Assembly (NCBI GenBank): GCA_035651955.1
Contig: DASRES010000001.1
Location: forward strand, 1 to 64,000
Length of the DNA: 64,000 nt
DNA from: Acidimicrobiia bacterium
Lineage (GTDB): Bacteria; Actinomycetota; Acidimicrobiia; IMCC26256; JAMXLJ01
Reading direction: 5' to 3'
Every line of letters starts with the position of its first letter. Positions within the stretch are counted from its first letter, which is position 1. Shown here one piece after another: positions 1 to 64,000 of the stretch. Made by a program: the position numbers and the translations under genes. The notes under the pieces were generated by a model that saw nothing but the letters and a program-made list of their open reading frames with translations, was not told where the DNA came from and searched no databases.

Positions 1-140
1 TCGGGCGCGACCACGTGCGCGAGGCGCGACTCGTCGACGTGTTCGTGCGCGCCGCGCTCGGCACCGGTGCGAGCGTCCGGGTCATCCCCGCGCACGGCGG
101 CGCGACCGGCAACGTCGGCGCCGTGCTGCGCTGGAGCTAG
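1..140 (+). CDS. C-terminal end of a Vms1/baeRF-like protein (partial)
   Basis: An open frame enters from the left edge and stops at 138-140. The 45 visible residues end in a pattern like PAHGG-x5-GVGAVLRW. This resembles the last strand and helix of the actinobacterial Vms1/Ankzf1 (baeRF) family, related to eukaryotic release-factor domains and peptidyl-tRNA hydrolysis. The family call rests on remembered similarity of this short tail only, so it is tentative. Its stop codon overlaps the stop of the convergent radical SAM gene (shared bases 137-140). Confidence 0.45.
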   Translation, partial: GRDHVREARLVDVFVRAALGTGASVRVIPAHGGATGNVGAVLRWS

Positions 141-1210
141 AAGACGCCGCGGTACATGGAGCAGCCCCGGCACACTTCGGGTGGTGTGTCGGTGAGCAAC
201 GCCGCCCGGAACTCGCGGTAGGGCTCGGACCGCCACACGGCGCCGAACGCCCCGGGCCGGTCCACCCGCCCGAGCACGACTCGGTCCGCGCCCATCACCA
301 TGCAGCACGGCTGCACCCGCGCGTCGTGCGTCACGTACGCGGAGTCCCACGGCCACGTGCATCCGGGCGTCCCCGCAGCCCGTGACACGGGCCGTTCCTC
401 GAGCTCCGGCAGGCGCAGGTCGACGCCCGTCTCGTGCGCGACGCGGCGCGCCTCGTCGAACACATCCCGCGCGCCGCGATCACCGGCCCACAGCGCCTGC
501 GTGGACGTGAACGCGCGGATGTCGTCGAACCCGGTGTCGCACTGCGTGTCGGAGAAGTCGTGAGACAGGTTCTGGACCCGCAGCGTCGGGATGCCCCACG
601 ACGCCGTCAACCGGACGAGGTCGGGGAGCTCGGCGACGTTCGTGCGCATCGCGACGAACACGACCGACAGCGTGGGCCGGTCGCCACCGAGCCGCTCCTT
701 CACGCGCGCGAGCCCGGCGGCGTGACGCGCGACGCGATCGAACTCGTCGCGACCCCGCACGTACGCGTACGTCTCGCGACGCGCGCCGTCGACCGACACA
801 TGCAGCCAGTCGATCCCCGCCTCGATGAGCTGCTGCGCCTTGCGCTCGGTGAGCAGCGTGCCGTTGCTGTTGAACCCGACGCGCACGCCGCGCGCCGACG
901 CGTAGCGCACCATCGCGAGCAGGTCGGGGTTCAGGAGCGGCTCGCCGAGGCCCTGGAGCGTGAGCTTCTCGAGGTCGGGGAGGTCGTCGACGAGCACGCG
1001 GAACGTGTCGAACGACATGCTCCCTGCGACGCGGTTGACGGGCGGCCGGTAGCGCACGAGGCACATCCGGCATCGGAGGTTGCACGCCGCGGTCACCTCG
1101 AGCTGCAGCTCTCGCGGTGTCGACGGCGTGAGCGTGCCGACGTCGGTCTCGGGGGCGGTCGGCAATGGCGTCTCCTCCGTCGACGGACGGGTGCGACGGG
1201 ATCGGTGCAC
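137..1210 (-). CDS. Radical SAM/SPASM-domain protein
   Basis: A 357-residue protein with the radical SAM iron-sulfur motif C-x3-C-x2-C at Cys43, Cys47 and Cys50. It is followed by the conserved GEPLLNP segment and a C-terminal SPASM-type cysteine cluster (Cys284, 302, 303, 347, 350) expected to bind auxiliary iron-sulfur clusters. Enzymes of this build modify peptides, sugars or cofactors by radical chemistry. The substrate cannot be read from the sequence, and no obvious precursor peptide lies next to it. The frame opens with GTG at 1208-1210; the first about 30 residues are poor in signal, so the true start may lie further in. The PqqD/kinase cassette 5 kb away could be related but is not contiguous. 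Confidence 0.85.
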   Translation of the reverse strand: MHRSRRTRPSTEETPLPTAPETDVGTLTPSTPRELQLEVTAACNLRCRMCLVRYRPPVNRVAGSMSFDTFRVLVDDLPDLEKLTLQGLGEPLLNPDLLAMVRYASARGVRVGFNSNGTLLTERKAQQLIEAGIDWLHVSVDGARRETYAYVRGRDEFDRVARHAAGLARVKERLGGDRPTLSVVFVAMRTNVAELPDLVRLTASWGIPTLRVQNLSHDFSDTQCDTGFDDIRAFTSTQALWAGDRGARDVFDEARRVAHETGVDLRLPELEERPVSRAAGTPGCTWPWDSAYVTHDARVQPCCMVMGADRVVLGRVDRPGAFGAVWRSEPYREFRAALLTDTPPEVCRGCSMYRGVF

Positions 1211-1298
1211 CGCCTACCCGGAGGTCGGCACCTCGCAACCGTGCAGGAGCCGTGTCGCCGTGTGCATGCACGGATGTCGAGCGGGGTAGGCGGGCGCG

Positions 1299-1433
1299 AT
1301 GCGAGTCGTGGTGACCGGGGCGACGGGCAACGTCGGGACGAGCGTCCTCACCGCGCTCGACCAGGCACCCGAGGGGTACGACATCTTCCAGAAGACGCTC
1401 GACGGCTGCATCAAGGTCGTGCTGCGCCCGTGA
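1299..1433 (+). pseudogene. Chimeric gene remnant: epimerase N-terminus joined to alcohol dehydrogenase C-terminus
   Basis: A 44-codon open frame. Its first about 20 codons read as the start of an NAD(P)-dependent epimerase (MRVVVTGATGNVG, the Rossmann glycine motif). Its last about 22 codons read as the end of a zinc-dependent alcohol dehydrogenase (GYDIFQKTLDGCIKVVLRP). Everything between is missing, so the frame looks like the scar of one in-frame deletion. Its TGA overlaps the GTG of the formate/nitrite transporter gene in the GTGA arrangement common in this window, which suggests the lost dehydrogenase gene once preceded that transporter. It is unlikely to be functional. Confidence 0.7.
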
Positions 1434-2296
1434 CCGCGCACATCCCGGGCCTGCCGGCCGGGACGGGGCCCGTTCCGTCGGCGCGCGAGACCGAGGGTCC
1501 CGACGTGGAGCTGCGCGAGCGGTTCGAGCGCTCGGTCGACGAAGGGGCCCGTCGACTGGGTCGGTCGTGGCCGTCGTTGTTCGCGACCGGCGTCGTCGGT
1601 GGTCTCGACGTCGGCGCCGGCGTGCGCGCGCTGCTCGTCGTCGAGCACCAGACGCACGACGAGATGCTCGGCGCGGTCGCGTTCACGATCGGGTTCGTTG
1701 CGCTGACGCTTGCGCACAGCGAGCTCTTCACCGAGGACTTCATGATGCCGGTCGTCGCGGTCGTCGCGCGCCAGGCGCGCGTGCGCGAGGTGATCCGCCT
1801 GTGGAGCGGGACCGCCGCCACGAACCTGCTCGGCGGCTGGATAGCCACCGGGCTCACGATTGCCGCGCTCCCGCACCTGCGCGCGACGGCGATCGCCGCG
1901 GGCACCCACTACACCGCGATGGGCATCGGGTGGCGGTCGTTCGCGTCGGGGATCCTCGGCGGCGGCGCGATCACGCTCATGACGTGGATGGAGCGCGGCA
2001 CGGAGTCGATGGTCGGCAAGCTCGCGGCCGCGGTGTCGATCGCCTTCATCCTCGCGGCGGGTCCGCTGAACCACGCGATCGTCGCGTCACTCCTCATGTT
2101 CGCGGCGATCCACGCGCACGCGCCGTTCGGTTACCTCGACTGGGCCGCGTCCGCGTCGTGGGCCGCGCTCGCGAACATCGTCGGTGGGGTGGGTCTCGTC
2201 ACGGTGTTGCGCCTGATCCAGATCGGCCGCGACCCCGTCGCCGAGGAGCGTCGACGCGCACCGGGCCAGCCTCGGGAGCACCACGACGACGTTTAG
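1430..2296 (+). CDS. Formate/nitrite transporter family membrane protein
   Basis: About 288 residues. After a hydrophilic N-terminal stretch of about 45 residues come several hydrophobic segments, including the LAHSELFTEDFMMPV region typical of the FNT (FocA/NirC) channel family. These are pentameric inner-membrane channels for small monovalent anions such as formate, nitrite or hydrosulfide. The specific anion cannot be inferred. The GTG at 1430 overlaps the stop of the upstream remnant by four bases; a GTG near 1505 is an alternative start. A DsbA-like gene follows 29 bases after the stop. Confidence 0.8.
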   Translation: MTAHIPGLPAGTGPVPSARETEGPDVELRERFERSVDEGARRLGRSWPSLFATGVVGGLDVGAGVRALLVVEHQTHDEMLGAVAFTIGFVALTLAHSELFTEDFMMPVVAVVARQARVREVIRLWSGTAATNLLGGWIATGLTIAALPHLRATAIAAGTHYTAMGIGWRSFASGILGGGAITLMTWMERGTESMVGKLAAAVSIAFILAAGPLNHAIVASLLMFAAIHAHAPFGYLDWAASASWAALANIVGGVGLVTVLRLIQIGRDPVAEERRRAPGQPREHHDDV

Positions 2297-2325
2297 TCGC
2301 GACGCCCCGCGGGCACCTGCTCCCC

Positions 2326-3018
2326 ATGGACGTGCGGCCGGGGACCATCGCCGTCTACTCGGACGTCGGCTGCCCGTGGTCGCACGTCGCGGTCTTCCGG
2401 CTCCTCCGGGCACGCCACACCGCGGGCCTCGACGACGCGGTCACGCTCGACCACCGGCCGTTCCTGCTCGAGGAGGTCAACCGCCAGGCGACTCCGCGCC
2501 GTGTCCTCGAAGCCGAGATCCCCGTCCTCGCGAACCTCGAGCCCGACGCCGGTTGGCAGGTGTGGCCGCGTTCGCCGTACGAGTGGCCGGTGACGACGCT
2601 CCCGGCGATGGAAGCCGTGCAGGCCGCGAAGGCCCAGGGGCTGCGCGCGTCGGAGACGCTCGACCGCGCGCTGCGGGTCGCGTTCTTCCGCGACGGCCGG
2701 TGCATCAGCCTGCGTCACGTCGTCGTCGACGTCGCGCGCGAGGCCGACGGCGTCGACGGCGACGTCGTCGCACGAGCGCTCGACGACGGGTCGGCCCGAG
2801 CCGTCCTCATGCGCGAGTTCGCGAGCGCGCGCGAAGTCGCGAAGGGCAGTCCCCATGTGTTCCTCGCGGACGGGACGGACGCCGCGAACCCCGGCGTCGA
2901 GATGCACTGGGAGGGGCGCCACGGGCACGGCTTCCCGCGCGTCGACGCCGACGACCCGTCCGTCTACGACGCCCTCGTCAAGCGCGCGGCGGCGACCGAG
3001 CCCGGAGACCGGCCGTGA
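2326..3018 (+). CDS. DsbA/FrnE-like thioredoxin-fold oxidoreductase with CPWS site
   Basis: A 230-residue protein of the DsbA family (thioredoxin fold with helical insertion). The active-site position reads Cys-Pro-Trp-Ser (around residues 15-18), so the resolving cysteine is replaced by serine. The C-terminal GSPHVF segment carries the expected cis-proline region. There is no signal peptide, so it should be cytoplasmic, like FrnE or 2-hydroxychromene isomerase relatives. With a single active-site cysteine it may act as a glutathione- or mycothiol-type transferase or isomerase rather than a dithiol oxidase; that is inference. ATG 2326 is the first start. The TGA overlaps the next gene's GTG. 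Confidence 0.75.
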   Translation: MDVRPGTIAVYSDVGCPWSHVAVFRLLRARHTAGLDDAVTLDHRPFLLEEVNRQATPRRVLEAEIPVLANLEPDAGWQVWPRSPYEWPVTTLPAMEAVQAAKAQGLRASETLDRALRVAFFRDGRCISLRHVVVDVAREADGVDGDVVARALDDGSARAVLMREFASAREVAKGSPHVFLADGTDAANPGVEMHWEGRHGHGFPRVDADDPSVYDALVKRAAATEPGDRP

Positions 3019-4076
3019 ACCGCATCAAGCGCCTGCTCGGGCGCGCGGACGACTACCAGCAGGCGCACCTCGCGCTCGGGTTCCCGCTCGCCGTCGTGAA
3101 GAAGTTCGGCGACGACCAGGCCGGCAACCTCGCGGCGCTCATCGCGTACTACGGCTTCTTCTCGCTGTTCCCACTTCTGCTGGTGCTCGTCACCGTGCTC
3201 GGGTTCGTGCTCTCCGGCAACCCGCACCTCCAGCACGACATCCTCAACTCGACGTTCTCGCAGTTCCCGATCATCGGGGACCAGCTCCGGACCAACATCC
3301 ACTCGCTCAACGGCAGCGGCATCGCGCTCGTCATCGGCATCATCGGGACGCTGTACGGGGGTCTCGGCATCTGCAACGCGGCGCAGAACGCGTTGAACCA
3401 GGTGTGGCAGGTGCCCATGACCGAGCGACCCGGGTTCCTGCCCCGCACGTTGCGCAGCCTGCTCCTGCTCGTCGTCGTCGGCGGCGGGATCCTCGTGACG
3501 ACCGCCGTCAGCGGCTTCGGGTCCGGCAAGGGGACGATCGGCATCGGCCTGCGCATCGCCGCGATCGTGGTGTCGCTCGTCGCGAACTTCGGGTTGTTCG
3601 TGCTCGCGTTCCGGGTCCTCACGGTGCGCGACGTCGCGATCCGGGACCTCGTGCCGGGCGCCATCATCGCCGCGGTCGCGTGGCAGATCCTGCAGATGGT
3701 CGGCGGCTACTACGTCACCCACACGCTCAAGAACGCGAGCCAGGTGTACGGGTTCTTCGGCATCGTCATCGGTCTGCTCGCATGGATCTACCTCGAGGCG
3801 CAGATCGTCCTGTACGCGGCCGAGGTCAACGTCGTGCGCGCGCACAAGCTGTATCCGCGCGCGATGTTCCCGCCGCCCACGACCGAGGCCGACCGGCGGG
3901 CCTACGACGAGTACGCCCAGGTCCAGCAGCGCCGGCCGAGCGAGGACATCGACGTCACGTTCGACGAGCGGCGCGAGCAGCAGGAAGCGGCCGAACGTGA
4001 CGGCGAGCCGTCGCCCGCGCGCGACGGGACTCCGCGCGACACGCGCCTGCCGTACGGCTCGCGCAGCCGACGGTGA
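3015..4076 (+). CDS. YihY/virulence factor BrkB family membrane protein
   Basis: A 353-residue integral membrane protein of the YihY/BrkB family. The conserved N-terminal NLAALIAYYGFFSLFPLLL segment is visible, with about six hydrophobic segments up to residue about 275. A hydrophilic, charged C-terminal tail of about 70 residues follows. The molecular function of the family is not settled; the old RNase BN name is not supported. GTG at 3015 overlaps the upstream stop (GTGA), and its own stop overlaps the next gene the same way, so it sits in a co-translated run of three genes. Confidence 0.85.
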   Translation: MNRIKRLLGRADDYQQAHLALGFPLAVVKKFGDDQAGNLAALIAYYGFFSLFPLLLVLVTVLGFVLSGNPHLQHDILNSTFSQFPIIGDQLRTNIHSLNGSGIALVIGIIGTLYGGLGICNAAQNALNQVWQVPMTERPGFLPRTLRSLLLLVVVGGGILVTTAVSGFGSGKGTIGIGLRIAAIVVSLVANFGLFVLAFRVLTVRDVAIRDLVPGAIIAAVAWQILQMVGGYYVTHTLKNASQVYGFFGIVIGLLAWIYLEAQIVLYAAEVNVVRAHKLYPRAMFPPPTTEADRRAYDEYAQVQQRRPSEDIDVTFDERREQQEAAERDGEPSPARDGTPRDTRLPYGSRSRR

Positions 4077-4450
4077 CGAAGGACGACGCGCGGCGTGCGG
4101 TGAGCGCGATCGCGTGGTCGCGCGTCGCATTCGGTGTCGCGGCGATGGCTGCCCCCGTGACCGCGGCGCGCCTCTGGACGGGCGAGGACGATCGCGGCCC
4201 GCTCACACGCGTCATGGTCCGATCGCTCGGCGCGCGCGACGTCGCGCTCGGGCTCGGCGCGGTCCTCGCGTTGCGTCACGACGCGCCCGTCCGCGGCTGG
4301 GTCGAGGGCGGCGGGCTGGCCGACGCCGCCGACACCGTCGGCACGCTCCTCGCGTTCCGCGCGCTGCCGAGAGCCCGGCGCTGGCTCGTCCTCGCGACGT
4401 CCGCGGCCGCGATGGCGTCGGCCCGGATCCTCTCGACGTCCGTCGACTGA
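4073..4450 (+). CDS. Small hydrophobic protein of unknown function
   Basis: A 125-residue protein with alternating alanine-rich hydrophobic stretches and the phrase SLGARDVALGLGAVLAL, a pattern I associate with small actinobacterial membrane proteins of no known role. Two to four short membrane segments are plausible. The GTG start overlaps the stop of the YihY/BrkB gene by four bases, so it is probably translated with it. No catalytic motif is visible. Confidence 0.65.
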   Translation: MTKDDARRAVSAIAWSRVAFGVAAMAAPVTAARLWTGEDDRGPLTRVMVRSLGARDVALGLGAVLALRHDAPVRGWVEGGGLADAADTVGTLLAFRALPRARRWLVLATSAAAMASARILSTSVD

Positions 4451-4464
4451 CGCGCGCAACTGAC

Positions 4465-4480
4465 GCGCGCCCCGGCGCGC
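4465..4480 (+). terminator. Short G+C hairpin after the membrane protein operon
   Basis: GCGCGC at 4465-4470 pairs with 4475-4480 around a CCCG loop, 14 bases after the stop codon. No T-run follows, so it is only a possible terminator. A 12-base direct repeat (ACTGACGCGCGC) overlaps its left arm. Confidence 0.35.
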
Positions 4481-4550
4481 CGTATACAAGTCTCTGTCAC
4501 GGTGTTACGGTCCCGCCCTGCAGCGACGTATGGACCTTGGGGGAGGGCCG

Positions 4551-5885
4551 ATGCGCGTGACGCTGTCGGGAGCGGTGGTCGCGCTCGTCGCGCTGACGCT
4601 GGCCGCGTGCTCGAACGCGAGCACCGGGGGAGGCCGGTCGTCGAAGCAGACGTCGACGACGGCGACCGACGCGCCGGGCACGCCGAACGTCGCGTCGAAC
4701 GGCAGGTTCCCGCCCGTCGACCAGCCGGGCGTCACGCCGACGGAGATCCGCGTCAGCGGCGTCGCCGCGGTCACCAACCCGCTCGGGGTCAAGTACGCGT
4801 CGGCGTTCGACGGCGTGCAGGCCTACTTCGACATGGTCAACAGCGAAGGCGGGATCTACGGCCGCAAGCTCGTGCTCGCGAACCGCCACGACGACCAACT
4901 GGTCGCGAACCGCCGCGAGGTCGAGGCGATCCTCGACCAGGACCATCCCTTCGCCGTCCTGCCGGTCGCGACGGTGCTGTTCACGGGGGCCGACCTGCTC
5001 GCGAAGGCCGGTGTGCCGACGTTCGGCTGGAACATCCAGGACGAGTGGGCCGGTCCCCCCAACTTCTTCGGCCACACGGGTGCGCTCTGCCTCAGCGTCG
5101 ACTGCGCGAGCGCGGCGTGGCCGTCGATCGCGTACCGCTTCCACAAGACGCGCGTCGCCGTCCTCGCCTACAGCGTGGCGCAGTCCGCGAACTGCCTCGA
5201 CATGGTCGAGACGAGCTTCAAGCGGTACAAGAGCCCGGCGAAGGTCGTCTTCGCCGACAAGAGCCTCTCGTTCGGCGTCACGGACCTCAGCACGGACGTG
5301 AAGAAGATGCGCGACGCGAAGGTCGACCTCGTCACGACGTGCATGGACGCGAACGGCATGCTGACGCTCGCCCGTGAGATGCGCCAGCAGGGCCTGAACG
5401 CGCAGATGTTCCTCGCGAACGCGTACGACCCCGAGTTCATGGCCCGCAACGCGGGGTTCTTCGAGGGCGCGATCGTCCTCGTCCAGGAGGCCCCGCTCGA
5501 GACCCGCCCGCAGTTCGCCGCGTTGAAGAGCTTCGTCAAGTGGATGGACGAGCGCGGCTACGCGAAGAACGAGAACTCGCTGATCGGCTGGGTCAACGCC
5601 GACGAGTTCGTGACCGGCCTGCGCGGCGCAGGACCGAGCTTCACCCGCCAGAAGGTCGTCGACGCGCTCAACCAGCTGACCAGCTACGACGCCGGTGGGC
5701 TGATCGGTCCGATCGACTGGACCCGTCAGCACACCGACAAGAACTACCCGCTCGGCTGCGGCGCGTTCCTGAAGGTGCACGACGGGAAGTTCGTGCCCGT
5801 CCTCGGCGACCCGGGCAAGCCGTTCGTCTGCACCCGCGGCGTCGTCACGGACGTCACGAGGACGAGCTCGTTCACGAGGCAGTAG
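4551..5885 (+). CDS. Branched-chain amino acid-type ABC transporter substrate-binding lipoprotein
   Basis: A 444-residue lipoprotein. A signal peptide with the lipobox L-A-A-C places the lipidated cysteine near residue 19, followed by a Ser/Thr/Gly linker. The mature part shows the two-lobed type I periplasmic binding fold (LivJ/Leu-Ile-Val-binding family), with an early GVQAYFDMVNSEGGIYGRKL segment typical of the family. It should be anchored outside the cytoplasmic membrane and deliver a ligand to an ABC permease, but no permease or ATPase genes are adjacent, so ligand and partner are unknown. ATG 4551 is chosen over 4530 because a strong GGGGGAGG ribosome binding site precedes it and the signal peptide begins there. 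Confidence 0.85.
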   Translation: MRVTLSGAVVALVALTLAACSNASTGGGRSSKQTSTTATDAPGTPNVASNGRFPPVDQPGVTPTEIRVSGVAAVTNPLGVKYASAFDGVQAYFDMVNSEGGIYGRKLVLANRHDDQLVANRREVEAILDQDHPFAVLPVATVLFTGADLLAKAGVPTFGWNIQDEWAGPPNFFGHTGALCLSVDCASAAWPSIAYRFHKTRVAVLAYSVAQSANCLDMVETSFKRYKSPAKVVFADKSLSFGVTDLSTDVKKMRDAKVDLVTTCMDANGMLTLAREMRQQGLNAQMFLANAYDPEFMARNAGFFEGAIVLVQEAPLETRPQFAALKSFVKWMDERGYAKNENSLIGWVNADEFVTGLRGAGPSFTRQKVVDALNQLTSYDAGGLIGPIDWTRQHTDKNYPLGCGAFLKVHDGKFVPVLGDPGKPFVCTRGVVTDVTRTSSFTRQ

Positions 5886-5912
5886 CCGCGATGCGTCGCG
5901 GGGCGACATTGC

Positions 5913-5956
5913 GTGACCGCGAGCCACGGCGGGTACAACGCCCGTACCGCGGTCAC
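5913..5956. promoter_or_regulatory. Inverted repeat upstream of the kinase-fusion gene
   Basis: GTGACCGCG at 5913-5921 is repeated inverted at 5948-5956 with 26 bases between. It lies in the 154-base gap before the gene at 6040 and just after the stop of the binding protein. It could be an operator or a weak transcript end; nothing decides between these. Confidence 0.3.
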
Positions 5957-6039
5957 GACACCGCGTGCCGCGTCGGCGGTCTGTCCATTTCGGCGACTTT
6001 CTGGTACTTTCCCCGGCTCGGGGCCTGGGGGCGGGCAGG

Positions 6040-7335
6040 ATGGATCGGCACACACGTCGGGAGTTCTTGCGCCGCGGCGCCGTCGCCGGCGTCGTCGTCG
6101 CAGGCGTCCCGATCGTCCGGACGTTCGACGTCGCCGCGTTCGGACAGGCCGGCTCGACACCCGTCACCCCCGCGACGACCCCGACCAGCACGCCGACGTC
6201 CCCGGGCCCGCAGGTCCTGGCCGCTGAGCAGAGCCCGGCTGCGAAGCCCGCGGGCGGCTCGGGCGCCACCGTCGGTGGATCGAGCGGCACGTTCGACCCG
6301 GGCTCGCTGCCGTTCACCGGCGGGAACCCGGTCGCGCTCGGCACGGTCGGTGCCGCGACCGCCGGTGCCGGCGCCGCGCTCCTCCGATCGCGGCGGCGCG
6401 CGAGGGCGGCGGGCGTCGGCCACGACGCCGAGCCCGCGAAGCGCGCGCCGCTCGAGCGGCTCGACGACGTCCTCTGGGCGTACGAGACGCCCGTGCTCGG
6501 CGCCTTCGGATACGCGTTCACGGTACGGACCTCGGATGCGCGGCTCGGTCGTCACGTCGAGCAGCTGCTCGCCGCGTTCCGCTCGGCCTCGGGCGCGGCA
6601 CCCTCGACCGGCGCCGAGCCGCACGTGCTGTCGTTGCGTGATCGCGGCGCCGCGATCCAGCCGCGGTTCGCGTCGTACGTCGACGATCGTCTCGTCGCCG
6701 CGGATGCCGACGCCTCGCTCGTCCTGGCCGCGCTGCTGTCCGCGATCGACCGCGGCGCGGTCGAGGCGGCCGCGTCGACCCATCTGCTCGTGCACGGCGC
6801 GGCCGCGGGAACCCACGCAGGCTGCGCGCTTCTCGTCGGGCCGTCCGGGGCCGGCAAGACGACGCTGGTCACCGCGCTCGTTCGCTCCGGGCTCGGCTAC
6901 GTCGCGGACGAGATCGTCGCGTTCGCGCCGGGCTCCACCGCGGCGGCGTGCTACCAGAAGCCGATCTCCCTGGAAGGTCCGGCGCGGTTCCTCTCGGGTG
7001 ACCTCCGCGACGTCGCCGTGCTGGCACCCGGCCGCGCGGCGGCGCGCTGGCACGTAGCGCCCGCGATGCTGCGCGGCGACCCGCTCGCCCGGTCGTCGCC
7101 CGTCCGTGCCGTGTTCTCGGTGCGGCACCGTGCCGGGAGCGCGACGACGATCGATCCCATGAGCGAGAGCGACGCGCTCACGCTGCTCGTCGCGAACTCC
7201 TTCAACGGCGACCGCCTCGACGACGTCGCGTTCGACACCGCGTCCACCATCGTGCGTGACGCACCGGCGTTCCGCCTGTCGTTCGGCGATCTCGACACCG
7301 CGTGCGCGCTCGTGCGCCACGCGCTCGGCGCGTGA
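6040..7335 (+). CDS. HPr-kinase-like protein with N-terminal Tat signal and LPxTG-like membrane segment
   Basis: A 431-residue protein in two parts. Residues 1-125 look like a small exported protein: a twin-arginine signal (RREFLRRG from residue 6), a Thr/Pro/Ser linker, LPFTG at 90-94, a hydrophobic stretch at about 97-115 and a basic RSRRR tail. The rest is an HPr kinase/PEP carboxykinase-type domain with a Walker A motif GPSGAGKTT at 267-275 and a later ADE segment. If the hydrophobic stretch spans the membrane, the basic tail would leave the kinase in the cytoplasm. Its TGA overlaps the GTG of the PqqD gene, so the two are co-translated. ATG 6040 has a purine-rich site before it; an upstream GTG in frame is less likely. 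Function is unknown; related kinase-PqqD-nucleotidyltransferase cassettes exist in other bacteria without an assigned role. Confidence 0.75.
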   Translation: MDRHTRREFLRRGAVAGVVVAGVPIVRTFDVAAFGQAGSTPVTPATTPTSTPTSPGPQVLAAEQSPAAKPAGGSGATVGGSSGTFDPGSLPFTGGNPVALGTVGAATAGAGAALLRSRRRARAAGVGHDAEPAKRAPLERLDDVLWAYETPVLGAFGYAFTVRTSDARLGRHVEQLLAAFRSASGAAPSTGAEPHVLSLRDRGAAIQPRFASYVDDRLVAADADASLVLAALLSAIDRGAVEAAASTHLLVHGAAAGTHAGCALLVGPSGAGKTTLVTALVRSGLGYVADEIVAFAPGSTAAACYQKPISLEGPARFLSGDLRDVAVLAPGRAAARWHVAPAMLRGDPLARSSPVRAVFSVRHRAGSATTIDPMSESDALTLLVANSFNGDRLDDVAFDTASTIVRDAPAFRLSFGDLDTACALVRHALGA

Positions 7336-7628
7336 CGTTCGCGGCGCCGGCACCGGGCGTGCGCGCCGCGCGTTGCGCGGACGAGGTCGTCCTCCTCGAC
7401 TCGACGAACGCGCGCCTCCACGTCCTCGACGCGACGGCCGCGCTCGTGTGGCACTGCCTGGACGGCGAGACGAGCATCGACGAGCTCGTCCACGACATCA
7501 CGGCCGTCCTCGGCGGTGATCCTGCCGAGGTGCGCGTCTACGTGGACGCGCTCGTCGCACTCCTCGCGTCGCGCGAGCTCGTCGTCGTGGACGCCGCGCC
7601 GGTGTCAGCGCCGCTCGCGTCCGCGTAG
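7332..7628 (+). CDS. PqqD-family (RiPP recognition element-like) protein
   Basis: A 98-residue protein with the PqqD pattern: an N-terminal strand pair, LLDSTNARLHVLDATAALVW, then a helical region DELVHDITAVLGGDP. PqqD-like domains bind leader peptides and hand them to modifying enzymes. GTG 7332 overlaps the stop of the kinase fusion by four bases, tying the two together. The last 24 bases overlap the convergent nucleotidyltransferase gene. No precursor peptide gene was recognised nearby. Confidence 0.8.
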   Translation: MTFAAPAPGVRAARCADEVVLLDSTNARLHVLDATAALVWHCLDGETSIDELVHDITAVLGGDPAEVRVYVDALVALLASRELVVVDAAPVSAPLASA

Positions 7629-8771
7629 CGCGCCCCAAGCCCGACGCCAGCGCTCACGGCGGGTCGTCCCGCGCGCGTCGAGGAACTCGCGTGTGGGCCA
7701 CAGGAGTGCGCCCGTGTAGGTGACGCGGTCGAGGGGCCGGAGGGTGCGGATCGTCGCGAGCGCCATGGCCGGCCACCCCGCGCGGGGCCCCACCGAGACG
7801 GCGATCGCGCGGCCGCCGGCCCGGTCGACGACGTACGACCGCGACCAGTCGAGGAGGGGGCTGGCCCCTGTCGTGTCGTTCAGTCCGAGCACGCGCCACG
7901 TCAACCCAACGGCGCGGGCGACGACGGCCTCCGCGTTCCAGCCGCGTGCCCGTCCGAGGACGGCGTCGGGATCCGGCCGGGTCACGAGCGCGAGCTGCGC
8001 CAGGTCGCGCACCGACGACAGGCGCACGTGCGCGCTCGAGGCGACGTGGTAGCACGCGTGCAGCAGCCGATCCGCAGGCGCGAGGGCCTGGACGGCATGG
8101 TCGCGCAGCACGAACGGCTGCGATCCCGTGAACAGCTCGTCGGGCCGGCTGGTCGCGCCGAACGGGCCGTCGGCGAACGTCCGGTGGAGGTCGATCTCGA
8201 TCGCGCGCGCGGTCTCGTTCGTGAGCAGGACACCCTTCGCGAAACGGGCGTCGAACCCCGGTCGCAGCGGCGGGAGCCGTCGCCCGTACCCCATGTCGCG
8301 CAGGGCGGCGACCGCGCGGTCGAGGTCGGCGCCGCGCACGAGCACGTCGACGTCGCCGTACGTGCGCCACGACGGATCGGGATAGTCGAGGTGCGCCAGT
8401 GCCGCGCCCTTCAGGACCCGGGTCTCGATGCCCGCCGTGTCGAGCAGCGTGGTGACGTCCACCACCGTCTGTTCGAGCACCGCGACGAATGCATGTGCCG
8501 CGCCGCGCAGCGCGTCGACGTCCTCCTGTTGCGCGTCGGTCAGCGGGAACGCCCCGTCGGCGGCCGCACGCGCGAGCAGCGCGACGACCCGACCGTCGCG
8601 CACGTGAGCGAGGACCTCGCCGAACGTCGCGTCGTCGACCGGGTCGCAGGGGAGCGCGGCGTCGACACCCGGCAGCCCGTACGCGGCGACGGCACGCACG
8701 ACGTCCGGCGCCGCCCGCGCGTCCCGCTGGGTCCCCACCAGGCGGCACCGTACAGCGCAGCCCGCCGCCAC
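7605..8771 (-). CDS. Nucleotidyltransferase family protein (NTP_transf_5 type)
   Basis: Up to 388 residues. The central region has the nucleotidyltransferase signature: RVLKGAALAHLDYPD, then TYGDVDVLV with the two metal-binding aspartates, then an IEIDLH segment. This matches the uncharacterised NTP_transf_5 family, often found next to PqqD and HPr-kinase-like genes, as here. It presumably transfers a nucleotide to a peptide or small molecule; no substrate is evident. The frame opens at a GTG (8769-8771) inside a palindrome, and the first about 12 residues look non-conserved, so a downstream start is possible. It converges on and overlaps the PqqD gene by 24 bases. Confidence 0.8.
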   Translation of the reverse strand: MAAGCAVRCRLVGTQRDARAAPDVVRAVAAYGLPGVDAALPCDPVDDATFGEVLAHVRDGRVVALLARAAADGAFPLTDAQQEDVDALRGAAHAFVAVLEQTVVDVTTLLDTAGIETRVLKGAALAHLDYPDPSWRTYGDVDVLVRGADLDRAVAALRDMGYGRRLPPLRPGFDARFAKGVLLTNETARAIEIDLHRTFADGPFGATSRPDELFTGSQPFVLRDHAVQALAPADRLLHACYHVASSAHVRLSSVRDLAQLALVTRPDPDAVLGRARGWNAEAVVARAVGLTWRVLGLNDTTGASPLLDWSRSYVVDRAGGRAIAVSVGPRAGWPAMALATIRTLRPLDRVTYTGALLWPTREFLDARGTTRRERWRRAWGALRGRERR

Positions 8772-8813
8772 AATTGTGGTTCGGCGCGCTCATGCAGCCG
8801 GATTCCACAATTG
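8768..8813. repeat. CCACAATTG palindromes between arsI and the nucleotidyltransferase gene
   Basis: CCACAATTGTGG is a perfect 12-base palindrome at 8768-8779. CCACAATTG recurs at 8805-8813, so 8771-8779 and 8805-8813 also form a 9-base inverted repeat with a 25-base loop. On the minus strand this begins 6 bases after the arsI stop and covers the possible start of the nucleotidyltransferase. It could be a terminator hairpin or an operator. Its A+T content is high for this window. Confidence 0.5.
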
Positions 8814-8818
8814 CGGGC

Positions 8819-9307
8819 TCACCCTGACCGCGACGAGCACGCGGTCGTGTCGGCGCCACCGCCGGCCGTCGCGCAGCATGCGGTGCCGGTGTTCGGGTCG
8901 ACGGTGCGGAGCCGGTCCCTGTGCATCTCGAGGTCCGACCGGACCGTGTACACCTCCCACGGCTCTCCGTCGGGCCCGTCGACCCACACCTTGTCCTGCA
9001 CGGCGTAGCAGCAGACGACCTCGTCCTCCGTCGCGGTGCTCAGGCCCTCGCGCGCGAGCCGGGTCCGCGTCGCGTACACGTCGTCGCTCGACGCGACCTC
9101 GACGCCGAGGTGGTTGACGGTGCCGCCGTCGTCACCCTCGATCAGCACGCGCTTGAGCGGCGGGTCGGCGACGGCGAAGTTCGCGTAGCCGGGGCGCACC
9201 TTCGTGGGTCGGGTCCCGAACAGCTTCGAGTAGAAGGCGATCGCCTCGTCGAGCAGCGAGACGTTGAGCGCGAGCTGCACACGGGCCACCGGAACCTCCA
9301 CTGACAT
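8819..9307 (-). CDS. arsI: ArsI/CadI family metalloenzyme (glyoxalase fold)
   Basis: A 162-residue vicinal-oxygen-chelate protein of the ArsI/CadI family. It has RVQLALNVSLLDEAIAFYSKLFG, the NHLGVEV strand (His66), vicinal cysteines Cys99-Cys100 in the CCYA motif, and WEVYTV with Glu118. ArsI enzymes cleave the carbon-arsenic bond of methylated arsenicals; CadI is a cadmium/arsenite-induced relative. The vicinal cysteines favour arsenical binding. The last about 35 residues are a Cys-rich tail (CC at about 148-149). It is divergent from an ArsR-type repressor, with operator-like half-sites between them. Confidence 0.88.
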   Translation of the reverse strand: MSVEVPVARVQLALNVSLLDEAIAFYSKLFGTRPTKVRPGYANFAVADPPLKRVLIEGDDGGTVNHLGVEVASSDDVYATRTRLAREGLSTATEDEVVCCYAVQDKVWVDGPDGEPWEVYTVRSDLEMHRDRLRTVDPNTGTACCATAGGGADTTACSSRSG

Positions 9308-9314
9308 AGACGAC

Positions 9315-9351
9315 TGTCGATATCATGGACCAGTATCGACACATGTCAATA
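9315..9351. promoter_or_regulatory. Putative ArsR operator between arsI and arsR
   Basis: TATCGACA at 9334-9341 and TGTCAATA at 9344-9351 form an imperfect 18-base palindrome. A further half-site TGTCGATA lies at 9315-9322. This A+T-rich stretch sits in the 80-base gap between divergent arsI and arsR, as expected for autoregulation by an ArsR/SmtB repressor released by metal binding. The role is inferred from position and symmetry. Confidence 0.65.
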
Positions 9352-9387
9352 TGATTGTGGAGACGACCGACGACCAAGGAGGTGGTG

Positions 9388-9753
9388 ATGGCGAGGCGAT
9401 CGCAGGCGTGTTGTCCGTCCCTCGGCGACGTCGCGCTCACCGAGCGGGACGCGCGCGCACTGGCCAAGCGCTTCGCCGCGCTCGCCGATCCCGCCCGGCT
9501 GCGGCTCCTGTCGCTCATCGCGGCACACGACGACGGCGAGGTGTGCGCGTGCGAGCTCGTCGAACCCGTCGGCCGCTCCCAGCCGACGGTGAGTCACCAC
9601 CTCAAGGTCCTGCGCGAAGCGGGCCTCGTCGAAGGGGAGCGGCGTGGCACGTGGGTCTGGTACCGCGCCGTTCCCGACGCACTCGCCGAACTGCGCGACG
9701 TCCTCGACACGTCGCGGAAGCGGCGACCTGCGCGCCGCGCGAACACTGCGTAG
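9388..9753 (+). CDS. arsR: ArsR/SmtB-family metalloregulator
   Basis: A 121-residue winged-helix repressor. The recognition helix region is QPTVSHHLKVLREAGLV, followed by the wing GTWVWYRAVP. Candidate arsenite ligands are Cys53 and Cys55 (EVCACELV, the ArsR alpha-3 position) and an N-terminal pair Cys8-Cys9. ATG 9388 is chosen because AAGGAGG lies five bases upstream, although in-frame GTGs at 9382 and 9385 precede it. It should repress the divergent arsI gene and itself. Confidence 0.9.
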   Translation: MARRSQACCPSLGDVALTERDARALAKRFAALADPARLRLLSLIAAHDDGEVCACELVEPVGRSQPTVSHHLKVLREAGLVEGERRGTWVWYRAVPDALAELRDVLDTSRKRRPARRANTA

Positions 9754-9779
9754 CGACGGGCGCCTCGTCTTCGAGCCGG

Positions 9780-9850
9780 AGCGGGTGACGGGAATCGAAC
9801 CCGCATGACCAGCTTGGAAGGCTGGGGCTCTGCCATTGAGCTACACCCGC
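9780..9850 (-). tRNA. tRNA-Gly (TCC)
   Basis: Minus-strand cloverleaf: acceptor 5' GCGGGTG pairs with CACCCGC, the anticodon loop CTTCCAA gives TCC, and the T-arm contains GGTTCGATTCC. About 71 bases; no CCA is encoded (TCCG follows). Confidence 0.95.
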
Positions 9851-9903
9851 GGGAACGGTCACGCTACCGCGTGCCCGACGGCGGACCGGGGGAGCGGACA
9901 GGC

Positions 9904-10755
9904 ATGACGGACACGACGGCGAACGCGGCGCAGGCGGAGTACTGGAACGCCGACGAGGCGCGCCACTGGGTCGTCGAACAGGACCGCTACGACCGGATGC
10001 TGGCTCCGTTCGGCGCGCGGCTCCTCGAGACGGCCGCGGTCGCCCCGGATGGCCGCGTGCTCGACGTCGGGTGCGGGACCGGCGCGACGACCTGCGACGC
10101 GGCGCGCACCGCGGCACGCGGTCACGCGCACGGCGTGGACATCTCGCGCTCGATGGTCGAGGCCGCACGCGAGCGCGCGAGACGAGAAGGGCTGACGAAC
10201 GTCGACTTCGACGTCGCGGACGCGCAGACGCACGCCTTCGACCCGGACTTCGACGTCGCGATCAGCAGGTTCGGTGTCATGTTCTTCGACGACCCGATCG
10301 GCGCGTTCGCGAACCTCCGCGCCGCGCTGAAGCCCGGCGCCGGGCGGTTCGTGTTCGTCTGCTGGCAGCCTGTCCTCGAGAACGAGTGGATGGTCGTCCC
10401 GATCGCGGCCGTCGCACAGCACGTGCCGCTCCCGCAACCGCCCGCGCCCGGCACGCCCGGGCCGTTCTCGCTCGGTGAGCGCGACCGCATCATGACGGTG
10501 CTCGAGGGAGCCGGCTTCCGCGACGCCGCGATCGAGCCGATCGACCAGCCCGTTCTCCTCGCCGGTGGCGGGACGGTCGACGATGCCGTCACGTTCGTGC
10601 GCAGGACGGGCATGGCACGCCTCATGCTCAGCGACGCGCCGGACGACGTCGTCGCGCGCGCCCTCGACGCGATACGGGACGCGCTCGGACCATACGTGAC
10701 CGCGGACGGCGTGCGGCTGGGCTCCGCGGCGTGGCTCGTTCGCGCGACCGCCTGA
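9904..10755 (+). CDS. Class I SAM-dependent methyltransferase
   Basis: A 283-residue methyltransferase. Motif I is VLDVGCGTGATT, followed by GVDISRSMVEAAR (acidic end of the second strand) and FDVAISRFGVMFFDDP (motif IV region), as in UbiE/COQ5-like enzymes. The substrate is unknown. The region from 9805 in this frame overlaps tRNA-Gly and is not coding; ATG 9904 is the sensible start. It lies between two tRNA genes on the other strand, and no neighbour hints at a pathway. Confidence 0.85.
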   Translation: MTDTTANAAQAEYWNADEARHWVVEQDRYDRMLAPFGARLLETAAVAPDGRVLDVGCGTGATTCDAARTAARGHAHGVDISRSMVEAARERARREGLTNVDFDVADAQTHAFDPDFDVAISRFGVMFFDDPIGAFANLRAALKPGAGRFVFVCWQPVLENEWMVVPIAAVAQHVPLPQPPAPGTPGPFSLGERDRIMTVLEGAGFRDAAIEPIDQPVLLAGGGTVDDAVTFVRRTGMARLMLSDAPDDVVARALDAIRDALGPYVTADGVRLGSAAWLVRATA

Positions 10756-10794
10756 CGGTCGCCGGTGCTCACTGCGCCCCGCGCGCGTAGCGAG

Positions 10795-10866
10795 TCGGGG
10801 AGGGCGGATTCGAACCGCCGACCGCCTGCCCCCAAAGCAGGTGCGCTACCGCTGCGCCACTCCCCG
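10795..10866 (-). tRNA. tRNA-Pro (TGG)
   Basis: Minus-strand cloverleaf: acceptor CGGGGAG/CTCCCCG, anticodon stem CCTGC/GCAGG with loop TTTGGGG giving TGG, T-arm with GGTTCGAATCC. No CCA is encoded. The 140 bases between it and the next gene (10867-11006) hold no recognisable gene. Confidence 0.95.
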
Positions 10867-11006
10867 GTGCCCGGCCACGATACCGACGGCGTCGGGCAGC
10901 GGCTGCTCCGCGTCGTTGTCGGAACGTTGACGCGACCGCCGGACGGACGTGACAAGCCCTGGGAACGGTGCGATCCGAGAACGCGACCCACGACCGGGAG
11001 CCGACG

Positions 11007-11333
11007 ATGGACGATCCGTACGACGTGGGACGGTGCGCTCGGTGCAATCGATGGCAACGGCGGCGGCACGCCTACGTCGAGGTGTTCGGGCCGGGAGACA
11101 AAGAGGAGTGGTGCGTGACGGGCGGCTGCTTCGCCACGTGGATGGACGGGATCGAGCTCGTCCTGCGCGCCCGTCACGATCCCCGCGATGCCGGCTGTAC
11201 GTGCGCGACCTGCCGGGACCGTGCCCACGCGCATCCGGCGACCGCGGTCGTCGAGTGGGCCGCGGACCACGGTGTGATCGGCGCGCTCGACGACGTCGCC
11301 GTCTCGGTGCCGCGGCGCCCCGCGCCGGCCTGA
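11007..11333 (+). CDS. Cysteine-rich hypothetical protein
   Basis: A 108-residue protein not recognised. Cysteines fall in paired arrangements: Cys10/Cys13 (CARC), Cys36/Cys41, and Cys64/Cys66/Cys69 (CTCATC), with nearby histidines, which suggests a bound zinc ion. No signal peptide or membrane segment is seen. ATG 11007 follows a GGGAG site; the 13 codons upstream in frame are non-conserved. It ends 25 bases from the convergent SDR gene. Confidence 0.55.
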   Translation: MDDPYDVGRCARCNRWQRRRHAYVEVFGPGDKEEWCVTGGCFATWMDGIELVLRARHDPRDAGCTCATCRDRAHAHPATAVVEWAADHGVIGALDDVAVSVPRRPAPA

Positions 11334-11358
11334 CCGGCGACATCCGAAGCGTCGGGAC

Positions 11359-12213
11359 TCAACCGGGCATCGTCTCGCCGCCGACCGGCGCGAGCACCTC
11401 ACCCGTGTAGTAGCTCGACAGCTCGTTCGACGCGAAGAACACGAACGACGGCGCGATCTCGTCCGGCTGTGCCGCGCGCTGCATCGGCACCTGGTTGCCG
11501 AACTGCGACGTCTTGTCCGGCCCGAACGTGGACGGGATCAACGGCGTCCACACCGGACCCGGCGCGACGCAGTTCACGCGGATCCGCCGTTCCACGAGCG
11601 ACTGCGCCATCGAGTACGTGAACGCCAGGATCGCGCCCTTGGTCGCGGCGTAGTCGATCAACGACTTGTTCCCGCGCAGCCCGTTGATCGAGCTCGTGTT
11701 CACGATGGAGCCGCCGTCGGGAAGGTGCGGGAGGGCGGCCTTCGTCACCCAGAAGTAGCTGTAGATGTTCGTCCGAAACGTGTGGTCCCACTGCTCCGTG
11801 GTCAGCTCGGTGAGGTCCTGGACGGGCGACTGGTACGCGACGTTGTTCACGACGACGTCGAGGCCGTCGAGCTCCGACACGGTCTGCTCGACCGCGCGCA
11901 CGCACGCGTCTTCACGTGAGAGGTCACCGGGGACGAGCACCGCGCGACGACCCGCCTGCTCGACGAGCGTCGCAGTGTGCTTGGCGTCGTCGTGCTCCTC
12001 GAGGTACGCGATCGCGACGTCGGCGCCCTCCTTCGCGAACGCGACCGCGACGGCACGACCGATCCCGGAGTCCCCACCGGTCACGAGTGCACGCTTCCCG
12101 CGCAACAGGCCACGGCCTTCGTAGCCGGCCATCTCGTCCTGCGGGTGCGGCTGCATCGCTCCCGTGTCGCCCGGATAGTCCTGCTGTTGGGCGGGAAACT
12201 GCTGCTCGGCCAT
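11359..12213 (-). CDS. SDR family oxidoreductase (general stress protein 39-like)
   Basis: A 284-residue short-chain dehydrogenase. It has the nucleotide-binding motif TGGDSGIG, NNVAYQ, catalytic serine in NTSSINGL, and the YAATKG Tyr-Lys pair. The N-terminal QQQDYPGDTGAMQPHP-like extension is typical of the B. subtilis YdaD/YhdF (GSP39) group, soluble NAD(P)-dependent oxidoreductases induced by stress. The substrate is unknown. ATG at 12213 is chosen; the 21 codons before it in frame overlap the neighbouring glycosyltransferase region and look non-coding. Confidence 0.88.
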   Translation of the reverse strand: MAEQQFPAQQQDYPGDTGAMQPHPQDEMAGYEGRGLLRGKRALVTGGDSGIGRAVAVAFAKEGADVAIAYLEEHDDAKHTATLVEQAGRRAVLVPGDLSREDACVRAVEQTVSELDGLDVVVNNVAYQSPVQDLTELTTEQWDHTFRTNIYSYFWVTKAALPHLPDGGSIVNTSSINGLRGNKSLIDYAATKGAILAFTYSMAQSLVERRIRVNCVAPGPVWTPLIPSTFGPDKTSQFGNQVPMQRAAQPDEIAPSFVFFASNELSSYYTGEVLAPVGGETMPG

Positions 12214-12262
12214 GCGCGATGCGCTACCCGCGCCCTGCGGGCGGCGAAACGCGACGACCGAT

Positions 12263-13435
12263 TCAGCCCGCGACACGCAAGCGGGGCGTGTGGTGTCGCT
12301 CGACGGTCTCGAAGAGCAGGTCGACGAGCCGGTCCGTCGTCACGCGCGCGTCGAACAGGCGCATGACGCGCTCCCGCGCCGCGACCGCCATGCGGTCGTG
12401 CAGCGCATGGTCCTCGACGATCCGGGTCAGCGCGTCACCCAGGTGCCGGTCGTCGCCGTCGACGAGGATCCCGGTCACGCCGTCGTCGACGAGCTCCGGC
12501 AGCGCGTTCACGCGCGTCGCGACGACCGGGACACCGCTCGCCATCGCCTCGAGCGCGGCATAGCCGAACGTGTCCATCTCGGTCGGGAACGCGAGCACTG
12601 TCGTGCGCGCCAGCAGCGCGCCGAGGCGCGGGTCGCCGGGGCGGACGTCCCGGTGGACGCGGACACCGTCTCCCTCCGGCACCGGTTCACGGGTGACGAG
12701 ATGGAGCTCGCAGCGTCCGCGAAGGCGGTCCGCGTAGACGCGCAGCACGCGGTCGCCGCCCTTGCGCGTGAGCGACCTGCCGATGAAGGTGACGATCGGG
12801 TTGTCCCGTCTCGGTCGCGCGACGCGGCGCGGGACGACGATGCCGAACGGGATGACCCGCACCTTCTCGTCCGGCACTCCGTACGCGTCGCACAGCGAGG
12901 CGGCGCACCAGCGCGACTTGCCGACCACGAAGGTCGCGGCGTCGAACACGCGGCGCTCGAGAGGCCGGCGCACGTACCGCTGCAGATCAGTCCAACGGGT
13001 CGGCGCGCGGTAGGGGAGCAGGCGCGCGACCTGCGCGCCCGTCGCGTCGGTCGAGACGATCGCAGGCGCCTGCGCGACGAGCCCGACGCTCAGGAGCGCC
13101 GCATGCTGTGTGTAGACGTGCAGCACGTCGTAGGTCCCCGCGTACCGAGCGAGCAACCGGCGCGCCGTCGCACTCGACGCGAGCTGGCTCCGCAGCGCCT
13201 GCAGGTCGAGGTCGTGGCGCGCGAGCCCCGGGACCGGTGCACCCGCGAGCTTCCGGAGCAACCCCGGCGACGGCACGTCGAGGAACGTCGGGTCGACGTC
13301 GCCGTAGGCGGTGAGCGCCGAGCGCAGCGCGAGGTGCATCGTCGTGTGGCCACCGATGTTCTCGTTCAGGAACAGCACGCGCAGCGGCCGGTCGCCGGGC
13401 GCGCGTGCGGAGCGGAGGTCGGTGGCGCTCTCCAT
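12263..13435 (-). CDS. Glycosyltransferase family 4 protein
   Basis: A 390-residue GT-B fold enzyme. The N-terminal domain starts LRVLFLNENIGGHTT. The C-terminal Glycos_transf_1 domain has FIGRSLTRKGGDRVL and the donor-binding GYAALEAMASGVPVVATRV segment (the E-x7-E-like pattern of GT4). It should transfer a sugar from a nucleotide donor to an unknown acceptor at the cytoplasmic membrane. It is divergent from the GH29 gene, with 109 bases between the starts, and may share a cell-surface glycan context with it. Confidence 0.88.
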   Translation of the reverse strand: MESATDLRSARAPGDRPLRVLFLNENIGGHTTMHLALRSALTAYGDVDPTFLDVPSPGLLRKLAGAPVPGLARHDLDLQALRSQLASSATARRLLARYAGTYDVLHVYTQHAALLSVGLVAQAPAIVSTDATGAQVARLLPYRAPTRWTDLQRYVRRPLERRVFDAATFVVGKSRWCAASLCDAYGVPDEKVRVIPFGIVVPRRVARPRRDNPIVTFIGRSLTRKGGDRVLRVYADRLRGRCELHLVTREPVPEGDGVRVHRDVRPGDPRLGALLARTTVLAFPTEMDTFGYAALEAMASGVPVVATRVNALPELVDDGVTGILVDGDDRHLGDALTRIVEDHALHDRMAVAARERVMRLFDARVTTDRLVDLLFETVERHHTPRLRVAG

Positions 13436-13544
13436 CTGGGACCTCTATCGGCACGTCAGGGGCCCCAGACGAGGAACCCGAGCGACCGGAGCCGACCGGG
13501 CCCGTGCGGTTGCCCACGCGCGCCCGACCTGCTTGGATCGCCGC

Positions 13545-14879
13545 GTGTCGGGACGCGCGCTGCCGCAGTGGTTCGACGACGCGAAGCTCGGCATCTTCGT
13601 GCACTGGACGCCGGCCAGCGTTCCCGCGTACGCGCCGGTCGGGCCCGACCCGTTCACCGTCGCCGCGCGCGACGGGTGGGAACGGGCGATGCGCGAGAAC
13701 CCGTACGTCGAGTGGTACCAGAACTCGCTCGCGATCGAGGGCAGTCCTGTCCAGCGCCACCACCGAGCCACGTACGGCGACACCGACTACGCGACGTTCG
13801 TGCACGAGTTCGCGGACGCGCAGGCGTGCTGGCACGCCGATGCCTGGGCCGACCTGTTCGCCGCGGCCGGCGCGCGCTACGTCGTGCTCGTCACGAAGCA
13901 TCACGACGGGTATCTGCAGTGGCCGAGCGCGACACCGCCCGTCCGCGCAGACTGGCACGCCCGACGCGACGTCGTCACCGAGCTCGCGGACGCGGTGCGG
14001 GCGCGGGGCATGCGCTTCGGCGTGTACTACTCGGGCGGTCTCGACTGGACGTTCGGCGGCCTCCCGATCACCGACCTGCCGTCCATGCTCGCGGCCATCC
14101 CGCAAGACGAGGACTACGTCCGCTACGTCGACGCCCACTGGCGCGAGCTGATCGCGCGCGTCGAGCCGTCCGTGCTGTGGAACGACATCGGCTCGCCCGC
14201 CGCGCTCGATCTCGAAGCATTGTTCGCCCACTACTACGGCCGGGTGCCGGACGGCGTCGTGAACAACCGCTTCGACATGCTCGGCGTCGCGGCCGGGACC
14301 GTGCACGCCGACTTCGTCACGCCCGAGTACACGACCGCGACCGACGCGCGCGGGCCGAAGTGGGAGACGACGCGCGGCATCGGGACGTCGTTCGGGTTCA
14401 ACCGCGAAGAGCGTGAGGACGACTACCTGTCCTCCCGCGCTCTCGTGCACCTCCTCGTCGACGTGGTCGCGTCAGGTGGGAACCTGCTGCTGAACGTCGG
14501 CCCGAACGCGGACGGGACCGTCGTGTGGGACCAGGCGACACGTCTGCTCGCGCTCGGCCACTGGCTCCACGCCAACGGTGAGGCGATCTACGGGACCGTC
14601 CCGTGCGACGGTGGCGTGACCACGAACGCGGCGGGCGATCCAGTCCGCTTCACGAGCGCGCGCGACGCGGACACGAGGTACGCGATCGTGCTCGACCCGC
14701 CGGCCCGGCGCGACGTCCACCTCCCCGGCGTCGACGCATCCGGCGCGCTCGCGGTCACACGCGTCGACGACGGGTGCGAGCTGCCGTACGAGACCGCGGA
14801 TGACGGGATCGTCGTCACGCTGCCGATCGCACCCGCTCCGACGCCCGCGCTGGCGCTGCGCGTCGCGGGTCGACGCTGA
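13545..14879 (+). CDS. Alpha-L-fucosidase-like glycoside hydrolase family 29
   Basis: A 444-residue GH29 enzyme. It begins ALPQWFDDAKLGIFVHW, has the conserved VLVTKHHDGY segment, the nucleophile motif VLWNDIG with Asp214, and TPEY with Glu261 as the likely acid/base by position. GNLLLNVGPNADG also matches. The C-terminal about 90 residues form a beta-rich domain. There is no signal peptide, so it acts in the cytoplasm or is exported by another route. The GTG at 13545 starts directly before the conserved N-terminus; the upstream frame is non-coding. The 3' end overlaps the convergent MFS gene by 65 bases. Confidence 0.87.
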   Translation: MSGRALPQWFDDAKLGIFVHWTPASVPAYAPVGPDPFTVAARDGWERAMRENPYVEWYQNSLAIEGSPVQRHHRATYGDTDYATFVHEFADAQACWHADAWADLFAAAGARYVVLVTKHHDGYLQWPSATPPVRADWHARRDVVTELADAVRARGMRFGVYYSGGLDWTFGGLPITDLPSMLAAIPQDEDYVRYVDAHWRELIARVEPSVLWNDIGSPAALDLEALFAHYYGRVPDGVVNNRFDMLGVAAGTVHADFVTPEYTTATDARGPKWETTRGIGTSFGFNREEREDDYLSSRALVHLLVDVVASGGNLLLNVGPNADGTVVWDQATRLLALGHWLHANGEAIYGTVPCDGGVTTNAAGDPVRFTSARDADTRYAIVLDPPARRDVHLPGVDASGALAVTRVDDGCELPYETADDGIVVTLPIAPAPTPALALRVAGRR

Positions 14880-16221
14880 CGGCCGCGACCGCCGCCGCGC
14901 CGACCCAGGCCAACGCCGTCACGCCCGCGGCGACGTGCACACCGCGCACGAACGACGGCGCGCCGGGGTCACCCGCGATGCCGCCGAGCGCCGCGACGCC
15001 GAGCGCGGCGCCGACCTGGCGGGCCGTGTTGTTCACGGCCGACGCGAACGCGCCGCGCTCCTCGGGCAACGCCCGCATGACCGCGGCGACCATCGGCGCG
15101 GTGTTCAGCGCGAGCCCCGTACCGGCGAGCGCCATCCCGGTCAGCAGGAGGCCGTCGCCGCGACCGTGTCCGCCCGCAGGCAGGAAGAGACACACGCCGG
15201 CCGCCGCGAGCGTCATGCCGGCCACCATCGGCAGGCGCGTCCCGAAGCGCGCGGACACCCGCCCGGCCACCGGCGCGAGGAGTGCGAGCGGCGCAGTGAA
15301 CGCGACCAGCCACACGCCGGCCGCGAGCGCCGAGCGCCGTTCCACGACCTGGAGGAGCAACGTGACGAGATAGAGCATCCCGACGCCGCCGAAGTTCATG
15401 AGCAACCCGACGGCGTTCGGCGCGGCGAAGGCACGTCGGCGGAACCAGTGCAACGGCAGCATCGGGTCGCGTGCGTGTCGCTCGACGTGGACGAACACCA
15501 CGAGTGCGAGCGCGCCGATCACGAGCGCGCCGATCACGACCGGCGACGACCAGCCGAGCCGAGCCGCCTCGACGACACCCACGGTCCACCCGCCGACCGT
15601 GACGATCGCGAGCACCTGACCGCGCGCGTCGAGGCCGTGTCGCGCGCGTCGCCGGTCGTCGTGGACGAGCCACAGCGTCGCTGCCGCGGCGACCGCGACG
15701 ACCGGAACGTTCACGAGGAACACCGACGGCCAACCGAACCGGTCGACCAGGACACCACCGAGGAGCGGCCCGGCCGGCAGCGCCAGGCTCGACACCCCCG
15801 CCCAGATCCCGAACGCGCGCGCCTGCTCGGCCGGCTCCGGATACTCGCGGGCGATGACCGCGAGCGTCTGCGGCAGCAGCAACGCGCCGCCGATCCCCTG
15901 CAGCGCGCGCCCGGTCAGCAGCATCGAGAGTCCCAGTGCCGCCCCGCACACGACCGACCCGGCCCCGAACACCAGCAGCCCGCTCACCGCGAGACGCCGT
16001 CGCCCGAACGCGTCGCCGAGCGCCCCGGCGGTCAGCATCAACGTCGCGAACCCGAGCGTGTCGGCGTCGACGACCCACTCGAGCCCCGCGGCGTGCACCG
16101 CGAGGTCACGGCGGATGTCGGCCAGCGCGACGTTCACGATGGTCACGTCGAGCAGCACGAGGAACATGCCGACGCACATCGTCGTGAGGACGAGCCCGCG
16201 CCGGGCGGGTCCGCGATGCAT
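14815..16221 (-). CDS. MFS transporter, DHA2 (EmrB/QacA-like) drug efflux family
   Basis: A 468-residue membrane protein with about 14 hydrophobic segments. It shows the family marks FLVLLDVTIVNVALADI in helix 1, GALGDAFGRRR between helices 2 and 3, and a GPLLGG motif. Such pumps export drugs or toxic metabolites by proton antiport. It is divergent from an ArsR-like regulator with only 64 bases between start codons; each gene has a TANNNT box six bases before its ATG. The regulator probably controls it. Confidence 0.9.
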   Translation of the reverse strand: MHRGPARRGLVLTTMCVGMFLVLLDVTIVNVALADIRRDLAVHAAGLEWVVDADTLGFATLMLTAGALGDAFGRRRLAVSGLLVFGAGSVVCGAALGLSMLLTGRALQGIGGALLLPQTLAVIAREYPEPAEQARAFGIWAGVSSLALPAGPLLGGVLVDRFGWPSVFLVNVPVVAVAAAATLWLVHDDRRRARHGLDARGQVLAIVTVGGWTVGVVEAARLGWSSPVVIGALVIGALALVVFVHVERHARDPMLPLHWFRRRAFAAPNAVGLLMNFGGVGMLYLVTLLLQVVERRSALAAGVWLVAFTAPLALLAPVAGRVSARFGTRLPMVAGMTLAAAGVCLFLPAGGHGRGDGLLLTGMALAGTGLALNTAPMVAAVMRALPEERGAFASAVNNTARQVGAALGVAALGGIAGDPGAPSFVRGVHVAAGVTALAWVGAAAVAAVSVDPRRAAPARASERVRSAA

Positions 16222-16227
16222 GGTTCG

Positions 16228-16279
16228 ACCGTATGGAGCGGACGCTTCGGGCTCCGCCGAAACGTGCGCGTCTTACGAT
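16228..16279. promoter_or_regulatory. Back-to-back leaderless promoters for the MFS pump and its regulator
   Basis: On the minus strand TACGGT (16228-16233) lies six bases before the MFS ATG. On the plus strand TACGAT (16274-16279) lies six bases before the regulator ATG at 16286. This spacing puts both transcription starts at or next to the start codons. A regulator bound in this 64-base gap would affect both. Confidence 0.6.
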
Positions 16280-16285
16280 GGACGC

Positions 16286-17026
16286 ATGTCCGGCGACGCC
16301 GATCTCGCGCACGTCGGCGCGCTGCTCGCGGAGCCGGCGCGTTGTCGCATCCTGCTCGCACTCGCCGACGGCCGCGCGCTGCCCGCGTCGGCGCTCGCAC
16401 GCGAGGCGCGCGTTGCGTCGTCGACCGCGAGCGGGCATCTTGCGCGACTGCTCGACGCGGGCTTCCTCGACGTCGAGCAGCACGGTCGCCACCGCTACTA
16501 CCGGTTCGCCGGTTCGCACGTCGCGGAGCTCGTCGAGGCGATCGCCCGCGTCGCGCCGCCGTCACCGGTCCGCAACCTCACCGACGACCGTCGCCGCGCC
16601 GCGCTGCGACGCGCCCGCACCTGCTACGACCATCTGGCCGGACGTCTGGGCGTCGACGTGCTCATGGGATGCGCGCGACGCGGGTACGTCAGCGGTCACG
16701 ACGGCTCGTACCGTCCCGGGGTCGACCGTCTGTCCGCGCCCGGACGCGACGTCGTCTACCGGCTCACACCGCGCGGCATCGACGAGCTCGCGCGCATCGG
16801 GATCGACGTCGACGGCTGGTCCACCGAGACGCCCGTCCGTCACTGCGTCGACTGGACGGAGCAGCGACACCACCTCGCGGGTGACGTCGGTCGCCGCATC
16901 GCGCGGCGTGTCGAGGAGCTCGGGTGGGTCACGCGGCCACGCGCCGGTCGCGCGCTCGTCGTCACGCGCGCGGGCGTTGCGGGCTTCGCCGACGCGTTCG
17001 GCGTCGGCATCTCAGCCGGTGCGTGA
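16286..17026 (+). CDS. ArsR-type winged-helix transcriptional regulator
   Basis: A 246-residue protein. Residues 1-90 are an ArsR-like winged helix (EPARCRILLALADGRALPASALAREA, then VASSTASGHLARLLDAGFLDVEQHGRHRYYR). The remaining about 150 residues are longer than in typical ArsR proteins, with a second helix-rich domain that probably senses a ligand. ATG 16286 is fixed by the domain start and the TACGAT box six bases upstream. Its divergence from the MFS gene suggests it represses that pump. Confidence 0.83.
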   Translation: MSGDADLAHVGALLAEPARCRILLALADGRALPASALAREARVASSTASGHLARLLDAGFLDVEQHGRHRYYRFAGSHVAELVEAIARVAPPSPVRNLTDDRRRAALRRARTCYDHLAGRLGVDVLMGCARRGYVSGHDGSYRPGVDRLSAPGRDVVYRLTPRGIDELARIGIDVDGWSTETPVRHCVDWTEQRHHLAGDVGRRIARRVEELGWVTRPRAGRALVVTRAGVAGFADAFGVGISAGA

Positions 17027-17428
17027 CGTCTCGACCGTCGTCCCGACGTCCTGACCGAACGACAGCTCGAGGTTGTGGCCGTCGGGGTCGGGGATGATCG
17101 CCCAGTAGCCGACGGGTGGTCCGGCGTCGAACGGCCCCGCCACGGCGAGCCCCTCGTCGCGCGCGTCCGCGCACAACCGGTCGACGTCGTCGCGCGACGC
17201 GCACGCGACACCCAGGTGCGACCAGCCGGACAACCGCGCGGGGTCGCCCGCGTGCTCGATCAGGACGATCACGAACGGTCGGGTGAGATCGCTCAACCAC
17301 ACGACCCGTGAGCCGGGCTCGTCACTGCGCTGGTGCACGACGCGCATCGAGGCGTACCGCTCGTAGAACCGGATGCTGGCAGCGGCGTCCGCCACCGGCA
17401 GCGCGACGTGCGTCAGTCCCACGTCCAT
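17012..17428 (-). CDS. VOC-family (glyoxalase/bleomycin resistance-like) protein
   Basis: A 138-residue protein with the two beta-alpha-beta modules of the vicinal oxygen chelate fold: LTHVALPVADAAASIRFYERY at the start, LSGWSHLGVAC in the middle and IIPDPDGHNLELSFG near the end. The candidate metal ligands (His, His, Glu) are in place. The substrate is unknown. Its 3' end overlaps the convergent regulator by 15 bases, and its start lies 48 bases from the divergent tig gene. Confidence 0.82.
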   Translation of the reverse strand: MDVGLTHVALPVADAAASIRFYERYASMRVVHQRSDEPGSRVVWLSDLTRPFVIVLIEHAGDPARLSGWSHLGVACASRDDVDRLCADARDEGLAVAGPFDAGPPVGYWAIIPDPDGHNLELSFGQDVGTTVETSRTG

Positions 17429-17460
17429 CGCCAGGAAGCTTCGCGCCGACTCTTGTTCGG

Positions 17461-17466
17461 TACACT
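17461..17466 (+). promoter_or_regulatory. -10 box for tig
   Basis: TACACT lies 10 bases before the tig ATG at 17477. No ribosome binding site is visible in the short space, so the transcript is probably leaderless or nearly so. No clear -35 hexamer is seen. Confidence 0.5.
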
Positions 17467-17476
17467 GCCGCTTCCC

Positions 17477-18871
17477 ATGGAGACGACCGTCGAGCCCCTG
17501 GAGGGCAACAAGGTCCGCCTGCACGTCGCGGTCACCGACGAGGAGTTCGACCAGGCGATCGACTCCGCCTTCCGCAAGCTCGCGCGTCAGGTCAAGATCC
17601 CCGGCTTCCGTCCCGGCAAGGCGCCCCGCCGCATCCTCGAGGCGCGGCTCGGCTCCGACGTCGCGCGCGAGCAGGCGCTGCAGGACGCGCTGCCGGGCTA
17701 CTACGCGGAGGCCGTCGAGACGCGTGGGCTCGACACGATCGCGCCGCCGGAGATCGACATCACCGCCGGTGCCGAGTCGGGCCCCGTCGAGTTCGACGCC
17801 GTGGTCGAGGTCCGTCCGACCGTCGAGCTGAAGGACTACGACGCCTTGCGCGTCGAGGTCCCCGCGCCCGACGTGTCGGACGACGCCGTCGAGGCGCAGG
17901 TCGACTCGCTGCGCGAGCGCTTCGCCGATCTCGAGGACTCCGCGCGACCGCTGCAGGACGGCGACTTCGCGTCGATCGACATCAAGGGCTACGTGCACGA
18001 CGAGGTCATCGACGCGCTGTCCGCGACGGACCTGCTGTACGAGGTCGGTTCCCGGCTCGTCGTCGACGAGCTCGATGCCGAGCTGCGCGGCAAGCGTCCC
18101 GGCGACATCCTGAAGTTCACCGCCGCGCTGCCCGAGCGCTTCGGCGAGCGCGCCGGTGAGGAGGTCGCGTTCCAGGTCCTCGTGAAGGAGACCAAGCAGA
18201 AGGTCCTCCCCGACGCCGACGACGAGTGGGCGTCCGAGGCGAGCGAGTTCGACACGATCGCCGAGCTCCGCGACGACATCCGCAAGCGCCTCGAGCTGTT
18301 CGGCCGTGTGCAGGCGCGCGCCGCGGTGCGCGAGAAGGTGCTCGACGCGGTCGCCGACAAGGTCGACATCGAGGTGCCGGACGTGCTCGTGCGCGAGGAG
18401 ATGGAGCGCCGGCTCCACGACTTCATGCACCGGCTCGAGCACCAGGGCCTGACGATCCCGCAGTACCTCGAAGCGACCGGTCAGGCGCAGGAGACGTTCA
18501 TCGCCGGGTTGCGCGACGGCTCGACGCGCGCCGTCAAGGCCGACCTCGCGCTGCGTGCCGTCGTCGCCCGGGAGGGCATCGAGGCGAGCGACGACGAGGT
18601 CGACGCCGAGATCACCACGATCGCCGGCCAGATGGGCCAGAAACCGGACAAGGTCCGGCGCGATCTCGACCGCAGGGGGGCCTTGGAGGCACTACGCTCG
18701 GAGATCACCCGAGGAAAGGCGCTCCAGTTCCTCATCGACCACGCCACCGCGGTCGATGAGGAGGGACGCCCGCTCGATCTCACCCTTCCGGACGCCGCGT
18801 CCGACAGCGAGACGACCGATCTCACCGCCGAAGACACCCCCCACGAGGCCCACGAGGAGCACGAGGCGTGA
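17477..18871 (+). CDS. tig: Trigger factor
   Basis: A 464-residue ribosome-associated chaperone and prolyl isomerase. The N-terminal ribosome-binding domain carries the signature [18 protein letters not shown] central FKBP-like domain (around residues 155-245) and a long helical C-terminal domain follow, ending in an acidic tail. It meets nascent chains at the exit tunnel. The GTG of clpP overlaps its TGA (GTGA), giving the tig-clpP-clpX order common in bacteria. The upstream in-frame extension to 17333 overlaps the VOC gene and is rejected. Confidence 0.96.
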
Positions 18872-19500
18872 TCCAGCCGATCCGCAACTACATGCCGACC
18901 GTCATCGAGCAGACGAACCGCGGCGAGCGCGCCTTCGACGTCTACTCCCGGCTGCTCAAGGAGCGGATCATCTTCCTCGGCACGCCGATCGACGACTGGG
19001 TGTCGAACCTGATGATCGCCCAGCTCCTTCACCTCGAGAGCGAGGACCCGGACAAGGACATCTCGATCTACATCAACTCGCCGGGCGGCGAGATCACCGG
19101 GCTGTTCGCGATCTACGACACGATGCAGTACATCAAGCCCGACGTGCAGACGATCTGCGTCGGCCAGGCCGCGTCCGCCGCGGCGGTGCTGCTCGCGGCG
19201 GGCGCGACGGGCAAGCGCTACGCCCTGCCCCACGCCCGGGTGCTCATTCACCAGCCCCACGGTGGTGCGTCCGGCCAGGCTGTCGACATCGAGATCCAGG
19301 CGAAGGAGATCGCCCGGATGCGCAACACGCTCGACGAGCTGCTCGCCCACCACACCGGGCAGGACGTCGACCGCGTCCGTCACGACACGGACCGCGACTT
19401 CATCATGAGCGCGTTGGAAGCGAAGGACTACGGGATGATCGACGAGGTCATCTCGAACCGAGAGCTCGCCGCCGTGGCCGTGCCGGCCGGCGTCAGCTGA
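18868..19500 (+). CDS. clpP: ATP-dependent Clp protease proteolytic subunit
   Basis: A 210-residue serine peptidase that forms the tetradecameric ClpP barrel. The triad is Ser103 (GQAASAAA), His128 (LIHQPHGG) and probably Asp177. The residue after the nucleophile is Ala instead of the usual Met. GTG 18868 overlaps the tig stop. It works with the ClpX ATPase encoded 32 bases downstream. Actinobacteria often have two clpP genes in tandem; only one is here. Confidence 0.96.
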
Positions 19501-19532
19501 GCCGAGACCAACGACACCCGGGGGAGGCGTCC

Positions 19533-20780
<1,248 letters not shown>

Positions 20781-20795
<15 letters not shown>

Positions 20796-20892
20796 CGCGG
20801 AGGCGACACGGAGCGGCGAGCGTCCCGAAGGGCGGGCGCAGGTACCCTGCGCCCGAGCGAGTGCGACCAGAGATATCGCCGGAGCGCGTAGC
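20781..20892. repeat. Direct repeat of the clpX end
   Basis: CGCCGGAGCGCGTAGC spans the clpX stop at 20781-20796 and recurs exactly at 20877-20892. A shorter GAGCGCGTAGC follows at about 20897. The 80 bases between the copies are G+C-rich and hold a hairpin. This 192-base gap (20796-20987) before valS contains no gene. Confidence 0.6.
20834..20854 (+). terminator. Hairpin after clpX
   Basis: GGGCGCAGG (20834-20842) pairs perfectly with CCTGCGCCC (20846-20854) around a three-base loop, 39 bases after the clpX stop. There is no T-tract, as usual for G+C-rich actinobacterial hairpins, so terminator activity is only likely. Confidence 0.5.
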
Positions 20893-20912
20893 ACGCGAGC
20901 GCGTAGCGTTCA

Positions 20913-20951
20913 TGCGTCGCTCGTCTGGCCCTGAGCCGGGCAGGCGACGCA
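20913..20951 (+). terminator. Second hairpin in the clpX-valS gap
   Basis: TGCGTCGC (20913-20920) pairs with GCGACGCA (20944-20951). Inner CTG-CCC/GGG-CAG pairing lengthens the stem. It lies just upstream of the valS promoter box and could separate the two transcripts. Confidence 0.4.
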
Positions 20952-20973
20952 CGAACGAGATCGACCCTCCCGC

Positions 20974-20979
20974 TACGCT
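20974..20979 (+). promoter_or_regulatory. -10 box for valS
   Basis: TACGCT ends eight bases before the valS ATG at 20988. No ribosome binding site is present in the gap, consistent with a leaderless start. Confidence 0.45.
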
Positions 20980-20987
20980 CGTCGGTC

Positions 20988-23567
20988 ATGACGAGCGTGC
21001 CCGACAAGCCGTCGCTCGACGGCCTCGAGGCGAAGTGGTCGGAGCGCTGGGATGCCGACGGCACGTACCGCTTCGAACGCGCCGCGCCGCGTGACGCGAT
21101 CTACGCGATCGACACGCCGCCGCCGACGGTCAGCGGAGCGCTCCACATGGGCTCCCTGTTCGGCTACGTGCACACCGACTCCGTCGCGCGCTACCGGCGC
21201 GCGCGCGGCCATGCGGTCTTCTACCCGATGGGCTGGGACGACAACGGGCTGCCGACCGAACGACGGGTGCAGAACCACTTCGGCGTCGCGTGCGACCCGT
21301 CGCTGCCGTACGACCCGTCGTTCCAGCCGCCCGCGAAGCCGGGCAAGGAGGCGCTCCACATCGCGCGACGCAACTTCGTCGAGCTCTGTCTCCGGCTGAC
21401 CGCCGAGGACGAGGTCGCGTTCGAGCAGCTGTGGCGACGGGTCGGGCTGTCCGTCGACTGGACGCTCACGTACACGACGATCGGTCCCGAGGCGCAGCGC
21501 GTGTCGCAGCGCGCCTTCCTGCGCAACCTCGCCCGCGGTGAGGCGTACCAGTCCGAGGCCCCGACGCTGTGGGACGTCGACTTCCGGACGGCGGTCGCGC
21601 AGGCCGAGCTCGAGGACCGCGAGATGCCGGGTGCGTACCACGCGCTGCGCTTCCACGGTGTCGACGGCGGCGACGACGTCGTCATCGAGACGACGCGCCC
21701 CGAGCTCGTCCCCGCGTGCGTCGCGCTCGTCGCCCATCCCGACGACGACCGGTACAAGTCGCGCTTCGGCACCGAGGTGCGTACGCCGCTGTTCGGCGTG
21801 CGCGTCCCCGTCGTGGCGCACGCGCTCGCGGATCCCGAGAAGGGCTCCGGGATCGCGATGATCTGCACCTTCGGCGACGTCACCGACGTCACGTGGTGGC
21901 GCGAGCTGCGCCTCCCGGTGCGCGCGGTCGTGCAGCGCGACGGGCGGCTGCGCGACGTGACGTGGGGGAGTGAAGGCTGGCCCTCCGACGACCCGCCGAG
22001 CGCGCAACGCGCGTACGACGAGCTCGCCGGGCGCACGACGAAGCAGGCGCAACGCCGCATCGTCGAGCTCCTGCAGGAGTCGGGCGACCTCGTCGGCGAT
22101 CCGAAGCCGATCACCCACCCGGTCAAGTTCTACGAGAAGGGCGACCGACCGCTCGAGATCGTGACGAGCCGCCAGTGGTACATCCGCAACGGCGCGCGCG
22201 ACGACGAGCTGCGCGAGACGCTCCTCAAGCGCGGCCGCGAGCTCGTGTGGCACCCGCCGCACATGGCGAGCCGCTACGAGTCGTGGGTCGAGGGCCTGAA
22301 CTCGGACTGGTTGATCAGCCGGCAGCGGTTCTTCGGCGTGCCGTTCCCCCTGTGGTACCGCGTCGGCGACGACGGCGCGATCGACTATGCGGACCCGCTC
22401 GTGCCGGACGAGTCGCGCCTGCCCGTCGACCCGTCGAGCGACGCGCCCGACGGCTACACCGAGGACCAACGGGGCAAGCCCGGGGGGTTCGTCGGCGACC
22501 CCGACATCATGGACACGTGGGCGACCTCGTCGCTCACGCCGCAGGTCGCGACGGGCTGGGAGGCCGATCCCGATCTCTTCGCCCGCGCGTTCCCGATGGA
22601 CCTGCGGCCGCAGGGTCCCGAGATCATCCGCACCTGGCTGTTCGCGACGTTGCTGCGCTCGCTGCTCGAGCACGGCACGCCGCCGTGGTCCGACACGATG
22701 ATCAACGGCTGGATCCTCGACCCCGATCGCAAGAAGATGTCGAAGTCGCGCGGGAACGTCGTGACGCCCGTCGCGGTGCTCGAGAGGTACGGCTCCGACG
22801 CGGTGCGCTACTGGGCGCTCAACGGGCGGCCCGGCGTCGACACCGCGCTCGACGAGGGCCAGATGAAGGTGGGCCGCCGCCTCGCGATCAAGGTCCTCAA
22901 CGCGTCGAAGTTCGCGCTCGGCGTCGCGGGTGACGCGGCGGCCGCCGCGAACGGCGAGGTCACGGAGGCGCTCGACCGGTCGATGCTCGCGCAGCTCCGC
23001 GCGCTCGTCGCCGACGCGACCGAGGCCTTCGACGGGTACGACTACGCGCGGGCGCTCGAACGGACGGAGCGCTTCTTCTGGCGCTTCTGCGACGACTACC
23101 TCGAGCTCGTCAAGGGCCGCGCGTACGGCAGCGGCGACGAGCGCGCCGTCGCGTCCGCGCGTGCCGCGCTCGCGCGGGGCCTGTCGATCCTGTTGCGGTT
23201 GTTCGCGCCGCATCTGCCGTTCGTGACGGAAGAGGTGTGGTCGTGGTGGCAGCCCGGGTCTGTGCACCGCGCGCCCTGGCCCACGGTCGACGAGCTCGAC
23301 GCGCCGTCGCGCGACGGCGACGGGTCGGTGTTCGACGTCGGCGGGGACGTGCTCGGCGCGATCCGCAAGGCGAAGTCCGACGCGCGCCGCTCGCTGCGCA
23401 CGCAGGTGACGCGTGCGGTCGTGCGCGACACCGCCGAGCGGCTGCGCGCGCTCGGCGCGGCGCGCGCGGACGTGTGCGAAGCAGGCAACGTGCGAGAGCT
23501 CGTCACCGAGGAGGCGGACGAGCTCACGGTCGACGTCGAGCTCGCGCCGCCCGACGACGCGTCGTGA
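20988..23567 (+). CDS. valS: Valine--tRNA ligase
   Basis: An 859-residue class I aminoacyl-tRNA synthetase. The HIGH-type motif is HMGS (GALHMGSLFGYVHTD) and the KMSKS motif is KKMSKSRGN. The DDNGLPTERRVQN segment and the editing-domain TTRPELVP motif identify ValS of the form lacking a long extra insertion. The anticodon-binding domain and a short C-terminal part complete it. It charges tRNA-Val in the cytoplasm. Its TGA overlaps the folC GTG by four bases. Confidence 0.95.
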   Translation: MTSVPDKPSLDGLEAKWSERWDADGTYRFERAAPRDAIYAIDTPPPTVSGALHMGSLFGYVHTDSVARYRRARGHAVFYPMGWDDNGLPTERRVQNHFGVACDPSLPYDPSFQPPAKPGKEALHIARRNFVELCLRLTAEDEVAFEQLWRRVGLSVDWTLTYTTIGPEAQRVSQRAFLRNLARGEAYQSEAPTLWDVDFRTAVAQAELEDREMPGAYHALRFHGVDGGDDVVIETTRPELVPACVALVAHPDDDRYKSRFGTEVRTPLFGVRVPVVAHALADPEKGSGIAMICTFGDVTDVTWWRELRLPVRAVVQRDGRLRDVTWGSEGWPSDDPPSAQRAYDELAGRTTKQAQRRIVELLQESGDLVGDPKPITHPVKFYEKGDRPLEIVTSRQWYIRNGARDDELRETLLKRGRELVWHPPHMASRYESWVEGLNSDWLISRQRFFGVPFPLWYRVGDDGAIDYADPLVPDESRLPVDPSSDAPDGYTEDQRGKPGGFVGDPDIMDTWATSSLTPQVATGWEADPDLFARAFPMDLRPQGPEIIRTWLFATLLRSLLEHGTPPWSDTMINGWILDPDRKKMSKSRGNVVTPVAVLERYGSDAVRYWALNGRPGVDTALDEGQMKVGRRLAIKVLNASKFALGVAGDAAAAANGEVTEALDRSMLAQLRALVADATEAFDGYDYARALERTERFFWRFCDDYLELVKGRAYGSGDERAVASARAALARGLSILLRLFAPHLPFVTEEVWSWWQPGSVHRAPWPTVDELDAPSRDGDGSVFDVGGDVLGAIRKAKSDARRSLRTQVTRAVVRDTAERLRALGAARADVCEAGNVRELVTEEADELTVDVELAPPDDAS

Positions 23568-24889
23568 CGATCCCGCCGACCGACGTCCGCGAGGCGTTCG
23601 CGTGGCTCGACGCGCACGTCAACCTCGAGACGGGCGTCGGCCCGAGCCGGCGGCGCATCGAGCACCCGACGCTCGACCGCATCCGCACCCTCGTCGAGCT
23701 CCTCGGCTCACCCCAGCTCGAGTACCCCGCGGTGCACCTGACCGGCACGAACGGCAAGACCTCCGCGACACGGATGGTCGCCGAGCTGCTCACCACGGTG
23801 GGCTTGTCGATCGGCGCGTACACCAGCCCGCACCTCGAGCGCATGAACGAGCGGATGACCTGGAACGGCCGTCCGGTCGAGGACGACGAGCTCGTCCCGA
23901 TCCTCGACGTCCTCGCGACGATCGAGGCGACGATGACCGACGTCCCGACGTGGTTCGAGCTCGTGACGGCGGCGGCGCTGCGCTGGTTCGCGGACGTCGC
24001 CGTCGACGCTGCCGCGATCGAGGTCGGCGTGGGCGGCACGTGGGACGCGACGAACGTCGTCGACGGGCGCGTCGCGGTCGTCACCAACGTCGAGATCGAC
24101 CACGTGCAGTATCTGGGGCCGACGCGCGCCGACATCGCGCGGGAGAAGGCCGGCATCGTGAAGCCGGGGGCGACGCTCGTCCTCGGCGAGCGCGATCCCG
24201 ACCTGCGGCCGCTGTTCGTCGACCGCAGCCCCGGCGACGTGTGGCTGCGTGACGTCGACTTCGGCATCCGGTCGGAGCGACTCGCGCACGGCGGCCGGCT
24301 GCTCGACCTGTTCACGCGCGGCGGGGAGCACCGCGACGTGCTCCTCCCGCTGCACGGCGCGTACCAGGCCGAGAACGCGGCGATCGCGCTGGCGGCCGCG
24401 GAGGCGTTCCTCGACGCGCCGCTGCCGCCTGACATCGTGCGCGAGGCGTTCCTCAACGTGCGGTCACCGGGCCGGCTCGAGGTCGTCGCGCACCAGCCGC
24501 TCGTGCTGCTCGACGGCGCGCACAACGTGGCCGGCGCGCACGCGCTGCACGCCGCGCTCGCCGAGGAGTTCCCGCCCGGGCCGCGCACGCTCGTCGTCGG
24601 GCTGCTGCGCGAGAAGGAGCCGCACGAGATGCTCGACGCGCTCGGCGTCGCCGACGCGTCGCGTGTCGTGTGCTGCAGCCCCGCGAACCCGCGCGCGCTC
24701 GACGCCGATGCCGTCGCGGCCGCGGCCGTCGAGCTCGGTGTGCCGATCGACCGGGTGGACGTCGTCGACGACGTCGCCGCCGCGGTCGCGTACGCGCGCG
24801 ACGTGACACCACCCGACGCGCAAGTCGTGGTGGCCGGCACGCTCTACGTCGTCGGCGCGGCGCGGCACGCGCTCGTCGACCACCCCTGA
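23564..24889 (+). CDS. folC: Folylpolyglutamate synthase/dihydrofolate synthase
   Basis: A 441-residue Mur ligase-type enzyme. The P-loop is HLTGTNGKTSATRM, followed by YTSPHLERMNERM (omega-loop region) and the LLDGAHNVAGAHAL C-terminal motif. It adds glutamate to dihydropteroate and to folates. GTG 23564 overlaps the valS stop. The valS-folC-ndk order is frequent in Actinobacteria. The dihydropteroate-synthase-like gene of this window lies 31 kb away and is of the FolP2 type. Confidence 0.94.
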   Translation: MTIPPTDVREAFAWLDAHVNLETGVGPSRRRIEHPTLDRIRTLVELLGSPQLEYPAVHLTGTNGKTSATRMVAELLTTVGLSIGAYTSPHLERMNERMTWNGRPVEDDELVPILDVLATIEATMTDVPTWFELVTAAALRWFADVAVDAAAIEVGVGGTWDATNVVDGRVAVVTNVEIDHVQYLGPTRADIAREKAGIVKPGATLVLGERDPDLRPLFVDRSPGDVWLRDVDFGIRSERLAHGGRLLDLFTRGGEHRDVLLPLHGAYQAENAAIALAAAEAFLDAPLPPDIVREAFLNVRSPGRLEVVAHQPLVLLDGAHNVAGAHALHAALAEEFPPGPRTLVVGLLREKEPHEMLDALGVADASRVVCCSPANPRALDADAVAAAAVELGVPIDRVDVVDDVAAAVAYARDVTPPDAQVVVAGTLYVVGAARHALVDHP

Positions 24890-24898
24890 CCCGCCCGG

Positions 24899-24940
24899 TT
24901 GGTACACAAGTCGCGGTCAGGGGCGCGAGTTGTGTACCAA
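24899..24940. repeat. Long palindrome between folC and ndk
   Basis: TTGGTACACAA (24899-24909) pairs perfectly with TTGTGTACCAA (24930-24940). After one G/G mismatch, TCGCG (24911-24915) pairs with CGCGA (24924-24928), leaving an eight-base loop. The total is a 16-bp stem, with A+T-rich outer arms in a very G+C-rich region. It begins nine bases after the folC stop. It may be a terminator or a protein binding site. Confidence 0.7.
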
Positions 24941-24954
24941 CGCGGCACGGCCGG

Positions 24955-24960
24955 TAGCGT
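24955..24960 (+). promoter_or_regulatory. -10 box for ndk
   Basis: TAGCGT ends nine bases before the ndk ATG at 24970, and no Shine-Dalgarno sequence is seen between. Only the hexamer and spacing support it. Confidence 0.4.
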
Positions 24961-24969
24961 CCGCCGGTC

Positions 24970-25380
24970 ATGAGCGACCGGACCCTCGTCATCTGCAAGC
25001 CGGACGCCGTCGAGCGCGGGCTCGTCGGCGAGATCGTGGGACGGCTGGAGCGCAAGGGGCTGGAGCTCGTCGCCGCCGACCTGCGCACGATCGACGCGCG
25101 GACTGCCGCCCGTCACTATGCGGAGCACGAGGGCAAGCCGTTCTACGACGATCTCGTGACGTTCATCACGCGCGGCCCGGCGCTGCTCCTGGTCGTGGAG
25201 GGTCCCGACGCGTTCAAGGTGGTGCGGACGCTGATGGGCGCGACGAACCCGCGCGAGGCGGCGCCGGGTACGATCCGCGGTGACCTGGCGATCGAGCTGA
25301 CCGAGAACCTCGTCCACGGATCGGACTCGCCCGAGTCGGCCGTGCGCGAGATCTCGATCTTCTTCCCGGACCTCGTCTGA
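24970..25380 (+). CDS. ndk: Nucleoside-diphosphate kinase
   Basis: A 136-residue enzyme of the usual family length. It starts [17 protein letters not shown], with the substrate-binding [17 protein letters not shown] segment and the phosphorylated histidine in [12 protein letters not shown]. It moves the gamma-phosphate from NTPs to NDPs via phosphohistidine, balancing nucleotide pools. It stands as a single gene between a palindrome and the mreB promoter region. Confidence 0.97.
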
Positions 25381-25407
25381 CGCGCGCGTCACGGGCCCGG
25401 GGACGGC

Positions 25408-25436
25408 TGGACCACCGGGTGCCCAACTCTTAGCCT
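25408..25436 (+). promoter_or_regulatory. Promoter of the mre operon
   Basis: TGGACC (25408-25413) and TAGCCT (25431-25436) are separated by 17 bases, fitting a housekeeping sigma factor promoter. Transcription would start near 25443, giving mreB a leader of about 67 bases, unlike most genes here. Confidence 0.5.
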
Positions 25437-25446
25437 GGTGTGTTCC

Positions 25447-25488
25447 GCCGACGCCTCGTCGGCTCGACGCGGTCCGCTCGCGTCGAGC
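25447..25488 (+). promoter_or_regulatory. Two overlapping hairpins in the mreB leader
   Basis: GCCGACG (25447-25453) pairs with CGTCGGC (25457-25463). GCTCGACGCG (25462-25471) pairs with CGCGTCGAGC (25479-25488). The arms share bases 25462-25463, so full forms exclude one another. They lie between the promoter and the mreB GTG at 25511 and may control translation or mRNA stability of the operon. Confidence 0.45.
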
Positions 25489-25510
25489 CTCGCCCCGGGA
25501 GGCCTGTGCC

Positions 25511-26548
25511 GTGTCCGAACCCTGGTACTCCTCGATCGTGGGCCGCGACATGGCCGTGGATCTCGGCACCGCGAACACGCTCGTCTACGTGCGCGGCAAG
25601 GGCATCGTCCTCGACGAGCCGTCCGTCGTCGCGATCAACGTGAAGGACGGGCGCCCGCTCGCGGTCGGGCTCGAGGCGAAGCGCATGATCGGGCGCACGC
25701 CCGGTCACATCCAGGCGATCCGTCCGCTGAAGGACGGCGTCATCGCGGACTTCGACATCTGCGAGAAGATGCTGCGCTACTTCATCCAGCGTGTGCACCA
25801 GCGGCGCTGGGCGAAGCCGCGCATGGTGATCTGCGTGCCGTCGGGGATCACCGGCGTCGAGCAGCGCGCTGTGCAGGAAGCCGCGGAGTACGCAGGCGCG
25901 CGCAAGCCGGCCTTCATCATCGAGGAGCCGATGGCCGCCGCGATCGGCGCGGGGCTTCCCGTGCACGAGCCGACCGGCAACATGGTCGTCGACATCGGCG
26001 GCGGCACGACCGAGGTCGCGGTGATCTCGCTCGGTGGCATCGTCGCGAGCGAGTCCATCCGCATCGGCGGTGACGAGCTCGACGAGGCGATCATCAACTT
26101 CGTGAAGAAGGAGTACTCGCTCGCGCTCGGCGAACGCACCGCCGAGGAGATCAAGATGGCGCTCGCGAGCGCGTACCCGCTCGAAGAGGAGCTGTACGCG
26201 GAGATCCGCGGACGTGATCTCGTCACGGGCCTGCCGAAGACGATCGTCGTCTCGACACAGGAGATCCGCGAATCGATCGAGGAGCCCGTGTCCGCGATCG
26301 TCGACGCCGTGAAGGTCACCCTCGACAAGACGCCGCCGGAGCTCGCGGCGGACATCATGGAGAAGGGGATCGTCATCACCGGCGGGGGCGCGTTGCTCCA
26401 CGGGCTCGACAACCGGCTCGCGTCCGAGACGGGCATGCCGATCCGTGTGGCGAACAACCCGCTCACGTCGGTCGTCGTCGGCTCGGGGCAGTGCCTCGAG
26501 GAGTTCGACGCCCTCAAGCAGGTCCTCATCTCGTCGCAGAACAACTGA
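25511..26548 (+). CDS. mreB: Rod shape-determining protein MreB
   Basis: A 345-residue bacterial actin. The phosphate-binding motifs are [15 protein letters not shown] near the start and [18 protein letters not shown] in the middle, with the adenosine motif [15 protein letters not shown] near the end. It polymerises under the membrane and guides the elongation machinery encoded downstream. GTG 25511 follows a GGGAGG-like site. Presence of mreBCD-mrdA-rodA implies a rod-shaped cell with lateral wall growth. Confidence 0.97.
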
Positions 26549-26571
26549 TCCAGGAAGCACAGCTCGCTTTG

Positions 26572-27414
26572 GTGGTCTATCGGCGGAGCGCGCGACGTCG
26601 TTACGTGGTGATCCTGCTGATCATCACGTCCGTCACGCTCATCACGCTCGACGAGCGCGGGAGCGGGAGCGGCGTCTTCGGGTCGATCCGGTCGGGCGCG
26701 CACGACGTCGTGGCCCCGCTCCAGCGCGGCGCACAGGACGTCGTCCGTCCGGTGACGGACTGGTTCGACGGCCTCACGAGCCGCGGCTCGCTCGCGAGCG
26801 ACAACCGCAAGCTCCGTCACGAGGTGGAGTCGCTGCACAACCAGATCGCGCGTGCGCGTGCGCTCGAGCAGCAGAACGCCGACCTCCGCCGTCAACTCGG
26901 TCTGCCGTTCGTCGGCGACATCAAGACGATCGCCGCGCAGGTCATCAGCGGTGCGACCGGGAACTTCGACACGACCGTGCAAATCGACGCCGGGTCCGCG
27001 CACGGCGTGCAGAAGGGGATGCCGGTCGTGTCCGACGCCGGGCTGGTCGGCCGCGTCGTCGAGGTGTCGCGCACCAGCGCGACCGTCATGCTGATCACCG
27101 ACCCGTCGTCGAACGTCGCGGTCCGCCTGCCGAAGAGCCAGGCGACCGGTGTCGCGAGCGGCCACGCGGGCACCAACCTCTTGTCGGTGAGCTTCGTCAG
27201 CCCGGACAAGGACGTCCGCAAGGGCGACACCGTGTTCACGGCCGGTCAGCAGAACGGCCTGTTTCCCGCCGACCTGCCGATCGGAACCGTCACCAGCGCG
27301 ACGAAGACGACGGGCGCGCTGCAGTACGACATCGAGGTCCGGCCGGCCGTCGACCTGACCCGGCTCGAGTTCGTGCAGGTGCTGCGCTGGACCGGGCCGG
27401 GGAGCGCGGGGTGA
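26572..27414 (+). CDS. mreC: Rod shape-determining protein MreC
   Basis: About 280 residues: a short basic N-terminus, one membrane helix (about residues 12-28), a coiled coil (around 70-105, rich in Leu, Glu and Gln) and the beta-rich MreC periplasmic domain with DAGLVGRVVEV and TDPSSNVAVRL. It links MreB filaments to PBP2 and RodA. The start is uncertain: TTG 26569 and GTG 26572 both follow an AGGAAG site at 26552; GTG is chosen. The stop overlaps the mreD GTG. Confidence 0.9.
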   Translation: MVYRRSARRRYVVILLIITSVTLITLDERGSGSGVFGSIRSGAHDVVAPLQRGAQDVVRPVTDWFDGLTSRGSLASDNRKLRHEVESLHNQIARARALEQQNADLRRQLGLPFVGDIKTIAAQVISGATGNFDTTVQIDAGSAHGVQKGMPVVSDAGLVGRVVEVSRTSATVMLITDPSSNVAVRLPKSQATGVASGHAGTNLLSVSFVSPDKDVRKGDTVFTAGQQNGLFPADLPIGTVTSATKTTGALQYDIEVRPAVDLTRLEFVQVLRWTGPGSAG

Positions 27415-27935
27415 TCAGGCGGCTGCGGCTCGCGCTGCTCGTCGCGCTCGCGGTCCTTCTCCAGGTGGCGCTGTTCCCGCACCTCCGGCTGGCGGGCGCG
27501 GTGCCCGACGTCGGGCTCGTGCTCGTCGGCGTCGTCGCCGCGCTCGAGGGCCCCGAGACGGGCGCCATCCTCGGGTTCTTCACGGGCCTGTGCGTCGACC
27601 TGTTCCTCGAGACGCCGCTCGGGCTGTCGGCGCTCGCGTTCGCGCTGACGGGCGCGGCGATCGGCGTCGCGCAGGCCGGGCTGCTGCGACCGGGCCGGTG
27701 GCTCGGGCCGCTCCTCGGTGCCCTCGCGGGCGCGCTCGGCAACCTGCTGTTCGTCGGCGTCGGCATCCTCATCGGGCAGGACCAGCTGCGGTCCGCGCAC
27801 GCCATGCAGATGGTCGGGCTCGCGGTGCTCTACGACGCGATCCTCGGCCCGTTCCTCTTCCCGCTCGCGACGTGGGCGACGCGCGAGAGCCCGACGTCTG
27901 TGAGCGGCGTGACCCGGTCAGGATGGTCCGCATGA
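27411..27935 (+). CDS. mreD: Rod shape-determining protein MreD
   Basis: A 174-residue protein with five or so hydrophobic helices and the MreD-like pattern PDVGLVLVGVVAALEGPETGA then FFTGLCVDLFLETPLGLSAL. It is a small membrane partner of MreC in the elongasome. The family is poorly conserved, so the call rests on both pattern and operon position. GTG 27411 overlaps the mreC stop. Confidence 0.88.
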   Translation: MIRRLRLALLVALAVLLQVALFPHLRLAGAVPDVGLVLVGVVAALEGPETGAILGFFTGLCVDLFLETPLGLSALAFALTGAAIGVAQAGLLRPGRWLGPLLGALAGALGNLLFVGVGILIGQDQLRSAHAMQMVGLAVLYDAILGPFLFPLATWATRESPTSVSGVTRSGWSA

Positions 27936-27948
27936 GCGAGGGGCCGGC

Positions 27949-29895
27949 GTGACCGACGGGAGCCGCGTCCGTCTCGGCATCGTCGCGGTGGTCGTCGTCG
28001 CGCTCTTCAGCGCGCTCTTCACGCGGCTCTGGTTCCTCCAGGTCGTGCAGACGAGCGACGTCGCCGCGGCCGTGCAGACGAACTCGGTGCGCACGGTCGT
28101 GCTGCCCGCGCCGCGCGGCCGGATCCTGGACCGCAACGGCGTGGTGCTCGCGGACAACGACGTCGTGAACGCGATCACGGTTCGGCGCAACATCACGCCC
28201 GCGCAGCGCACGCTCGTGGTCGGCCGGCTCGCGGAGGTGCTGCAGACGCCCGCGGCGACGATCGAGAAGCGGCTCGACGACCCGCGCGTGTCGCCCTACA
28301 CGCCCGTGCCGGTCGCCACGAATGTCCCCTTCGACCAGCTCGCGTACGTGAAGGAGCACCAGCACGACTTCCCTGGTGTCGACGCCGTGCCGCTCGCGGT
28401 GCGCCGCTACAAGCCGATCGCGGCGCAGCTGCTCGGCTACGTCGGCGAGATCAACGGCGACGAGCTGAAGGCGCACAAGGGTCAGGGCTACACGCTCGGC
28501 GACACGATCGGGAAGTCCGGTGTCGAACAGGCGTTCGAGCCGTACCTGCGCGGCACGCCGGGCTACGAGAAGCTCGAGGTGGACAACCGCGGCCGCGTGC
28601 AACGGGTCATCGCGCACAAGGACCCGGTGCCCGGCGACGACGTGTGGCTGACCATCGACGCGAACGTGCAGGCGCTCGCGGAGGAGTCGCTCAACCAGGC
28701 GATGGTCGCGGACCGCGCGTTCCAGGACCCCGCGTTCAAGACCCAGGGGTTCAGGACGTTCGCGGCCCCGGCGGGCTCGTTCGTCATGCTCGACGCGACG
28801 AACGGCTCCGTCGTCGCGATGGCGTCACTGCCGACGTACGACCCGAACGCGTTCGTCAACGGCATCCCGACCGCGACGTGGCAGTGGCTGAACGACCCGG
28901 CGAACCACTACCCGCTGACCAACCGCGCGATCCAGGGCCTGTACGCACCCGGCTCGACGTTCAAGCCGATCACCGCGACCGCGATGCTGCAGGACGGCTT
29001 CCGTTCGCCCGACACGCCGTTCGACGACACCGGGTCGTTGAAGCTCCCGGACCGCACGTTCTTCAACGACCAGCACGCGCGCTACGGCACCGTCACGCTG
29101 CCGCGCGCGCTGACCGTGTCGAGCGACGTGTACTTCTACACCGTCGGGCTGCACTTCTGGCAGCTGTTCCACGCGGGCAGTCCCGAGGGCAGCGTCCTAC
29201 AGCAGGTGGCGCGCGCGTATGGGTTCGGGTCGCCGACCGGCGTCGCACTGGGCGGGGAAGCGAGGGGTCGTGTCCCGGACGCGGCGTGGAAGAAGGCGTT
29301 CAACGCGAGCAACCCCGACCCGGTCTCGAAGGCGCAGAACTCGGTGTGGAACCCGGGTGACGACATCCTGCTCGCCGTCGGGCAGGGCGACCTGCTCGTC
29401 ACGCCGCTCCAGCTCGCGTCGGCGTACGCCACCGTCGCGGACAACGGGACGCGCTTCGTGCCGCAGGTCGTCGCGAAGGTGACGGACCCGCAGGGCCACG
29501 TCGTGAAGACGTTCGCGCCGGAGCAGAAGCAGCCGGTCGCGCTCCCGCCCGGCGCGCACGACGCGATCATGCAGGGGCTCACGGGCGTCGTGAGCGACCC
29601 GAAGGGCACCGCGTACAGCGCGTTCCAGGGGTTCCCGCTCGCGCAGTACCCCGTCGCCGGCAAGACCGGGACCGCGCAGGTCAACGGGAAGTCGACGACG
29701 TCCGTGTTCGCCGCGATCACACTGCCCGACACGCCGCAGTTCGTCGCGGTCTCGTTCGTCGAGGAGGCCGGCTACGGCGCCGCGGTGTCGGCTCCGATCG
29801 TGCGGCGCGTGCTCGACGGCGTCTACCACACCGCCCCGCAACCGCTTCCGCCGGTCCAGGTCATCCCGCCGGCCAACACCGCGAGCGGGAACTGA
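27949..29895 (+). CDS. mrdA: Penicillin-binding protein 2 (peptidoglycan D,D-transpeptidase)
   Basis: A 648-residue class B PBP. There is one N-terminal membrane anchor (about residues 10-28), a dimerisation domain starting at PAPRGRILDRNG, and the transpeptidase domain with the active-site motif STFK (Ser336), SSD at 391-393 and KTG at 572-574. It cross-links peptidoglycan during elongation and pairs with RodA, whose gene begins three bases after its stop. GTG 27949 has a GAGGGG site upstream. Confidence 0.95.
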   Translation: MTDGSRVRLGIVAVVVVALFSALFTRLWFLQVVQTSDVAAAVQTNSVRTVVLPAPRGRILDRNGVVLADNDVVNAITVRRNITPAQRTLVVGRLAEVLQTPAATIEKRLDDPRVSPYTPVPVATNVPFDQLAYVKEHQHDFPGVDAVPLAVRRYKPIAAQLLGYVGEINGDELKAHKGQGYTLGDTIGKSGVEQAFEPYLRGTPGYEKLEVDNRGRVQRVIAHKDPVPGDDVWLTIDANVQALAEESLNQAMVADRAFQDPAFKTQGFRTFAAPAGSFVMLDATNGSVVAMASLPTYDPNAFVNGIPTATWQWLNDPANHYPLTNRAIQGLYAPGSTFKPITATAMLQDGFRSPDTPFDDTGSLKLPDRTFFNDQHARYGTVTLPRALTVSSDVYFYTVGLHFWQLFHAGSPEGSVLQQVARAYGFGSPTGVALGGEARGRVPDAAWKKAFNASNPDPVSKAQNSVWNPGDDILLAVGQGDLLVTPLQLASAYATVADNGTRFVPQVVAKVTDPQGHVVKTFAPEQKQPVALPPGAHDAIMQGLTGVVSDPKGTAYSAFQGFPLAQYPVAGKTGTAQVNGKSTTSVFAAITLPDTPQFVAVSFVEEAGYGAAVSAPIVRRVLDGVYHTAPQPLPPVQVIPPANTASGN

Positions 29896-29897
29896 CG

Positions 29898-31070
29898 ATG
29901 GCGACGATCACGCGCGCGCCGCGTCGCAGCCCCGCCGTCCTCACCGACCGCAAGGCGCGACTGCTCTCGACGCCGTTCCGGCACGTCGACCTGTTCCTGC
30001 TCGGCTCGGTGCTCGCGGTCTCGGTGCTCGGCGTGCTGATGATCTACTCGTCCACGCAGCCACAGCTCGCGGACGCGCACCTCGACCAGCTGTACTACGT
30101 CAAGCGTCAGGTCGTGTCGATCCTGATCGGCCTCGTGCTGATGCTCGGCGTGATGGCGATCGACTACCGCAAGCTGCGCGACACGTCCGTGCTGCTGTAC
30201 GGCGCGACGGTGTTCGCGCTGCTCGCGGTGCTGTCGCCGCTCGGCACCGCGACGAAGGGCGCGCAGGCCCGTTTCCCGCTCGCCGGCGGGTTCGAGCTCC
30301 AGCCGTCGGAGTTCGCGAAGTTCGCGCTGATCGTCGCGCTCGCCGGGTACCTCCACCACTACCGCGGGCAGCTCGACGCGTGGCGTGTGGCGGTGACCGT
30401 CGTGCTCGCGGTCGTGCCCATCGGGCTGATCCTGTTGCAACCGGACCTCGGCACCGACCTCGTGCTCGTGGTCATCATCCTCGGGCTGTTGACCGTCGCG
30501 GGCGTCAAGGCGCGCCACCTGCTCGTGCTGCTGCTGCTCGCCGCGACGGCGGTGGGCGCGGTCGTGCAGCTCGGGATCCTGAAGCGCTACCAGGTCGACC
30601 GCCTGACGAGCTTCCTGCACCAGGGGAAGAACGTGCAGGGTGCGACCTACAACGTCAACCAGTCGAAGATCGCGATCAGCAACGGTCACCTGACGGGCAA
30701 GGGGTTCCACCGCGGGACGCAGACCCGGCTCGGGTTCGTCCCCGAGCAGCACACCGACTTCATCTTCACGGTCGTCGGCGAGGAGCTCGGGTTCGCCGGT
30801 GCCGCGACGCTGCTCGCGCTGTTCGGCCTCATGGTCTGGCGGACGTGGCGATCAGCCATGCTCGCGGGCGACTTCTTCGGCACGCTCGTGTGCGTGGGCG
30901 TCACCGCGATGCTGACGTTCCAGATCTTCGAGAACGTCGGGATGACGATGGGCATCATGCCGGTCACGGGCATCCCGCTGCCGTTCATGAGCTACGGCGG
31001 CTCGGCGGTGATGGCCTACTTCCTGTGCATCGGCCTCGTCCTCAACGTCCACATGCGCCGCTTCACCTGA
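29898..31070 (+). CDS. rodA: Rod shape-determining protein RodA (SEDS glycosyltransferase)
   Basis: A 390-residue polytopic membrane protein of the FtsW/RodA/SpoVE family, with about ten hydrophobic segments. Family marks include FELQPSEFAKFALIVALAGYL, EQHTDFIFTVVGEELGF and the C-terminal GIPLPFMSYGGSAVMAYF. It polymerises lipid II into glycan strands with PBP2. It is the last gene of the mreBCD-mrdA-rodA operon; a palindrome follows 22 bases after the stop. Confidence 0.95.
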   Translation: MATITRAPRRSPAVLTDRKARLLSTPFRHVDLFLLGSVLAVSVLGVLMIYSSTQPQLADAHLDQLYYVKRQVVSILIGLVLMLGVMAIDYRKLRDTSVLLYGATVFALLAVLSPLGTATKGAQARFPLAGGFELQPSEFAKFALIVALAGYLHHYRGQLDAWRVAVTVVLAVVPIGLILLQPDLGTDLVLVVIILGLLTVAGVKARHLLVLLLLAATAVGAVVQLGILKRYQVDRLTSFLHQGKNVQGATYNVNQSKIAISNGHLTGKGFHRGTQTRLGFVPEQHTDFIFTVVGEELGFAGAATLLALFGLMVWRTWRSAMLAGDFFGTLVCVGVTAMLTFQIFENVGMTMGIMPVTGIPLPFMSYGGSAVMAYFLCIGLVLNVHMRRFT

Positions 31071-31092
31071 CACCCGCGCCACCCCCACGCCC

Positions 31093-31137
31093 CGTTGGGA
31101 CGGTTTCTCGGCATATGGCCGACTTTCTGTCCCAACG
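31093..31137. repeat. Palindrome after rodA
   Basis: CGTTGGGAC (31093-31101) pairs perfectly with GTCCCAACG (31129-31137). Inside, TCGGC (31108-31112) pairs with GCCGA (31118-31122) around a five-base loop. The two stems are separated by a symmetric six-by-six pyrimidine-rich internal loop (GGTTTC and CTTTCT). It fills most of the 100-base gap between rodA and the next gene and may terminate the mre operon or bind a protein. Confidence 0.65.
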
Positions 31138-31159
31138 CAGCGGGGTGGGGGGCCGCCGG

Positions 31160-31165
31160 TACACT
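31160..31165 (+). promoter_or_regulatory. -10 box for the radical SAM gene at 31174
   Basis: TACACT ends five bases before GTG 31171 and eight before ATG 31174, with no ribosome binding site, consistent with leaderless transcription. Confidence 0.5.
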
Positions 31166-31173
31166 GGCCGGTG

Positions 31174-33126
31174 ATGCCCAGCCTCTGGCCGCGGATCGAA
31201 CCGCTCCTGGCCGGGGTCGACAAGCCCGCTCGCTACATCGGGATGGAGCGGGGGAGCGTGCAGCCGGTCCACCGGGCCGGGCTCGTCTCGTGGCTCCTCG
31301 TCTACCCCGACACCTACGAGATCGGGCTGCCCAACCAGGGGCTCCAGATCCTCTACGAGATCCTCAACGAGCGTGACGACGCGGTCGCGGAGCGGTCGTA
31401 CGCCCCGTGGAGCGACCTCGAGGCGGAGCTGCGGGCCGCGGGCGTCCCGCTGTTCTCCGTCGACACGCACCGCGATGCCGGCGAGTTCGACGTCCTCGCG
31501 TTCAACGTCTCGGCCGAGCTCGTCTGCACGAACGTGCTCAACCTGATCGACCTGGCCGGCGTGCCGGTTCGCGCCGAGCGGCGAGGTCCCGAGCACCCGG
31601 TCGTCGTGGCGGGCGGGCACTGCACGTTCAACCCGGAGCCGTTCGCGGACTTCGTCGACGCGTTCGTCATCGGCGACGGCGAGGAGGTCGTCGGCGAGAT
31701 CACCGAGATCGTCGGCGAGTGGAAGCGCGCCGGCCGCACGACGCGCGAAGGGGTGCTGCGCGAGCTGGCGACGATCCCGGGCGTCTACGTCCCGTCGATG
31801 TACGACGTCGAGTACGACGGTCCGTTCCTCGCCGAGGTCCGCCCGCGCTTCCCCGACGTGCCCGAGCGCGTCGACAAGCGCACGATCGCGGATCTCGGCG
31901 AGTGGCCGTATCCGAAGAACCAGCTCGTCCCGCTGATCGAGGTCGTGCACGACCGGTTGAACGTCGAGGTGTTCCGCGGCTGCACGCGCGGCTGCCGGTT
32001 CTGCCAGGCGGGGATGATCACGCGTCCTGTGCGCGAGCGTCCCGCCGACCAGGTGCGCACGATGGTTCGCGACGGGCTCGCACGCACCGGGTACGACGAG
32101 CTCGCGCTCACGTCGCTGTCGAGCGCGGACTTCTCGGGCATCGACGGCGTCGTCGCCGACCTCGTGAACGACCAGGCCGGGTGCGGCAACGTCAGCGTCT
32201 CGCTGCCGTCGTTGCGGGTCGACGCGTTCACGGTCGGCATCGCGAGCGAGATCCAGAAGGTGCGGCGCACCGGGCTCACGTTCGCGCCCGAGGCCGGCAC
32301 GTGGCGCATGCGTCAGGTCATCAACAAGCTCGTGCGCGAGGAGGACCTGTACGCCGCGGTCGACGCCGCGTACTCACAGGGGTGGCGGCGCGTGAAGCTC
32401 TACTTCCTCGTGGGGCTCCCGACCGAGATGGACGACGACACGCTCGGCATCGCGCACCTCGCGCGCAACGTCGTCGAGATCGGACGGCGGCACACGAAGC
32501 AGGCGAGCGCGACCGCGTCCGTCGGCGGGTTCGTGCCGAAGGCGCACACGCCGTTCCAGTGGTTCGGGCAGAACGGGGTCGACGAGCTCGGTCGCAAGAT
32601 CGGGTTGCTGCGTGACGAGCTCAGGGGCTCGCGCGCGCAGGTGCGATGGCACGACCCCGAGGCGACGTTCGCCGAGGGGATCGTCAGCCGCGGCGACCGC
32701 CGCATCGGCGCGGTCATCGAGCGCGTCTGGCGCGCGGGCGGCACGTTCCAGGAGTGGAGCGAGCACTTCGACCTCGGTCGCTGGCTCGACGCCATGGCCG
32801 CCGAGGGGCTCGACCCCGACTGGTACGTGACTCGGCACCGCACCGAGGACGAGGTGCTCCCGTGGGACCACATCTCGGCCGGGCTGCACCGCGACTTCCT
32901 GTGGCAGGAATGGCAGGACGCGCTCCGCGCGCACGGCCTGCCCGACTGCCGGTGGACCCCGTGCTACGACTGCGGCGTCTGCACCGACTACGCGCTCGAG
33001 CACGTCGTCGCCTCGCCGGTCCCGCCGGCGGGCGGCAGCCAGGGGACCGGTCAGGACCTCGCCACCGGCGGTGAGGTCCCGGTCCGGATCCTCGCCAAGC
33101 CGCCGGAGCGTGCCGGTGCGCGGTGA
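31174..33126 (+). CDS. TIGR03960-family radical SAM protein
   Basis: A 650-residue protein. The N-terminal part resembles a B12-binding-like Rossmann domain (VVVAGGHCTFNPEPFADF). The radical SAM domain has C-x3-C-x2-C at Cys270, Cys274 and Cys277 (CTRGCRFCQAGMI), and a C-terminal CYDCGVC cluster may hold a further site. It pairs with the DUF2344 protein encoded immediately downstream, overlapping by 11 bases, and with RNase E/G. This trio is widespread but its reaction is unknown; a role in RNA modification or processing is only suggested by the neighbourhood. ATG 31174 or GTG 31171 could be used. Confidence 0.88.
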   Translation: MPSLWPRIEPLLAGVDKPARYIGMERGSVQPVHRAGLVSWLLVYPDTYEIGLPNQGLQILYEILNERDDAVAERSYAPWSDLEAELRAAGVPLFSVDTHRDAGEFDVLAFNVSAELVCTNVLNLIDLAGVPVRAERRGPEHPVVVAGGHCTFNPEPFADFVDAFVIGDGEEVVGEITEIVGEWKRAGRTTREGVLRELATIPGVYVPSMYDVEYDGPFLAEVRPRFPDVPERVDKRTIADLGEWPYPKNQLVPLIEVVHDRLNVEVFRGCTRGCRFCQAGMITRPVRERPADQVRTMVRDGLARTGYDELALTSLSSADFSGIDGVVADLVNDQAGCGNVSVSLPSLRVDAFTVGIASEIQKVRRTGLTFAPEAGTWRMRQVINKLVREEDLYAAVDAAYSQGWRRVKLYFLVGLPTEMDDDTLGIAHLARNVVEIGRRHTKQASATASVGGFVPKAHTPFQWFGQNGVDELGRKIGLLRDELRGSRAQVRWHDPEATFAEGIVSRGDRRIGAVIERVWRAGGTFQEWSEHFDLGRWLDAMAAEGLDPDWYVTRHRTEDEVLPWDHISAGLHRDFLWQEWQDALRAHGLPDCRWTPCYDCGVCTDYALEHVVASPVPPAGGSQGTGQDLATGGEVPVRILAKPPERAGAR

Positions 33127-33847
33127 CGCCGGCTTCCCCGTGCGGCTCCGGTTCGCGAAGCGGGGCAAGGTCCGCTTCGTCTCGCACCGCGACGTCGCGC
33201 GTGCGTTCGAGCGGGCGTTCCGCGTGGAGCGCCTCCCGCTCGCGTTCACCCAGGGGTTCTCGCCCCGCCCGAAGGTGAGCTTCGGCCTCGCGCTCTCGGT
33301 CGGTCACGAGAGCGAGGCCGAGTACCTCGACGTCGAGCTGGCCGAGGAGCTCGACGTGTCCGCGCTGCCGGCCTCGCTGTCGGCCGCGCTCCCCGAAGGG
33401 ATCGACGTCACCGGAGCTGCCGCGCTGGTCGATCGCGCGGTCGCGCTCCAGGAGTCGGTCACCGCGGTCGAATACGACGTGAGTGTCGCATCGACCACCG
33501 GGACCCCCACGACCACCGACGACGTGCGCCGGGCCGTCGGCGCCGCGCTCGCGAGCGACACGCTCGCAGCCCGGCGACGGCGGAAGGGGCGTGAGGTCGT
33601 CGAGGACGTACGGGGTCTCGTGCGCTCGGCGGACGTCCTCGGGACGTCCGAGCACGGCGTGCTCCTGCACCTCGAGCTCGCCACCCGACCGAGCAGCGTC
33701 CGGCCCGGGGAGGTCGTCGCCGCAGTGGGCGACCTCACCGACGTCCGGGTGCTGCGCACCAGGCAATGGATCGAGCGCGACGGCGCGCGGCACGAGCCGC
33801 TCGAAGCCGATTCGCGCCCGTGCGCGGCGAACGCGCGCGCGTCATGA
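33116..33847 (+). CDS. TIGR03936/DUF2344 family protein
   Basis: A 243-residue protein with the DUF2344 pattern near its start: RLRFAKRGKVRFVSHRDV, then LPLAFTQGFSPRPKVSFG. In some bacteria this domain is fused to the radical SAM protein found upstream here, so the two probably work together. The GTG at 33116 overlaps the radical SAM stop by 11 bases; GTG 33140 is an alternative. The C-terminal region is less conserved. Function is unknown. Confidence 0.85.
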   Translation: MRGDAGFPVRLRFAKRGKVRFVSHRDVARAFERAFRVERLPLAFTQGFSPRPKVSFGLALSVGHESEAEYLDVELAEELDVSALPASLSAALPEGIDVTGAAALVDRAVALQESVTAVEYDVSVASTTGTPTTTDDVRRAVGAALASDTLAARRRRKGREVVEDVRGLVRSADVLGTSEHGVLLHLELATRPSSVRPGEVVAAVGDLTDVRVLRTRQWIERDGARHEPLEADSRPCAANARAS

Positions 33848-33859
33848 GAGAAGGACCCG

Positions 33860-35920
33860 ATGTCGGACGACGTGCAGGAGGCCGGTCCGGACTCCGCCGA
33901 GCGCGATGGCGCGGTGCGCGACGCACCGCAGCGATCGCAGACCCAACGCTCACGGACCGAGGAGAACGCGGCTGACGCGACGATCGGGACCGACGAGGGG
34001 AGCGCGGCCGACGTCCAGCGCCTGACCCCGAGCGCCAACGGCGACAGTCCCGCGACGGGTGGCGAGGGCGGCGGCTCGGCGGAGTCGCCCGCGCGCAAGC
34101 GCCGCCGCCGCGGCTCGCGCGGTGGTCGCAACCGTCGCAAGCCTGCGACGTCGCCGGCGACGCGCGGCGACGACTCGCACGATGCCGCGGCCGATCGTGG
34201 GCTGACCACCGAGGACGTCGCAGCCGACGCGCTCGAGGACGCCGGTCTGCGCCGCCCACCCGAGGGTGAGGTCCCGCACGACACCGCGCGCGGCGGTCCC
34301 GCCGCGACGGCCTCGCGACCCAAGATCGGTGACACGCGTCCGGCACCGCCCTCCGCACCCAAGCCCGCGCGACAGCAGGGCAGCGCGGACCGTGTGGATG
34401 CCGAGCGCGGGAGCGGTGAAGCCAACGGCAGTGCCGAGGCGACGAGCACGACGCGCCGGCGCCGTCGCGGTGGGCGCGGTCGCGGCCGGGGCGGTTCCGG
34501 GAACGGGAACAGCGGTGGGCCGCGTCCGGCGTCCGCGGTCACCGAGCCGGTCGTCGCCGACCTCGGCATCACCGAGGGTGGTGTGGACCTCGACGCGCTC
34601 GACGACGCCGTCCTCGAGCGCCGGCGTGGTCGCACGCGCAAGGGTCGCCCGACCGGTCGCTACATGATGTGCGTCCACGTGCGACGGGGGCAGGCGACGC
34701 AGATCGCGGTCCTCGAGGGCCGTCATCTCGTCGAGCACTACGTGAGCCGTCCCGAGGACGACGACACCTCGATCGACGGGAACATCTACCTCGGGCGCGT
34801 CCAGAACGTGCTGCCGGGGATGGAGGCCGCGTTCGTCGACATCGGGACACCGAAGAACGGGGTCATCTACCGCAGCGACGTCGCGTACGACGAGTCCGAG
34901 GTCGAGGAGAAACAGCCGCGCATCGAGCGGCTGCTGAAGAACGGCCAGTCCGTCCTCGTGCAGGTCACCAAGAACCCGATCGGCGCGAAGGGCGCGCGTC
35001 TCACGCAGGAGGTCAGCCTCGCCGGTCGCTTCGTCGTGATGGTCCCCGGCCATCCGGACACGTACGGGATCTCCAAGCGTCTGCCCGACGACGAGCGCAA
35101 GCGGCTCCGGCGCATCCTCGAGGGTCTGCGGCCGCCGGACGCGGGTCTGATCGTCCGCACCGCGGCAGAGGGCGCGAGCGCGGACGAGCTCGAGCGCGAC
35201 ATGCGCCGGCTCAAGGGGCAGTGGGACCAGATCTCCGCGGCGGCGCAGCGCGCCAAGCCGCCGACGCTGCTGTACAAGGAGCCGCCGATGGCGGTGCGCG
35301 TGATCCGCGAGGAGTTCACGAAGGAATACCGCGGCGTCGTCATCGACGACCGCGACCTGTACGAGGACGTGAAGGCGTACGTCGACGCGATCGCGCCCGA
35401 GCTGTCGGAGCGCATCGAGTACTACGACGAGGCCGACGAGCAGCTCCCGCTGTTCGAGCGGTACCACGTGCACGAGCAGCTCGTGAAGGCGCTCGACCGG
35501 AAGGTGTGGCTGCCGTCGGGCGGCTCGCTCATCATCGAGCGGACCGAGGCGCTCACGGTCATCGACGTCAACACCGGCAAGAACGTCGGGAAGTCCAATC
35601 TCGAGGAGACCGTCTTCAAGAACAACCTCGAGGCCGCGGAGGAGGTCGCGCGGCAGCTGCGGTTGCGCGACATCGGCGGGATCATCGTCATCGACTTCAT
35701 CGACATGGAGATCAAGCAGAACCGCGACGAGGTGCTGCGAGCGTTCAAGGACGCCCTCGCCCGCGACAAGACCCGCACCCAGGTGTTCGACATCTCGGAG
35801 CTCGGCCTCGTCGAGATGACGCGCAAGCGCATCTCCGAAGGGCTCGTCGAGGCGTTCAGCGAGCACTGCGAGGTCTGTCACGGCCGCGGCTTCGTCGTCG
35901 ACGAGTCGCTGCTCAACTGA
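33860..35920 (+). CDS. rne: Ribonuclease E/G family endoribonuclease
   Basis: A 686-residue RNase E/G. An N-terminal extension of about 255 residues is low-complexity, with basic Arg/Gly-rich patches. An S1 domain follows (NIYLGRVQNVLPGMEAAFVD), then the DNase I-like catalytic domain with metal-binding Asp569 (VIDVNTGKN) and Asp612 (IIVIDFIDM), spaced 43 as in E. coli RNase E, and the zinc-link Cys670 and Cys673 (CEVCHGRG). It makes endonucleolytic cuts in mRNA and rRNA precursors. The protein ends right after the zinc link, so any partner-binding scaffold would be the N-terminal extension. ATG 33860 has an AGAAGGA site. Confidence 0.94.
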   Translation: MSDDVQEAGPDSAERDGAVRDAPQRSQTQRSRTEENAADATIGTDEGSAADVQRLTPSANGDSPATGGEGGGSAESPARKRRRRGSRGGRNRRKPATSPATRGDDSHDAAADRGLTTEDVAADALEDAGLRRPPEGEVPHDTARGGPAATASRPKIGDTRPAPPSAPKPARQQGSADRVDAERGSGEANGSAEATSTTRRRRRGGRGRGRGGSGNGNSGGPRPASAVTEPVVADLGITEGGVDLDALDDAVLERRRGRTRKGRPTGRYMMCVHVRRGQATQIAVLEGRHLVEHYVSRPEDDDTSIDGNIYLGRVQNVLPGMEAAFVDIGTPKNGVIYRSDVAYDESEVEEKQPRIERLLKNGQSVLVQVTKNPIGAKGARLTQEVSLAGRFVVMVPGHPDTYGISKRLPDDERKRLRRILEGLRPPDAGLIVRTAAEGASADELERDMRRLKGQWDQISAAAQRAKPPTLLYKEPPMAVRVIREEFTKEYRGVVIDDRDLYEDVKAYVDAIAPELSERIEYYDEADEQLPLFERYHVHEQLVKALDRKVWLPSGGSLIIERTEALTVIDVNTGKNVGKSNLEETVFKNNLEAAEEVARQLRLRDIGGIIVIDFIDMEIKQNRDEVLRAFKDALARDKTRTQVFDISELGLVEMTRKRISEGLVEAFSEHCEVCHGRGFVVDESLLN

Positions 35921-36281
35921 TTCGCTGCCCGACCGCGATCCGGTGGCCGCCCGGTAGCGCGACCACGAAGTCGCGCATGCCCCACGGATGCGTCTCGAGC
36001 GCCGCGACGATGTCCGCGCCCTTCGCGGCGCATCGCGCGTGCATCGCCTCCACGTCGTCGACGTCGACGTAGCACGTCGTGGTCGACGGGATGCCGGGCG
36101 TGTCCGACGCGACGAGCGCGAGCGACACGCCGTCGCGCTCGACGAGCGCGAAGTCCGGACCGTCGCCCATCGTGGCGAGCGTCGTGAAGCCGAGCACGGC
36201 CGTCACGAACGCCAGCAGTGGTGCGACCTCGCGAACCTCGAGGTTCGGGCGGGCGGCCAGGACGCGCGGCTCCTGCGGCAT
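35913..36281 (-). CDS. VOC-family protein
   Basis: A 122-residue glyoxalase-fold protein: an N-terminal PNLEVREVAPLLAFVTAVLGF module and a second module with TTCYVDVDDVEAMHARCAAKGADIV. The metal positions are less clear than in true glyoxalases, so it may be a binding protein. It converges on RNase E/G and overlaps its last eight bases. No pathway is evident. Confidence 0.7.
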   Translation of the reverse strand: MPQEPRVLAARPNLEVREVAPLLAFVTAVLGFTTLATMGDGPDFALVERDGVSLALVASDTPGIPSTTTCYVDVDDVEAMHARCAAKGADIVAALETHPWGMRDFVVALPGGHRIAVGQRIS

Positions 36282-36316
36282 GCCGGCATCCTTCCAGGTG
36301 AGGGCACGGGCTCCGC

Positions 36317-36322
36317 TACACT
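36317..36322 (+). promoter_or_regulatory. -10-like box upstream of rplU
   Basis: TACACT lies 41 bases before the rplU ATG, which would leave a leader of about 35 bases. Only the hexamer supports it. Confidence 0.35.
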
Positions 36323-36363
36323 GACCCGGTTTCCCGGCGAACGTCCGAGGGGTTCAGCGCGCC

Positions 36364-36669
36364 ATGTACGCAGTGGTCAAGGCCGGCGGCAAGCAGTACC
36401 GAGTCGAGGAGGGCCAGCAGCTCGACGTGGAGCTCCTGGGCTCCGACGGTGATGTCGACCTGCAGCCCGTCCTGCTCGTCGACGGCGACGACGTGCTCGC
36501 GACCCCGGCCCAGCTCGGCGGCGCGGCGGTCCGCGCCCGGGTCGTCGGCGAGTCGCGGGGCCCGAAGATCGAGGGCTTCACGTACAAGGCGAAGGCCAAC
36601 CAGCGGCGCCGGTGGGGCCACCGGCAGCGCTACGCCACGATCGAGATCACGTCCATCACAAGGGGCTGA
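36364..36669 (+). CDS. rplU: 50S ribosomal protein L21
   Basis: A 101-residue protein beginning [18 protein letters not shown], with the [17 protein letters not shown] motif at the C-terminus. It is the normal length for bL21. It binds 23S rRNA in the large subunit. It is followed two bases later by rpmA and then obgE, the standard bacterial order. Confidence 0.97.
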
Positions 36670-36671
36670 CC

Positions 36672-36923
36672 GTGTCGAAGAAGAAGGGCGCTTCCTCGTC
36701 CCGCAACGGGCGCGACTCCGCGGCGCAGCGGCTCGGCGTGAAGGTCTACAGCGGTACCGACGTCACTGCGGGCACGATCATCGTGCGCCAGCGCGGCACG
36801 AGGTTCCACCCCGGCGAGAACGTCGGGCGTGGCGGTGACGACACGCTCTTCGCGACGAAGGACGGGACGGTGCGCTTCGCAGAGCGCAAGGGCCGCAAGC
36901 TCGTCGACGTCGTCCCGTCGTAG
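36672..36923 (+). CDS. rpmA: 50S ribosomal protein L27
   Basis: An 83-residue bL27 starting [20 protein letters not shown] at a GTG, with [20 protein letters not shown] in the middle. Its N-terminal tail reaches the peptidyl transferase centre. There is no extra N-terminal leader of the kind cleaved in Firmicutes. Confidence 0.97.
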
Positions 36924-36967
36924 AACGCCTCGCGACAACTGTCGAGGGGTGCGCCGGCATCCCTCCC

Positions 36968-36973
36968 TATCCT
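36968..36973 (+). promoter_or_regulatory. -10 box for obgE
   Basis: TATCCT ends six bases before the obgE GTG at 36980. No ribosome binding site lies between, so obgE may have its own leaderless transcript in addition to any read-through from rpmA. Confidence 0.5.
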
Positions 36974-36979
36974 GGTCGC

Positions 36980-38206
36980 GTGTCGAACTTCGTCGACGAG
37001 GCGCAGCTCAACGTGCGCGGCGGTGACGGCGGCGCGGGTGCGATCTCGTTCCGCCGTGAGGCGCACGTCGCGCGCGGCGGCCCCGACGGCGGCGACGGCG
37101 GCAGCGGCGGCGACGTGTGGCTCGAAGCGGACCGCAACGTCGCGTCGCTCCTCGCGTTCCGCGACCACCCGCACCGGAAGGCGCAGTCAGGGCGGCACGG
37201 CGAAGGCGCGAAGCGTCACGGACACCGTGGTCGCGACCTCGTCGTGGCCGTCCCCGAGGGCACGGTGGTGCGGGACCGTGACGGTTCGGTGCTCGCCGAT
37301 CTCGTCAACCACGGCGACCGGTGGTGCGCGGCGCGAGGTGGCCGCGGCGGTCGCGGCAACGCGCGCTTCCTGACCAACGCGCGGCGCGCGCCGGGATTCG
37401 CGGAGCAGGGCGAGTACGGCGAGGAACGGTGGCTGCGGCTCGAGCTCCGGCTCATGGCCGACGCCGCGCTCGTCGGCTTCCCGAACGCGGGGAAGTCGAC
37501 GCTGATCTCCGCGGTCAGCGCGGCGAAGCCGAAGATCGCCGACTACCCGTTCACGACGCTCGAGCCGCACCTCGGTGTCGTGCGCTTCCGGGACCACGAG
37601 TTCGTCCTCGCCGACATCCCCGGCCTGATCGAGGGCGCCGCCGAGGGGCGTGGTCTCGGCCACCGCTTCCTGCGGCACGTGGAGCGCGCGCGGGTGCTCG
37701 TGGTGCTCGTCGACCTCGCGCCGGCCGACGAGCGGGCGCCCGCGGAGCAGGAGCAGGTGCTGCTCGACGAGCTCCGGCGGTACGAGCCGGCGCTGCTCGC
37801 GCGGCCCCGCCTCGTCGTCGGCACGAAGGCCGACGTCGCGCAGCAGGACTTCGACGGCATGACGGTCTCGGCGGTGACGCGCGCGGGACTGGAGCGGTTC
37901 CTGGGCGCAGTCGGCAACCTCGTCGACGAGGCGCGCGCGACCGAGCCGGAGCCCGAGGCGTTCGTCGTGCACCGCCCGGCGGAGACCGGCTTCTCGGTCG
38001 TGCGCGACCACGACGGCGCGTGGCGGGTGACGGGCCGCGTCGCGGAGCGCGTCGTCGCGATGGCGGACCTGACGAACCCGGAAGCGGTCATGTACGTGCA
38101 CGATCGGTTCCGTCGCATGGGTGTCGAGCGCGCGCTCGAACGCGCCGGCGCGCAGGAAGGTGACGTCGTGCGCGTCGCCGGCATCGAGCTCGAGTACGTC
38201 CCGTGA
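36980..38206 (+). CDS. obgE: GTPase Obg (CgtA)
   Basis: A 408-residue ribosome-assembly GTPase. The glycine-rich Obg domain comes first ([21 protein letters not shown]). The G domain has GFPNAGKST (G1), DIPGLIEGA (G3) and GTKAD (G4). A C-terminal OCT domain follows. It acts on the 50S subunit and in the stress response. Its final bases CGTCCCGTGAG are repeated at the proB start, as if a 134-base insertion split an original GTGA overlap. Confidence 0.96.
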
Positions 38207-38341
38207 GGAATCGACCCGAGCGACCCGGATGCGAGCGAGCGAAGTCGAGCGAGCACCGCGGAGCGAGCAGAGCGAATGAGGCGAGCGCCAGCGAGCCGAA
38301 GCAGCGAAGCGGGAGCAGAGCAATGGACATCGTCCCGTGAG
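38197..38341. repeat. 11-bp direct repeat flanking a GAGC-rich insert between obgE and proB
   Basis: CGTCCCGTGAG occurs at 38197-38207, covering the obgE stop, and again at 38331-38341, covering the proB start. The 123 bases between are purine-rich repeats of GAGC, GCGAG and AGCGA, with no gene. Removing one repeat copy plus the insert would place the proB GTG and obgE TGA in a four-base GTGA overlap, the arrangement used by many neighbours here. Confidence 0.75.
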
Positions 38342-39425
38342 CCTTGTTGTGGTGAAGGTCGGGACGTCGTCGATCACGCAGCCGTCCGGCGCGCTCGACG
38401 ACGCCGCGCTGGCCAAGCTCTGCGCAGATCTCGCGGACGCCCGCGCGGCCGGTCACGACGTCGTGCTCGTCAGCTCGGGGGCGATCGCGGTCGGGCTGCT
38501 CAAGCTGGGTCTGTCCCGCCGGCCACGCGACATCGGCACGTTGCAGGCCGTCGCCGCGGTCGGGCAGCCGCGCCTGATGGAGCGTCTGCGCGACGAGCTC
38601 GTGCCGCACGGCATCGTCGCGGGCCAGGTGCTCGTCACACCGTTCGACTTCGGGCACCGATCGCAGTACCTGCACGCACGCGCGACGCTTCGACGACTGC
38701 TCGACCTCGGTGTGCTGCCCGTCGTCAACGAGAACGACACGGTGGCGGACGACGAGATCCGCTACGGCGACAACGACCGTATCGCCGCGCTCGTCGCGAA
38801 CCTCGTGCGCGCCGACGTGCTCCTCCTGCTGACGGACACCGCGGGGCTGTTCACGGCCGACCCGCGCCTCGACGAAGGCGCGTCGCTCATCGAGGAGATC
38901 GTCGAGGTCGACCACGCGCTCGAAGCGGTCGCGGGCGGACGGGGCACCGAGCGGGGGAGCGGCGGCATGGCGAGCAAGCTCGCGGCGGCGAAGATGGCGT
39001 CGTGGTCGGGTGTCCGCGCGGTGATCGCCGCGACAGACGAGCCGGGTGTCGTCGTGCGCGCGCTCGACGGCCAACCGGTCGGGACGGTCGTGCGCCCGCG
39101 CGCGACCCGCTTGTCGAGCCGGAAGCTGTGGATCGCGTTCGCACGGGCCGCGGCGGGTCGGGTCGAGGTGGACGCGGGCGCGCGCGACGCGCTCGTGCGC
39201 GCGAACCGATCGCTGCTCGCCGCGGGCGTGCGCGGCGTCGACGGCGCGTTCAGTGTGGAGGACGCGGTGGAGATCGCCGGGCCGGACGGCCGCCCGTTCG
39301 CGAAGGGTCTCGTGCGCTACGACGCGCCCGCGTTGCGGCGCGTCGCGGGGCTGCGCAGCGCCGATCTCCCCGACGGCGCCCCGCCGGAGGTCGTCCACCG
39401 CGACGACCTGGTCGTCCTGCCCTGA
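38337..39425 (+). CDS. proB: Glutamate 5-kinase
   Basis: A 362-residue amino acid kinase-fold enzyme: VVVKVGTSSIT at the start, VLVSSGAIAVG, NENDTVADDEIRYGDND and GSGGMASKLAAAKMA. A C-terminal PUA domain begins near residue 270. It phosphorylates glutamate, the first step of proline synthesis, and is normally feedback-inhibited by proline. GTG 38337 is the first start. proA follows after a 271-base gap. Confidence 0.96.
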   Translation: MSLVVVKVGTSSITQPSGALDDAALAKLCADLADARAAGHDVVLVSSGAIAVGLLKLGLSRRPRDIGTLQAVAAVGQPRLMERLRDELVPHGIVAGQVLVTPFDFGHRSQYLHARATLRRLLDLGVLPVVNENDTVADDEIRYGDNDRIAALVANLVRADVLLLLTDTAGLFTADPRLDEGASLIEEIVEVDHALEAVAGGRGTERGSGGMASKLAAAKMASWSGVRAVIAATDEPGVVVRALDGQPVGTVVRPRATRLSSRKLWIAFARAAAGRVEVDAGARDALVRANRSLLAAGVRGVDGAFSVEDAVEIAGPDGRPFAKGLVRYDAPALRRVAGLRSADLPDGAPPEVVHRDDLVVLP

Positions 39426-39573
39426 CGTGCACCGTTCACGTCCCGGCAACCGTTGAGCGGTCAGGAATCTGGCGCAGCTCTTGCGATCGGGCGTGCCGTC
39501 GGCCACACTGCGCTCCCCGTCGTTCGTGTCGCTGCCGGCGCTCACGGGGGGAGGGCCCAGCCGTCGACGCCGG

Positions 39574-39636
39574 GCCCCAGCAGCTGGCGCGAGACGAAGG
39601 GGATGTGCTGGGGCGGGCTCTCGGGCCCGCCCCAGC
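39574..39636 (+). terminator. Strong hairpin with an alternative pairing partner between proB and proA
   Basis: GCTGGGGCGGGC (39607-39618) pairs perfectly with GCCCGCCCCAGC (39625-39636), a 12-bp stem with a six-base loop. GCCCCAGC at 39574-39581 could instead pair with 39607-39614, which would prevent that stem. The shape is that of a terminator with an antiterminator, though no T-tract follows. The 271-base gap (39426-39696) holds no gene. It may simply end the proB transcript. Confidence 0.5.
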
Positions 39637-39664
39637 CGTTCCCACCGCGCCGAATCGGCCGGAC

Positions 39665-39690
39665 TTGACCGCTCGGTCAACCGGTACCAT
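39665..39690 (+). promoter_or_regulatory. Palindrome and -10 box before proA
   Basis: TTGACCG (39665-39671) and CGGTCAA (39674-39680) form a 16-base palindrome. TACCAT (39685-39690) ends six bases before the proA ATG, a leaderless spacing. The palindrome lies where a -35 region or repressor site would be, so it may be an operator. Confidence 0.5.
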
Positions 39691-39696
39691 GCCGTC

Positions 39697-40944
39697 ATGA
39701 CCCCGGTCCCGGAGCTCGGGCGGCGCGCGGCCGCGGCGGCGCGCACGCTCGCGACGGCGGCGACCGCGGCGAAGGACGACGCCCTGCTCGCGGCGGCCGA
39801 TCTCCTCGAACGCCGCACCGGCGAGATCCTCGACGCGAACCGTGCGGATCTCGACGCCGCGTCCGAGGCGGGGATGGACCCCGGACCCCTCGATCGCCTC
39901 CGCCTCACCGAGGCCCGTGTGCGCGGCATGGCCGACGGCCTGCGCAACGTCGCCGGGCTCGCGGACCCGGTCGGCGAGGTCCTCGACGGCTGGCGGCGGC
40001 CGAACGGTCTCGAGATCCAGAAGGTTCGGGTCCCCCTCGGTGTCGTCGCGATCATCTACGAGAACCGCCCGAACGTGACGAGCGACGCCGCCGGCATCTG
40101 CCTCAAGTCGGGCAACGCGGCCCTGTTGCGCGGCTCGGGCAGCGCGCTGCGGTCGAACGTCGCGATCGCGACAATCCTGCGCGAGGCCGTCGCGAAGGCC
40201 GGTCTGCCGGAGGACGCGGTGATCCTCGTGGAAGACGTCGCGCACGAGACGGCGACCGAGGTCATGCGGCTCACCGAGTACGTCGACTGTCTGATCCCGC
40301 GCGGCGGTCCGGCGCTGATCGACAGCATCCGCAGGAACGCGACCGTTCCCGTCGTCATCGACGGCGACGGGAACTGTCACGTCTACGTCGACGCGGCCGC
40401 AGATCTCGACGAGGCGCTCGACATCGTCGTGAACGCGAAGTGCAACCGGCCGAGCGTCTGCAACGCAGCCGAGTCGCTCGTCGTGCACGACGCCGTCGCC
40501 GACTCGTTCCTGCCGCGTGCGTGCGCAGCACTCACCGAAGCCGGTGTCGAGCTCCTGGGTGACGACGGCGCGCGTGCGCGCTGGCCGTCGATGGGCGTCG
40601 CGACCGACGCCGACTTCGCGCGCGAGTTTCTCGGCCTCCGGATGACCGTCGCCGTCGCGCCCGATCTCGACGCCGCGATCGCGCACGTCAACCACAACGG
40701 CACCGGGCACACGGAGGCGATCGTCACGCGCGACCTGCAGGCCGCGCAGCGCTTCACCCACGAGGTCGACGCCGCAGTCGTGATGGTCAACGCGTCGACG
40801 CGCTTCACCGACGGCGAACGGTTCGGGTTCGGTGCCGAGATCGGCATCAGCACGCAGAAGCTCCACGCGCGCGGCCCGATGGGGTTGCGCGAGCTCACGA
40901 CGTACAAGTACGTGGTCTGGGGGGACGGGCAGGTGGTCGAGTGA
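39697..40944 (+). CDS. proA: Glutamate-5-semialdehyde dehydrogenase (gamma-glutamyl phosphate reductase)
   Basis: A 415-residue ALDH-fold enzyme. It shows [31 protein letters not shown], the catalytic cysteine in [12 protein letters not shown], and [20 protein letters not shown]. It reduces gamma-glutamyl phosphate with NADPH to the precursor of proline. ATG 39697 is chosen over the long upstream frame because homology begins here. Its TGA overlaps the MoxR gene's GTG, so a regulator-like ATPase is co-translated with it. Confidence 0.96.
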
Positions 40945-41858
40945 GCGAGCCTCGTTTCGAGTCGGTCGACGACGTCGTGGACCGGCTGCGCGGCGTCGAC
41001 TACCTCGCCGACGCGAACATCGCCGGCGTCGTCTACCTCGCCGACCGTCTCGAGAAGCCGGTGCTGGTCGAGGGCCCGGCGGGGGTGGGCAAGACCGAGC
41101 TCGCCAAGGCGATCGCGGCGGTCACCGACGCGCGCCTCATCCGCCTGCAGTGCTACGAGGGCCTCGACGAGTCGAAGGCGCTGTACGAGTGGAACTACAA
41201 GAAGCAGCTCCTGCGCATCCAGGCCGACCGCGAGCACGAGACGAGCTGGGCCGAGGTCGAGGCCGACATCTTCTCCGAGCCGTTCCTCCTCACGCGTCCG
41301 TTGCTGGAGGCGATCCGGTCGGAGGAGCCCGTCGTCCTCCTGATCGACGAGGTCGACCGCGTCGAGATCGAGACCGAGGCCCTGCTGCTCGAGGTGCTGT
41401 CCGACTTCCAGGTCTCGATCCCCGAGCTCGGCACGATCCAGGGCAGGCAGCGGCCGATCGTGATCCTCACGTCGAACAACACACGTGAGCTCTCCGAGGC
41501 GCTCAAGCGGCGCTGCCTGTACCTGCACGTCGACTACCCCGACCTCGAGCGCGAGAAGGACATCGTGCGCGTCCGCGTGCCGGAGATCGACGACGAGCTC
41601 GCCGGTCAGATCGCCGCGGTCGTGCGCTCGATCCGCCAGCTCGAGCTGAAGAAGGCACCGTCGATCTCCGAGACGATCGACTGGGCGCGCACGCTGCTCT
41701 ACCTCGGCAAGGCGTCGGTCGAGCCCGAGGTGATCGCGGAGACGTTGCAGGTCCTGCTCAAGTACCAGTCCGACATCGCCAAGGCGCGCAAGGAGCTCGA
41801 CCTCGACGGCGCGACGGCCGGCGCACCGGGGCGTGTGCCATCCACTGGGCGAAGCTGA
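40941..41858 (+). CDS. MoxR-family AAA+ ATPase
   Basis: A 305-residue ATPase. Walker A is GPAGVGKT (45-52) and Walker [10 protein letters not shown], with [17 protein letters not shown] (sensor 1 and arginine finger region). It belongs to the MoxR/CoxD-like group that acts as a chaperone with VWA-domain proteins; such a protein is encoded eight bases downstream. GTG 40941 overlaps proA by four bases. The client of this pair is unknown. Confidence 0.92.
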
Positions 41859-41866
41859 CCGACGCC

Positions 41867-43360
41867 ATGAGCCGCGCCGACGCAGCGGCGACCGTGCGGA
41901 GCAACGCGGGCGGGGGGCAGCTGCTCGACGTGTTGCAGGGGTTCGTGCACGAGCTGCGCGCGGCGGGGCTGCCCGTGTCGATGACCGAGAACCTCGACGC
42001 GATGCGCGCGGTCGAGCATCTCGACCTCCGCGACCGTGCGACGTTCAAGGCCGCGCTCGGCGCGACGTTGGTGAAGCACCATCATCACTGGAAGGCGTTC
42101 GAGACCGTCTTCGACGTGTACTTCTCGCTGTTCGCGCCCGGTACGGCGGGTGAGGACGTCAGCGAGCTCGCGGGCGAGCTGGGCGACGACTGGCAGCAGC
42201 GCGCGGCGGGCGACGGCGGCGGGCAGGGCGACGTGTCGCCCGAGGAGCTCGCCGAGATGCTCATGGCCGCGCTGATGTCGATGGACCGCGACGAGCTCCG
42301 CCGGCTCGCGTCGGTGGCCGTGACGCGCTACGCCGGGATGGAGCCGGGCCGTCCGGTCGGCGGCACGTACTACGTGTACCGCACGCTGCGGCGGCTCGAC
42401 TTCGAGAACCTGGTCGCGAAGCTGCTCGCGCGGGCCCAGACGGAGGGCGACGGCCGCGACCAGCAGGGTCTCGCCCCGGAGCTCGCCGACCGCCTGCAGC
42501 GCGAGGAGTTCGAGGCGCGGCTGCGCGAGCTGCGTGATCTCGTGGAGGCCGAGGTTCGCCGCAGGCTCGTGGAGGACCGCGGCGTCGACGCGATGGCCCG
42601 CACGTTGCGCAAGCCGCTGCCCGAGGACGTCGACTTCATGCACGCGTCACGCGAGGAGATGCAGGCGCTGCAGCGCGCGATCTACCCGCTGACGCGGGCG
42701 CTCGCGGCCCGTCTGGCGCAACGCCGGAAGCGTCGCAACCGCGGGCACCTCGACTTCCGCGCGACGGTGCGTCACTCGCTGTCGTACGGCGGCGTGCCTG
42801 CCGAACCGAAGTTCCGCAACCCGCGGCCGTCACGGCCCGAGATCATGGTGGTCGCCGACATCTCCGGTTCCGTCGCGAGCTTCGCCCGCTTCACGCTGCA
42901 GTTCGTGTACGCGATGGCGAGTCAGTTCTCGAAGGTGCGCTCGTGGGTGTTCATCGACGGCATCGACGAGGTGACGCGGTTCTTCACCGAGGCGGACGAC
43001 ATCGGCGAGGCGATCCAGCGTGTGAACACCGAGGCGGACGTCGTCTGGGTCGACGGTCACTCCGACTACGGGCACGCGTTCGAGGTCTTCCACAAACGCC
43101 ACCTGCTCGAGGTGACGCCGAAGACGTCGATCATCCTGCTCGGCGACGCGCGCAACAACTACCACGCGTCGCAGGCGTGGGTGCTGAAGGAGCTGCGCGA
43201 CCGCGCCCGTCACCTGTACTGGCTGAACCCCGAGCCGCGCAGCTACTGGGACAGTGGCGACTCGATCGTCGGCGAATACGGGACGCTGTGCGACGGCGTC
43301 TACGAGTGCCGGAACCTGCGGCAGCTCGAACGCTTCGTCACCGAGGTCGTCGAGGGCTGA
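41867..43360 (+). CDS. VWA domain-containing CoxE-like protein
   Basis: A 497-residue protein. The N-terminal half is helical and charged, with a KHHHHWKAFETVFDVYFSLF segment. The C-terminal half is a von Willebrand factor A domain with the metal-ion site DISGS (Asp331, Ser333, Ser335). It matches the CoxE-like partners of MoxR ATPases, which together activate or assemble metal enzymes or complexes. No signal peptide is present. It ends 69 bases from the convergent ChaB gene. Confidence 0.9.
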   Translation: MSRADAAATVRSNAGGGQLLDVLQGFVHELRAAGLPVSMTENLDAMRAVEHLDLRDRATFKAALGATLVKHHHHWKAFETVFDVYFSLFAPGTAGEDVSELAGELGDDWQQRAAGDGGGQGDVSPEELAEMLMAALMSMDRDELRRLASVAVTRYAGMEPGRPVGGTYYVYRTLRRLDFENLVAKLLARAQTEGDGRDQQGLAPELADRLQREEFEARLRELRDLVEAEVRRRLVEDRGVDAMARTLRKPLPEDVDFMHASREEMQALQRAIYPLTRALAARLAQRRKRRNRGHLDFRATVRHSLSYGGVPAEPKFRNPRPSRPEIMVVADISGSVASFARFTLQFVYAMASQFSKVRSWVFIDGIDEVTRFFTEADDIGEAIQRVNTEADVVWVDGHSDYGHAFEVFHKRHLLEVTPKTSIILLGDARNNYHASQAWVLKELRDRARHLYWLNPEPRSYWDSGDSIVGEYGTLCDGVYECRNLRQLERFVTEVVEG

Positions 43361-43373
43361 CCACCCGAGGAAC

Positions 43374-43422
43374 GTCCATGCGTCGCTCAGCGTCGTACAG
43401 CAACGATGAGCGACGCACGGAC
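43374..43422. terminator. Bidirectional hairpin between the VWA and ChaB genes
   Basis: TGCGTCGCTCA (43379-43389) pairs with TGAGCGACGCA (43407-43417). After one mismatch GTCC (43374-43377) pairs with GGAC (43419-43422). The loop is 17 bases. Its position between two convergent stops fits a terminator for both. Confidence 0.6.
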
Positions 43423-43429
43423 GCTGGGC

Positions 43430-43813
43430 TCAGCGCTGCTTGCGGCCGACGGCCTCGGCGAGCTCCTGCTTCGTCATGTGCGAGCGGCCCTTGACGTTCA
43501 GCTTCTTCGCGCGCTCGTACAGGTCCTGCTTCGTGCTGCCGCGCACGTCGACGCCGCGTGCGGTCCGACCGCCGGTCTCGCCACGAGCCGGCGACTTCGC
43601 CGCGCGGCTGTCGGACGGGCCCCTCTTCGACTTCTCGACCCAGCGGTCGCCCTTCTTCTCGAAGGAGTGCTTCAGCGCGGCGTACGCGGTCTGGTGCGCG
43701 CGGCGGCCGTCGCCGTACTCCTCCTCGGCGTGCTCGAGGGTCTTGGCGTACGTGTCCTGCGCCTTCTTCGACGATCGCTTGATCGTGCTCGGTAGGTTGC
43801 GCCGACCGGGCAT
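43430..43813 (-). CDS. ChaB-family protein with C-terminal Rho_N-like region
   Basis: A 127-residue basic protein. The first about 60 residues match ChaB (NLPSTIKRSSKKAQDTYAKT), a small domain once linked to cation transport regulation but really of unknown role. The last about 40 residues (TKQDLYERAKKLNVKGRSHM) look like a Rho N-terminal or SAP-type nucleic acid-binding helix pair. ATG 43813 is chosen where the ChaB homology starts; a GTG lies two codons upstream. Confidence 0.78.
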   Translation of the reverse strand: MPGRRNLPSTIKRSSKKAQDTYAKTLEHAEEEYGDGRRAHQTAYAALKHSFEKKGDRWVEKSKRGPSDSRAAKSPARGETGGRTARGVDVRGSTKQDLYERAKKLNVKGRSHMTKQELAEAVGRKQR

Positions 43814-43885
43814 CGTCACTCCCTTCGTCGAGACGTTCGGGGGAGGGATACCCGTTCCGACCGGCAGCGATGCGCCGTGGCGCGG

Positions 43886-44542
43886 TCAGGGGCGCTCGAC
43901 GAGCGACCACACGCGATCGGCGACCCGGGCGACCGCGAGGAGCTGGGCGCGCTCGCTGCCGCGGAAGCGGGGTCGTGCCCGCTCGACGAGGAGGAGCGCG
44001 GCGTTGCACGGGAGCGGCGCGATCGCGAGCTCGTCCGGTCCGGTCTCGCCCGAGGCGACGAGCGGTGACGCCGCCGTGCCGGTCGCGAGCGCGACGAGCT
44101 TCTCGGGCGTCGGAGCGTCGCCGTGGACGGCCAGGACCTCGTCGTCGCGCAGGACCGCGGCCCACTCGGCCATCAGCTCGACGCGGCACTCGTTCGTGAG
44201 GAGGTCGATGACGTCGGCGGGCGACGTCGCCGCCCCGAGTCGCTCGACGAGCAGCAGCGCGTCGAGCCGCGCGTCGGGGAAGCGCTCGACGAGCTCGACC
44301 TGCTCGACCGACGCGCCGTCGACCTCCTCGATCTCGCGTACGAGCAGCGGGAGGAGGTCCCGGTCGGCGAGCTCGACAGCGAACTCGTCGACCGCGATCG
44401 CGCCGCTGCGTTCGAGCACGTCGACCGCGACGATGTCGCCGCGGATCGCGCCGATGCGCGACGCGACCAGGCCGAGGGCGCCGGGTCGGTCCGGCAGCCA
44501 CACGCGCACGACCGCGTACACCGAGCCGGTCGGGGCCGTCAC
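43886..44542 (-). CDS. ACT-domain-containing protein
   Basis: A 218-residue protein. Residues about 8-75 form an ACT-like ligand-binding domain (VYAVVRVWLPDRPGALGLVASRIG), the fold that binds amino acids in regulatory proteins. The rest has a possible GAF- or acetyltransferase-like core without catalytic marks I can name. It starts at GTG 44542 and is divergent from nadD with 83 bases between. A sensor role is likely but the partner is unknown. Confidence 0.68.
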   Translation of the reverse strand: MTAPTGSVYAVVRVWLPDRPGALGLVASRIGAIRGDIVAVDVLERSGAIAVDEFAVELADRDLLPLLVREIEEVDGASVEQVELVERFPDARLDALLLVERLGAATSPADVIDLLTNECRVELMAEWAAVLRDDEVLAVHGDAPTPEKLVALATGTAASPLVASGETGPDELAIAPLPCNAALLLVERARPRFRGSERAQLLAVARVADRVWSLVERP

Positions 44543-44612
44543 GGTGACGACGATACGGCGTCGGGATGGCGCGCGCGTTTCGGCCTCGCGTCGGGCGTGT
44601 GTCGCCGGTCCG

Positions 44613-44618
44613 TAGACT
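44613..44618 (+). promoter_or_regulatory. -10 box for nadD
   Basis: TAGACT ends seven bases before the nadD GTG at 44626, giving a transcript that would begin at the start codon. Confidence 0.55.
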
Positions 44619-44625
44619 GCGGTGC

Positions 44626-45234
44626 GTGGCCGAGCCGCCGAAGGAGCGCGTCGGGGTCCTCGGCGGGACGTTCGACCCGATCCACGTCGGGCACGTGGTC
44701 GTCGCGGTCGAGAGCCGCTGCGCGCTCGGTCTCGACCGCGTGCTGCTCGTGGTCGCCGGCGACCCGTGGCAGAAGCGCGGGCGTGTCGTGGCGTCGCCGC
44801 GCGACCGCGTCGCCATGGCGCGCGCCGCGGTCGACGGGCTCGAGGGCGTCGAGGTGTCGACGGTCGAGATCGATCACGGCCGTGCGTCGGTCACCGCGGA
44901 CACGCTGGAGGCGCTCGCCGCGCCGGGACGCGAGCTGTTCCTCCTTCTCGGCGCGGACGCGGTCGCGAACATGCCGACGTGGCGAAGGCTCGACGAGACG
45001 CGCGACCTGTGCACGCTCGTCGTGGTGACGCGCGCAGGTGAGCGCGCGGAGGCGCCGGGTCGAGGCTGGCGGGTGGAGCACGTGACGATCCCGCGTCTCG
45101 ACGTGTCGTCGACCGAGCTGCGCGACCGCCTCGCGAACGGTCGGCCGATCGACGGTCTCGTACCACCCGCAGTGGTGCGCGAGATCCGCGCGCGGCACCT
45201 CTACACTCCCTCCGATGGCGACGGTGACGGATGA
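44626..45234 (+). CDS. nadD: Nicotinate-nucleotide adenylyltransferase
   Basis: A 202-residue nucleotidyltransferase with GGTFDPIHVGH at the start and the C-terminal ISSTE-type motif (LDVSSTELRDRL). It adenylylates nicotinate mononucleotide in NAD synthesis. GTG 44626 is set by homology and the -10 box. Its last 20 bases overlap the next gene, starting the nadD-LytR_C-rsfS unit. Confidence 0.94.
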   Translation: MAEPPKERVGVLGGTFDPIHVGHVVVAVESRCALGLDRVLLVVAGDPWQKRGRVVASPRDRVAMARAAVDGLEGVEVSTVEIDHGRASVTADTLEALAAPGRELFLLLGADAVANMPTWRRLDETRDLCTLVVVTRAGERAEAPGRGWRVEHVTIPRLDVSSTELRDRLANGRPIDGLVPPAVVREIRARHLYTPSDGDGDG

Positions 45235-46450
45235 ACCTCGCCTCGACGTGACACCCGGCGGACGCGCGCTCGACGATCCCGCGCCCGACGAGACACGCGC
45301 AGGTTCGCGACGTCAGCGGCGTCGGCAGCGGCGCGCGCGCCGGCGTTGGGTCGTCATCGTTCCGTCGGTGTTCGTCGTCCTGATCGTGCTGACCGTGATC
45401 GGCGCGCAGCTCCGCTCGGGGACCACCGGTCGCCCGACGCGTGCCGCCCCGGCGGCCACGAACGTGCCGCCCGTGCGCGGCGCGCCGACGATGCTGCTCG
45501 CGCACCGCGCGGCAGATGGGCGCGTCGACCTCGCCGCGTTGGTCGGCGTGCAGCGCGGCGGGCACGACGGATCCGTGCTCCTCGTCCCCACGCTGACGGC
45601 GCTCGAGGTGCCGTCCTTCGAGCTGCAGCTTGTCGCCGACCTGCTGAACCTCGGTCCGCCGTCGCTGCTCCAGACCACGATCTCGAACGTGCTCGGCGTG
45701 CGCATCGACCAGACCGTCGTGCTCGACGACGCGCAGCTCGTCGACGCGCTCGCGCCCGCCGGGTCCCTCACCGTCGACCTGCGCGATCCCGTCAACCTCG
45801 CGGGTGGGACCGAGCCGCGCACGATCGAGGCGGGCACGCAGTCCTTCGCGCCGGCCGACGCGGCAGCACTGCTCACGAACCCCGGCAGCGCGGGTGAGCT
45901 CGAGCACCTCGTGACCGTCCAGGCCGTGCTCGAAGGGTGGATGCACGCGCTGCGAACCCCGTCGGTCGCGACCGCGACGACTGCGCGCGTTCCCGCGTTC
46001 TCGACGCTCGTCGCGGCAGCCCATGCCTCGACCGACTACGCGACGTTGCCGGTCGACGGCGTGTCGGCGGGCGCGGGTGAGCGGTACCAGGTGCGCGAGG
46101 ACGCGATCGGCCCGGCCGCGAAAGGCGCGTTCCCCGACGCGCTCCTCGGCATCGGCGGCGAGCGCCCGCGCGTCGAGATCCTGAACGGGACGGGTGTCGT
46201 CGGGCTCGTGCAGCAGGTCGCAGGCGTCGTGGTGCCCGCGGGCGGGGACGTCGTGCAGACCGGCAACTACACGGGGTTCGGGCAGACGGTGACGCGGGTC
46301 GTCTACTACCGCGACTCGCAACGTGCCGCGGCGACCGCGCTACTACGCGCATTGCGAACGGGCCAGCTCGCGCGCGAACAGAAGGACATCCAGGTGTTCG
46401 ACGTCACGATCATCGTCGGGTCGGACTTCAAGGCGCCGCCGGGCACGTGA
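45215..46450 (+). CDS. Degenerate LCP-like protein with LytR C-terminal domain
   Basis: A 411-residue membrane protein. A basic N-terminus precedes one membrane helix (about residues 46-66). The middle region resembles a LytR-CpsA-Psr domain but lacks the clear arginine and aspartate pattern of active phosphotransferases. The end is a LytR_C domain (VEILNGTGVVGLVQQVAGVV, then VTIIVGSDF). Active LCP enzymes attach glycopolymers to the wall; this one may be a scaffold. It lies between nadD and rsfS, a usual place in Actinobacteria. Confidence 0.78.
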   Translation: MATVTDEPRLDVTPGGRALDDPAPDETRAGSRRQRRRQRRARRRWVVIVPSVFVVLIVLTVIGAQLRSGTTGRPTRAAPAATNVPPVRGAPTMLLAHRAADGRVDLAALVGVQRGGHDGSVLLVPTLTALEVPSFELQLVADLLNLGPPSLLQTTISNVLGVRIDQTVVLDDAQLVDALAPAGSLTVDLRDPVNLAGGTEPRTIEAGTQSFAPADAAALLTNPGSAGELEHLVTVQAVLEGWMHALRTPSVATATTARVPAFSTLVAAAHASTDYATLPVDGVSAGAGERYQVREDAIGPAAKGAFPDALLGIGGERPRVEILNGTGVVGLVQQVAGVVVPAGGDVVQTGNYTGFGQTVTRVVYYRDSQRAAATALLRALRTGQLAREQKDIQVFDVTIIVGSDFKAPPGT

Positions 46451-46520
46451 GCGCGGAGGTGGCGCGTAGGCTGGTGACACCCCCACGGGGTGCGTCCTGT
46501 CCACCGGTCGAGGAGCCTCC

Positions 46521-46892
46521 ACGGACATCCAGCAGCGGGCCGCCGTCGCCGCCAACGCCGCCGCCTCCAAGAAGGCCGACGACATCGTGGTGCTCGACGT
46601 CGGCGACATCATCGCCATCACCGACGCGTTCGTCATCGCCAGTGGTGGCAACCGCAGGCAGGTACGCACGATCGTCGAGGAGGTCGAGCAGCAGCTGACC
46701 GACCGCGCCGGCGTGAAGCCGGTGAGCGTCGAAGGGCTCGACGACGCGTCCTGGGTGCTCCTCGACTACGGCGACCTCGTCGTGCACGTCTTCCTGGACG
46801 AGACGCGCACGTACTACGACCTGGAACGGCTCTGGTCGGATGCGCCGCGCGTCGAGTGGGAGCGTGAAGCGGACGACGAGGCGGTCTCGTAG
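46521..46892 (+). CDS. rsfS: Ribosome silencing factor RsfS, non-canonical start
   Basis: RsfS (YbeB/Iojap) binds L14 and blocks subunit joining. The core KKADDIVVLDVGDIIAITD...FVIASGGN and WVLLDYGDLVVHVFLDE is complete. Homology extends upstream of the first GTG (46587) through a helix AAVAANAAASKK, but no ATG, GTG or TTG occurs between that point and the in-frame stop at 46467. ACG 46521, five bases after AGGAG (46511-46515), fits the expected N-terminus; CTG 46497 is another option. With the ACG start it has 123 residues; with GTG 46587, 101. A TAGGCT -10-like box lies at 46467-46472. Confidence 0.85.
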   Translation, partial: TDIQQRAAVAANAAASKKADDIVVLDVGDIIAITDAFVIASGGNRRQVRTIVEEVEQQLTDRAGVKPVSVEGLDDASWVLLDYGDLVVHVFLDETRTYYDLERLWSDAPRVEWEREADDEAVS

Positions 46893-46903
46893 CGGGTCGC
46901 GGC

Positions 46904-47704
46904 TCAGGCGACGTCGAGCCACGGGCGGACGGGCACGCCGCGTGCCGCGAGCCCGTCCTTGATCTCCCGGACGCCGAGGTTCCGCTCGAGCCGCGGGGAG
47001 TAGAGGATCGAGCTGATGATGGCGGCGGACGCGCCGCCGTGGGTCAGCCCTTGCGCGATGTGGTCGACGGTGCCCGCGCCACCCGACGCGATGACGGGCA
47101 CGTTGACCGCGTCGGCGACCGCGCGTGTGATGGCGACGTCGTAGCCGCGGTGTGTGCCGTCGCGGTCGATGCTGTTCACGCAGATCTCGCCCGCGCCGAG
47201 TTGCTCACCGCGCCGCACCCACTCGATGGCGTCGAGTCCGGTCGCGAGTCGGGCGCCGTCGATGAAGACCTCGTACCCGCTCGGGATGCCGTCTCGCACG
47301 CCGACGTGCTTCACCTGCGTGCTCAGCACGATGCACTGGCGACCGAACGCGTCGGCGCCCTTGCCGATGATGTCGGGGTCGCGGACCGCCATCGAGTCGA
47401 TGCTGATCTTCTCGGCACCGGCCTTGAGCACCTCGTACATGTCGGCGAGCGAACGAATCCCTCCGCCGACCGTGAACGGCACGAAGACGTGCTGCGCGAC
47501 GTCGCGCACCGTGTCGACGTCGATGCGGCGCTTCTCGGCGCTCGCGGTGATGTCGTAGAAGATGATCTCGTCGATCTGGTCGGCGTACAGGCGACGGGCG
47601 AGGTCGGCGGCGGGCGCGACGTCGATGTTGTCCTGGAACTGCTGGGCCTTCGTGACGCGTCCCTGGATGACGTCGAAGCACGCGACGACGCGCTTCGTCA
47701 GCAC
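46904..47704 (-). CDS. hisF: HisF-like imidazole glycerol phosphate synthase cyclase subunit, Asp130 replaced
   Basis: A 266-residue TIM barrel related to HisF: ACFDVIQGRVTKA at the start with Asp11 and Lys19, FTVGGGIRSL in the middle, and SIDRDGTHRGYD late. The catalytic Asp130 of known HisF is Gln here (CIVLSTQVKH), at exactly the same number. HisF normally makes IGP and AICAR from PRFAR using ammonia from HisH. GTG 47704 overlaps the hisH stop (GTGCTGA). No other his gene is nearby. It may be a divergent subfamily with altered chemistry. Confidence 0.85.
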   Translation of the reverse strand: MLTKRVVACFDVIQGRVTKAQQFQDNIDVAPAADLARRLYADQIDEIIFYDITASAEKRRIDVDTVRDVAQHVFVPFTVGGGIRSLADMYEVLKAGAEKISIDSMAVRDPDIIGKGADAFGRQCIVLSTQVKHVGVRDGIPSGYEVFIDGARLATGLDAIEWVRRGEQLGAGEICVNSIDRDGTHRGYDVAITRAVADAVNVPVIASGGAGTVDHIAQGLTHGGASAAIISSILYSPRLERNLGVREIKDGLAARGVPVRPWLDVA

Positions 47705-48312
47705 GGCGATCCGTCCCAGCGCGCGAAGTTCGCGAGGAGCGTGAGGCCGAGGTGCCCGCTCTTCTCCGCGTGGAACTGGGTCGCGGCAACGTTGTCGTGC
47801 GCGACGACGGAGCAGAACTCGCCGCCGTAGTCGGTCGTGGCGAGCACGTCGGCGGGATCGGCGGGGATCGCGTGGTACGAGTTCACGAAGTAGCAGTGCG
47901 CGACGGGCGGCAGCCCGGCCCACAGCGGATGGGGGCGACGGGGCGTGACGCCGTTCCAGCCGATCTGCGGGACGCGCAGCGTGTCGGGGAACCGGCGCAC
48001 CTCGCCGGGCAGCCACCCGAGCGTCTTCGTGTCCCCCTCCTCGCTCCGCTCGAAGAGCACCTGGAGGCCGATGCAGATCCCGAGGAACGGTGCGCCGTCG
48101 TCGACGACCCGGGCGGTCAGGGCGTCCAGCAGCTCGAGGTCGCGCAGCGACGCCATCGTCGCACCGGCGGAGCCGACACCCGGGAGGACGAGCCGCTCGG
48201 CGCGGGCGACGTCCGCCGGTGCCGACACGAGCCTCGCGTCGAGGCCGAGATGCATCAGCGCATACAGGACGCTCGGCGCGTTGCCCGCCCGGTAGTCGAT
48301 GACGTCGATCAT
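47698..48312 (-). CDS. hisH: Imidazole glycerol phosphate synthase glutamine amidotransferase subunit HisH
   Basis: A 204-residue class I glutaminase with an intact triad: Cys80 (LGICIGLQ), His181 and Glu183 (QFHAEKSG), plus the LPGVGSAG oxyanion strand. It releases ammonia for its HisF partner, encoded immediately downstream with a seven-base overlap. The ATG at 48312 begins the typical IDVIDYRAGN. Intact HisH beside an altered HisF suggests that ammonia channelling is kept. Confidence 0.93.
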   Translation of the reverse strand: MIDVIDYRAGNAPSVLYALMHLGLDARLVSAPADVARAERLVLPGVGSAGATMASLRDLELLDALTARVVDDGAPFLGICIGLQVLFERSEEGDTKTLGWLPGEVRRFPDTLRVPQIGWNGVTPRRPHPLWAGLPPVAHCYFVNSYHAIPADPADVLATTDYGGEFCSVVAHDNVAATQFHAEKSGHLGLTLLANFARWDGSPC

Positions 48313-48390
48313 CGCTGGTGAGGGTAGCGAAGGGGTCGCCGACAGGCCGCGTGGGTATTCGCGCGTGGCCGTCGAGCAAGGAGGGCAACG

Positions 48391-48795
48391 ATGAAGCTCC
48401 GCCGCGCACCCCTGCGCCTCGCCACCGGCGCGTACATCCTCAACTCCGGTGTGTCGAAGTGGAACGCGGACGACGAGCAGGCGGCGGGGCTCCACGGGTT
48501 CGCGTCCGGTGCGTACCCGCAGGTGAAGCAGGTGCGACCGGAGCAGTTCACGAGGGGACTGTCCGTCTCGGAGATGGCACTCGGTGCCGCGCTGCTGACG
48601 CCGTTCGTCTCGTCGAAGCTCGCCGGGCTCGCGCTGACGGCGTTCTCGGCCGGGCTCGTGGGCCTGTACCTCCGCACGCCCGGGATGCGGCGCGAGGGCA
48701 GCCTCCGCCCGACGCAGGACGGGACCCCGCTGGCGAAGGACACGTGGATGCTCGGCATCGGGCTGTCGCTGCTCATCGACGCGCTCGGCGACTGA
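48391..48795 (+). CDS. Hypothetical membrane protein
   Basis: A 134-residue protein not recognised beyond a general resemblance to small actinobacterial membrane proteins. Three hydrophobic segments are likely (about residues 55-75, 75-93 and 113-131). ATG 48391 has a strong AAGGAGG site. It stands alone, divergent from hisH and 13 bases from the convergent LAGLIDADG gene. Confidence 0.65.
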   Translation: MKLRRAPLRLATGAYILNSGVSKWNADDEQAAGLHGFASGAYPQVKQVRPEQFTRGLSVSEMALGAALLTPFVSSKLAGLALTAFSAGLVGLYLRTPGMRREGSLRPTQDGTPLAKDTWMLGIGLSLLIDALGD

Positions 48796-48808
48796 CGGTC
48801 GGCCGTTC

Positions 48809-49255
48809 TCAGATGCCGCGCGCCTCGTAGAGGTGGCGCCGGCAGAGCCCGTACGCGCGCCGCGGGGCGTCGCACCCGTCGACGGTGCACGGTCGAACCC
48901 GCTTCGCGCGGCGCTCCCAGTGGTCGAGCAGGCGCTCACGCCACGCGAGGTACTGGACGCGCTTGTGCGACGGAGGCAGGTGCTCGTCCATGAACGGCAC
49001 GATCACCTCGACGAGCTCGCGCGCCGATCCGACGACGAACGCGACCTCGTCGTCGTAGTGGGACTTTCGTCGCGGCGAGCGCGTGATGGATCCGACCGCG
49101 AAGAACGCGGAGAGCAGACCGCACATCCCGGCATCTGCCGCACCAAGTCCGACACTGAACGAGTATCGCCGCCCGTCGTTGGTGCCGGTGAAGCATCCTT
49201 CGGCGAGTACGAACGCGGCGGCGAACGCCGCGATCGCGTCAGTAACCGGTCGCAC
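48809..49255 (-). CDS. Single-motif LAGLIDADG protein, second of a tandem pair
   Basis: About 148 residues from a GTG at 49255. The LAGLIDADG-type helix is AAAFVLAEGCF, with the acidic residue in AEG. The following strand and helix pattern (FFAVGSITRS, then a VPFMDEHLPPSHKRVQYLAWR helix) parallels the neighbouring gene. It ends with C-x4-C and GLCRRHLYEA, a probable zinc-binding motif shared with its neighbour. Single-motif LAGLIDADG proteins act as dimers that cut DNA, so this one and the upstream protein may form a heterodimer. It overlaps the upstream frame by 17 bases. Confidence 0.75.
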   Translation of the reverse strand: MRPVTDAIAAFAAAFVLAEGCFTGTNDGRRYSFSVGLGAADAGMCGLLSAFFAVGSITRSPRRKSHYDDEVAFVVGSARELVEVIVPFMDEHLPPSHKRVQYLAWRERLLDHWERRAKRVRPCTVDGCDAPRRAYGLCRRHLYEARGI

Positions 49256-49754
49256 GATAGTAGTGAGACCGGCACAGTCCGCGGCCGCGCACGCACCCCT
49301 CGCATCCAGGTTCCGAGCACACGGACCGCGTGCGACGCGCTCGCGTCTCGTCGTACGCGAGGAACGCATCGCGCCACCGCTCGTACTGCGCCCGCTTGGC
49401 GGACGGGAGCAAGTACCGCTCCGCAAACGGAATGGTCGCGGCGTAGTGGCCGCGAAACGACGCGATCGTGAACGAGCTCATCGGCTGCCAGTGCGCGCGG
49501 GCAGGTCGGTGGTCGGTCACGCTCCCGAAGCCGAGGAACTCGCGGAGCGCCTCGAGGACGGGGCGATCTCGCGTCGCGACCGCAACCTGGAACACGAACC
49601 GCGTCCGCGTGCGGCCGTCCCGGCGGGGCGGGAGGCGAGACGTGAAGAAGGAGCCTTCCCCGGCGACGAACCCGCCGAGCAGGAACCCGAGCGACCGCCC
49701 GGTATGTCCGAAAGAGGTGGAGCTGACGGGAATCGGACCCGTGACCTCATCCAT
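49239..49754 (-). CDS. Single-motif LAGLIDADG protein directly after tRNA-Ala, start uncertain
   Basis: The coding part from the tRNA 3' end (49717) to 49239 gives about 159 residues: the motif FLLGGFVAGEGSF, then FLGFGSVTDHR, a helix RYLLPSAKRAQYERWRDAF, and the C-terminal C-x4-C/GLCRSHYYRA motif. No ATG, GTG or TTG lies between the tRNA and the LAGLIDADG motif. The nearest in-frame ATG (49752-49754) is inside the tRNA anticodon arm, and the frame stays open through the whole tRNA. A CTG at 49682 is possible. It is a homing endonuclease-like gene; cutting at the tRNA gene is an inference. Confidence 0.7.
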   Translation of the reverse strand: MDEVTGPIPVSSTSFGHTGRSLGFLLGGFVAGEGSFFTSRLPPRRDGRTRTRFVFQVAVATRDRPVLEALREFLGFGSVTDHRPARAHWQPMSSFTIASFRGHYAATIPFAERYLLPSAKRAQYERWRDAFLAYDETRARRTRSVCSEPGCEGCVRGRGLCRSHYYRATGY

Positions 49755-49790
49755 GCCATGGATGCGCTCTACCAACTGAGCTACAGCCCC
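49718..49790 (-). tRNA. tRNA-Ala (GGC)
   Basis: A minus-strand 73-base cloverleaf with acceptor GGGGCTG/CAGCTCC (one G-T pair), anticodon stem CATCC/GGATG with loop ATGGCAT giving GGC, and T-arm GGGTCCGATTCCC. The discriminator is A and no CCA is encoded. It looks intact. A LAGLIDADG frame runs straight out of its 3' end. Confidence 0.94.
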
Positions 49791-49914
49791 GGAGGGCGCA
49801 ACGGTACCAGCCATCAACCGCGCCTCGAATGCCTCGCACGTCGAACACATGTTCGGAGCATACGACGGGGGTCTGACAGCGAAAACGTGGACCGGCCTGC
49901 GCGGACCCGGCCGA

Positions 49915-49920
49915 TAGCCT
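49915..49920 (+). promoter_or_regulatory. -10 box for leuS
   Basis: TAGCCT ends seven bases before the leuS GTG at 49928, with no ribosome binding site, a leaderless arrangement. Confidence 0.55.
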
Positions 49921-49927
49921 CCGGAAC

Positions 49928-52903
49928 GTGACCGCCACCCGCCGTTCCGCCTCGCCGGCCGGCGCCGACGCCCCTCGCTTCCGCTACGACGCCGCGCTCG
50001 CGAACGCGATCGAGGCGAAGTGGCACGACCGCTGGGACGCCGACCACACGTTCTGGACGCCGAACCCGCCGAGCGCGACCGGCGCGCTCAGCGAGGGCTT
50101 CGAGCGCATGGCGGATCGCTCGAAGCTCTACGTCCTCGACATGTTCCCCTACCCGAGCGGGTCGGGCCTTCACGTGGGCCACCCGCTCGGCTACATCGCG
50201 ACCGACGTGTTCGCGCGCTTCGAGCGCATGAACGGCCGCAACGTGCTCCACGCCATGGGCTACGACGCGTTCGGCCTCCCGGCCGAGCAGTACGCCGTGC
50301 AGACGGGCCAGCATCCCCGCGTCACCACCGCCGCGAACGTCGCCAACATGCGCCGGCAGCTGCGCGCGCTCGGGCTCGGCCACGACCCGCGCCGGTCGAT
50401 CGCGACCACGGACCCGGAGTACTACCGGTGGACCCAGTGGATCTTCCTGCGCATCTACGGCTCCTGGTACGACACCGAGCAGAACCGCGCGCGCCCGATC
50501 GACGAGCTGGTCGCGGAGTTCGAGTCCGGCGCGCGTGACGCGTCCCGCGACACCGCGGACGGCCGTGCGTGGAAGGACCTCGACGCGCGTGAACGGCGCG
50601 CGCTGGTCGACTCCTACCGGCTCGCGTACCTCGCGGAGGCGCCCGTGAACTGGTGCCCCGCGCTCGGGACCGTCCTGGCCAACGAGGAGGTGACCGCGGA
50701 GGGCCGCAGCGAGCGCGGCAACCACCCCGTCTACCGGCGGCCGATGAAGCAGTGGATGCTGCGCATCACCGCGTACGCGGAGCGCCTGCTCGCCGATCTC
50801 GACGCGCTCGACTGGACCGACTCGATCAAGCAGATGCAGCGCAACTGGATCGGTCGGAGCGTCGGCGCGCGCGTCGCGTTCCCGGTCGTGAACCACGACG
50901 ACCTGGACATCGAGGTGTTCACGACCCGTCCCGACACGCTGTTCGGCGCGACGTACATAGTGCTCGCGCCGGAGCACCCCCTCGTCGACGAGATCGTCCC
51001 CGTCGACTGGCCCGGTGGTGTGCAGCTCGACGCCTGGCAGGTCACGCCGAACGCGTGGCGCGGGGTGTTCGGCGCCGACGAGTCGCCGGCCGACGCCGTG
51101 GCGCGCTACCGGCGGTTCGCCGCGTCCAAGAGTGACGTCGAGCGCCAGGCCGAGACGCGCGAGAAGACGGGCGTGTTCACCGGCGCGTTCGCGTTCAACC
51201 CGACGAACGACCAGCCGATCCCGATCTTCATCGCCGACTACGTGCTGATGGGCTACGGCACGGGGGCGATCATGGCCGTGCCCGCGCACGACGAGCGCGA
51301 CTTCGAGTTCGCGAAGGAGTTCGAGCTCCCGATCGTCGGCGTCGTCCGTCCTCCCGACGCGTGGCTCGACCAACGCAACGTGGGTCCGGACACGCCGGCC
51401 GAGGGGTGGCCCGAGGCGTACAGCGGTGACGGCGTCGGCATGGCGTCGACGAACAACGAGGTGTCGCTCGACGGGCTGCCGACGCCCGAGGCGAAGCGCG
51501 TGATCGGCGACTGGCTCCTCGCGAGCGGCTTCGGCGAGCCGACGGTCAACTACAAGCTGCGCGACTGGCTCTTCTCGCGCCAGCGCTACTGGGGTGAGCC
51601 GTTCCCGATCGTCTACGACGAGGACGGCCTGCCCGTCGCGCTGCCCGACGACGCGCTGCCCGTCGAGCTCCCGGAGATCTCCGATTTCGAGCCCCGGATC
51701 GTGGGCGACGACGACACCCTTCCCGAGCCGCCCCTCTCGCGCGCCGAGGACTGGAAGACCGTCGAGCTCGATCTCGGCGACGGCCCTCGCCGCTACACGC
51801 GTGAGCTGAACACCATGCCGCAGTGGGCCGGTTCGTGCTGGTACTACCTGCGCTACCTCGATCCGACGAACGACGTCGCGCTCGTCGATCCCGAGGTCGA
51901 GCAGTACTGGATGCACGGTGTGCGCGCGGACGGTACCGCCGCGATCGGCGGCGTCGATCTCTATGTCGGCGGCGTCGAGCACGCCGTGCTGCACCTGCTC
52001 TACGCGCGGTTCTGGCACAAGGTGCTGTACGACCTCGGTCACGTGACGACGCCCGAGCCCTTCCAGCGCCTCTTCAACCAGGGCTACATCCAGGCGTACG
52101 CGTACGTCGACGAGCGCGGCGTGTACGTCGAGGCGTCGGATGTCGTGGAGCGCGACGGCGCGTACTTCCTCGGTGACGCGCCCGTCGAGCGCCAGTACGG
52201 GAAGATGGGCAAGAGCCTCAAGAACGTCGTCACGCCCGACGACATGTACCGCGACTACGGCGCGGACACGTTGCGCCTCTACGAGATGTTCATGGGACCG
52301 CTCGACCAGAGCCGCCCGTGGAACACGAACGACATCGTCGGCGTGCACCGCTTCCTCCAGAAGCTGTGGCGGAACCTGATCGACGAGTCGACCGAGGCGA
52401 CGCGCGTGACTGCCGACACCGCCGACGACGAGACGCGTCGACTCCTGCACCGCACGATCGCCGCCGTGCGCGACGACATGTCGACCCTGTCGTTCAACAC
52501 TGCGATCGCGCGGTTGTTCGAGCTCAACAACCACGTCTGGCGGGTATACGGCGAGCAAGCCGCCGTCCCGGCAGAGGTCGCACACGCGTTGGTGCTCATG
52601 GTCGCGCCCCTCGCGCCGCACGTCGCGGAGGAGCTGTGGGAGCGCATGGGCCACACCGAGTCCCTCGCGTACGAGCGGTTCCCCGAGCCCGACCCCTCGC
52701 TGCTCGTCGTCGAGCAGGTCGAGATCCCCGTACAGGTCAACGGCAAGGTCCGCGCGCGCGTCCTCGTCGCGCCGGATGCCGACGAGGCGACGACGAAGGC
52801 CGCGGCGCTCGACGACGCGCACGTGGGGGAGCTCCTCGCGGGGAGGAACGTCCGCAAGGTGATCGTCGTGCCGGGACGGCTCGTCAACGTCGTCGTCGGG
52901 TAG
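49928..52903 (+). CDS. leuS: Leucine--tRNA ligase
   Basis: A 991-residue class I synthetase of bacterial type. The HIGH motif is HVGH ([17 protein letters not shown]). The CP1 editing domain has [12 protein letters not shown] and [13 protein letters not shown]. The signature [12 protein letters not shown] precedes the KMSKS-type motif, which reads KMGKS. It charges tRNA-Leu. GTG 49928 is set by the N-terminus and the -10 box. The length is at the long end for bacterial LeuS, from inserts around residues 165-205 and in the editing domain. Confidence 0.96.
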
Positions 52904-52910
52904 CGCGGCG

Positions 52911-53255
52911 ATGATCGTGGGCCGGCTGTCGCCCGTCGAGCTCGGGCGGTTCGATCGCGTCCCGCCCGAGGACCGGTCCCGTGCGCGCGTCGTCGTGGTC
53001 CCGTGGCTCCCGCACGCGATCGACGCGATCACGCTCGGCCGCTTCGTCGTCGTGCGGCGAGGCCTCGAGCGCGACCGCGCGCTCCTCGCGCACGAGCTCG
53101 TCCACGTGCGGCAGTGGCGTGAGCTCGGTGTCGTGCACTTCCTCGCGCGCTACCTCGGCGCGTATGCACGCGGTCGTCGCGACGGTCTCGCGCACCAGGC
53201 CGCGTACGAGGCGATCCCGCTCGAGGTCGAGGCCCGCGGCGTGGCGGGACGCTGA
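52911..53255 (+). CDS. HExxH-type putative metallopeptidase domain protein
   Basis: A 114-residue protein with a zincin-like motif LAHELVHVRQWRE (HELVH around residues 61-65), as in the DUF4157 group. No signal peptide is seen. A third metal ligand is not obvious. It starts seven bases after leuS and probably shares its transcript. Whether it is an active peptidase is unknown. Confidence 0.65.
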   Translation: MIVGRLSPVELGRFDRVPPEDRSRARVVVVPWLPHAIDAITLGRFVVVRRGLERDRALLAHELVHVRQWRELGVVHFLARYLGAYARGRRDGLAHQAAYEAIPLEVEARGVAGR

Positions 53256-53361
53256 CCGGGCCTGGTACGGTCCCGATCCCTTCCGCCGGAGCTCCCGCCG
53301 GTCGGGCCCCTTCCCCCGCATCACTTCCTCCTCGCGTCGTCTCGCGCCTCCGGAGGTCGTG

Positions 53362-54120
53362 ATGCCGTCCACCCCGTTCGCTCGTCCGGATCCTCCGCGC
53401 CCGTCGCTGCCCGACGGCCCGTGGGCCGCGCTCGCGGATCGCGTGCGCGTCTGGCGCTCCGACACGCGCGTCGCGGTCGCGGTCTTGCTCGTCGCCGCGG
53501 TCGTGGCCGGCGTCGTGTGGTACCGGCTCGGCGTCGCGAGCGGCGCCTCGGCGAGTGACGCCGGCGCGCCCCGGGCGGCCACCGGCCCGGCCCGCGACCG
53601 CGCGACGCCCACGACGCGCGCACGGGCGACGACGTCCACGACGGGCCAGAGCGCGGCGAGCGAGGTCGTCGTCGACGTCGCGGGCGCGGTCGCGCGGCCC
53701 GGGGTCGTCCGCCTGCCCGCGGGTTCACGCGTCGTCGACGCGATCGCGGCCGCCGGAGACGCGGTCCCCGGTGCGGACCTCGCTCGCCTGAACCTCGCGG
53801 CGAAGCTCGTGGACGGGCAGCACATCGCCGTCGCGAAGGTCGGTGAGCCCGCGCCCGTCGTCGCGGGGAGCGACGGGTCGACCGGCGGAGGCGGCGCCGG
53901 GGGCAGCGCGGGCGAGCCGACGCCCGACGCGCCGCTCGACCTGAACACGGCCACGCAGGCTCAGCTGGAGGCGCTGCCCGGCATCGGTCCCGCGCTCGCG
54001 CAGGCGATCATCGCGGAACGGACGCGGTCGGGCGGGTTCCGCTCGGTGTCCGACCTGCGTCGCGTGCGCGGCATCGGCGACGCCCGGTTCGCGCAGCTCG
54101 AGCCGCTCGTGCGCGTGTGA
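53362..54120 (+). CDS. comEA: ComEA-family DNA-binding helix-hairpin-helix protein
   Basis: A 252-residue protein: a cytoplasmic N-terminus, one membrane helix at about residues 34-52, a Thr/Ala linker, an SLBB-like domain (VVVDVAGAVARPGVVRLPAG) and a C-terminal pair of HhH motifs (LDLNTATQAQLEALPGIG, then LRRVRGIG). It binds DNA outside the membrane for uptake through ComEC, encoded next. ATG 53362 follows CGGAGG. The TGA overlaps the comEC GTG. The gap 53256-53361 shows only a possible TACGGT -10 box. Confidence 0.9.
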   Translation: MPSTPFARPDPPRPSLPDGPWAALADRVRVWRSDTRVAVAVLLVAAVVAGVVWYRLGVASGASASDAGAPRAATGPARDRATPTTRARATTSTTGQSAASEVVVDVAGAVARPGVVRLPAGSRVVDAIAAAGDAVPGADLARLNLAAKLVDGQHIAVAKVGEPAPVVAGSDGSTGGGGAGGSAGEPTPDAPLDLNTATQAQLEALPGIGPALAQAIIAERTRSGGFRSVSDLRRVRGIGDARFAQLEPLVRV

Positions 54121-55694
54121 CCACGCTCCGCTCGGCCGCGGGTCCGGGCGCCGCGCTCGCGGGAACGGTCGTCGGGATCGTCGTGGGCGAGCGCGCGGGT
54201 CCGGCGCCCGCGACCGGCGCGCTGGTCGCGGGCTTCGTCGCGCTCGCGGCGTGCGTCGTCGTGCGACGACCACCGGTGACACTCGCCGTCGCAGTGGTCG
54301 CGTGCGCGCTGCTCGCGAGCGCGTCGACGTGCCGGGCCCTCGACGGCCTCGTGCACTCGCCGATCACGCGTCTCGTCGACGACCGTGCCACGGCCGTCGT
54401 CCACGGCACTCTCGCCGAGGACCCCGTCCCGAACCGGTTCGGTGCGTCGGTGCTGGTCCGGTTGCGGGACGTGGACGACGGCGTGTCCGCGCGCCGTGCG
54501 GGCGGCCGGATCGTGCTCGCGCGCGCGTCGCGCGACGTCGGTGCGCGGATGTCGATCCTCGAGGCCGGTGACCGAGTGGTGGTGCGCGGCCGCCTCGTCC
54601 CGCTCACCGGCTACGACGCGCGGTTCACCTGGCGTCACGCGGTCGCTCGCCTGACTGTCACCGACGTCCTCGACGCCCGCCGCCCGACCTCGCCCCTCGC
54701 GCGGCTCGCGAACACGGCCCGGCACGCCGTGCTCGGCGGGACGCGGTTCCTCCCGCTGACGCAGCGCGGCCTCGTCGCGGGGTTCCTGTTGGGCGACACC
54801 CGCAACGTCCCCGCGACCGTCGTCGACGAGTTCCGAGCATCGGGGCTCAGCCATCTCGTCGCCGTGTCGGGCGAGAACGTCGCGTTCGTGCTCGCGCTCG
54901 CCGGCCCGTTGCTCCGCCGGGTCGGGCGGTGGCCCCGGCTCGTCGTGGCGCTCGCGGTGGTCGTGACGTTCGGCGCGATGACGCGCTGGGAACCGTCCGT
55001 GCTCCGCGCGATCGCGATGACTGCCGTCTCGATGCTCGCGGTCCATCTCGGACGGCCGATCGCGACGCTGCGCGTGCTCGCGATCGCGGCGACCGTGCTG
55101 CTCCTGGCTGATCCGTTCCTGCTCCACTCGGTCGGGTTCGCGCTCTCGTGCGGCGCGTGCTGCGGCATCGCGTTGCTCGCCACCGCGCTCGCGCGCCGCC
55201 TCCCCGGTCCGTCGGTCGTGTGCGAGCCGTTCGCGGTGACTGCCGCCGCGCAGCTCGGTGTCCTGCCGATCGAGCTCGGCGTGTTCGGGTCGATGCCGCT
55301 CGTCGCGCTGCCGGCGAACGTCGCGGCCGCCGTCGCGGTCGGCCCGCTGACGACGTTCGGGCTCGCCGGCGGCGTCCTCGGCGGGCTGGCCGCGCGTCAC
55401 GCTCCCGCGTTCGCGTGGCTCGCGCAGCAACCTGCCCGTCTGCTCTCGGGCTACGTCGCGCTCGTCGCGCACGTCGGCGCGCGGGTTCCCGTCGCGCTCG
55501 ACCCGCGCGGCGCTGCGCTGCTCGCCGCCGTCGCGTTCGTGCTCACCGCGGTCGTGGTCGCCATGCGACGGCCCGGTAGTGTCCGCCCCGATGCCCGCGT
55601 TCCGTCTCGGCGAGCACACCCACGACCTGACGACTCGCACGCTCGTGATGGGCATCCTCAACCGGACGCCGGACTCGTTCTACGACCGCGGTGA
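54117..55694 (+). CDS. comEC: ComEC-like competence membrane protein lacking the metallo-beta-lactamase domain
   Basis: A 525-residue protein: two or more N-terminal helices, the OB-like DUF4131 region (about residues 75-190), then the competence transmembrane domain with GLVAGFLLGDTR and FRASGLSHLVAVSGENVAFV. It ends soon after the last helix with a basic tail read from the folP2 start region, so the C-terminal metallo-beta-lactamase domain found in many ComEC proteins is absent. It should form the DNA uptake channel. GTG 54117 overlaps comEA by four bases; the 3' end overlaps folP by about 100 bases. Confidence 0.88.
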   Translation: MTTLRSAAGPGAALAGTVVGIVVGERAGPAPATGALVAGFVALAACVVVRRPPVTLAVAVVACALLASASTCRALDGLVHSPITRLVDDRATAVVHGTLAEDPVPNRFGASVLVRLRDVDDGVSARRAGGRIVLARASRDVGARMSILEAGDRVVVRGRLVPLTGYDARFTWRHAVARLTVTDVLDARRPTSPLARLANTARHAVLGGTRFLPLTQRGLVAGFLLGDTRNVPATVVDEFRASGLSHLVAVSGENVAFVLALAGPLLRRVGRWPRLVVALAVVVTFGAMTRWEPSVLRAIAMTAVSMLAVHLGRPIATLRVLAIAATVLLLADPFLLHSVGFALSCGACCGIALLATALARRLPGPSVVCEPFAVTAAAQLGVLPIELGVFGSMPLVALPANVAAAVAVGPLTTFGLAGGVLGGLAARHAPAFAWLAQQPARLLSGYVALVAHVGARVPVALDPRGAALLAAVAFVLTAVVVAMRRPGSVRPDARVPSRRAHPRPDDSHARDGHPQPDAGLVLRPR

Positions 55695-56448
55695 GACGTT
55701 CGCGCTGGACCGGCTGCTCGAGCGGGCCGAGCAGCTCGTCCGTGACGGCGCGGACGTGCTCGACGTCGGGGGCGTGAAGGCCGGCCCGGGCCCCGAGGTC
55801 GGCGAGTCCGAGGAGCTCGACCGCGTGATCCCGGCGATCGAGGCGTTGCACACGCGCGTCGCGGTCCCGATCTCGGTGGACACCTGGCGCGCGAGCGTGC
55901 TCGCGGCGGCGTGCGAGGCGGGTGCGGTCGTCGGGAACGACATCAGCGGCTTCGCCGATCCCGACTATCTCGCGGTCGCGGCGAAGGCCGACGCGTCCGT
56001 CATCGCGACGCACATCCGTCTCCGTCCCCGGGTGCCCGATCCCGAGCCCGTCTACGACGACCTCGTCGCCGACGTCAACGAGTTCCTCCTGGCCCGTGCA
56101 CGAGCGGCGGAGCAGGCGGGTCTCGCGCGCGAGCAGATCGCGATCGACGCCGGCCTCGACCTCGGCAAGACACCGGCGATGAGCGCGGTGCTGCTGCGCG
56201 AGAGCGAGACGTTCGCTGCATCCGGCTACACGCTGCTGTTGTCGGCGTCGAACAAGCGCTTCCTCGGCGAGCTGATGGACCTCGCCGTCGACGAGCGCCG
56301 CGATGCATCGTTGGCGTGTGTGGCGTACGGCGTCGCGCGCGGGTGCCGCATCGTGCGCGTGCACGACGTCGCGGGCTCGGTCCAGGTGTGCCGTGTGGTC
56401 GAGGCGCTCCTCGACGTCGATCGCGGGCGGCCGGGAGCAGGAGCGTGA
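55591..56448 (+). CDS. folP: FolP2-type dihydropteroate synthase homolog
   Basis: A 285-residue TIM barrel of the DHPS family. It reads GILNRTPDSFYDRG, then DVGGVKAGPG in place of the canonical DIGGESTRPG, and SNKRFLG in place of the usual GSSRK, with a RVHDV end. These are marks of the mycobacterial FolP2 paralog, reported to lack normal DHPS activity. The true substrate is unknown. ATG 55591, eight bases after a TAGTGT box, lies inside comEC; GTG 55579 is an alternative. Its TGA overlaps the holA GTG. Confidence 0.85.
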   Translation: MPAFRLGEHTHDLTTRTLVMGILNRTPDSFYDRGETFALDRLLERAEQLVRDGADVLDVGGVKAGPGPEVGESEELDRVIPAIEALHTRVAVPISVDTWRASVLAAACEAGAVVGNDISGFADPDYLAVAAKADASVIATHIRLRPRVPDPEPVYDDLVADVNEFLLARARAAEQAGLAREQIAIDAGLDLGKTPAMSAVLLRESETFAASGYTLLLSASNKRFLGELMDLAVDERRDASLACVAYGVARGCRIVRVHDVAGSVQVCRVVEALLDVDRGRPGAGA

Positions 56449-57518
56449 CCGTTCACGTCGTCCGCGGGGGCGATCCGGTCCTGCGTGCGCAGGTCCTCGA
56501 GCGCCTCGTCGACGAGCTGCTCGGCGACGACGACCGCACGCTCGCGCTCGAGGACGCGACGGTTCCCACGCGCGGTGACGGCGACGCGACGGCCGAGGGT
56601 CGGGCCGCGGTCGTCGCGGCCGTCGTGAACGCCGCGTCGAGCCCGCCGTTCATGACGCAGCGGCGCGTCGTCGTGGTGCGCAACGCCGACGAGCTGACCG
56701 CGGACGACGCGAAGCCACTCGTCGCGTATCTCGCGGACCCGCTCGACACGACCGCGCTCGTCCTCGTCAACACCGGCGGGCGCATCAGCACGCCACTCGC
56801 GAAGGCGTTGAGCGCCGCGGGCGCGCAGGAGATCGGTCCACGCTCCGAGAAGACGGACGACGTGCTCGAGGACGTTCTCGCGCGAGCAGACGTGCACCTG
56901 CACCCGAAGGCGAGGCGCGCCGTCGTCGAGCGGCTGGGTGACGATGCCGGTCGCGTCGGCGCGTTCGTCGACGTGCTGTCGTCGACCTACGGTGCCGGCG
57001 CCGCGCTCGACGCCGACGACATCGAGCCGTACCTCGGGGAGGCGGGCGCGGTGCCCGTCTACCAGCTCGCGAACGCGATCGACGCGGGAGACGTCGCGGC
57101 CGCGCTCGAGACGCTCCACCGCATGCTCACCGTGACGAGCCCCCGCCAGCCGAAGCCGATGCACCCGCTCCAGGTGACCGGGCTCCTGCACAGCCACTAC
57201 CGGCGGTTGGCCCGTCTCGACGACCCCGACGTGACGGACGAGCGCGCCGCCGTCGCCGCGTTGGGCGGGAAGGTGAAGCCCTATCCCGCGCGCAAGGCGC
57301 TGGAGGCGTCGCGCCGCCTCGGGAGCGACGGGCTGCGCGAGGCGTTCGCACGGCTGCACCAGGCCGACATCGATCTCAAGGGTGCGCGCGCGATCCCCGA
57401 GGACGTCGTGCTCGAGGTGCTCGTGTCGCGGCTCGCCGCGCTCTCGGCGCGCTCGGGCGCACGTCGCGGGGGACCGGGACGGAAGAGCGCGGCCGCAGCG
57501 CGGTCGCGCTCGCGGTAG
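56445..57518 (+). CDS. holA: DNA polymerase III subunit delta
   Basis: A 357-residue protein starting VHVVRGGDPVLRAQVLERLV, with RRVVVVRNADELT in the AAA+-like domain and the helical collar region VYQLANAIDAGDVAAALETLHRML. The delta subunit opens the sliding clamp in the clamp loader. No functional Walker A is expected or seen. GTG 56445 overlaps folP2 by four bases. Its stop abuts the rpsT stop of the other strand with no gap. Confidence 0.92.
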   Translation: MTVHVVRGGDPVLRAQVLERLVDELLGDDDRTLALEDATVPTRGDGDATAEGRAAVVAAVVNAASSPPFMTQRRVVVVRNADELTADDAKPLVAYLADPLDTTALVLVNTGGRISTPLAKALSAAGAQEIGPRSEKTDDVLEDVLARADVHLHPKARRAVVERLGDDAGRVGAFVDVLSSTYGAGAALDADDIEPYLGEAGAVPVYQLANAIDAGDVAAALETLHRMLTVTSPRQPKPMHPLQVTGLLHSHYRRLARLDDPDVTDERAAVAALGGKVKPYPARKALEASRRLGSDGLREAFARLHQADIDLKGARAIPEDVVLEVLVSRLAALSARSGARRGGPGRKSAAAARSRSR

Positions 57519-57788
57519 CTAGTCGCCGGCGAGCGCGCGGGCCGCCTGACGCATCAGGCGCGAGGTGCGGCGGGCAGCCTGCCGCTTGTGGATGATGCCC
57601 TTCTCACCCGCCATCGCGAGCCGCTTCTGGGCCATCCGCAACCGCTCCGCGGCGTCCTCGCCGCCGCTCTCGGCCGCCTCGCGGGCGCGCTTCACGCGGG
57701 TCTTGAGCTCCGAGCGGACAGCGAGGTTGCGGCGGCGCCGCTTCTCGTTCGTGAGGATCCGCTTCTTCTGGCTCTTGATGTTCGCCAT
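57519..57788 (-). CDS. rpsT: 30S ribosomal protein S20
   Basis: An 89-residue basic protein beginning MANIKSQKKRILTNEKRRR, with GIIHKRQAARRTSRLMRQA near the end. It binds 16S rRNA. Its stop directly adjoins the holA stop. A possible minus-strand TACCCT box lies at 57828-57833. Confidence 0.97.
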   Translation of the reverse strand: MANIKSQKKRILTNEKRRRRNLAVRSELKTRVKRAREAAESGGEDAAERLRMAQKRLAMAGEKGIIHKRQAARRTSRLMRQAARALAGD

Positions 57789-57911
57789 GCGCGTGAGGGC
57801 TCCGGGACTCGTCGTGGAACCCGGACAGGGTAGCAGCGTGGTCGTGTCTCGCCGCTCTCGGCTTCGCCATCCCGGCCGGCGGCGGGTGCTCGGCGAGAAT
57901 GGGTACCGCCC

Positions 57912-59695
<1,784 letters not shown>

Positions 59696-59696
<1 letters not shown>

Positions 59697-60052
59697 TGGC
59701 GAACTGGTCGCGGACGGTCACCTTCACGGTCCACGACCGCGTCGGCGACGCGCGCGAGCGCGCGGTCGCCGGGCTCTCGCTGCTCGCGCGTGTGCGGGAG
59801 GTCGGCACCGATCGGATCGTGGCCAAGCGCGGGTCGCAGCTCGTGACGCGCCTGCTCGGCGCGTCCTTCACGCGACCGGCGTGGCTGCCGACGAAGGCGA
59901 CCGTCGTGCTCCGACCCGAGGACGACTCGCGCGTGGACGTGACGATCACGGTCGAGGACACGTTCGGGTTCGGCACGATCGCGTCGATGCGCGAGCGCTA
60001 CGAGCACTCCTTCGACGAGATCGTCGCCGCCGTGCGGAACGCGCTGCGCTGA
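59696..60052 (+). CDS. Hypothetical protein
   Basis: A 118-residue protein not recognised. It is a single mixed alpha/beta domain with no signal peptide or membrane helix and no obvious catalytic motif. The ATG overlaps the lepA stop (TGATG), so it is co-translated with lepA. It ends 14 bases from the convergent acyl-CoA dehydrogenase gene. Confidence 0.6.
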
Positions 60053-60066
60053 CCCGGCGGGCGCCG

Positions 60067-61203
60067 TCAGTCGCGCGGGAGCCCGAGGCCCTTCTCGGCG
60101 ATGATGTTGCGCTGCACCTCAGCGGTCCCGCCGCCGATCGTCAGCGCCCGCGAGAACAGGTAGCCGTTCGCCCATGTCGCCGTCTCCGTCCCGAACGGGC
60201 CTCGGTCCGCGAGCAGGCCGTGCGCGCCGGCGAGCTCGACGGCGAGCGCCATGACGCGCTGACCGTGCTCGTCCGCGATCGCCTTGCGCACCGACGCCTC
60301 CGGTCCGGGCTCGAGGCCGCGCAGCCGCGCGGCAAGCGTGCGCATGCGGATGAGCCGGAGCACCTCGGCCTCCGCGTAGACCGCGGCGACGCGCTGGCGC
60401 ACGACCGGGTCGCGCACGCCACCGTGCTCGCGCACGATCGCGACGAGGTCGTGCGCGGTGGGTCCCATGCCCCACAGCGCGCCCTCGCCGGAGAGCGACA
60501 CGCGCTCGTTCCCGAGCGTGACGCGTGCGAGCCGCCAGCCGTCGTGCTCCTCGCCGACGAGATGGTCGGCCGGGATGCGGACGTCGTCGAGGAACACCTC
60601 GTTGAACCCGGACGATCCGTCCATCTGCCGGATCGGTCGCACCTCGATCCCGGGCGCGCGCATGTCGAGGACGAAGTACGAGATGCCCTGGTGCGCCTCG
60701 GCGTCCGGATTCGTGCGCGCGAGCAGGATCCCCCAGCGCGCGTGCTGTGCGGCCGTCGTCCAGATCTTCTGCCCCTGCACGACCCACTCGTCGCCGTCCC
60801 GGTTCGCGCGTGTCGTCAGCGACGCCAGGTCGCTCCCCGCGCCGGGCTCGCTGAAGAGCTGGCACCAGAACTCGGATCCGTCGAGGATGCCCGGGAGCCA
60901 GTGCGCGTGCTGGGCGGGCGTGCCGGCGACGAGCAGCGCGGGTCCCGCCCATCCGATGCCGATCGGGTTCAAGGGTCGGGGCGCGTGCGCGCGCCGCAGC
61001 TCGTCGTCGATCGCGAGCTGCTGCAGCGGACCGGCGTCGAGCCCCCACGGTCGGGGCCAGTGCGGTGCGACGAAGCCCGCCCGCGCGAGCGCGCGGACGA
61101 AGTCGGCGGGGTAGCGGCCGTCCGGTGCGTGCTCGGCCAGGAACGCGCGGACGTCCGCGCGGTACCGGTCCGCCTCGGGAGGCAGCGGGAGCGTGGGCTG
61201 CAT
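60067..61203 (-). CDS. Acyl-CoA dehydrogenase family protein
   Basis: A 378-residue flavoenzyme. It has FCQLFSEPGAGSDLASL (FAD and substrate binding), KIWTTAAQHARWGILLARTN, and the C-terminal GGGTAEVQRNIIAEKGLGLPR, typical of FadE-like acyl-CoA dehydrogenases. It oxidises an acyl-CoA to the enoyl-CoA; chain length cannot be told, and the general base is not certain. It stands alone without other beta-oxidation genes, divergent from hemW with 43 bases between. Confidence 0.9.
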   Translation of the reverse strand: MQPTLPLPPEADRYRADVRAFLAEHAPDGRYPADFVRALARAGFVAPHWPRPWGLDAGPLQQLAIDDELRRAHAPRPLNPIGIGWAGPALLVAGTPAQHAHWLPGILDGSEFWCQLFSEPGAGSDLASLTTRANRDGDEWVVQGQKIWTTAAQHARWGILLARTNPDAEAHQGISYFVLDMRAPGIEVRPIRQMDGSSGFNEVFLDDVRIPADHLVGEEHDGWRLARVTLGNERVSLSGEGALWGMGPTAHDLVAIVREHGGVRDPVVRQRVAAVYAEAEVLRLIRMRTLAARLRGLEPGPEASVRKAIADEHGQRVMALAVELAGAHGLLADRGPFGTETATWANGYLFSRALTIGGGTAEVQRNIIAEKGLGLPRD

Positions 61204-61246
61204 CGAGCGCGAGGCTATGTGCCCGCACCGGCGCGATCATCGGGTG

Positions 61247-62386
61247 ATGGCGTTCGGCGTCTACGTGCACGTCCCGTTCTGCGCGTCGCGGTGCGACTAC
61301 TGCGACTTCGCGACGTGGACGGACCGCGCCCACCTCGTCGACGCGTACGTCGACGCATGCGTCGCGGACGTCGAGCGACGCCGGGCGCGCGGCGATCTCC
61401 CCGACGCGACGTCGGTGTTCTTCGGCGGCGGGACGCCCTCGCTGCTCCCGGCTGACCGGCTCGTGCGGATCCTCGACGCGATTCCACGCGCTCCGGGCGC
61501 GGAGGTCACCGTCGAGTGCAACCCCGACTCGGTCGACGGCGACAAGCTCGCGGTCTACCGCGCCGGCGGCGTCGATCGCGTGTCTCTCGGTGTGCAGTCG
61601 ATGCGATCGCACGTGTTGCGCGCGCTCGGCCGGACGCACGACCCCGCCAACGTCGCGCGGGCGATCGCGGCGGCGCGCGACGCCGGGTTCGCGCGCGTGA
61701 GCGTCGACCTGATCTACGGGGTGCCGGGTGAGACGCTCGACGACTGGCGCGCGACCGTTCTCGACGCGCTCGCGCTCGGTCCGGACCACGTGAGCGCGTA
61801 CGCGCTCACCGTGGAGCCGGGCACGCCGCTCGGGCGGATGGTCGCGGCAGGGGAGCGCCCCGCGCCGGACGACGACGACCAGGCCGACAAGTACCTCCTC
61901 GCCGACGACCTCCTCGCGTCGGCCGGGTTCGCCTGGTACGAGATCTCCAACTGGGCCCGTCCCGGCCAGGAGTGCCGGCACAACCGGCTGTACTGGGACG
62001 GCGGCGAGTACGTCGGGATCGGGTGCGCCGCGCACGGCCACACGGCCGGGCGCCGGTGGTGGAACGTCCGGACTCCCGACCGCTACATCGACCTCGTCTC
62101 CCGGGAGGAGTTGGTCGAGGCCGGCGGGGAGTTCCTGGATCCCGCCACGCGTGCCGACGAGGTGTTCGCGCTCGCGCTCCGCACCCGGTGCGGCGCGCCA
62201 CTCCCGGTCGCTCATCGGGCGCGCGAGCGGGTTCACGCGCTCGCGGCCGACGGGCTGGTCGTCGTGGACGACGGGCGAATCCGGCTCACCACGCGGGGCC
62301 GGCTCCTGGCCAGCGCGGTCACGGTGGATCTCCTCGCCGCCGGGGCGGCGGCCGCGCCCGGTGTCGCGACGGCTGGCACTCGGTAG
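61247..62386 (+). CDS. hemW: HemW-like radical SAM protein
   Basis: A 379-residue protein with the HemW cluster motif at Cys12, Cys16 and Cys19 (CASRCDYCDF), FFGGGTPSLL, VECNPDSV and GVQSMRSHVLRALGR, then a C-terminal HemN-like domain. HemW is a heme-binding chaperone rather than coproporphyrinogen oxidase. ATG 61247 or GTG 61244 starts it. Its position before hrcA-dnaJ is classic for Gram-positive bacteria. Confidence 0.93.
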   Translation: MAFGVYVHVPFCASRCDYCDFATWTDRAHLVDAYVDACVADVERRRARGDLPDATSVFFGGGTPSLLPADRLVRILDAIPRAPGAEVTVECNPDSVDGDKLAVYRAGGVDRVSLGVQSMRSHVLRALGRTHDPANVARAIAAARDAGFARVSVDLIYGVPGETLDDWRATVLDALALGPDHVSAYALTVEPGTPLGRMVAAGERPAPDDDDQADKYLLADDLLASAGFAWYEISNWARPGQECRHNRLYWDGGEYVGIGCAAHGHTAGRRWWNVRTPDRYIDLVSREELVEAGGEFLDPATRADEVFALALRTRCGAPLPVAHRARERVHALAADGLVVVDDGRIRLTTRGRLLASAVTVDLLAAGAAAAPGVATAGTR

Positions 62387-62399
62387 AATCGAGTGCTAA
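62373..62399 (+). promoter_or_regulatory. CIRCE operator over the hrcA promoter
   Basis: CTGGCACTC (62373-62381), nine bases, then GAGTGCTAA (62391-62399). The right arm matches the CIRCE consensus exactly and the left arm at seven of nine positions. The spacer contains a -10 box TAGAAT (62384-62389). The last base of the right arm is the A of the hrcA ATG, so HrcA bound here would block its own transcription. Confidence 0.88.
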
Positions 62400-63406
62400 T
62401 GGACGAGCGGAAGGCCGCCATCCTCCGGGCGATCGTCGAGGAGTACATCGAGACCGCCCAGCCGGTCGGCTCGGGCACGATCGCGCGGTCCCGCGGCCTC
62501 GGCGTGTCGAGCGCCACGGTCCGCAACGACATGACCGTCCTGGAGCGTGAGGGGTACCTGGTCCAGCCGCACACCTCGGCGGGCCGGATCCCGACCGACC
62601 TCGGGTACCGGTTCTTCGTCGACCACTTCACGCGCCCCGGCCTGCCGGTCGGGCAGCGGCGGGCGGTCGCGGACTTCTTCACGCGTGCGCACCGCGCGCT
62701 CGAGGACCTGCTCGACGAGACGAGCCACTTCCTCTCCGACATCACCGAGCACGCCGCCGTCGTCGTCGGACCGCAGCCCGAGACCGCGATCGTGCGGAGC
62801 GTGCAGGTCGTCGCCTTGCAGCCGAGCGTCCTGGTCGGCGTCGCGGTCCTGTCGAACGGCAACGTCGAGAAGGCGATCGTCGAGCTCGACCCCGACATCT
62901 CGCTCGACGAGGACGACGTCGCGCTGGTCACGGCGTCGGTCCGTGCGGTCATGGAGGGCGAGAAGCTCGGCGCGTCGACCGCCGTGACCCCGTCCGGCGA
63001 CGCCCGCATCGACCACGTCGCGACGAAGATGCGCGACGCGATCACCGCGCGCGCGAGCGAGGCGTTCGAGCCGCTGTACGTCGGCGGCGCGAGCCGCATC
63101 GCGGCCGAGCAGCGCGCGTTCACCACGCACGAGAGCGCGGCGCGCTTGCTCGAGCTCCTCGAGCACCAGGTCGTCGTGGTCTCGCTCGTGCGCAACGTGC
63201 TCGACAACGGCGTCACCGTCCGCATCGGTGCCGAGAACGACGTCGCCGAGCTTCGCGAGTGCTCGCTCGTCCTCGCGCCGTACACGATCGAGGGCGACGT
63301 CGCGGGTACCGTCGGAGTGCTCGGTCCGACACGCATGGACTACCAGCAGGCACTGGCCGCGGTCGCGGCCGTCTCCGAACAGCTCGGTCGCCTGCTCTCA
63401 GGATGA
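62399..63406 (+). CDS. hrcA: Heat-inducible transcription repressor HrcA
   Basis: A 335-residue repressor. The N-terminal winged helix has ERKAAILRAIVEEYIETAQPVGS and SSATVRNDMTVLEREGYLVQ; a GAF-like domain and a C-terminal domain with VLGPTRMDYQQALAAV follow. It binds CIRCE together with GroE-dependent folding, repressing heat-shock chaperones. ATG 62399 lies at the end of the CIRCE element nine bases after TAGAAT, so the transcript is near-leaderless. GTG 62393 is an alternative. dnaJ follows after 14 bases. Confidence 0.95.
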   Translation: MDERKAAILRAIVEEYIETAQPVGSGTIARSRGLGVSSATVRNDMTVLEREGYLVQPHTSAGRIPTDLGYRFFVDHFTRPGLPVGQRRAVADFFTRAHRALEDLLDETSHFLSDITEHAAVVVGPQPETAIVRSVQVVALQPSVLVGVAVLSNGNVEKAIVELDPDISLDEDDVALVTASVRAVMEGEKLGASTAVTPSGDARIDHVATKMRDAITARASEAFEPLYVGGASRIAAEQRAFTTHESAARLLELLEHQVVVVSLVRNVLDNGVTVRIGAENDVAELRECSLVLAPYTIEGDVAGTVGVLGPTRMDYQQALAAVAAVSEQLGRLLSG

Positions 63407-63420
63407 CAGGGGCGTAGCCC

Positions 63421-64000
63421 GTGCCCGACTACTACGACGTGCTCGGTGTCGACCGCACCGCGACCGACGACGAGATCAAGCGCGCGTACCGTCGCCTCGC
63501 GCGCCAGCACCATCCCGACGCGAACCCGGGGGATCCCGAGGCCGAGGTGCGCTTCAAGGAGATCGCCGTCGCATACGAGACGTTGCGCGATCCCGAGCGC
63601 CGGCGCCGCTACGACATGTTCGGCGAGGCGGGCGTCGGCGCCGGACCCGGCGGCATGGGAGGCATGGGCCCCGAGGGGTTCGGCCTCAACGACCTCTTCG
63701 ACGCGTTCTTCGGCGGTGACGTCTTCGGCACCCGCCGCGGGCCGGCCGGTCCGGCACGCGCTCCGGACTTCGAGACGTGGGTCGACCTGACGCTCAGCGA
63801 CGCCGCCTTCGGCGCGACGCGCACGGTCGAGGTGCGGATGCCGGTCGCGTGCGACCGCTGTCAGGGTTCGGGCTGTGAGCCAGGTACGCACCCCGAGCGA
63901 TGCGACACGTGCGGCGGCACGGGCGAGCTCCGCCAGGTGCGGCGCTCGTTGCTCGGTCAGGTCGTCACCGCCGCGCCGTGCCACACGTGCGGCGGGACCG
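63421..64000 (+). CDS. dnaJ: Chaperone protein DnaJ (partial, runs off the right edge)
   Basis: The first 193 codons from GTG 63421. The J domain has [20 protein letters not shown] and HPD at residues 31-33. A Gly/Phe-rich linker ([15 protein letters not shown]) follows, then the first zinc-binding repeats [17 protein letters not shown] and the start of CHTCGGT, so it is a type I DnaJ. It stimulates DnaK. It shares the hrcA transcript and CIRCE control, the usual hrcA-dnaJ pairing. Confidence 0.95.

Follow-up and report, generated by a model that had tools for sequence, protein, structure and literature searches.

A LAGLIDADG gene pair at a tRNA-Ala(GGC) locus of Acidimicrobiia: a candidate SOS-controlled homing endonuclease whose gene appears to contain the tRNA

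The tRNA-Ala locus and its two LAGLIDADG genes

The window analysed here is a stretch of 64,000 nucleotides from an Acidimicrobiia genome. It carries an intact, uninterrupted tRNA-Ala(GGC) gene (ARAGORN, Rfam) associated with two LAGLIDADG genes, A and B. The start of leuS, on the opposite strand, is 138 bp from the tRNA, and on the other side the element is bordered by a small membrane-protein-like gene and hisH. A preliminary description of the locus had noted a frame open through the tRNA, and this was borne out: the frame of A is open from an ATG at 49850 across the tRNA to the stop ending at 49239. The same description stated that this frame had no ordinary start codon. This is correct for the interval from the tRNA end to the LAGLIDADG motif, where no in-frame ATG, GTG or TTG occurs, but not for the frame as a whole, since the ATG at 49850, which precedes the tRNA by 60 nt, is in the same frame as nuclease A. 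The features of the locus are the following:

49857..49862, minus strand: TATGCT, a putative -10 element for gene A, 6 nt 5' of the ATG (sequence)
49842..49855, minus strand: LexA/SOS box CGAACATGTGTTCG, which includes the ATG of A (exact box)
49239..49850, minus strand: gene A, an ORF of 203 codons running from ATG 49850 through the tRNA into the LAGLIDADG nuclease and the CCCH tail (open frame)
49836..49850, minus strand: N-terminal MCxxC peptide of A, 5' of the tRNA (conservation of Cys2 and Cys5)
49801..49829, minus strand: putative tRNA promoter within gene A (TTCGAG, 17 nt, TACCGT) (sequence)
49716..49790, minus strand: tRNA-Ala(GGC), entirely within ORF A (ARAGORN; Rfam RF00005, 65.6 bits)
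49653..49679, minus strand: LAGLIDADG motif of A (LGGFVAGEG) (profile match, alignment)
49263..49319, minus strand: C-x4-C-x9-C-x2-H tail of A (alignment; sub-threshold Zf_WRKY19 match)
48809..49255, minus strand: gene B, a LAGLIDADG protein of 148 aa starting with GTG 49255 and sharing 17 nt with the end of A (PF00961)
49196..49222, minus strand: LAGLIDADG motif of B (AAAFVLAEG) (profile match, alignment)
48833..48889, minus strand: C-x4-C-x9-C-x2-H tail of B (alignment; sub-threshold Zf_WRKY19 match)
49928..52903, plus strand: leuS, a neighbour conserved whether or not the pair is present; context, outside the element (gene-order comparison)

An intron in the tRNA was considered and rejected, as the tRNA is uninterrupted and no Rfam intron family was found between 48300 and 50200 at E values up to 0.1.

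Both proteins match PF00961 (LAGLIDADG_1) above its curated cut-off of 23.1 bits (A, 40.4 bits, E 6e-10; B, 24.6 bits, E 5e-5) and are 34% identical to each other, in agreement with the earlier account of a tandem pair of paralogous single-motif genes with a 17-nt overlap; an NCBIfam search gave nothing informative. The catalytic acidic residue that closes the motif is a glutamate in A (aspartate in the A of locus G259) and an invariant glutamate in B. The shared Cys/His tail noticed earlier is found in both proteins as C-x4-C-xn-C-x2-H and resembles a zinc knuckle. Its four ligand positions are invariant in 11 A proteins, and the tail is absent from two B proteins (L063, G259). In trees, all A proteins form one clade and all B proteins another (support 100/99), and the pair thus derives from one old duplication.

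In the predicted structure of A the nuclease core has high confidence, the N-terminal peptide forms a short helix, and residues 19-48, which are largely encoded by the tRNA, are disordered (pLDDT <50). The predicted structure of B is confident except for its first residues. Foldseek searches against the PDB matched both proteins to I-OnuI, I-SmaMI and I-AniI (3qqy, 4lox and 1p8k) with E values of 1e-6 to 1e-9, and by predicted fold A and B are I-OnuI-like half domains. These enzymes have the same half-domain fold, but they are single two-motif chains of organelle introns, whereas the pair described here consists of two genes with CCCH tails and no intron.

The upstream start, its SOS box and the frame through the tRNA

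The frame from the upstream start to the LAGLIDADG motif is open in 15 of the 15 loci that retain an ATG or GTG at the corresponding place, even though start and tRNA are separated by varied linkers (60, 61, 63, 66 or 75 nt). Two of these loci, G001 and G777, use another frame of the tRNA, which is still open. The start has been lost in L072 and L073 (ACC and ACG), and there it is also out of frame with the nuclease. At tRNA-Ala loci that lack the pair, the corresponding interval is open in 13-16 of 37 cases for the two usable frames and in 0 of 37 for the third. Given these proportions and a one-in-three chance of being in phase, 12 consecutive intact loci would be very unlikely to arise by coincidence, with some shared ancestry allowed for. 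Moreover, pN/pS over codons 4-11 (eight codons only) was 0.61 in the A frame versus 1.22 and 1.36 in the shifted frames, which shows apparent purifying selection on these codons in the A frame only. Cys2 and Cys5 are invariant across 14 loci, where their codons vary silently between TGT and TGC, but G777 lacks Cys5, from which it follows that the MCxxC peptide is favored rather than essential.

Two simpler explanations of the upstream conservation were rejected. First, it could be merely a tRNA promoter or a general feature of tRNA-Ala genes, but the start motif was present at 0 of 41 tRNA-Ala loci without the pair. Secondly, the MCSxC peptide could be a by-product of the SOS box, but MCxxC persists without the box in L070, L074 and G259; G777 is the converse case, retaining the box and losing Cys5.

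The box at ATG 49850 is an exact CGAAC-N4-GTTCG operator. Across the 4.1 Mb genome the motif CGAACNNNNGTTCG occurs at 30 sites, compared with 1 site for a reversed control pattern. Frames beside 16 of the 30 sites were translated, and among the genes, recognised by eye rather than by profile search, were recA, ruvC (whose GTG start is nested in the box), uvrA, a DinB-like polymerase and imuA-like and DnaQ-like genes. Since the box sites form a classic LexA regulon, gene A is very likely SOS-controlled, as far as sequence can tell. Among 15 loci with the pair the box is exact in 7 and has one mismatch in 4, and it was found at 0 of 37 tRNA-Ala loci without the pair. Counting against SOS control, the box has been lost in G259 and L070, yet their A frames look intact. 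The TAnnnT hexamer 6 nt 5' of ATG 49850 would fit a leaderless mRNA, and similar hexamers were seen by eye at the matching place in several other loci with the pair. Leaderless expression of a LexA-controlled gene has a precedent among Actinomycetota in lexA of M. tuberculosis, whose true start codon is at the transcription start, upstream of the start that had been annotated (PMC2897130), although neither a tRNA nor a nuclease is involved there. As a separate observation, six DUF222/13E12-like HNH genes of the genome (L135, L137, L140, L142, L143 and L144) have, by eye, apparent SOS boxes at their starts.

These results do not support the earlier proposal that the nuclease genes are expressed from the tRNA transcript. 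The conserved start lies in the SOS box, and the promoter of the tRNA itself comes after it; the mRNA must consequently begin upstream of the tRNA transcript. The TAnnnT element about 20 nt 5' of the tRNA is present in loci without the pair too. A model close to the earlier one would have the normal tRNA transcript translated from a start inside or after the tRNA, either a codon of the anticodon arm or an unusual one such as CTG or ATT, with the upstream box only regulating transcription. Most loci do have an ATG, GTG or TTG in the right frame inside the tRNA, and although 9 of the 12 intact loci lack a start codon between tRNA and motif, a TTG or GTG is found there in G048, G259 and L070 (the last by eye). 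However, G001 has no ATG, GTG or TTG inside or after its tRNA, and in G777 the start in the SOS box is the only in-frame ATG, GTG or TTG before the motif. Internal initiation also leaves unexplained why the frame 5' of the tRNA is open in all 15 loci and why start and frame were lost jointly in L072 and L073. We therefore regard it as improbable, and prefer translation from the upstream start through the tRNA.

Distribution, mobility and decay of the pair

Relatives were sought in the order (58 genomes), the class (395), the phylum (397) and a second order (298), and in named genome contigs. We found 18 distinct loci with the pair family, mostly from MAGs, in Acidimicrobiia or unclassified Actinomycetota bins. 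In 17 of the 17 loci with upstream sequence the pair is directly 3' of tRNA-Ala(GGC), as the preliminary description had it for the window; chance is excluded, because 18 loci carry the family and the tRNA is the same wherever it can be assessed. Two patterns named at the outset as speaking against a mobile tRNA-linked pair, genes far from any tRNA and fixed single-copy orthologues in all relatives, were looked for and neither was seen. One contig filed under a Bifidobacterium breve MAG (L066, CAMDCC010000192.1) carries an Acidimicrobiia-type leuS, the tRNA-Ala and gene A; it is a contig of G042 and is probably mis-binned.

Weaker relatives (E about 1e-18 or worse) nearly all adjoin 23S rRNA motifs with no tRNA nearby, a setting recognised from rRNA motifs and, for L006, also by Rfam. 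These bacterial 23S rRNA-gene LAGLIDADG proteins (E about 1e-18 to 1e-8) are the nearest other relatives found, but they sit in the 23S gene, away from tRNA-Ala, and the aligned part is mostly the nuclease domain, excluding the CCCH tail. L006 itself (G000:C53, about 920-1260) is this genome's third LAGLIDADG protein; it lies inside a 23S rRNA gene near the highly conserved stretch GTAACTATAACGGTCCTAAGGTA, probably in an intron. A LAGLIDADG_3 (PF14528) domain was also found in an open frame of 1271 codons (L001, G000:C81), possibly an intein. A phage origin of the pair was rejected: the viral contigs searched held no relative, and the phage matches were a false lead, comprising an archaeal-virus LAGLIDADG protein (26% identity) and two tRNA genes hit through the tRNA-coded tract.

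The linkage of leuS and tRNA-Ala is old and is found with and without the pair. The suggested mobility, with presence and absence at a fixed insertion point, is best seen in two genomes of the same genus, G034 with the pair and G032 without it, which share 95% identity at the leuS end and 93% downstream. Between these flanks they differ in an unrelated segment just 5' of the tRNA -10 (177 versus 65 nt) and in the sequence just 3' of the tRNA (959 versus 101 nt). As the differences lie on both sides of the tRNA, the insertion is two-armed with the tRNA at its centre; the comparison fits a gain in G034 or a loss in G032 alike. G007 likewise has the tRNA followed by hisH, with no pair. Furthermore, the tree of A rejects the grouping of G000 with G001, which belong to the same genus and are sisters by LeuS (p 0.007); the trees of B and of A+B gave no clear rejection (0.069 and 0.075). 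Transfer of the pair between lineages is likely, though the trees back it only in part.

According to an opposing view, the pair is an old vertical resident, often lost, which is immobile or domesticated, for example as a regulator of the tRNA locus or a maturase. LAGLIDADG proteins can act as maturases, losses can give patchy presence, and the identities of LeuS and A are correlated (0.65, from too few taxa). The degraded state of A in five loci (G022, G017, L072, L073 and L074) can be cited for such a view; it is also as expected for selfish genes. Against it stand the acidic motif residue, which is kept in both A and B, the absence of any intron in the tRNA to be matured, the contrast between G034 and G032 within flanks that are 93-95% identical, and the rejection of G000+G001 by the A tree. 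We hold vertical residence to be unlikely, and continue with the mobile pair as the preferred reading.

The subunit composition also bears on the interpretation. Single-motif LAGLIDADG enzymes such as I-CreI are homodimers, and A and B could each form homodimers with different targets, their arrangement being a mere tandem duplication. B looks intact in three loci with a damaged A (L072, L073 and L074), which fits homodimers, and B may serve some purpose by itself. However, the two genes occur together and overlap across the family, and in the two-domain enzyme aHE15 the C-terminal half is the best match of A and the N-terminal half the best match of B, a pattern consistent with a heterodimer replacing a two-domain chain. 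The presence of an A remnant and B in one frame in two loci also argues against independent homodimers, which we consider rather unlikely; the heterodimer is the arrangement we favor. In L072 (2926-3900) and L073 (2744-3547) this yields a fused frame with two motifs. L072 has kept the core of A up to the last helix, with a GTG following the tRNA, and its fused frame might be a working single-chain form.

Proposed mechanism, precedents and target

We think it probable, from sequence comparison, that the pair is a free-standing homing endonuclease under SOS control, probably a heterodimer, with the tRNA lying inside its gene. Upon DNA damage, inactivation of LexA would free the promoter just 5' of ATG 49850. 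The transcript, probably leaderless, would be translated through the tRNA-Ala sequence, as a disordered linker, to give subunit A, and the overlapping stop and start would give subunit B. Together, A and B would make up an I-OnuI-like meganuclease, one half each, which would cut the tRNA-Ala(GGC) gene in a chromosome that the pair has not invaded; recombination would then copy both arms, with the tRNA between them, as one unit. RNase P and RNase Z, in maturing the tRNA, would cleave this same transcript, and transcription from the tRNA promoter inside the gene would give RNAs without the start, keeping nuclease output outside the SOS response very low. The fuller picture would be that of a coding gene holding a complete, functional sense tRNA gene with its promoter and translated in whichever frame is open, in which the tRNA stretch serves as the linker of a nuclease attacking uninvaded copies, tRNA maturation keeps expression in check, and the whole travels as a cassette with two arms. 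We see this as evenly poised between right and wrong.

The nearest functional precedent is SegB of phages T4 and T6, a free-standing GIY-YIG homing endonuclease that adjoins tRNA genes and cuts in the tRNA region (PMC13096335, PMC2988022). Free-standing endonucleases of T4 use RNA structure and processing to keep down their own expression (PMC2988022), so that SegB resembles the pair in being free-standing, tRNA-linked and held down at the RNA level. However, SegB is a single phage protein with no fixed tRNA isotype, whereas the pair is chromosomal and LAGLIDADG_1 alone scored above the curated cut-off in A and B, with no GIY-YIG assignment. The segB gene has no tRNA inside it nor, as far as reported, an SOS box (PMC13096335, PMC2988022). 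A second likeness is to integron integrases, which are described as SOS-controlled and are thus also mobile-element enzymes under host LexA control; they are tyrosine recombinases, unrelated both as enzymes and in gene architecture (PMC3108266).

Searches of the open-access literature turned up neither a LAGLIDADG pair linked to tRNA-Ala nor a homing endonuclease under SOS control, and no conserved gene that reads through an entire tRNA. tRNA genes are favorite targets of mobile DNA, and to our knowledge the known elements integrate beside them or bring introns into them. If translation through the tRNA holds, the gene architecture itself would be new. It would mean that a selfish protein gene and a tRNA gene overlap in the same sense, that homing is tied to the moment of RecA induction, and that a conserved bacterial site is the target of what is probably a natural heterodimeric meganuclease; in sum, it would give a testable picture of a selfish gene hiding inside an essential one. 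Since short frames through tRNAs are easily dismissed as spurious ORFs, similar cases may go unseen.

The tRNA is taken as the probable target because, between the arms of the insert, the tRNA and its -10 are the only stretch common to alleles with and without the pair. A protective signature of the carrier allele was sought in the aligned tRNAs and none was found, so that the immunity of carriers is a point against the model. The T-loop of the window's own tRNA-Ala(GGC) (49716-49790, minus strand) reads GGGTCCGATTCCC, compared with TTC in the other 56 aligned tRNAs, so that the usually invariant U55 is a C; this could reflect decay, an error in the sequence or a change that protects the nuclease target.
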